From a virus: DNA of 24,766 nucleotides. Position 1 is the stretch's first letter. Every line of letters begins with the position of its first letter. The position numbers and the translations under genes were made by a program. The notes under the pieces were generated by a model. That model was not told the origin of the DNA. It saw only the letters and a program-made list of their open reading frames with translations, and ran no database searches. This document shows positions 1 through 24,766 of the stretch, one piece after another. The stretch covers positions 1,057-25,822 of IMG/VR virus record IMGVR_UViG_3300000233_000025; one strand, written 5' to 3'.

Positions 1-1104
1 AGTGACAGCGGCTACAAACGAATGTTCTCGACCTGCCGGAGCTCGAAAAAGGGAATGCCGCGTATGGTTCGCGCGACAACGAACCCTTATGGGCCTGGAC
101 ACAACAACTGGGTGAAGCACCGTTTCAAGCCCAACAGCATGAATATGATCGTCCGTCGCGACATTCTGGACGACGATGGCAACCAAGCACCGACCCGTCT
201 GTCAATCCACAGCCATATTGACGAAAATATCGCGCTTTTGGAAGCAGACCCCGACTACAAGCAGAAAATTGCGGCTTCTGCACGAAATGAGGCCGAAAAA
301 CGCGCTTGGTTGGACGGTTCTTGGGACATTGTCGCTGGCGGCATGTTCGACGACGTCTGGGAGCCGAAACACAACATTCTCGTGCCTTTTGAGATACCTG
401 ACAATTGGAAGATTGTCAGGTCATTTGACTGGGGAGCCTCGAAACCCTTCTCTGTTGGGTGGTGGGCCATTTCCGACGGTTCAGACGTCCAAATGCCTGA
501 TGGAAAGTGGAAATCCACCGTGAAAGGCGACGTAATTCGCGTTCGAGAGTGGTATGGCAGCACAGGCAAGCCCAACGAAGGGCTGGACATGCTCGCTTCC
601 GAAATCAGTGAAGGTATCGTCAAACGAGAACTGGAATGGGGTTGGAGACGTCCTGGAGAGAATTGGTGCCGTGTGAAAGCCGGTGTGGCCGACTCTCAGA
701 TCTTTGCGGCCGAAAATGGCAACTGTATCGCCACGGACATGAAAGTCAAGGTCCGAATGGACGATGGTTTCCGTTATCCCGGTATCAACTGGAACCCGGC
801 CGACAAAAGACCGGGAAGCCGGTCCACAGGCTGGACCCAAATGCGTCAGAGACTGAAAAACGCTCATCCGAACGTGAAACTCGTGAAAGACGAACTTCGA
901 CTCTATCCTCGTGAGAAACCCGGCCTATTCGTATTCGACCACTGCTCGTCTTTCATCGAGACCATCCCTGTGCTTCCTCGTGATGAGGACAACATGGACG
1001 ACATCAATACTGATGCTGAAGATCACGTTGCAGACGAGACCCGCTATCTCATCCGATGGGTGGCAACTCCCGGTTCTTCTGGGACCACCGTTGGATATCA
1101 TTGA
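1..1104 (+). CDS. terL: Terminase large subunit, C-terminal part (5' end cut by window)
   Basis: The frame is open from the first base, so the N-terminal ATPase part lies outside the window; the first internal ATG is at 22. Large terminases pump DNA into the prohead and cut the concatemer. The start of the fragment carries RATTNPYGPGHNW, typical of the end of the ATPase domain. An RNase H-like nuclease domain follows: SFDWGASKP (acidic residue coded at 427-429), GVADSQIF (Asp at 691-693) and EDHVADETRY near the end (Asp at 1021-1023 or 1033-1035). These three acidic stations match the metal-binding residues of terminase nucleases. Portal and scaffold follow directly, the usual order. The small subunit and packaging site would be expected upstream. 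The family call is firm; the packaging type (cos or pac) cannot be read from this part. Confidence 0.95.
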   Translation, partial: SDSGYKRMFSTCRSSKKGMPRMVRATTNPYGPGHNNWVKHRFKPNSMNMIVRRDILDDDGNQAPTRLSIHSHIDENIALLEADPDYKQKIAASARNEAEKRAWLDGSWDIVAGGMFDDVWEPKHNILVPFEIPDNWKIVRSFDWGASKPFSVGWWAISDGSDVQMPDGKWKSTVKGDVIRVREWYGSTGKPNEGLDMLASEISEGIVKRELEWGWRRPGENWCRVKAGVADSQIFAAENGNCIATDMKVKVRMDDGFRYPGINWNPADKRPGSRSTGWTQMRQRLKNAHPNVKLVKDELRLYPREKPGLFVFDHCSSFIETIPVLPRDEDNMDDINTDAEDHVADETRYLIRWVATPGSSGTTVGYH

Positions 1105-1151
1105 CAAATAAGACTTGCCAAGGGCGATGTCTTCAGAGTAGGTTGACAAGC

Positions 1152-2687
1152 ATGACCAGCACCCTCGCATCACAGCATCCAGAGTACCTTGCAGCAACCG
1201 CTGACTGGACCCTCATGCGGGACGCCTACAAAGGCGAGCGCACGGTCAAGAACAAGGGTGTTCTGTATCTCCCGATGACCACGGCGCACATTCGCGACGG
1301 CGCAGTCAACAACGCCCTGTCGAATGGTTTCAAAGCCTATCAGTCGTACAAGCAGAGAGCGCGGTTCCCGAACTTCGCTCGTGAAGCTGTGCAGATGGCA
1401 ATCGGCATGATGCACTCTCAGCCTCCTGAGATCAAGCTGCCGAAAGCCATGGAGAATATCAAGTCGCGCCAAGGCGAGACCCTCCCGGTTCTTCTTCGTC
1501 GCATCAACACTGAGCAGTTGCTGACTGGACGCATCGGCCTGATGGCTGACCTGCCGACCAATCCTGCTCCCGGTGAAGACCTGCCTTACCTCGCGACTTA
1601 CACCGCCGAGCGCTGCATCAACTGGGACGATGGTTCTGTTGAACAGCTTGTGCCGCAGAAGTTGAACCTCGTCGTCCTCGATGAAACTGAGCAGGTTCGT
1701 GTCGAAGGCTTCAAGTGGGAAGGGAAGGACAAGTATCGCGTCCTCCTCTTGGGCAATGAGCGGGCCAACGAACCCAAGGGCACCTATCGTCAGGGCGTGT
1801 TCGTGGACGACCTTTACAACGAAGCTGGTCTCACTCCTCCGTCGTGGCGTGGAACTCTGCTGGAAGAAATTCCTTTCGTGTTCATCAACTCCTGCGACGT
1901 GACTGCTGACGTTGATGACCCGCCGCTGCTCGACCTCGGAAACATCTGCATGGCGATCTATCGCGCTGAAGCAGACTATCGCCAGAACCTGTTCATGCAG
2001 GGTCAAGACACTTTCGTCACCATCGGTGGCAACTTCGATGAAACCGATGAAGTGCGCGTCGGTACTGGTTCTCGCCTTGATCTCCCAATGGGAGGCGACG
2101 CCAAGTACGTCGGCGTGAACAGCAATGGTCTCAGCGAGCAGAAAGAAGCGCTGATCAACCTTGAGACTCGTGCGAGTTCCATGGGAGCCCAAACGCTGGA
2201 CAGCACCTCACGTTCGCGTGAAAGCGGTGACAGCCTGCGCATCCGAGTTGCTGCTCGCACCGCTGACATGAACCAGATCGCTGAAACCGGCGCGACTGGC
2301 CTCGAGCAAATCCTGAAGATCTGCGCCAAGTGGATGGGTGAGAACCCTGAAGAGGTCAAGGTCCAAGCGAACAAAGAATTCGGTGAAATGCCGCTCACCG
2401 GACAGACCATGGTGGAAATCGCCACGGCTCGGAACCTTGGCTGGCCGATCAGCGCCAAGTCCATGCACGATCTGTCGCGGAAGCGCCGCATGACCACCAA
2501 AACCTTCGAGGAAGAGCAGGCCGAGGCCGAGAAGGAAGACAAAGAAGGGTTCGTGTTCGGGAAGCCAGAAACTGGCTCCAACACAGCCATTCAACCGAAC
2601 GACCCGAACAACCCGAACGGCGACGACAAGGGTGGTGACAAAACCAACGGTCAAACCACGAACCCATCAGGGAGAACTCCGAAATGA
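1152..2687 (+). CDS. Portal protein, DUF4055 type
   Basis: A 511-residue protein forming the dodecameric ring at the capsid vertex through which DNA passes and to which the tail attaches. The opening (PEYLAATADWTLMRDAYKGE), the stretch around YLPMTTAHIRDGAVNNAL and the later INTEQLLTGRIGLMADLP segment fit the DUF4055 portal family as I know it. The size and the place right after the terminase agree. The last 50 or so residues are acidic and then rich in Asn, Gly and Lys, a flexible tail. The frame stays open upstream to 1056, but that would overlap the terminase by 49 bases and add sequence with no family match. The ATG at 1152 fits the conserved N terminus, though its ribosome site is weak. 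The stop overlaps the next ATG (ATGA). Confidence 0.92.
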   Translation: MTSTLASQHPEYLAATADWTLMRDAYKGERTVKNKGVLYLPMTTAHIRDGAVNNALSNGFKAYQSYKQRARFPNFAREAVQMAIGMMHSQPPEIKLPKAMENIKSRQGETLPVLLRRINTEQLLTGRIGLMADLPTNPAPGEDLPYLATYTAERCINWDDGSVEQLVPQKLNLVVLDETEQVRVEGFKWEGKDKYRVLLLGNERANEPKGTYRQGVFVDDLYNEAGLTPPSWRGTLLEEIPFVFINSCDVTADVDDPPLLDLGNICMAIYRAEADYRQNLFMQGQDTFVTIGGNFDETDEVRVGTGSRLDLPMGGDAKYVGVNSNGLSEQKEALINLETRASSMGAQTLDSTSRSRESGDSLRIRVAARTADMNQIAETGATGLEQILKICAKWMGENPEEVKVQANKEFGEMPLTGQTMVEIATARNLGWPISAKSMHDLSRKRRMTTKTFEEEQAEAEKEDKEGFVFGKPETGSNTAIQPNDPNNPNGDDKGGDKTNGQTTNPSGRTPK

Positions 2688-2797
2688 CCTTCTGGAATGG
2701 TTTCAAAGAATGGGTGATGATGAGTTTCCAAATTCATCCCATCTATACCTGCGCGCTCATTGCAGGTTCCTTCGCTCTGGGCCTTCTGCTCGGGTAA
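2684..2797 (+). CDS. 37-residue single-TM microprotein
   Basis: A small ORF, below usual length cut-offs. Its ATG overlaps the portal stop (ATGA at 2684-2687) and has a good ribosome site, GGAGA at 2671-2675, inside the portal's last codons. It begins MTFWNGFKEW, an amphipathic lead, and ends in a hydrophobic stretch (YTCALIAGSFALGLLLG) before TAA, so it looks like a tiny inner-membrane protein with a short N-terminal head. I know no family for it. Coupling to the portal suggests co-translation. It could be a holin-like or membrane-anchoring peptide, or merely a coupling ORF that keeps ribosomes moving to the scaffold. The coding call rests on the start signal, the overlap and the coherent hydrophobic profile. 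Confidence 0.6.
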   Translation: MTFWNGFKEWVMMSFQIHPIYTCALIAGSFALGLLLG

Positions 2798-2804
2798 CAT
2801 AACC

Positions 2805-2823
2805 AGCCGAGGTGATCTCGGCT
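2805..2823 (+). other. Stem-loop upstream of the scaffold gene
   Basis: AGCCGAG (2805-2811) and CTCGGCT (2817-2823) form a perfect 7-bp stem with the 5-base loop GTGAT. No U-tract follows, so it is not a usual terminator. It lies in the 43-base gap between the microprotein and the scaffold, just before the scaffold ribosome site at 2829-2834, where it could shape scaffold translation or protect a processed transcript end. Confidence 0.5.
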
Positions 2824-2840
2824 CATATAGGAGAACGGAT

Positions 2841-3671
2841 ATGGATCCGCTCGAACTTGTTTACGAAAAACTCGATGCAGTGCCCGAAGCATTCCGTGGC
2901 CTCTACACGGAGAAAGACGGCAAGGCGGTTCTCACGCACATCAACGGCATGAAAACCCCGCAGGACGTCGCCAACGTCCAAGAAGCCCTGCGCAAAGAGC
3001 GTGAAGATCACGGTGCCGCGAAACTCTCGCTCAAGGCATGGGGCGCGCTGAAGCCTGACGAAGTTCAATCGAAGTTGGACCGCATGGCTGAACTTGAAGC
3101 CGCCGCTGGCGGAAAACTCGACGAAGCCGCGATGCAGAAGATCATCGATGCTCGTCTTGGGCAGAAGACCGCACCGCTGGAACGCCAACTTCGTGATCTG
3201 ACTGCAGAGCGTGATACTCTGCAACAGGAAGTCGGAACTCTGCGCGGTGGAATGGAACGTCGCGACATGACGGACGTGGTTCGTGCTGTGGCGACTGAAA
3301 TGAAGGTGCTGGGAACGGCCATCCCCGATGTGGAGATGGTTGCTTCGATGTATCTGGAACGCGACGCAACGACTGGCGCTTTCATCGTCAAGGCCGACGC
3401 GAAGGGTGTGACACCCGGAACTGACGTCAAGGGCTTCTTGAAAGACATGCAGAAGATCCGTCCTCACTGGTGGCCCGCTTCGCAAGGTGGTGGTGCTGGT
3501 GGTGGTGGCTTCGGCGGTGACAACGGCGAGAACCCGTGGTCGGCCAAGGGCTGGAACCTCACTGCTCAGGGCAAGTATGTCCAGGAGAACGGTCTGGCGA
3601 AAGCCCAACAGGCGGCAGCGGCTGTCGGCTCCAAGGTCGGCGCGACCCGTCCTCCTGTCACTGCGAAGTAA
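2841..3671 (+). CDS. Capsid scaffolding protein
   Basis: A 276-residue protein with the make-up of a phage scaffold. Its middle (roughly residues 45-140) is charged and helical with coiled-coil heptads, for example LRKEREDHGAAKLSLKAWGA and ERQLRDLTAERDTLQQEVGT. A Gly-rich linker follows near residue 215 (GGGAGGGGFGG), then a basic tail ending ATRPPVTAK. Scaffolds guide capsid subunits into a prohead and then leave or are cleaved. The place between portal and capsid supports the role, and I see no protease gene or protease motif. The ATG at 2841 follows AGGAGA at 2829-2834; the frame is open back to 2760, but that start lies inside the preceding microprotein. A terminator follows, so scaffold and capsid levels can differ. 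Confidence 0.82.
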   Translation: MDPLELVYEKLDAVPEAFRGLYTEKDGKAVLTHINGMKTPQDVANVQEALRKEREDHGAAKLSLKAWGALKPDEVQSKLDRMAELEAAAGGKLDEAAMQKIIDARLGQKTAPLERQLRDLTAERDTLQQEVGTLRGGMERRDMTDVVRAVATEMKVLGTAIPDVEMVASMYLERDATTGAFIVKADAKGVTPGTDVKGFLKDMQKIRPHWWPASQGGGAGGGGFGGDNGENPWSAKGWNLTAQGKYVQENGLAKAQQAAAAVGSKVGATRPPVTAK

Positions 3672-3681
3672 GGAATGAGAT

Positions 3682-3720
3682 CGGCCCGGTTGAGTATCTT
3701 GCTCCCGGGCCGTTTTCTTT
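3682..3720 (+). terminator. Rho-independent terminator after the scaffold gene
   Basis: CGGCCCGG (3682-3689) and CCGGGCCG (3705-3712) make a perfect, very GC-rich 8-bp stem with a 15-base loop, followed at once by TTTTCTTT (3713-3720). It starts 10 bases after the scaffold stop codon. It is the only hairpin in the window with a proper U-tract and probably ends or thins transcription between the head-assembly and capsid genes. Confidence 0.85.
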
Positions 3721-3845
3721 ACTAAAAGCCTGTTGTAAATCCTCCCGGCTTGAAGTAGCTTACATCAGTTCTTGATGGCGTGGGTCATCAGCCAAAATCC
3801 CGCGAACGTGGGTTCGCCTCCCCCAGTGCCATGAAAGGAAATCAA
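3721..3845 (+). promoter_or_regulatory. Leader region of the major capsid gene
   Basis: A 125-base stretch without a gene lies between the terminator and the capsid ATG. CATCA (3763-3767) can pair with TGATG (3773-3777), which can instead pair with a second CATCA (3786-3790), so two short hairpins exclude each other. GCGAAC (3802-3807) and GTTCGC (3812-3817) form a 6-bp stem. The ribosome site AAGGAA is at 3835-3840. A promoter would make sense after a terminator, but the best sigma-70-like pair I find, TTGTAA (3733-3738) and TAGCTT (3756-3761) with 17 bases between, is weak. A phage-specific promoter or terminator read-through is as likely. Confidence 0.35.
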
Positions 3846-4904
3846 ATGGCCGCAGGTCCCGCGACTCGGGTTGGCGACGTGATCGTCCCCGAAGTCTTTA
3901 CCCCCTACATGCAGAACCTGACCGAGGAAAAGTCTCGCCTCGTGCAGTCCGGTCTCCTGATCCGCTCGCAGCCTCTGGACACCCTGCTGGTCGGCGGTGG
4001 TCTGACTTTCCAGGTGCCGTCGTGGCGCGATCTGGACAACGATGCTGAGCGCGTCTCGACTGACACCTCGGTGCCGTTCGCTGCTGCTGACGCGGCCATC
4101 CCGGCTGGTCAGGCTCGTCCGCCCAACCCGCTGAAAATCGGCTCGCTGAAAGAAATTGCTGTTCGCATGAACCGCAACAACTCGTGGTCCACCACTGACC
4201 TCGCAGCGATCCTGGCCGGTTCCGACCCCATGAACGCGATCGCTGACCGCGTCGCCGCTTACTGGGTCCGCCGTCTGCAGGCTGCTTTCATCGCGACCTG
4301 GAACGGTGTCATCGCTGACAACGCCGCCAACGACTCCGGCGACTATGCCAACGATATCTCCGGCGGTGCTTTCATCGACGGCGTGACGAACTTCTCTGCT
4401 GAAGCTTTCCTGGACGCTGCCCAGACGATGGGTGACTCGCAGGAAGGTCTGGTTGCCGTGGCCGTTCACTCGGTCGTGTACAACCGGATGCAGAAGAACA
4501 ACCTGATCGACTTCATCCCGGACGCCCGTGGTGAAATCAACATTCCGACCTTCCTCGGTCGCGAAGTGATCGTCGACGACGGCCTGCCCCGTACCGGCTC
4601 CGTCTACGATACGTGGTTGTTCGGCTCTGGTGCGACTCAGCTCGGCGTGGGCACTCCGCCCGTGGCGACCGAAGTCGAGCGCAAGGCAGGCGGCGGCAAC
4701 GGTGGTGGTCAGGACGTGCTGTACTCGCGCGTTCAGTGGTCCATCCACCCGACGGGCCATGCCTGGATCGGCACAGCCGACGAAGGTGGTCCCGCCAACA
4801 CGGGCACTGCGAACTCCGACCTGGACGAAGCGGCCTCGTGGGATCGCCGCTACCCCGAGCGGAAGCAGATCAAGTTCGCTCGCTTGGTCACTCGCGAAGC
4901 GTAA
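3846..4904 (+). CDS. Major capsid protein
   Basis: A 352-residue coat protein, probably with the HK97 fold. The order (right after the scaffold), the size and the text support it: an N terminus with TRVGDVIVPEVFTPYMQNLT, a middle with GSDPMNAIADRVAAYW, and later AVHSVVYNRMQKNNLIDFIP followed by INIPTFLGREVIVDDGLP, a pattern common in coat proteins of the gp13-like group (probably PF20036). Codon use is strongly biased to C-ending codons such as ATC, AAC and TTC, as expected for the most abundant virion protein. The ATG at 3846 follows AAGGAA at 3835-3840 by five bases. An in-frame ATG at 3831 and a start at 3780 lack a ribosome site. A hairpin follows the stop. The family assignment is less sure than the role. 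Confidence 0.93.
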   Translation: MAAGPATRVGDVIVPEVFTPYMQNLTEEKSRLVQSGLLIRSQPLDTLLVGGGLTFQVPSWRDLDNDAERVSTDTSVPFAAADAAIPAGQARPPNPLKIGSLKEIAVRMNRNNSWSTTDLAAILAGSDPMNAIADRVAAYWVRRLQAAFIATWNGVIADNAANDSGDYANDISGGAFIDGVTNFSAEAFLDAAQTMGDSQEGLVAVAVHSVVYNRMQKNNLIDFIPDARGEINIPTFLGREVIVDDGLPRTGSVYDTWLFGSGATQLGVGTPPVATEVERKAGGGNGGGQDVLYSRVQWSIHPTGHAWIGTADEGGPANTGTANSDLDEAASWDRRYPERKQIKFARLVTREA

Positions 4905-4909
4905 GGAGT

Positions 4910-4933
4910 AGGGGGCTTCGGCCCCCTTCTTCC
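4910..4933 (+). terminator. GC-rich UUCG hairpin after the capsid gene
   Basis: AGGGGGC (4910-4916) and GCCCCCT (4921-4927) form a perfect 7-bp stem closed by a TTCG tetraloop, followed by TCTTCC. It begins 6 bases past the capsid stop. The U-tract is poor, so it may end only part of transcription, or mainly shield the capsid mRNA's 3' end. UUCG loops are unusually stable. Confidence 0.55.
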
Positions 4934-4960
4934 AACCCTTCTGTTTCGAAAGGAAACATG

Positions 4961-5476
4961 ATGACCAAAGGACTTCCTCGCTCTCTCGGTCGCAGCAATG
5001 CGCTGAAACAAGCTGTCAAGAAGATCAGCCTTGAAATCGATCATGATATCTCTGTGACGGCCACTGGTGCCGCCATCGGGTTCGGTTCGGTCGTTCTTGG
5101 TGGCCTTCCGGAAGCCTATCTGAAGATCCATGCTGTCGCCATCAAGGTTCAGTTCCGCGGCCCGACTTCTGCGAACCTGACTGATACGTGGGACGGTGAC
5201 TTCGGTGTCGGCTCCACTCCGGCTTCTGATGCAACCATCACTGCTGGCGATGTGGATTTCATTTCCAGCACAGCGATCGGTGCTGCAACTGCTGAACTGT
5301 CTCCGGTTCTGACCGTCGCCGACGGCGTCGATCTGGTTCTGGACAACACCGCTGGTGATCTGGAACTGAACCTCAACCTGCTCGTCGATGCTGCGAACAT
5401 CACTGATGACACTGTCGTCATCATTCGTGCCCGTGGCGTTCTCGAAGTGGTTGTCACCACGATGCTCGACGACTAA
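4961..5476 (+). CDS. Probable capsid decoration or stabilisation protein
   Basis: A 171-residue protein I do not recognise by family. After a basic N terminus (MTKGLPRSLGRSNALKQAVK) the rest is rich in Val, Thr, Ala and Asp with alternating polar and hydrophobic residues, as in a beta-sandwich, for example ATAELSPVLTVADGVDLVLD, and has no Cys. It follows the capsid gene, shares its C-ending codon bias, and is flanked by hairpins, so it is probably made in quantity. That fits a head decoration protein, though an unrelated head structural role is possible. Two ATG codons stand side by side at 4958 and 4961; AGGA at 4951-4954 is better spaced for the second. Using the first adds one Met. Confidence 0.6.
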   Translation: MTKGLPRSLGRSNALKQAVKKISLEIDHDISVTATGAAIGFGSVVLGGLPEAYLKIHAVAIKVQFRGPTSANLTDTWDGDFGVGSTPASDATITAGDVDFISSTAIGAATAELSPVLTVADGVDLVLDNTAGDLELNLNLLVDAANITDDTVVIIRARGVLEVVVTTMLDD

Positions 5477-5479
5477 GGC

Positions 5480-5500
5480 AGAAGCCCTTCTTGGGCTTCT
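5480..5500 (+). other. Stem-loop after the decoration gene
   Basis: AGAAGCCC (5480-5487) and GGGCTTCT (5493-5500) form a perfect 8-bp stem with the 5-base loop TTCTT. It starts four bases after the stop codon and has no U-tract (CCCACCACC follows), so it is more likely an mRNA-protecting or processing hairpin than a terminator. Confidence 0.6.
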
Positions 5501-5530
5501 CCCACCACCTGAACCCAAGAGGTAGATACA

Positions 5531-6190
5531 ATGGATATCAAAGAAGCACTCGGTCAGCTTGACCCTTTCAACGACGAACAGTGGACCGACGCTGGTGTGC
5601 CCGCGACGAAAGCTGTCAGCGAGATCGTCGGCAAGACCGTGAGCCGCAAGGAAATCACTGACGCTGCCCCGAAGTTCACGCGTGAAAATCCCGACCTGTC
5701 GGCTCTGACGGACGAAAAGCCGAAAGTCGACGAGCAGCCGACTGAACTGGACGATGATCCGGAACTCGACACTTCGCTTCTGGAAGCGTTCGCCCAAATG
5801 GAGCCGATGCTTCCTGATGAACTGGCCGAGAAGGTTCTCAAGGGCTTGCCCGTGGAACTTCTGCCGGAAGTCGAGAAGCTGCTGATCGAGCAAATGGCGG
5901 AACTGGCTGTTCGCCAGAAGGAAATGGACGAGATCAGCCGCAAGCTGAAACTCAGCCTCGCCACGACCCGCGCCTGGATCAAAACGCTGATCCCGGACAT
6001 GACCAACCAGCAAGCGATCCAAGCCTACATCAAGGCGTCGGCCGAAAACCGCAACGCGAAAGCGAAAGCGATCAAGGACGCGCTCGGCGGTTTGAAACCG
6101 TCAGATCTGATGAAACTCGATCCTCGCGCTGCCATCGACCGGGCCTTCGCTCGCAAGACTGCTCGTGGGGGCCAGCGCCCGACGAGGTAA
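5531..6190 (+). CDS. Head-region protein of unknown function, acidic and helical
   Basis: A 219-residue protein. The first 50 or so residues form a compact unit (LDPFNDEQWTDAGVPATKAV, then SEIVGKTVSRKEITDAAPKF) that looks like a small helical adaptor domain. An acidic linker follows (residues 60-80, with ELDDDPELD). Residues 85-150 are predicted helical, possibly coiled coil (ELLPEVEKLLIEQMAELAVR), and the C terminus is basic, ending ARGGQRPTR. I cannot name a family. Position between capsid and connector genes suggests a virion or head-assembly role. The ATG at 5531 has AAGAGG at 5517-5522 ahead of it. No catalytic motif is visible. Confidence 0.8.
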   Translation: MDIKEALGQLDPFNDEQWTDAGVPATKAVSEIVGKTVSRKEITDAAPKFTRENPDLSALTDEKPKVDEQPTELDDDPELDTSLLEAFAQMEPMLPDELAEKVLKGLPVELLPEVEKLLIEQMAELAVRQKEMDEISRKLKLSLATTRAWIKTLIPDMTNQQAIQAYIKASAENRNAKAKAIKDALGGLKPSDLMKLDPRAAIDRAFARKTARGGQRPTR

Positions 6191-6193
6191 GCT

Positions 6194-6562
6194 ATGAGCA
6201 TCGTTCGCAGCCCGGAACTTGGAGGTCTCACGGACAGACGAGTCCGGGCTGCGATGTTCTACAGCAGAAAACGTCGTCTTGAAAGAAAGCGTGTTGGTGA
6301 GATCATCACAGGAACTCCACCTGCGATTGGCACTCTGACCAATACAAGTCTTCTTTCATCTGCGATCACCTGGACTGCCCCTGATGAAGATGGACAAGAT
6401 TTCGTCTCCAGACAGATGCGTGTGAATGGTGGTCAATGGGTTGCTTTTAATTCTGGACAAACCGTCTCCACTGGAGAATTGTGGACTGTCCGTGAATTTT
6501 TGCAAAACAGTGACTGGGTCACAAAGATCTTCACCAGCAACACTCGGGAAGTGACAGCATGA
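6194..6562 (+). CDS. Small head-region protein, possible beta-sandwich
   Basis: A 122-residue protein with a basic N-terminal 40 residues (FYSRKRRLERKRVGE) and then a run that reads like one fibronectin III-like or similar beta-sandwich module: PAIGTLTNTSLLSSAITWTA, then a DGQDFVSRQMRVNGGQW hairpin-like stretch. No family is certain. It starts three bases after the previous stop, with GAGG at 6184-6187 as ribosome site, and its last codons overlap the next gene in an ATGA. It probably joins the head or neck, though a decoration or scaffold-exit role cannot be excluded. Confidence 0.7.
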   Translation: MSIVRSPELGGLTDRRVRAAMFYSRKRRLERKRVGEIITGTPPAIGTLTNTSLLSSAITWTAPDEDGQDFVSRQMRVNGGQWVAFNSGQTVSTGELWTVREFLQNSDWVTKIFTSNTREVTA

Positions 6563-7413
6563 CCTTCATCGTCGAAGACGGATCTGGCATCTACGAAGCG
6601 AATGCTTACGTTGGTCGCGGTTTCGTCAGCAACTATCTTCAAAGTCGCAATCGTGCTGCTGAGTGGACAGCCGCTTCTGAAGAAGCACAGAAAGCAGCGA
6701 TCATCGCTGCTACTGATTACATCGATCGTCGGTTTGGTCATGTTTTCCTTGGAGAGAAGCAGTTCTGCGATCTGACTGTCTACGCTTCGAACATCCTTCA
6801 GATCACCGAACTGCCTGTTGATGGTGATACTCTCACAATCGGGACTATCACTTACACTTTTCGTGACGCCGCAACAGTGGCCTTTGATGTTGCTATTGGT
6901 GCGACCATCGGAGAGGCCACAGGAGCCCTTGTGGCGGCGGTTATGGGCACGGGTGGGGGTAGTGGCACCACAGCGCATCCAAGCGCCTCTGCGGACGTCC
7001 TGCTGGGGGTGGGCGACGTCATTGTGCGGGCGCTGGTGCCGGGTGTGCTGGCAACGGCAATCCCAACCACTTCGAGCAATCCCAAGCTGGTCTGGGACTA
7101 TTCTGAATTGACAGGTGGTCTTGACGAAGCAGAACAAGTTCTGGAATTTCCTCGCACAGTGTTCACGGGAATTCCTATTGCTCTCAAACATGCTGTCGCT
7201 GAATATGCAGAGCGGGCGCTGTCTGGTGCCTTGATGCCTGACCCTGTCGTCGATGCGACTGGTGGTTCGTTGATCTTGAACCGTGACAAAGTTGGTCCTG
7301 TTGAAAGTGAACAACGGTACTCCGGCGGCGTCATTCAAATCTTCAAGAAATATCCAGCCGCAGATCGGCTTCTGCTTGGCCTCATCTCCTCTGGTGGGGG
7401 AGTAATTCGCTAA
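6559..7413 (+). CDS. Head-tail connector, DnaT-like family, with inserted domain
   Basis: A 284-residue protein. The two ends match the phage protein family labelled DnaT-like putative ssDNA-binding (probably PF20557), which sits in the head-tail connector slot: N-terminal VEDGSGIYEANAYV, then AATDYIDRRFG (residues 51-60), and after a gap VLEFPRTVFTGIPIALKHAV (from residue 194), MPDPV and a C-terminal YPAADRLLLGL. The label does not mean real DNA binding in a neck protein. Residues about 68-190 are extra: they hold DGDTLTIGTITYTFRDA, a motif I associate with a small beta domain found in varied phage structural proteins, and an Ala/Gly-rich stretch. Bases 6930-7080 are clearly more GC-rich than the surroundings. 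Starts with an ATGA overlap. Confidence 0.8.
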   Translation: MTFIVEDGSGIYEANAYVGRGFVSNYLQSRNRAAEWTAASEEAQKAAIIAATDYIDRRFGHVFLGEKQFCDLTVYASNILQITELPVDGDTLTIGTITYTFRDAATVAFDVAIGATIGEATGALVAAVMGTGGGSGTTAHPSASADVLLGVGDVIVRALVPGVLATAIPTTSSNPKLVWDYSELTGGLDEAEQVLEFPRTVFTGIPIALKHAVAEYAERALSGALMPDPVVDATGGSLILNRDKVGPVESEQRYSGGVIQIFKKYPAADRLLLGLISSGGGVIR

Positions 7414-7811
7414 TGTCTGTCGACTATGGCAAACTCGCTGAAAAGGCAAGAAAGCTAATCACTGACAATGGTCGGACGATTACGCTGGTTCGTCAGAACG
7501 AGACGCCAATCGATGCAACGAAACCTTGGAATGGTTCGGTCGCCTCTCCTGAAACGACGGTTGTCGTTCCTGCGATGCAGCTTCTGCCAAACGCTGTTCG
7601 TGTCTTTGGGCTTTCCGCTCTTGGTGATGCAAGCAAACTCGATGGACTAATCTCTGTCTCAGAATATGTGTATGTTCTCTTTCAGGGAGAAGTTGATCTT
7701 CATCAATTCACGTTTGTTCGTGATGGTGGTATCGACTTCAACATCGAGGCAACTCAAGCCCTGAAACCAGCGAATGTCACTCTGCTTGGATTTATAGGGG
7801 TGAGACGATGA
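7413..7811 (+). CDS. Probable head-closure (stopper) protein
   Basis: A 132-residue protein placed between the connector and the tail terminator, the slot of the head-closure protein that seals the portal channel after packaging. It opens with a helix (YGKLAEKARKLITDNGRTIT) and is then beta-rich: AMQLLPNAVRVFGLSALGDA, followed by a VYVLFQGEVDLHQFTFV stretch. This helix-then-barrel layout is usual for head-closure and minor-tail proteins of this size. I do not recognise a family name, so the role is inferred mostly from order and size. Its ATG shares one base with the previous stop (TAATG at 7411-7415) and its own stop overlaps the next ATG, so translation is coupled both ways. Confidence 0.65.
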   Translation: MSVDYGKLAEKARKLITDNGRTITLVRQNETPIDATKPWNGSVASPETTVVVPAMQLLPNAVRVFGLSALGDASKLDGLISVSEYVYVLFQGEVDLHQFTFVRDGGIDFNIEATQALKPANVTLLGFIGVRR

Positions 7812-8224
7812 GCCTGACCTATGCCCAAGCGAATGATGAAATTCTGGCTCTACTGAAAGCAGTCTGGGACCCGACTGGTCACAAGCTGTTCTATGAAGAT
7901 GTCCGAGATCAGAGAGAAGAGGATCAGTCGCCGTGGGCGATGGTCGTTGTCCGTCATGCGGCGGGACAGCAAGATAGTCTGGGAGGTCGTGGACGGAGAA
8001 GCTTCTTGCGACTCGGTGTTGCGATTATCACTATCCACACTCCATCAGGTTCTGGCTTGTCAAATGCCTATGCCTTGGCTAAGGTGGTGGCCGACGCATA
8101 TGAAGGTGTGTCTTCACCCAATGGAGTTTGGTTCCGTAATGTTCGCGTCAATGAACTCGGTCGGTTTGGTACTTTCTTCCAGACCAACGTGCTCGTAGAC
8201 TTCGAATACACTGAAACAAAGTAA
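7808..8224 (+). CDS. Tail terminator protein, DUF4128-like
   Basis: A 138-residue protein with the opening of the tail-terminator family (DUF4128, lambda gpU-like): SLTYAQANDEILALLKAVWD, then LFYEDVRDQREEDQSPWAMV. The core alternates strands, as in RSFLRLGVAIITIHTP, and a helix (GLSNAYALAKVVADAYEGV) follows. Tail terminators cap the tube when it reaches the length set by the tape measure and join it to the head. It overlaps the previous stop by ATGA and is followed 12 bases later by the tube gene, whose strong ribosome site overlaps its stop codon. Confidence 0.8.
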   Translation: MSLTYAQANDEILALLKAVWDPTGHKLFYEDVRDQREEDQSPWAMVVVRHAAGQQDSLGGRGRRSFLRLGVAIITIHTPSGSGLSNAYALAKVVADAYEGVSSPNGVWFRNVRVNELGRFGTFFQTNVLVDFEYTETK

Positions 8225-8236
8225 AGGAGGCCAAGT

Positions 8237-9796
8237 ATGGCACAGGTCCCAAAGATCGACTCCAATATCACCGGCCTTGCCTACGCTGAGGAAGCTCAGC
8301 TCGGCCTGCTCCCCGGTGAAGGCGGACTCGGTGGTACACCAGTCTGGTATCGACTGAACCCCAACAGCTACAACGATTTCGGCGGTGAGATCATCACCGT
8401 TGCTCCGAACCCGATCAACCCGTCGCGTCAGCGGCGCAAGGGTGTGACCACCGATCTGAACGCGACTGGTGGTATCAACCAGAACCTGACGTTCGAAAAC
8501 CTGACCGATCTTATGCAGGGTGTCATGTTCGCTGACATTCGCGCACAAGGCGAACAGGTGGTGACCGCCGTCGACATCGATGGTGCAAACCCTGACGAAT
8601 ACGAAGTCGCCTCGACCACTGGCTTCATCGTCGGCAACCTGATCATCGGTCGTGGTTTTGCGAACTCCCAGAACAACGGCGTCAATCAGGTGACAGCGGT
8701 CGTTGCTGCAACTTCGATTGAAGTCGCCACTGGTTCGCTGGTCGCAGAAGCTTCGCCGCCGACTGGTGCTGACATCAAGGTCGTTGGCTTCCAGTTCGCT
8801 GATGCAGACGCAGCGATCGACGTCAGCGGGAACCTTCCTGCTCTGACCTCGACTGCTGTCGCCGATCTGACCACTCTGGGTCTGGTTCCCGGTCAGTGGG
8901 TCTATATCGGTGGTGATCTCGCGGCCAACACTTTCACAGCGGCTGTGAACAACGGCTTCAAGCGCGTGCGCTCGATCACTGCTGACGCAATCACGTTCGA
9001 CAAGTCGGACGCTGTCATGGTGGCCGATGCAGGTGTCGCTGGCAAGACCATTCGCCTCTACTACGGCGATGTTCTTCGCAACGAAACTGGCTCTCTCATC
9101 AAGCGCCGGACCTACAACGTGGAACGCACGCTCGGCGCTCCTGACGATGCTTCGCCCGCTCAAATCCAGTCCGAAGTTCTGATCGGTGCTGTGCCGAACG
9201 AATTCACGCTGAACATTCCGCAAGCTGAACTTGCGAACGTCGACGTGACCTTCGTCGCCACGGACAACTCTCAGCGCGACGCAGCGACTGGCCCGAAGCA
9301 GAGCAACGTCCAGGACTTCCGGGTTGCTCAAGAGTACAACACCTCGAGCGACATCGGCCGCATCCGTCTGGGTGTCGTGTCTGATGTGGACGAAGCCTCC
9401 TCGGCTCTGTTCGCCTACGTCACGGAAGCAAGCATCGCGATCAACAACAACGTCACGCCCAACAAGGCGGTCGGTGTTCTCGGTGCCTTCGACGTGACGG
9501 CTGGTACGTTCAACGTGTCCGGCTCGCTGACGGCCTACTTCTCCACTGTTGCTGCGACACAGGCTGTTCGCAACAACGCAAGCGTGACGCTCGACATCAG
9601 CTTCGTGAAAGACAACACGGCGCTGGTCTATGATCTGCCGCTCATCTCTTTGGGCGACGGGCGTCTCAGCGTCGAAATTGACCAGCCGATCACGCTTCCG
9701 CTCAACACGGATGCTGCATCTGGTCAAGACATCAGCGCCGATCTCGATCACACGCTGCTGGTGACCTTCTTCAACTATGTACCGGACGCCGCGTAA
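8237..9796 (+). CDS. Major tail tube protein
   Basis: A 519-residue protein consistent with the large tail-tube family Phage_tube_2 (probably PF18906). Features seen: an N terminus with YAEEAQLGLLPGEGG, a SRQRRKGVTTDLNATGGI stretch, TGSLIKRRTYNVERTLGAPD in the middle, and a C-terminal domain with ITLPLNTDAASGQDISADLD. Tube proteins stack as hexamers and form the DNA channel. At over 500 residues it is large, with extra beta-rich modules near residues 110-260 probably facing outward. The ribosome site AAAGGAGG (8223-8230) is close to ideal, and codons favour C endings, so strong expression is likely. A 9-bp hairpin spans the stop codon. The tail-chaperone pair follows, as is standard. Confidence 0.9.
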   Translation: MAQVPKIDSNITGLAYAEEAQLGLLPGEGGLGGTPVWYRLNPNSYNDFGGEIITVAPNPINPSRQRRKGVTTDLNATGGINQNLTFENLTDLMQGVMFADIRAQGEQVVTAVDIDGANPDEYEVASTTGFIVGNLIIGRGFANSQNNGVNQVTAVVAATSIEVATGSLVAEASPPTGADIKVVGFQFADADAAIDVSGNLPALTSTAVADLTTLGLVPGQWVYIGGDLAANTFTAAVNNGFKRVRSITADAITFDKSDAVMVADAGVAGKTIRLYYGDVLRNETGSLIKRRTYNVERTLGAPDDASPAQIQSEVLIGAVPNEFTLNIPQAELANVDVTFVATDNSQRDAATGPKQSNVQDFRVAQEYNTSSDIGRIRLGVVSDVDEASSALFAYVTEASIAINNNVTPNKAVGVLGAFDVTAGTFNVSGSLTAYFSTVAATQAVRNNASVTLDISFVKDNTALVYDLPLISLGDGRLSVEIDQPITLPLNTDAASGQDISADLDHTLLVTFFNYVPDAA

Positions 9797-9806
9797 TCGC
9801 GGCGTC
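9785..9806 (+). other. Hairpin enclosing the tail-tube stop codon
   Basis: GACGCCGCG (9785-9793) and CGCGGCGTC (9798-9806) form a perfect 9-bp stem with the loop TAAT, so the TAA stop (9794-9796) sits in the loop. No U-tract follows. It could stall RNases at the end of the tube mRNA or slow termination. The left arm codes the last residues of the tube protein, so the sequence serves both uses. Confidence 0.65.
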
Positions 9807-9833
9807 TACCCCACCTAGAACAGGAGATTAAAG

Positions 9834-10262
9834 ATGGGTATGTATGACATTTTCGAGACCGATGAGGACCTCGAAAACGCTGGCATCTGGCTGGACTATG
9901 GCGACTTCCGTGTGAAGGTTGCCTCGGCTGGTCAGGGCAACAAGAAATATGTGCGCTATGCCGAAAAGGCTCTGAAGCCGATTCGCCGTGCCATGCAGGC
10001 CGGAGCAGTTTCGAACGAACGCTCCATGGCGATCATGTCCGACATCTATGCCAAGACAATCGTGCTCGACTGGCAAGTCAAGGGCGACAACGGCTGGAAG
10101 CCCGGCATCGAAGGCCGCGACGGCGAGATCCTTCCCTTCAACAAGGAAGAAGTCCAGAAGGTTTTCGAGGCTCTGCCCAACCTGTTCATCGACGTGCAGG
10201 AACAGGCGAACTCGATCTCGAACTTCCGGAAGCAGGAAATCGAGGAAGACTCGGGAAACTGA
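9834..10262 (+). CDS. Tail assembly chaperone, short (G-like) form
   Basis: A 142-residue protein made when ribosomes stop at TGA (10260-10262). It lies between tube and tape measure genes, the fixed place of the lambda gpG/gpGT type chaperones, which coat the tape measure and recruit tube subunits but do not stay in the virion. The sequence is helical and charged after residue 20 (KKYVRYAEKALKPIRRAMQA, then NKEEVQKVFEALPNLFIDVQ), like other chaperones of this class. The ATG at 9834 has AGGAG at 9822-9826; a second in-frame ATG at 9840 is less well spaced. The last two codons before the stop form the slippery site listed separately. Confidence 0.88.
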   Translation: MGMYDIFETDEDLENAGIWLDYGDFRVKVASAGQGNKKYVRYAEKALKPIRRAMQAGAVSNERSMAIMSDIYAKTIVLDWQVKGDNGWKPGIEGRDGEILPFNKEEVQKVFEALPNLFIDVQEQANSISNFRKQEIEEDSGN

Positions 10263-10585
10263 CAGCCGTCCTGGAGTATCAACTCCAGAGTGGGGCGGTG
10301 GAACAACAGATCATTGAGCAGGCCGTGAAAACCGGCCAGCCCATACCTAGTCGTATAGAAAATGCCCCTAGCATTATGCCGGGGCTTGAACTATACTACA
10401 TAGGCTTTCTGGAGTTAACTTCTTCGCGGCAAATGGGCTTCGGCATCGGACCTATCCCGTGGCTCGCGATTGAACAATACTGCATGGTGAAGGGACTTGA
10501 TGAAGAGCAGCAAGAGGCGATGCACCATCACATCATCGCGATGGACACCGTCTACATAAAGTATCAAGCAAAGAAGCAGAAGTAA
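9834..10585 (+). CDS. Tail assembly chaperone, long (GT-like) frameshift product
   Basis: The predicted -1 frameshift product: bases 9834-10259 in the first frame, then reading resumes at 10259 (CTG ACA GCC...) in the -1 frame to the TAA at 10583-10585. This gives about 250 residues: 142 of the short form plus 108. The added part begins LTAVLEYQLQSGAVEQQIIE and continues with GLELYYIGFLEL and a C-terminal helix (GLDEEQQEAMHHHIIAMDT), resembling the T domain that binds the tube protein in lambda gpGT. The -1 frame is open right across the stop, and the T-like sequence already starts upstream of any possible start codon, which argues for fusion. The shift rate cannot be read from sequence. Confidence 0.8.
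10253..10259 (+). promoter_or_regulatory. Programmed -1 frameshift slippery site GGGAAAC
   Basis: The heptamer GGGAAAC is read G GGA AAC in the first frame, so it has the X XXY YYZ form of canonical -1 sites, and TGA follows at once at 10260-10262. A slip gives GGG AAA and continues with CTG. A Shine-Dalgarno-like GAGGA (10242-10246) lies a few bases upstream and a hairpin begins 11 bases downstream, both known kinds of stimulators. Confidence 0.88.
10271..10288 (+). promoter_or_regulatory. Probable frameshift-stimulating hairpin
   Basis: CTGGAGT (10271-10277) and ACTCCAG (10282-10288) form a perfect 7-bp stem with the tight loop ATCA. It starts 12 bases after the last base of the slippery heptamer (11-base spacer), slightly longer than the usual 5-9, but it is the strongest local structure and sits on the coding side of the shift. 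Confidence 0.65.
10298..10585 (+). CDS. Downstream chaperone ORF (T-like segment, normally read by frameshift)
   Basis: Taken alone, the downstream frame has a GTG at 10298 and codes 95 residues, beginning with EQQIIEQAVKTGQPIPSR and ending in IKYQAKKQK. I list it because automatic annotation may call it as a gene, but I think it is made as the C-terminal part of the 9834-10585 fusion. The frame is open well upstream of the GTG, the upstream codons give sequence that fits the domain (LEYQLQSGA), and the GTG has no convincing ribosome site. Its TAA overlaps the next ATG (TAATG). Confidence 0.6.
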   Translation: MEQQIIEQAVKTGQPIPSRIENAPSIMPGLELYYIGFLELTSSRQMGFGIGPIPWLAIEQYCMVKGLDEEQQEAMHHHIIAMDTVYIKYQAKKQK

Positions 10586-11064
10586 TGGCCGATCTCATCC
10601 AGTTCTCGAAAAACATCAGACGTCGGGGACGTCAGGTTGAGAACTCGGCCGCTGAACTTGTTCGCAGCATGGCTAAACGCACTCTTCGCTCCCTTGTCCA
10701 GAATACCAAAGTCGATACCGGGAAAGCCCGCTCCAACTGGCGGGTCGGTATCGGCGCTCCTACGACTGCTGTCATTGAGGCTTACGCTCCCCATGCGAAG
10801 GGCAGCAAAGGCACCGGACGAGGAACCTCCGAGACTGCGAATGCCAACGCCACGATCGCTGCTGGTAACGCTCGCATCAACGGTGTGAAAGGTGTGTCAG
10901 GTGTCGGTCTGAAGACTGCCATCATCATCTCGAACAACGTACCATATCTCGACAAAGCCTTGCTTCCGGGTGCTGTTGAGGTTTCTATCCGTGAGGCCCA
11001 AGCGGTGCTTCGTGGATTTAAGATCTTCAGCAATTCCGGTGGCAGTGACGGAGGCGACATCTAA
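10585..11064 (+). CDS. HK97 gp10-like tail completion or neck protein
   Basis: A 159-residue protein resembling the HK97 gp10-like group: a basic N-terminal helix (FSKNIRRRGRQVENSAAELV), then TKVDTGKARSNWRVGIG, the family's typical DTG..RSNW stretch, and later ISNNVPYLDKALLPGAVEVS. Members act in joining head and tail or in finishing the tail. Here it sits after the chaperones and before the tape measure, not among the head-tail connectors, so a tail-side role is more likely. A Ser/Gly/Asp-rich C-terminal tail ends the protein. The ATG shares a base with the chaperone stop and its own stop shares a base with the tape measure ATG. Confidence 0.75.
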   Translation: MADLIQFSKNIRRRGRQVENSAAELVRSMAKRTLRSLVQNTKVDTGKARSNWRVGIGAPTTAVIEAYAPHAKGSKGTGRGTSETANANATIAAGNARINGVKGVSGVGLKTAIIISNNVPYLDKALLPGAVEVSIREAQAVLRGFKIFSNSGGSDGGDI

Positions 11065-14000
11065 TGGTTACTGAAACCGTCACAGTCAACTTTGTTGAGA
11101 ACGGCGCTCGAGTTATCAAGCGCCGTATCGATGAAATCGGTGAGTCTGCGAACAAAGCCACTCGGGGCATTTTTCTGCTCAAGCGTGCGCTCTTCGTCTT
11201 GGGTGGTGCTGGTGTCGTAAGCAGCCTCGCTAAGATGACTGACGCTCTCACGAACATGGAAAACAAACTGCGTCTGACTTCCAACAGTACGGCGAACTTG
11301 GAAGCGGTGCAGAGCAAGCTGTTCGAGTCTGCGAACCGTTCTCGTTCGGCGGTTGAAGCGACGGCATCCATCTACAGCCGTATCGCGCTCTCGGCTCGTA
11401 ACCTCGGGGCCAGTCAAGAGCAAGTTATCGCGGTCACTGAAACGCTGCAGAAAGCGGCTGTTATCTCGGGTGCCTCTGCCCAAGAAGCGAACGCAGCACT
11501 GATCCAGCTTGGACAGGGTCTTGCATCTGACCGTCTGTCTGGTGACGAACTTCGGTCCGTTCTCGAACAGCTTCCTTTCGTTGCTGACATTCTCGTTGAC
11601 TACCTGAACAAGACTGGTCAATTCGGCAAGGTCACTCGGGGTACGCTGCGTGAACTCGGCACCGAAGGCAAGCTGACTGCTGACATAGTGTTCAAGGCGA
11701 TTGAGGCTGCACAGTCCGGCGTTGATGCTCTGTTCGCAGAAACCAATCCGACGATTGAACAAGCGTTCAACGTCGCCCGAAACAACATCTTGAAATTTAT
11801 CGATGACTTTGATGATGCGACTGGTGCAAGTGCGAAACTTGCCAAAGCGATCATCGTCGTATCTGAGAACATCGATTTCATTGTCGCTGCTCTGGCTCTG
11901 GTTGCTGGTGGCTTTGCTCTGTCCTTTGGCGCTTCGGTGCTTGCGACCATCAATGGATATGCGGCTGGCTTCACCCGCGCTGGTGCTGCGATTGCCCGCT
12001 ACGCCTCGATCCAAGTCGCTTCTGCAACGAGCCAAGTGGCCGCGACGACTGCTGTTCTCGCTGACAGCCGCGCTCGCCTCGCGAACATTCAAACTCGGTC
12101 TGTTCAAATCGGAGCAACTCTGCGAAATGCTCAGGCTGAATATGCTGAAGCGACTGCGGTGTTCCAAGGTGGCCGCGCTCGTTCCACGGCGACTGGACAG
12201 TTCATCGGTATGCAGGCAGCGCGTGATCGCCTGACGGCTGCGACCATTCGCCTGACGGCTGCTGAAAACGCGAACAATATCGCGACTGGCAGAAGCGTTG
12301 CACTGTCCGCCCAGACCACGGCGGCTGAGACGGCACAGGCTGCGGCACGGACGCGTCTGGCAGGGGCTACAGCCGCCCAGAGCGGCATCCTTGTGCGTCT
12401 GGCAGCTACGTTCCCGCTGCTCACTGGTGTTATCCGGGGTGCAACTGCTGCGATCGGTATCTTCTCTGCTGCGCTTCTGGCAAATCCGATCGGGCTTGTT
12501 ATTGCAGCGATCACGGCTCTGCTTATCCTGTTCTTCACCTTGGGCGACAAGATCAAGGTCACTGCTGATGGCGTGGTGAGTTTCAAAGACGCCACAGTCG
12601 CAGCATTCCAGCTTCTGTTCGAAGCCCTCGCTCCATTCGTTGGTCCTGTTTGGGATGCAATCTCGAATGCTCTTGCAGCAACTCGTGATTTCATTGTGGA
12701 CGCGGCTGGTGTTATCTCGACAGCTTTCTTCAACGCTGTTGAGAATATCATCGACGCATTCACGTTCATTCCTCGTGTGGTTATCGGCGTGGTAGCTGGG
12801 GTTATCGCAGCCTTCCAAGCACTGCCCGGTCAAGCGGCTGCGGTTGCGACAAGTATCGCCAACGCTCTGATCGGTGGTTTCGAAGCATTCGCCAACGGTG
12901 CTATCAAAGCTATCAACACTGTGATCAGAGCCTTGAACGCGCTGCTCAGCTTCGTTGGTGCTGAAAAGGCTGCTGAATTCTTTGGGTTCAGTGGTCAGCT
13001 TTCTGAACTTTCTGAAGTCACTCTGCCTCGCTTCACTGATGCGGCGGCTGATGCTGGTGTAGAAGCTGGCGACGCTTTCATCAACGGGTTCAACAAAGTC
13101 TACGAAGGTGGCAAGATCGCCAACATTGGAACGGGCATCGCGAATGCGCTGGCTCCTGTTGGTGACGCTATCATCGATCGTGCTCGTCAGAACATCGCAA
13201 ACGAGCCGCCCAAGGCGGGAGCGTTGGAAGATCTCGCTGGTACAAATCCAGGTGGTCCTGGCGCTGGTGCTGGTGGAGGCGGGGGTGCTGGTGGAGCCAA
13301 CGAGAAAAGCTTCGCTCAAGAACTGGCTGAGATCCAACAAAAGATCGAGCTCGAGAAGCAGTACGGTCTGCAGAAAGAGATCAACAATCAGATCCTCGCT
13401 ATCGAGAAAACTCTGAAGCGTGACTTGTCTGCTACCGAGAAAGAGCAGGTCGCAACGGCTGTTCAGCTTCTGGAAATCTCGAAGGCTTATGGTTCCATTC
13501 TCGAGGAAATCAAAGGACCTCAAGAAGCCCTGCAAATCGGGCAGGCTGCACTGAACCAACTGTTCGCAGAAGGTGCAATCAACCTCGAGAACTACAACAG
13601 CAAACTTCGTGAACTTCAGATCAACGCTGACAAAGCTGCCAACACGATCGGCGGAGGTTTCCGGGCTGCTATCGCAGGAAGCATCCAGTCTGCTGGTGAG
13701 TTTGGTGAGGCGCTCGGCGGTGTGGTGGTCGGCGCTGCTGGCAAGGCCGCAGACGCGATCGTTGAATTCGCTCAGACTGGTAAACTCAACATTCGCGCAT
13801 TCTTTGCAGATCTGTTCGCTCAGCTTCTGAAACTCGCTGCTCAGCGTCTCTTGCTTTCCTTCCTCGGTGGCTTCTTGGGCATTCCCGGTGGTGGCCTCGG
13901 TGGTGGTGGTCTTCCTGGATTCGCAAGTGGTGGCTCTATCTTGCCCAGTGGACCTGGATCAACCGATTCGCAAATAGTAGCATTTGCCAAGAGACCTGAT

Positions 14001-14219
14001 GAGCGTGTAGACATACTTACGCCGGGTCAGCAACAGGCCAAGAAGAACGGTGAAGGTCAAGGCGGTGGAACTACGATTGTTCAATCTCCGCCTGTGAATG
14101 TCGCCGCTGTTCTCAGCCCAAATGACATCATCGGGGTGTTCAATGATGGCGGTGACACGCAAATCATTAACATTCTGCAACGTAACGCTACGACCGTAAG
14201 ACAAATCGCCCAGTCGTAA
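11064..14219 (+). CDS. Tape measure protein
   Basis: A 1051-residue protein that sets tail length and is ejected ahead of the DNA. Residues 1-250 hold the conserved tape measure domain (ANLEAVQSKLFESANRSRSA, then AALIQLGQGLASDRLSGDEL). Hydrophobic segments lie near residues 270-297, 455-494 and 572-606, probable membrane-inserting helices. A Gly-rich linker near 729-746 leads into a long coiled coil (about 749-860). The C terminus has a Gly-rich patch and GFASGGSILPSGPGSTD, common at the ends of lambda gpH-like proteins. At about 1.5 angstrom per residue, the length predicts a tail of very roughly 150-160 nm. No lysozyme or peptidase motif is visible. A long antisense ORF across it is a codon-bias shadow. 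Confidence 0.95.
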   Translation: MVTETVTVNFVENGARVIKRRIDEIGESANKATRGIFLLKRALFVLGGAGVVSSLAKMTDALTNMENKLRLTSNSTANLEAVQSKLFESANRSRSAVEATASIYSRIALSARNLGASQEQVIAVTETLQKAAVISGASAQEANAALIQLGQGLASDRLSGDELRSVLEQLPFVADILVDYLNKTGQFGKVTRGTLRELGTEGKLTADIVFKAIEAAQSGVDALFAETNPTIEQAFNVARNNILKFIDDFDDATGASAKLAKAIIVVSENIDFIVAALALVAGGFALSFGASVLATINGYAAGFTRAGAAIARYASIQVASATSQVAATTAVLADSRARLANIQTRSVQIGATLRNAQAEYAEATAVFQGGRARSTATGQFIGMQAARDRLTAATIRLTAAENANNIATGRSVALSAQTTAAETAQAAARTRLAGATAAQSGILVRLAATFPLLTGVIRGATAAIGIFSAALLANPIGLVIAAITALLILFFTLGDKIKVTADGVVSFKDATVAAFQLLFEALAPFVGPVWDAISNALAATRDFIVDAAGVISTAFFNAVENIIDAFTFIPRVVIGVVAGVIAAFQALPGQAAAVATSIANALIGGFEAFANGAIKAINTVIRALNALLSFVGAEKAAEFFGFSGQLSELSEVTLPRFTDAAADAGVEAGDAFINGFNKVYEGGKIANIGTGIANALAPVGDAIIDRARQNIANEPPKAGALEDLAGTNPGGPGAGAGGGGGAGGANEKSFAQELAEIQQKIELEKQYGLQKEINNQILAIEKTLKRDLSATEKEQVATAVQLLEISKAYGSILEEIKGPQEALQIGQAALNQLFAEGAINLENYNSKLRELQINADKAANTIGGGFRAAIAGSIQSAGEFGEALGGVVVGAAGKAADAIVEFAQTGKLNIRAFFADLFAQLLKLAAQRLLLSFLGGFLGIPGGGLGGGGLPGFASGGSILPSGPGSTDSQIVAFAKRPDERVDILTPGQQQAKKNGEGQGGGTTIVQSPPVNVAAVLSPNDIIGVFNDGGDTQIINILQRNATTVRQIAQS

Positions 14220-14231
14220 GGAAAGAACAAC

Positions 14232-15737
14232 ATGCCCTTCTCAACTGGGACAGCCCGTCACTCCACAGAACTTCTGAACAAGATCAATGCTCACCTTGTG
14301 GCAAACTCTTGGACGAAGCTTCGTGGTGATACAGATTTGAATTGTGCCAGTCCGAAATCTGCTCGCTACTGGCGAATGGTTGTTTTTGAAACTCAGACTA
14401 CGAATTCGACAACTCGTGGTCTTCAGCTGCTTAATTTGCGTACGACCGTTGGTGGTGCGAACGTTGCGACTGTTGGTGCGAACTGGACCGTCTCTGACGT
14501 CTCTGTCGGTTCCCCTTCTCTGCTTGTTTCTGGTGGTGTCGTTCGTTCAGGAAACATCGGCGCATCTCGTGCTTGGTGGTGTACCTACGACTTCGGCGTT
14601 GCGACGACAATTCGTGAAGTCTACTTCCGCGCTGATAGTTCGACTGGTCCCACCCCTCGCTCTTGGGTTATCCAATGGTCTAACGACAATGAAACCTGGA
14701 CCACGATGTGGGAAGGATCTTCGATCAGCATATCCGCGAACGCTTATTACACTTGCACTTTCGGTGATGGATATCTCTCGCCCGTCCATATCGCCTCTAA
14801 CGCTGCTCGTCGTTCTGGATCTATTGAAGATCAACTTAGTGATGCTAACTGGGAAGGCAACGGCGGTCGTCATTTCAGCAACGATTATTTCGTGTGGCAG
14901 GGCAACGGCTACGACGCAGATCGTCGCGTATTTATTCATGCGAGATCTCACTCTTACCCAGCAGTCAACTCCGAGTTCATTGAATTCAACTTTTCAGTTC
15001 AATACAATTCTTTACTGAGAGATTTTCAAGATCAAGTTGGGACTTCTGGTTTTTCACTATTTCATCTTCATGGTGGTGGGACGATTTCCTATTGGATTTA
15101 TTCCAATTCGAAGAGAATTATCCTCGTCACCAAGACTGGCGCAAGCGATTACTGCACTTCCTACATCGGTTTTATGTCCGCTTTTGCAGATCCTGATTAT
15201 TATCCATTCCCTCTCATAATGGCATCTACAGCAGCAGATCGTTCTGCTGTTTACGCGACCACAGACAATGGCTTGAGCAGTATGGTTGATCCCGGATTTG
15301 GAAATCTCATCGCTCGTTATTGGGATGGAACTGTGAAATCTGGTGGAAACAGAAATCCAGGACCAGTTGAGGGTTATAATATCAGCGGATCAACTTCTCC
15401 GTTTCCTTACGTCTGGCCGCACTATTTTGGAAAGTGTAACAACAACGATCGTTTTCCTGACAATATGGGGGCTGGTACTTCTGGCTCTCTCTATAACAAT
15501 CAGACTCTCATGGAGAAACTGGTTCCGACTGTTCAAGATGATTTGCCGCTTATTCCAGCACTTATTCAAGATCATGAGTATGGAAATCTTGGTGCGATGG
15601 ATGGAGTTTTCATTCTCCCGGGAGGCGGCATTGTCGCTGCTGAACAAGCTTTGACAATTAGCGGTGTGAACTACAAAATCTTCCCGAACAGGACGCGTCG
15701 ACTCGGTGCTTCTTGGATGGCAGTTAGAGAGGACTGA
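14232..15737 (+). CDS. Tail protein with discoidin-like (F5/8 type C-like) domain
   Basis: A 501-residue tail protein. Residues about 44-185 read like a galactose-binding beta-sandwich of the F5/8 type C class: SARYWRMVVFETQTTNSTTR, then REVYFRADSSTGPTPRSWVI and WSNDNETWTTMW, the last typical of that fold. Such domains often bind sugars, so this part may touch the cell surface. The rest shows a module shared with the next gene (YWIYSNSKRIILVTKTGASD, followed by a YIGFMSAFADPDYYPFPL stretch), met in tail proteins of many phages. The start is the ATG 12 bases after the tape measure stop, with AAGGAAAG ahead. From here on codons shift toward T endings. Sugar binding is inferred from the fold only. 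Confidence 0.7.
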   Translation: MPFSTGTARHSTELLNKINAHLVANSWTKLRGDTDLNCASPKSARYWRMVVFETQTTNSTTRGLQLLNLRTTVGGANVATVGANWTVSDVSVGSPSLLVSGGVVRSGNIGASRAWWCTYDFGVATTIREVYFRADSSTGPTPRSWVIQWSNDNETWTTMWEGSSISISANAYYTCTFGDGYLSPVHIASNAARRSGSIEDQLSDANWEGNGGRHFSNDYFVWQGNGYDADRRVFIHARSHSYPAVNSEFIEFNFSVQYNSLLRDFQDQVGTSGFSLFHLHGGGTISYWIYSNSKRIILVTKTGASDYCTSYIGFMSAFADPDYYPFPLIMASTAADRSAVYATTDNGLSSMVDPGFGNLIARYWDGTVKSGGNRNPGPVEGYNISGSTSPFPYVWPHYFGKCNNNDRFPDNMGAGTSGSLYNNQTLMEKLVPTVQDDLPLIPALIQDHEYGNLGAMDGVFILPGGGIVAAEQALTISGVNYKIFPNRTRRLGASWMAVRED

Positions 15738-15738
15738 T

Positions 15739-16827
15739 ATGACTTACGCGACAGGTTCTGGTGACTACAATGCTCTCATGGCCGCTGTTCTTGCTGTGGC
15801 TATCACTGATGGTTGGACGACGTCTGGTGGGACTTGGCCGATTTCCAAAGGAAACGTGAGGGGCGTGGCTTGGTCCACCAGAACGATCGCTGCAACTGAC
15901 TATCTTAGCGGCATTGGTCTTGCTCTGACTGAGCGGATTATCGAAATCGCTATCGGTACTTCTCTCGCCAACGCAACTGCGAACGCTGCCATCACTGCGA
16001 ACTGTGTTCAGGTTCGTGGAATGAACTATGCTATCAGCGAATGGCATATCTTCACTGATCCAGCAAATTTCAATTACATTCATGTTGTCACTCGTTCTTC
16101 GAATGGTTACGATGCAGATGTGTATCAGCATTTCTCTTTTGGAGAGATTGACAAAGGCGGCATGACTTACGGATCGATCGCTTATGCTGCGTCTTCGAAT
16201 CGTCGTCCGTATGTCGCACTTATTCCAAGTTCTTCAACGAACACGAACCAATCTTACGATTGGAATTGCGGTCTGAATGCGAATTATCCATCTCATATGT
16301 CTGGTCGAGTTCCAACTCCAACTATCTACGATCGTTTGTCTGCTGGTACGAACAATATAGTTTTCATCATAAACCCGACATCGAGCCCTGTTCCTGAAAC
16401 TGGTGGCTGGCCTGGAACAGATGTTGTGGTGACACAAGGTTCTGTGCTAGACTCAGCTGCACCCGACAATACGCCCTCGACTAACGTCAGATCTCTTTCC
16501 TTGGGTGCGACTGTGAGTGCCTTCGGTATGAATTTCATTGTCGGCACAGCGAATGTTCAACCATATTCTGGTGGTGTCTCTCTGTCACCTTTGCCTTTCA
16601 TCGTTCTGAATGGAACTGGTATTTCAGCAATTGCTACGTTCCTCGGCATGTTCCCAGGAGCCCGCCTCTGTTCTATGAAAACTTTCAACGGTGGCGATGA
16701 AGTCACTTATTCAACCGAAACTTGGAAACTTTTCCCGCTTTTGAAGAAAACTGATTTTGCTCAGATGCAACAATCATCAATCGTCTCTAGTGGAGAAACT
16801 GGATACGCCTATAAGAAGGTTGCTTGA
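15739..16827 (+). CDS. Tail protein related to the preceding gene
   Basis: A 362-residue protein of unknown exact role. Its middle (HIFTDPANFNYIHVVTRSSN, then GYDADVYQHFSFGEIDKGG) has the same layout as the 14232-15737 product: a display strand, a valine-rich strand, then an aromatic FGEI or IGFM stretch. It lacks the discoidin-like domain, so the two look like related tail-tip or side proteins after duplication and change. The ATG at 15739 follows the previous stop by one base, with AGAGAGGA at 15726-15733. A longer reading from 15706 would overlap the earlier gene and adds nothing family-like. The stop TGA shares its last base with the next ATG. Confidence 0.65.
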   Translation: MTYATGSGDYNALMAAVLAVAITDGWTTSGGTWPISKGNVRGVAWSTRTIAATDYLSGIGLALTERIIEIAIGTSLANATANAAITANCVQVRGMNYAISEWHIFTDPANFNYIHVVTRSSNGYDADVYQHFSFGEIDKGGMTYGSIAYAASSNRRPYVALIPSSSTNTNQSYDWNCGLNANYPSHMSGRVPTPTIYDRLSAGTNNIVFIINPTSSPVPETGGWPGTDVVVTQGSVLDSAAPDNTPSTNVRSLSLGATVSAFGMNFIVGTANVQPYSGGVSLSPLPFIVLNGTGISAIATFLGMFPGARLCSMKTFNGGDEVTYSTETWKLFPLLKKTDFAQMQQSSIVSSGETGYAYKKVA

Positions 16828-18548
16828 TGCCAGCTTTCGGTCTATTCGATTATGGAAAAACGGCGTTCATCAAACGTCCTCTGGTTGTTTCACACCCAGA
16901 TCAATTTCCATTTATTGTAAACGGTGTTGAGAGAGCCGGACCTTTCTGGTCTGGCAATGATAACCAAGTCGCGTTGGATTATGCCAAATGGTTTTGTCCC
17001 TCTTTTGGGTCCGTCGTTCCTGAAACTGGTACTGGTGTTCTTCATACTCAGGCCAGCCAGCATTACGATTTCCATTATCGTTTCTGGGTTATTCCTTCAG
17101 AACTTCGCTTGGCAAACCCTCTGATTGGCACAGACATTCCATTCATTATCTGGAACACTTTTCCAGAAAATCAAAGCTACGATGATATTCTCGTTCTTGG
17201 ATCAGAAGTTCTGACATTTGATAAGACTGTTAGTGTTGACTCTATCAGAGATTTTGAATGGCAGGTCGTTAATGTTCAGATCGGTCCTGGTGAATCCAAT
17301 GTGGACGCGCTCATCGAGTTCGTCTTCCCTCTGGGCAATGCTTTTCTTACTATCATCGCTACAGTCTCTGAGACTTTCAATCTTATTCCTGATGTGCCTG
17401 TCAATGAGACGTGGGAATATCTCACAGAGATCTTGACGGCATACGATGGAACAGAGCAGCGCATTTCTCTTCGGCGCAATCCTCGTCGTAACATGGAGTT
17501 CTCTGTCGAAATCATTGATCTCCAGCAGCGTCGTGAACAATACGAACTTCTGTTCAAGAATACTGGTATTCAGGCAATCATTCCTGCATATCAGCACGCG
17601 ACAAGGATCACTCAGACAACTTCCATCGGTGGAAGCAGACTTTATTTCGATGCCTCGAAAACTCAAATGCGAGTTAACGAAAGCATCGCTATCATTAATA
17701 TCAAAACCCAGGAAGCCCAAGTGTCGAAGGTGACCGCTATCTACAGCGACGGTGTTGACATTGGTTCTGCTGTTGGGCAAGATATTGATAGTTTGAATTA
17801 TGTCTATCCCTGTCATGCGATGATCATCCAGAATAACTCCAGCATAACCATGCAAACGATCACTGGTCGTATGGATATACGGGCTGAGGGCTTCTCACAA
17901 CCTTCTCTGTCGCGTCCTGGAGCCAGCGTCTCAATAGACGTTGTCGATGGTTTGAACGTCATGCGTATCAGACCACTTTCGAGTGCTGATGAATTGTTTG
18001 GAAACCGCGCTGATATCATCGATTTTGATACTGGCTTGAAAGCTATTCTTAGGAAAGCTGATCCTCATCCAACTCTCTCTGGAAATCGTTCCTTCCTGAT
18101 CAAGCGTTATGATCGGTCTGAAGACGAGGACTATATGCGAGAGTTCATCGATCAGGCTCGCGGGGCGCAGAAAGCGTGGCTCATGCCGACTTGGCTGCCT
18201 GACTTGACGCTGGCACCTATCGCCACTCCTGATCCTCTTGAAGGAACCTTGATCATCAACGAAGTGAACTATCCTTCGTTGTTCTTCCCGTATCCGACTT
18301 GGCAATACATCATGATCCAGTATGGAACTCTCGCTCCAACATTCCACAAGGTGACTGCTGCCTCTGTTCGTGAAGACGGGTATGTCGATCTTTCTTTCAC
18401 TCCCTCCTTGGGTTCTGATCCATTGGTTTCCGACATCACATCCATCAGCTTTATGCTGAAAGTTCGTGGGACAGATACAATTCGCAGACGCCATGAGCAT
18501 CGTGAAACGGTGTACTCGTGGGGCATTCAGACAACGGATCACAGCTGA
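16827..18548 (+). CDS. Distal tail-like protein
   Basis: A 573-residue protein in the distal-tail slot between tail proteins and the hub. It contains WEYLTEILTAYDGTEQRISL followed by an Arg-rich RRNPRRNMEF segment, a pattern I recognise from phage distal tail and baseplate proteins. The C-terminal half has FLIKRYDRSEDEDYMREFID and AQKAWLMPTWLPDLTLA, which resembles a repeat of the same logic. Distal tail proteins form the ring joining the tube to the tip. The ATG at 16827 shares a base with the previous stop; a TTG at 16824 is in frame but not needed. Family assignment is uncertain, and a role as a fibre-attachment protein is possible. Confidence 0.7.
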   Translation: MPAFGLFDYGKTAFIKRPLVVSHPDQFPFIVNGVERAGPFWSGNDNQVALDYAKWFCPSFGSVVPETGTGVLHTQASQHYDFHYRFWVIPSELRLANPLIGTDIPFIIWNTFPENQSYDDILVLGSEVLTFDKTVSVDSIRDFEWQVVNVQIGPGESNVDALIEFVFPLGNAFLTIIATVSETFNLIPDVPVNETWEYLTEILTAYDGTEQRISLRRNPRRNMEFSVEIIDLQQRREQYELLFKNTGIQAIIPAYQHATRITQTTSIGGSRLYFDASKTQMRVNESIAIINIKTQEAQVSKVTAIYSDGVDIGSAVGQDIDSLNYVYPCHAMIIQNNSSITMQTITGRMDIRAEGFSQPSLSRPGASVSIDVVDGLNVMRIRPLSSADELFGNRADIIDFDTGLKAILRKADPHPTLSGNRSFLIKRYDRSEDEDYMREFIDQARGAQKAWLMPTWLPDLTLAPIATPDPLEGTLIINEVNYPSLFFPYPTWQYIMIQYGTLAPTFHKVTAASVREDGYVDLSFTPSLGSDPLVSDITSISFMLKVRGTDTIRRRHEHRETVYSWGIQTTDHS

Positions 18549-19351
18549 TGGTATATCAAGTACAAGAAACAGGCATACAGTCTGGCGCTCCGATCGAAGT
18601 GTTCCGCTTCACCGGGACTTACAACAGCTATTACTTGACGAGTTACTACGAAGCTGTGACAGTGAATGGCCAACTGTATTCTCCTCTCACGATTGAGCGC
18701 AACGCTCTTAAGGTAGGAACCCAAGAGGAAGATCAGCTGGCTCTGGAAGTGACGATCCCGTTCAACCACGCGATGGTTCGTGAATACGCTTACGATCAGG
18801 CACCTCCAACTCTTGTTTGTGAAATCTTTCGAGTTCATGACACTGATTTTAACGACAGCGTCCTTTTGTGGAAAGGTCGTGTTACAGCTTTCACAGTTGA
18901 AGGTCAGCTTGCGAAATTGCGAGTTCCCGCTATCTTCGGATACATCATGGCTGGCTCTGCACCGACACCACGTTATCAGGCTCCGTGTAATCATGTTCTC
19001 TATGATGTTCGTTGTGGTGTCAGTGAAGTTGCCAATCGTCAGTCCACAACCATCACCGGAGTTCTCAACAACATCATTACTGTTGCTTCCAATTCCTTCA
19101 CTGGTACAGATCTGATTGCTGGTATGCTTCGTCTGACTTCTTCTGGAGAAGCTAGAATGATTGTCAGCGTGACTGGACTTGACATAACAGTCACGTATCC
19201 GTTCTCAAATATTGCTATTGGAGGAGCGGTCCAACTGCTTAGGGGTTGTGACCATAGCTTCGACACGTGTAAAGCTAAGTTCAGTAACGGCGCACGCTAC
19301 GGTGGAACCCCGCTGGTTCCGGCAAGAAACCCATTCACGAGCAAGATATGA
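18548..19351 (+). CDS. Tail hub protein, BR0599/DUF2163 type with four cysteines
   Basis: A 267-residue protein. The N-terminal half (FRFTGTYNSYYLTSYYEAVT, then a VEVTIPFNHAMVRE-like stretch) is beta-rich. The C-terminal part carries PCNHVLYDVRCGVSEVAN and GCDHSFDTCKAKFSNGARYG, ending GGTPLVPARNPF, which I recognise from the phage BR0599 family and the DUF2163 hub of gene transfer agents. Four cysteines fall at residues 147, 156, 234 and 241, spaced C-x8-C and C-x6-C. Lambda gpL, the functional counterpart, holds an iron-sulfur cluster with four C-terminal cysteines, so a metal cluster is likely here. It sits between the distal-tail-like and central tip genes. The ATG overlaps the previous stop by one base; the upstream GTG at 18518 is not needed. 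Confidence 0.82.
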   Translation: MVYQVQETGIQSGAPIEVFRFTGTYNSYYLTSYYEAVTVNGQLYSPLTIERNALKVGTQEEDQLALEVTIPFNHAMVREYAYDQAPPTLVCEIFRVHDTDFNDSVLLWKGRVTAFTVEGQLAKLRVPAIFGYIMAGSAPTPRYQAPCNHVLYDVRCGVSEVANRQSTTITGVLNNIITVASNSFTGTDLIAGMLRLTSSGEARMIVSVTGLDITVTYPFSNIAIGGAVQLLRGCDHSFDTCKAKFSNGARYGGTPLVPARNPFTSKI

Positions 19352-22293
19352 TCTGGTTCACTCTCGCATTATTCATCGTCTCGTTTCTGATCACGGCTCT
19401 GCTTGCGCCGAAGCCTGAATTCGAGAATGCCAGAGCAGATCAACTTGACAGCGTTCAGTTCCCGCAGGCCAGTGAGAATTCACCCATACCTCTCGTCCTT
19501 GGGCGAGTTCGTATGAATGGACCGAACACTCTCTGGTATGGAGATTTCCAAGCTGTTCCGATCACCCAGAAAGTAAAGACTGGTCTTTTCAGTTCGAAGC
19601 GAGTGATTATCGGTCACACTTACTATCTCGGTTTGGATATGGGCCTGTGCCTTGGTCCGAACGTTGATTTGCGTGAGATCTACATCGACGAAGAACTTGC
19701 TTGGTCTGGAAATACTTCTGGAGTGAATGAAGTCAACATCACTATTTCTAGTGGCGCGCTTTTCGGCGGCTACAAAAAAGGTGGTGGGTGGATCAGCACC
19801 GGAAAGTTCTATGGTGGTGATTTCACCCAAGGAGTTGATGCCTATCTCGAAAGTCAAGTCGGCGTTGGGAATGTTCCTGCCTACAACGGTTTGAGCCACA
19901 TCGTTTTCAACAAAGCGAAAATCGGTGAGAGCGCTCAGCTTCGTAAAATGGCTTTCGTCCTTGAAAGCTATACCAACGCTCTTGGTCTTCCCGATAACGG
20001 AACCTGCAACGGCGGCAATGACATGAACGTTGCCGAAGCGATTTATCAAATTCTCATTGATGGTTGGCGCGGTCTTGGGGTTAACTCTGACGATATTGAC
20101 ATTCCGGCTCTGGTCGCAGTTGGCACTATTCTGCACGCTGAACAGAATGGTTGTTCTATTCTTGTGACCAGCGAGTCCGAAGGTAAACGTCTCATCTCAG
20201 AACTGCTTCGTCAGATAGATGGTATCATGTACCAAGATCCCGACAGTGGCAAAGTGACGATTTCTCTGATCCGCGATGACTATGTTATCGATGATCTGCC
20301 GATATTCGACGAGAACGATATTCTTGAAGTGAAAAGCTTCACTCGCACTTCCTGGGACGAAGTTCAATCCCAGGTGAAAGTCACGTTCCCGCAGCGTGAT
20401 CGCGAAAGTGAAGCAGTTGCAATCTCTCAAGACATGGCTGTGATCGCTACGATCGGTCGCCTTCGTTCTACCACCTTGGGCTTCCCCTTCGTCTACGATG
20501 CCACACTGGCAAACGCAATCGCTTCTCGTGAACGTTCTCAGCGTTCAGTGCCGCTTTTCCGCGCGACTTTGGAAGTGAACCGCAATGCGAACCAACTTCG
20601 TCCAGGACAACCTTTCCGTTTCTCTTGGCCGGACTATGGTATCGTTGATCTGGTCATGCGAGTTCAGCGCTTTGACCTCGGCTCACTGACCAAGGGAAAG
20701 ATCGTCATCGAAGCAATTCAAGATCGTTTTGCATTGAGCGATGTTGTTTTCGCAAATCCCCAGACTAGTGGCTGGGTCAACGTCGTTTACAGCCCTGTCG
20801 ACATCGTGCTTTCTCGCATTGTACAAATGCCGAGGTTCTTTACATCAAAGTTGGTAAATCCCATTCCGAGCGAGAACTATGGAACTCTCTGTGTGGCTTC
20901 AAAGCCATCGAATGCTTCTACTGCATACTCGGTTCATGTTCAAGAACCTGGAGAAACTGTAGCAGAAGGATCGCTGGAACCTGGAGACATTTTCTTTCAA
21001 GGATCTGGCTTGCTAACAACGGCTTATTCAAGATCTGCTGGTTTCGTCGATGGTCTAAATGCAACTGGCATGTCACTGAACAGTGTTATCGGTGATTTCG
21101 TCGGAACCACAACGACGATCTTGAAGAATGGCTATGTGAACATCATTCTGGTTGATGACGAATTCATGGCTTTCGAAACTGCGATCGATGGAGGCAGTGG
21201 AAACTGGACTCTTTCCAATATCTATCGTGGGCTTTTCGGAAGCCAGATCGCTGATCACGCTATGGGCGCTCGTGTATATTCAATTCCGGTTGAAGCATTC
21301 AGTGAAGGTAACATCGCTTTCGCTACAGGTGTGAACTACAATTTCCGTCTTCTGGACACCGCTGGTGGCGCGACACAGCTTCCTGAAGAGGTTACTGCCC
21401 AAGTGGTGAACGTTAGTTCAGTGAACAATCTCAATGAGAGACCGAATCGTCCTGGATATCTCACCCTCAACGGCGTTCGAGAATTCAATCCGCTGATCAC
21501 TTCTACCGTCGCTCTTCCAGTTACTTGGAGGCCCAGAGACTACAGAGTTGAACCCATCACGTTTGAAGATGGTGCTGCTGAAACTCCTGCGTGGAGCGAA
21601 ACTTACATCATCGACGTTTTCGTCGGTGGGGTGAGAAATTCCACTCTTTCTGGAAGTGTCGGTGCTGGTGTCACAACATACAACGTTCCTTTCAATCTGA
21701 CGACAATCAACAATGATGATGTGGAAATTCGTGTTCTCCCGAATGATAGCACGAATTCAAAAAGTGGCCTTTTCTATGCTGGCTACCCGATCCGTCTTCG
21801 TCAGACGACTTACGGTCTGTCTATCACGAACCCTGGATCAGAAAGCGGCGTCAGCGGTTGGACTTCCTCCTTGGGCACTCTTATATCCAAGGTTGGTGGA
21901 AGCGGCTTCCCTGCTGCCAGAACTGGATCTAACTATTTCGCATTCTCGAACAACTCCAATGGTATGGCCTATCAAGATGTAGCCGTTCCCGGTGGAGCAA
22001 ACGCTGTGGTCGATGCAGGAACTGCGACAGCGGTCATCAGCTATTGGCAAGCTGCTTTAGCAGCCAACAATGACAAAGGTCGCATTGACCTTGAATTCTT
22101 CGATGCTGGTATGGTTTCGCTTGGAACTGTGACAAATCCCGATAATTCTCCCGGAGCGGCCTTTGTCAACTACATCGCAAGTGGAACTATTCCTGCTCTG
22201 ACCAGAACGATCCGTATCAAGTTGGTTGGCACTTGGGTCACCGGTTCTTCCTGTGACGCTCTCTTCGAAGACATATCGGGGTTCATCGCATGA
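19348..22293 (+). CDS. Central tail-tip protein (J-like, GTA-type)
   Basis: A 981-residue protein closing the tail tip and probably contacting the receptor. It starts with a membrane-like helix (IWFTLALFIVSFLITALLA), then SPIPLVLGRVRMNGPNTLWY, the opening of tip proteins with the Phage-tail_3 domain (probably PF13550). That domain would include residues near 250-315 (SEGKRLISELLRQIDGIMY). The middle holds FN3-like and beta segments. Residues about 823-981 look like a separate jelly-roll, carbohydrate-binding type domain (NPGSESGVSGWTSSLGT), so the C terminus is the best receptor-binding candidate in the window. The ATG overlaps the hub stop (ATGA). The N-terminal helix may plug or enter a membrane on infection, which is inference. 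Confidence 0.85.
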   Translation: MIWFTLALFIVSFLITALLAPKPEFENARADQLDSVQFPQASENSPIPLVLGRVRMNGPNTLWYGDFQAVPITQKVKTGLFSSKRVIIGHTYYLGLDMGLCLGPNVDLREIYIDEELAWSGNTSGVNEVNITISSGALFGGYKKGGGWISTGKFYGGDFTQGVDAYLESQVGVGNVPAYNGLSHIVFNKAKIGESAQLRKMAFVLESYTNALGLPDNGTCNGGNDMNVAEAIYQILIDGWRGLGVNSDDIDIPALVAVGTILHAEQNGCSILVTSESEGKRLISELLRQIDGIMYQDPDSGKVTISLIRDDYVIDDLPIFDENDILEVKSFTRTSWDEVQSQVKVTFPQRDRESEAVAISQDMAVIATIGRLRSTTLGFPFVYDATLANAIASRERSQRSVPLFRATLEVNRNANQLRPGQPFRFSWPDYGIVDLVMRVQRFDLGSLTKGKIVIEAIQDRFALSDVVFANPQTSGWVNVVYSPVDIVLSRIVQMPRFFTSKLVNPIPSENYGTLCVASKPSNASTAYSVHVQEPGETVAEGSLEPGDIFFQGSGLLTTAYSRSAGFVDGLNATGMSLNSVIGDFVGTTTTILKNGYVNIILVDDEFMAFETAIDGGSGNWTLSNIYRGLFGSQIADHAMGARVYSIPVEAFSEGNIAFATGVNYNFRLLDTAGGATQLPEEVTAQVVNVSSVNNLNERPNRPGYLTLNGVREFNPLITSTVALPVTWRPRDYRVEPITFEDGAAETPAWSETYIIDVFVGGVRNSTLSGSVGAGVTTYNVPFNLTTINNDDVEIRVLPNDSTNSKSGLFYAGYPIRLRQTTYGLSITNPGSESGVSGWTSSLGTLISKVGGSGFPAARTGSNYFAFSNNSNGMAYQDVAVPGGANAVVDAGTATAVISYWQAALAANNDKGRIDLEFFDAGMVSLGTVTNPDNSPGAAFVNYIASGTIPALTRTIRIKLVGTWVTGSSCDALFEDISGFIA

Positions 22294-22526
22294 CCGAAGA
22301 AGAAATGAACAATCGCTTCATGCACCGTCGGCGTATTGCTCAATGGAGTTTCGCGCTGATGAGCATCACTCTTCTTGGGCTGATTATGTTTGCTTTGATC
22401 AGTGATGTGAACGCCCAAAGAGTTGCGAATATTCAGTGGCTGATCGGTACAGCGGCGGGTCTGTGGTCAACGCTCACTCTGGGTTATTATGCCGCAGCAA
22501 GCTATGAGCAAGGAACGGCAAAGTGA
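22290..22526 (+). CDS. Two-TM membrane protein, holin candidate
   Basis: A 78-residue protein with two hydrophobic segments, about residues 17-37 (AQWSFALMSITLLGLIMFAL) and 48-72 (IQWLIGTAAGLWSTLTLGYY), a charged N terminus (TEEEMNNRFMHRRR) and a short polar tail. That is the layout of small class II-like holins, which open the inner membrane to the endolysin. It overlaps the tip protein stop (ATGA), so it is still in the late operon, and the spanins and endolysin follow. I know no named family for it, and two further TM proteins lie downstream, so which one is the holin is open. Confidence 0.65.
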   Translation: MTEEEMNNRFMHRRRIAQWSFALMSITLLGLIMFALISDVNAQRVANIQWLIGTAAGLWSTLTLGYYAAASYEQGTAK

Positions 22527-22691
22527 GACTGCATGGGGACGTCCAGGAGGGCCGTTGTGGGGTGGTAGGTGGTAGGGTAGCGGCAAGGGGCGGCAAGCCA
22601 TGCCCTGCCCTGCCCTGTGGCCGCGTTGCGTGCCCTGCTGCCCATGCCCCCGCAACCAGCGCGTCCACAGAGTTCTCAAGGAGGTATTCGT
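22527..22691. other. Skewed G-rich/C-rich spacer
   Basis: A 165-base gap, the largest in the tail-lysis part. Bases 22533-22590 are rich in G and T, with the tandem GGTGGTA twice (22561-22574) and several G runs. Bases 22597-22665 are rich in C, with TGCCC three times in a row (22601-22615). GGACGTCC (22537-22544) is a perfect palindrome. GGCA (22592-22595) and TGCC (22601-22604) could close an imperfect larger stem. Short ORFs here (one from 22617 in frame with the spanin) look non-coding. It ends with the strong ribosome site AAGGAGG at 22678-22684. Its composition is unlike any other spacer in the window. Confidence 0.6.
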
Positions 22692-23033
22692 ATGCTCTCT
22701 AGGGTTGTGCTAAAGGACATTTTGCCTTATATCATCGTTATCGCTGCGCTCGTGGGAGCGTATTTCTATATTCGGCACGATGCCTACAACGATGGCGTTG
22801 CAGACACGACGTTGAAATATGAAAATGCAATCCAAGATGAGCGTGAGCGCCTCTCAGCGGCAAGCGAAGCTGCACTCAGGGAAGCCCGCGCCAAGGAAGC
22901 AGAACTGAACCGGCTACTGAGAGAAAGAGATGCAACTATATCTCAACTTGAACAAGAGGCAAATTCTGATCCTGACGCTTCTCGCCCCGCTATCTCTATT
23001 GATGGCGTGCAGCGGCTCAATAGGATCCGTTGA
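22692..23033 (+). CDS. Inner-membrane spanin (Rz-like)
   Basis: A 113-residue protein with one N-terminal membrane segment (ILPYIIVIAALVGAYFYI, residues 10-27) followed by a charged coiled coil (DERERLSAASEAALREARAK, then AELNRLLRERDATISQLEQE). This is the i-spanin layout: anchored in the inner membrane, periplasmic coiled coil, pairing with the outer-membrane partner to fuse the membranes at the end of lysis. The partner gene starts inside it in another frame, a known Rz/Rz1 arrangement. The ATG at 22692 has the near-ideal AAGGAGG seven bases ahead. An in-frame GTG at 22617 would add a Pro-rich stretch without meaning, so I prefer 22692. Confidence 0.85.
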   Translation: MLSRVVLKDILPYIIVIAALVGAYFYIRHDAYNDGVADTTLKYENAIQDERERLSAASEAALREARAKEAELNRLLRERDATISQLEQEANSDPDASRPAISIDGVQRLNRIR

Positions 23034-23241
23034 ACCTCCCAAACTGGCACCGCCGCCAGACTCTTTGATCGCATCTTGCGCTCGACCTGTTCTCCTGCCT
23101 TCTCGTGTACTTTCGCAGTCCGAAGCCGAGACCTTCTGGGTCAGAGATCGGGCAAATCTTATCACTTGCGGGGAACGACATAAGGCTCAAACAGAGTTCT
23201 ACAGATCCCGCGACTCCAAGGTTATGGGAGAGACTAATTGA
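22930..23241 (+). CDS. Outer-membrane spanin lipoprotein (Rz1-like)
   Basis: A 103-residue protein starting within the i-spanin gene in the +1 frame and reaching 208 bases past its end. It has a signal sequence (KRQILILTLLAPLSLLMAC) ending in a lipobox, LLMAC, so the Cys would be lipidated and the protein sorted to the outer membrane. A Pro-rich stretch follows (VEPPKLAPPPDSL), as in Rz1. Beyond it lie a helical part and a C-terminal charged end, longer than the classic Rz1, and two further cysteines. The ATG at 22930 has AGAGA ahead (22919-22927), a modest site that suits translation by ribosomes already on the i-spanin message. Presence of the pair shows a Gram-negative host. Confidence 0.88.
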   Translation: MQLYLNLNKRQILILTLLAPLSLLMACSGSIGSVEPPKLAPPPDSLIASCARPVLLPSRVLSQSEAETFWVRDRANLITCGERHKAQTEFYRSRDSKVMGETN

Positions 23242-23492
23242 CTGATGAGCAGCGTATAAGAGACCTCGAGCGTGAACTCGAGGCCGAGAAAAAGGTGGCG
23301 GTTAAGTTGGAACTTCATGTTCAACAGCTTGAGGATCGCTTCGAGAAGTATATTTCTGAACAGAAAGAACTTGAGAACAAGAAAATGAGAACTGCTCTCA
23401 TTTGGGCTGGTGGTGTCATTCTTGCTCTCGGGAGTTTCATTTTCAGTGAAGTGATCTGGCCGGTGATCAAAGCAGGATTGAATAAACCATGA
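23238..23492 (+). CDS. Coiled-coil plus C-terminal TM protein (XhlA-like)
   Basis: An 84-residue protein with an N-terminal coiled coil (EQRIRDLERELEAEKKVAVK, then LHVQQLEDRFEKYISEQK) and one C-terminal membrane segment (TALIWAGGVILALGSFIF). This matches the layout of the XhlA family, phage membrane proteins that take part in lysis, though I cannot confirm the family. The start is a TTG at 23238 overlapping the o-spanin stop (TTGA); the next Met is at residue 50, which would remove the coiled coil, so the TTG is the reasonable choice. GGGAGAGA at 23226-23233 can serve as ribosome site. It may be a holin partner, antiholin or anchor. Confidence 0.7.
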   Translation: MTDEQRIRDLERELEAEKKVAVKLELHVQQLEDRFEKYISEQKELENKKMRTALIWAGGVILALGSFIFSEVIWPVIKAGLNKP

Positions 23493-24019
23493 CCCAATAT
23501 AAGATCCTACACATTCTTCAGTACGTGATTTTCAGTATGATCGCTATTGTCATCATGATGGTTGGTCCTCCCATGGAACGATTGCTGTTTCCGGTGATCA
23601 CCAAATTCGAAATTCCGAAAGAAGCCATCGTTCGTCTACCCGATGGATCAACTCAGATATCTGGAGTCCTTATAAAGGCTAGAGGAGAATGTGAACCTGT
23701 TCGAGGATCACTCACTGTCTTCACTGATGAATTTGTCAATTCTGAGGATCATCCAGCGAAACCGGTCAAAATCATCTTTGAGCCTCAAACTGAATGGTAC
23801 ACCAGACCATCAGGATCTCAATATTTTGGTCCTTGGAGATTGATTCCCCCAGAGCCTCCACTTGGGCCTTCTCTGATCATGCGAATTCGCCACCGCTGCC
23901 ACCCATTCTGGGAAATTGAAACTGTTCTGTTCACTGGTCTTACCAGCGATTTCTTTTCAACGAAGGAAATAACTGGTCAAACTCCATGGGAAAAAGGAGA
24001 ACGTAATGTCGTCGACTAA
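23489..24019 (+). CDS. Single-TM protein of unknown function in the lysis region
   Basis: A 176-residue protein. One hydrophobic helix near the N terminus (YVIFSMIAIVIMMVGPPMER) is followed by about 140 residues of mixed beta character with Pro-rich loops (FGPWRLIPPEPPLGPSLIMR) and a HRCHPFW motif; with the other Cys, two cysteines could form a bond if outside the cytoplasm. I know no family. The layout, with a membrane helix and a probable periplasmic domain, would fit a lysis regulator, a superinfection-exclusion protein or a receptor-blocking protein, but that is guesswork. It overlaps the previous stop (ATGA) and the endolysin start lies inside its last 14 bases. Confidence 0.7.
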   Translation: MTQYKILHILQYVIFSMIAIVIMMVGPPMERLLFPVITKFEIPKEAIVRLPDGSTQISGVLIKARGECEPVRGSLTVFTDEFVNSEDHPAKPVKIIFEPQTEWYTRPSGSQYFGPWRLIPPEPPLGPSLIMRIRHRCHPFWEIETVLFTGLTSDFFSTKEITGQTPWEKGERNVVD

Positions 24020-24766
24020 CTTCAAAATCTGCACCGAGTGGGCACTGGTCCATGAAGGTGGATATGTCAATCACCCAAAGGATCCGGGTGGTGCGACAAA
24101 CAAGGGCGTGATCCAGCGCACCTATGACGGGTATCGCAATCGCATCGGCAAGCCTCGTCAGTCTGTTCGCAGCATCACGATGGCCGAGGTTCTGGACATC
24201 TACAAATCCCAATACTGGGACTTGATCCACGGCGATGACCTACCTGCTGGCCTCGACTATGCGATGTACGATTTCTCGATCAACTCCGGTCCTTCCCGCG
24301 CTGTGACGTTCTTGCAGGAAATCCTTGGTGTGAAGGTCGACGGCGTGATGGGCAACGTCACTCTCGGCGCTATCAAACGTCGCAACGATATCAGCGGTCT
24401 CATCCAGGCTCTGTGCTTGAAACGCTGGAACTGGATGAAGCGTCTGTCCACGTTCAAGACCTTCGGCAAAGGCTGGACCCGTCGTGTGATGGGCGATGTC
24501 ATTGACGGCGTGCAGGCTGGCAAAGATCATGGCGTCATCGATCGCGCTGTCTGGTTGTTCGAAGGCCAGACCAACATCGCTGCTCCGCTCATGGCTGCAC
24601 CGGGCAAGGCCGAAGCCGAGGACATGGCCCTGATGGGACAGGCCAAGGACGAGCTGAATATCGACAGCCTTGGCAAGATCAGCGCCGGTATCATTCCCGG
24701 AGCCTTGGCTACCGTGACCGCTCTCCCGCCCGGTCCTCTGCAATGGGCGGCGGCTGGCATCTTTGT
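24006..24766 (+). CDS. Endolysin, GH108 family (3' end cut by window)
   Basis: At least 253 residues, open to the edge. The N terminus has VHEGGYVNHPKDPGGATNKG; the Glu at residue 17 in HEGGY is the catalytic acid of GH108 muramidases, which cut peptidoglycan glycan chains. Then YDFSINSGPSRAVTFLQEIL and GVKVDGVMGNVTLGAI match the PG_binding_3 domain (PF09374) that accompanies GH108. The typical two-domain unit is about 170 residues, so a C-terminal addition exists: an acidic stretch, then ISAGIIPGALATVTAL and QWAAAGIF, possibly one or two membrane helices. The ATG at 24006 has AAGGAG at 23994-23999 and overlaps the previous gene by 14 bases. Codons return to C-ending ones. There is no N-terminal signal, so a holin is probably needed. 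Confidence 0.92.
   Translation, partial: MSSTNFKICTEWALVHEGGYVNHPKDPGGATNKGVIQRTYDGYRNRIGKPRQSVRSITMAEVLDIYKSQYWDLIHGDDLPAGLDYAMYDFSINSGPSRAVTFLQEILGVKVDGVMGNVTLGAIKRRNDISGLIQALCLKRWNWMKRLSTFKTFGKGWTRRVMGDVIDGVQAGKDHGVIDRAVWLFEGQTNIAAPLMAAPGKAEAEDMALMGQAKDELNIDSLGKISAGIIPGALATVTALPPGPLQWAAAGIF

Follow-up and report, generated by a model that had tools for sequence, protein, structure and literature searches.

Comparative evidence for a probable programmed -1 ribosomal frameshift in a tail assembly chaperone gene of G/GT type from an uncultured bacterial virus

The tail assembly chaperone gene of an uncultured, metagenome-derived bacterial virus (IMG/VR virus record IMGVR_UViG_3300000233_000025) very probably uses a programmed -1 ribosomal frameshift of the G/GT type. 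The analysed stretch of DNA, called the window, comprises 24,766 nt (positions 1,057 to 25,822 of the record); coordinates below refer to it, and the chaperone locus, its signals and its tail gene neighbours lie on the + strand. An initial annotation of the window had proposed that the gene yields both a G and a GT chaperone by such a shift, and this proposal is strongly supported by the conservation of the heptamer, of the frame arrangement and of the protein encoded in the -1 frame.

The chaperone locus and its slippery heptamer

The G-like chaperone gene (9834-10262) encodes 142 aa in the 0 frame and ends ...TCG GGA AAC TGA. Its stop codon (TGA, 10260-10262) adjoins the 3' end of a slippery heptamer, G_GGA_AAC (10253-10259), which is recognised by sequence, phase and conservation; the letters agree with the X XXY YYZ phase and the neighbouring TGA given in the initial annotation. 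Across the site, the -1 frame reads GGG AAA CTG ACA GCC GTC, or GKLTAV, and stays open past the stop up to a TAA that ends at 10585. This extension, the T domain (10256-10585), is defined by the open frame and by family matches and adds 109 aa past the shift, so that the GT fusion has 141 + 109 = 250 aa, confirming the predicted length of about 250 residues. GGGAAAC occurs once in the window, against about 3 copies expected by chance on both strands; its presence alone is thus no proof, and its phase, place and conservation carry the weight.

We infer that most ribosomes in this phage would read G_GGA_AAC_TGA and terminate to give G (142 aa), while in a minority the tRNA-Gly and tRNA-Asn on GGA AAC would re-pair to GGG AAA by tandem slippage, with stimulation by a stem-loop beginning some 6 nt past the heptamer. 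The shifted ribosomes would then produce GT (250 aa, with 109 in the -1 frame) in low proportion. By analogy with lambda, G would bind the tape measure protein, and recruitment of the tail tube protein would fall to the T part, so that the G:GT ratio would matter. Within the A_AAA series, E. coli ribosomes shift less readily on A_AAC than on A_AAG (PMC5009743), and shift efficiency could therefore be low.

Both products fall in tail assembly chaperone families. The G half hits phrog_313 (E 2.4e-27; named 'Tail assembly chaperone'). For the T half there are hits to PF23812 Phage_TAC_18 in Pfam (E 2e-22; named 'Phage tail assembly chaperone') and to phrog_3817 (E 7.8e-32). The two halves cover phrog_8233 in order, G at 5-136 and T at 140-251. 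Modelled with AlphaFold2 (pLDDT 89), the G half matches predicted viral tail assembly chaperones in BFVD, with a best E of 1e-11. Nothing significant was found for this model in the PDB with Foldseek and VIA-align, and comparison of the G and T sequence profiles with solved structures gave no credible match. The annotator of the Siara record gives an HHpred match of 98% to 2OB9, an HK97 gp13-like fold, for the G homologue.

The overlapping G and T frames, with T in the -1 frame, are sited between the tail tube and tape measure genes. The gene order is tail tube protein (8237-9796; PF18906 Phage_tube_2, E 2.6e-28), G/GT, a tail completion or HK97-gp10-like protein (10585-11064; PF04883, E 2e-4; phrog_169, E 2e-18) and tape measure protein (11064-14219; PF20155 TMP_3, E 1.3e-52). 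A tail-region gene at 14232-15737 shows a weak F5/8 type C (galactose-binding) match under Pfam's cut-off, and its product is possibly a receptor-binding or decoration protein. Farther downstream, 22617-23033 and 22930-23241 resemble an Rz/Rz1 lysis pair, in which the start of the second ORF falls within the first, in a different frame, and this second ORF carries a lipobox-like LLMAC; neither has a Pfam match. An endolysin with the Glyco_hydro_108 and PG_binding_3 architecture (24006-24766) runs off the window end.

Conservation of the heptamer and of the -1 frame

Comparison of related phages had been called for in the initial annotation. GGGAAAC or AAAAAAC was found at the homologous codon in all 25 IMG/VR relatives identified via the G half. 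When the search was widened by means of the T alignment, 80 IMG/VR loci were obtained, of which one (L058) was incomplete; the heptamer is present in all 79 scored loci, as GGGAAAC in 52, AAAAAAC in 26 and GGGAAAG in 1. GGGAAAC or AAAAAAC was also present in 25/25 named phages, which were picked across the ranking with the weakest matches included and which partly overlap the IMG/VR set (for example, CN1). Among the 79 IMG/VR loci and 25 named phages, phase and codon of the heptamer are kept down to about 24% identity, and there was neither a relative with T and G in a single intact frame nor one without an X XXY YYZ heptamer, the two observations that had been named as speaking against the frameshift. 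A quick protein tree, from which the residues encoded by the site itself were largely left out, calls for a minimum of 18 changes between GGG and AAA, and no intermediates were seen.

Vibrio phage VP11 (L036) has a -1 frame that is open no earlier than the heptamer's first base and a 0 frame that ends right after the heptamer, so a shift is possible only within these 7 nt. The heptamers almost always end in AAC, the sole AAG being that of L106, and the final C of the heptamer also begins a Leu codon that is conserved in the -1 frame.

Just past the site, the T-frame residues K1, L2, V5, L6 and Y8 are invariant in an alignment of 15 sequences. Over codons 3-14 past the shift, entropy is 1.64 at third positions versus 0.95 and 0.87 at positions 1 and 2, a nearly 2-fold difference. 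These data bear on the possibility that G and T are two separate genes, in which T would be made as a protein of 95 aa from the GTG at 10298 by re-initiation or internal ribosome entry and with no frameshift. The corresponding ORF (10298-10585) is indeed present, and in several records the downstream ORF is entered on its own, as a 'tail chaperonin' or as hypothetical. Against this, over the 14 codons ahead of the GTG, right back to the heptamer, it is the protein of the -1 frame that is conserved, and the first possible T-frame start in relatives ranges from codon 2 to codon 68; at least 13 of 78 relatives lack any possible start ahead of codon 45, and ATG is absent altogether from 2. With conserved codons ahead of the GTG and starts so scattered, an independent 95-residue product, which the initial annotation had listed as a potential refutation, is not the main explanation, and two genes would moreover leave the heptamer in every relative unexplained. 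We consider the two-gene arrangement highly improbable.

Signals around the heptamer

Fold energies were compared with those of synonymous-codon shuffles of the T frame in 78 distinct sequences. Across the 42 nt at +5..+46, folding is stronger than in the shuffles, with a mean z of -2.23 and 81% of sequences below -1, means that ignore kinship; the window alone gives a z of -2.16 (p 0.025). Sliding along the T frame, the mean z is -2.23 at +3..+44 and mostly near 0 elsewhere. A stem-loop downstream of the heptamer is thus selected beyond protein coding, and its exact form varies between clades. A second, weaker structure excess was seen at +51..+104 (10310-10363; mean z about -1.2 in the 78 sequences), which may reflect an element of longer range or a signal for the downstream gene.

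The initial annotation had described a 7-bp hairpin in the window, 11 bases past the heptamer. This hairpin, CTGGAGT-ATCA-ACTCCAG, is present at 10271-10288 with 7 perfect pairs, but it is only the core of a longer stem. The probable full stem (10266-10293) forms 11 of 12 possible pairs, with a C10270.A10289 mismatch, although other outer pairing is also predicted. The spacer is therefore probably nearer 6 than 11 nt, and 11 does not serve as a defining number, the spacer being also not constant across clades. For L045 and L048, which are the nearest relatives, all 12 pairs are possible and the stem begins 6 nt past the heptamer; no double compensatory change was found in this close-relative stem. 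A 71-nt fold of the window hairpin was not better than dinucleotide shuffles (z -0.48). Conservation of the hairpin in relatives, proposed as a check, holds for the structure excess over synonymous shuffles and not for the pairing itself, which differs by clade: other clades use different registers, +8..+13 with +32..+37 or +9..+18 with +26..+35. When the two registers were counted, one beat its slid controls and the other tied with a neighbouring register. A single stem common to the whole family was rejected, as RNAalifold gave no consensus for 37 diverse sequences, and a search of 9800-11100 against Rfam gave no family match.

The structure also bears on transcriptional slippage along a run of A, or of G and A, in place of a ribosomal shift. 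AAAAAAC, found in 26/79 relatives, contains an A6 run on which a polymerase could slip, but the window and 52/79 relatives have GGG AAA only, with runs of three. The selected stem-loop right after the site is what ribosomal slippage would predict, and the X XXY YYZ phase is never lost. The transcriptional mechanism is likewise highly improbable. A sequencing or assembly error that splits one long gene into two frames is a negligible prospect and already refuted, since 79 separate contigs and the records of 25 phages share the arrangement.

Upstream of the site, GAGGA (10242-10246) is Shine-Dalgarno-like in its letters and had been proposed as such an element. An upstream Shine-Dalgarno stimulator is an optional, not a defining, element for G/GT. 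Anti-Shine-Dalgarno pairing in the 22 nt before the site was no better than in synonymous shuffles (mean z -0.12 for 75 relatives; window z 0.11), and a dnaX-type stimulator was rejected on this basis. GAGGA instead reflects the glutamate codons (EE) encoded there.

The stop next to the heptamer had been taken to mean that shifting and termination compete directly. Among the 79 IMG/VR loci, the 0-frame stop lies at +0 in 42, +3 in 22, +12 in 1 and +39 in 14. In 22/25 named phages it stands directly past the heptamer, the others being RDJL1 (12 nt) and YuA and CN1 (39 nt). With T protein and codon usage held fixed, stops were expected at +0 in 35 and observed in 52 of 78 distinct sequences, and expected by +3 in 41 and observed in 67, in sequences that are related, with 7 changes of stop position on the protein tree. 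These data suggest some selection for a near stop. The near stop is thus commoner than expected, which supports the competition only indirectly, and the YuA/CN1 clade, with its stop 39 nt off, indicates that it is not required. Mean distances of 26 and 36 nt were reported for other tail chaperone sets in the PRFect paper (PMC10274946), which puts a distance of 0 at the short end.

It is doubtful that selection maintains the stop beside the heptamer as an element of the shift signal. As a conjecture on how the stop might act mechanically, with the weaker A_AAC a ribosome that has passed AAC and waits at a slowly decoded stop could slip at this later point too, while tRNA-Asn occupies the P site. 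If the stop were such a signal, release-factor supply would tune the G:GT ratio, and the YuA clade would be without the stop component. As the family has nearly two heptamers only, both ending in AAC and with a stop beside them more often than expected, it forms a natural series for testing stop proximity against -1 shifting.

Relation to known frameshift systems

The programmed -1 frameshift as a mechanism is not new. The G/GT shift is of a textbook kind, exemplified by lambda G/GT, and the roles of its products have been reviewed (PMC5009743). As a new example of this kind, the present copy has unusually good support; what is added are the survey of relatives, the confinement to 7 nt in VP11, the synonymous structure test, the rejection of the Shine-Dalgarno element and the stop-adjacency statistic. 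Among the tail frameshifts on record for phages, the family is a firmly supported addition.

A joined frameshift CDS is annotated in six of the examined records (KL1, RcSimone-Hastad, RcThunderbird, AH03, RcRudolph and Siara) and is missing from the majority of the rest, so that many public records, such as YuA, PaMx25, JWX and AXL3, carry the frameshift unannotated. In YuA, AXL3, DoCa3, PaMx25 and Achromobacter phages, the frameshift product is missed and G alone or a short separate T ORF is annotated; loci of this kind include L029 (YuA), L030, L032, L034, L035 and L039, and some records call G a 'tail fiber'. The YuA record also annotates a high-activity -24/-12 promoter (L029 1603-1763) that overlaps the T-coding region.

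The closest described case is gp18/gp19 of Burkholderia phage KL1, for which GGGAAAC followed by TGA was predicted in 2012 (PMC3483164). The two T halves are homologous with 47% identity, G has 142 aa in both, GGGAAAC stands directly before TGA in both, as was checked in the KL1 sequence, and the locus lies one gene before the tape measure gene. They differ in genus and in the length of T, which is 109 aa here and 123 aa in KL1, and both shifts are predictions from sequence alone. YuA/M6 and Bordetella CN1 (Mesyanzhinovviridae) have the same G and T families, with GGGAAAC at the homologous codon, but their 0-frame stop lies 39 nt downstream and the G tail is 13 codons longer.

As in lambda G/GT, the predicted -1 shift takes place on G_GGA_AAx near the end of G, with G and GT encoded before the tape measure gene. 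The lambda heptamer is GGGAAAG, whereas the present one ends in AAC, and unlike in lambda an extra HK97-gp10-like gene stands between T and the tape measure gene. Both heptamers of the present family also occur in haloarchaeal viruses, where the g-t site is G_GGA_AAC in HCTV-1 and A_AAA_AAC in HCTV-2 (PMC5009743); the hosts are unrelated, and the likeness noted is that of the shift sites.
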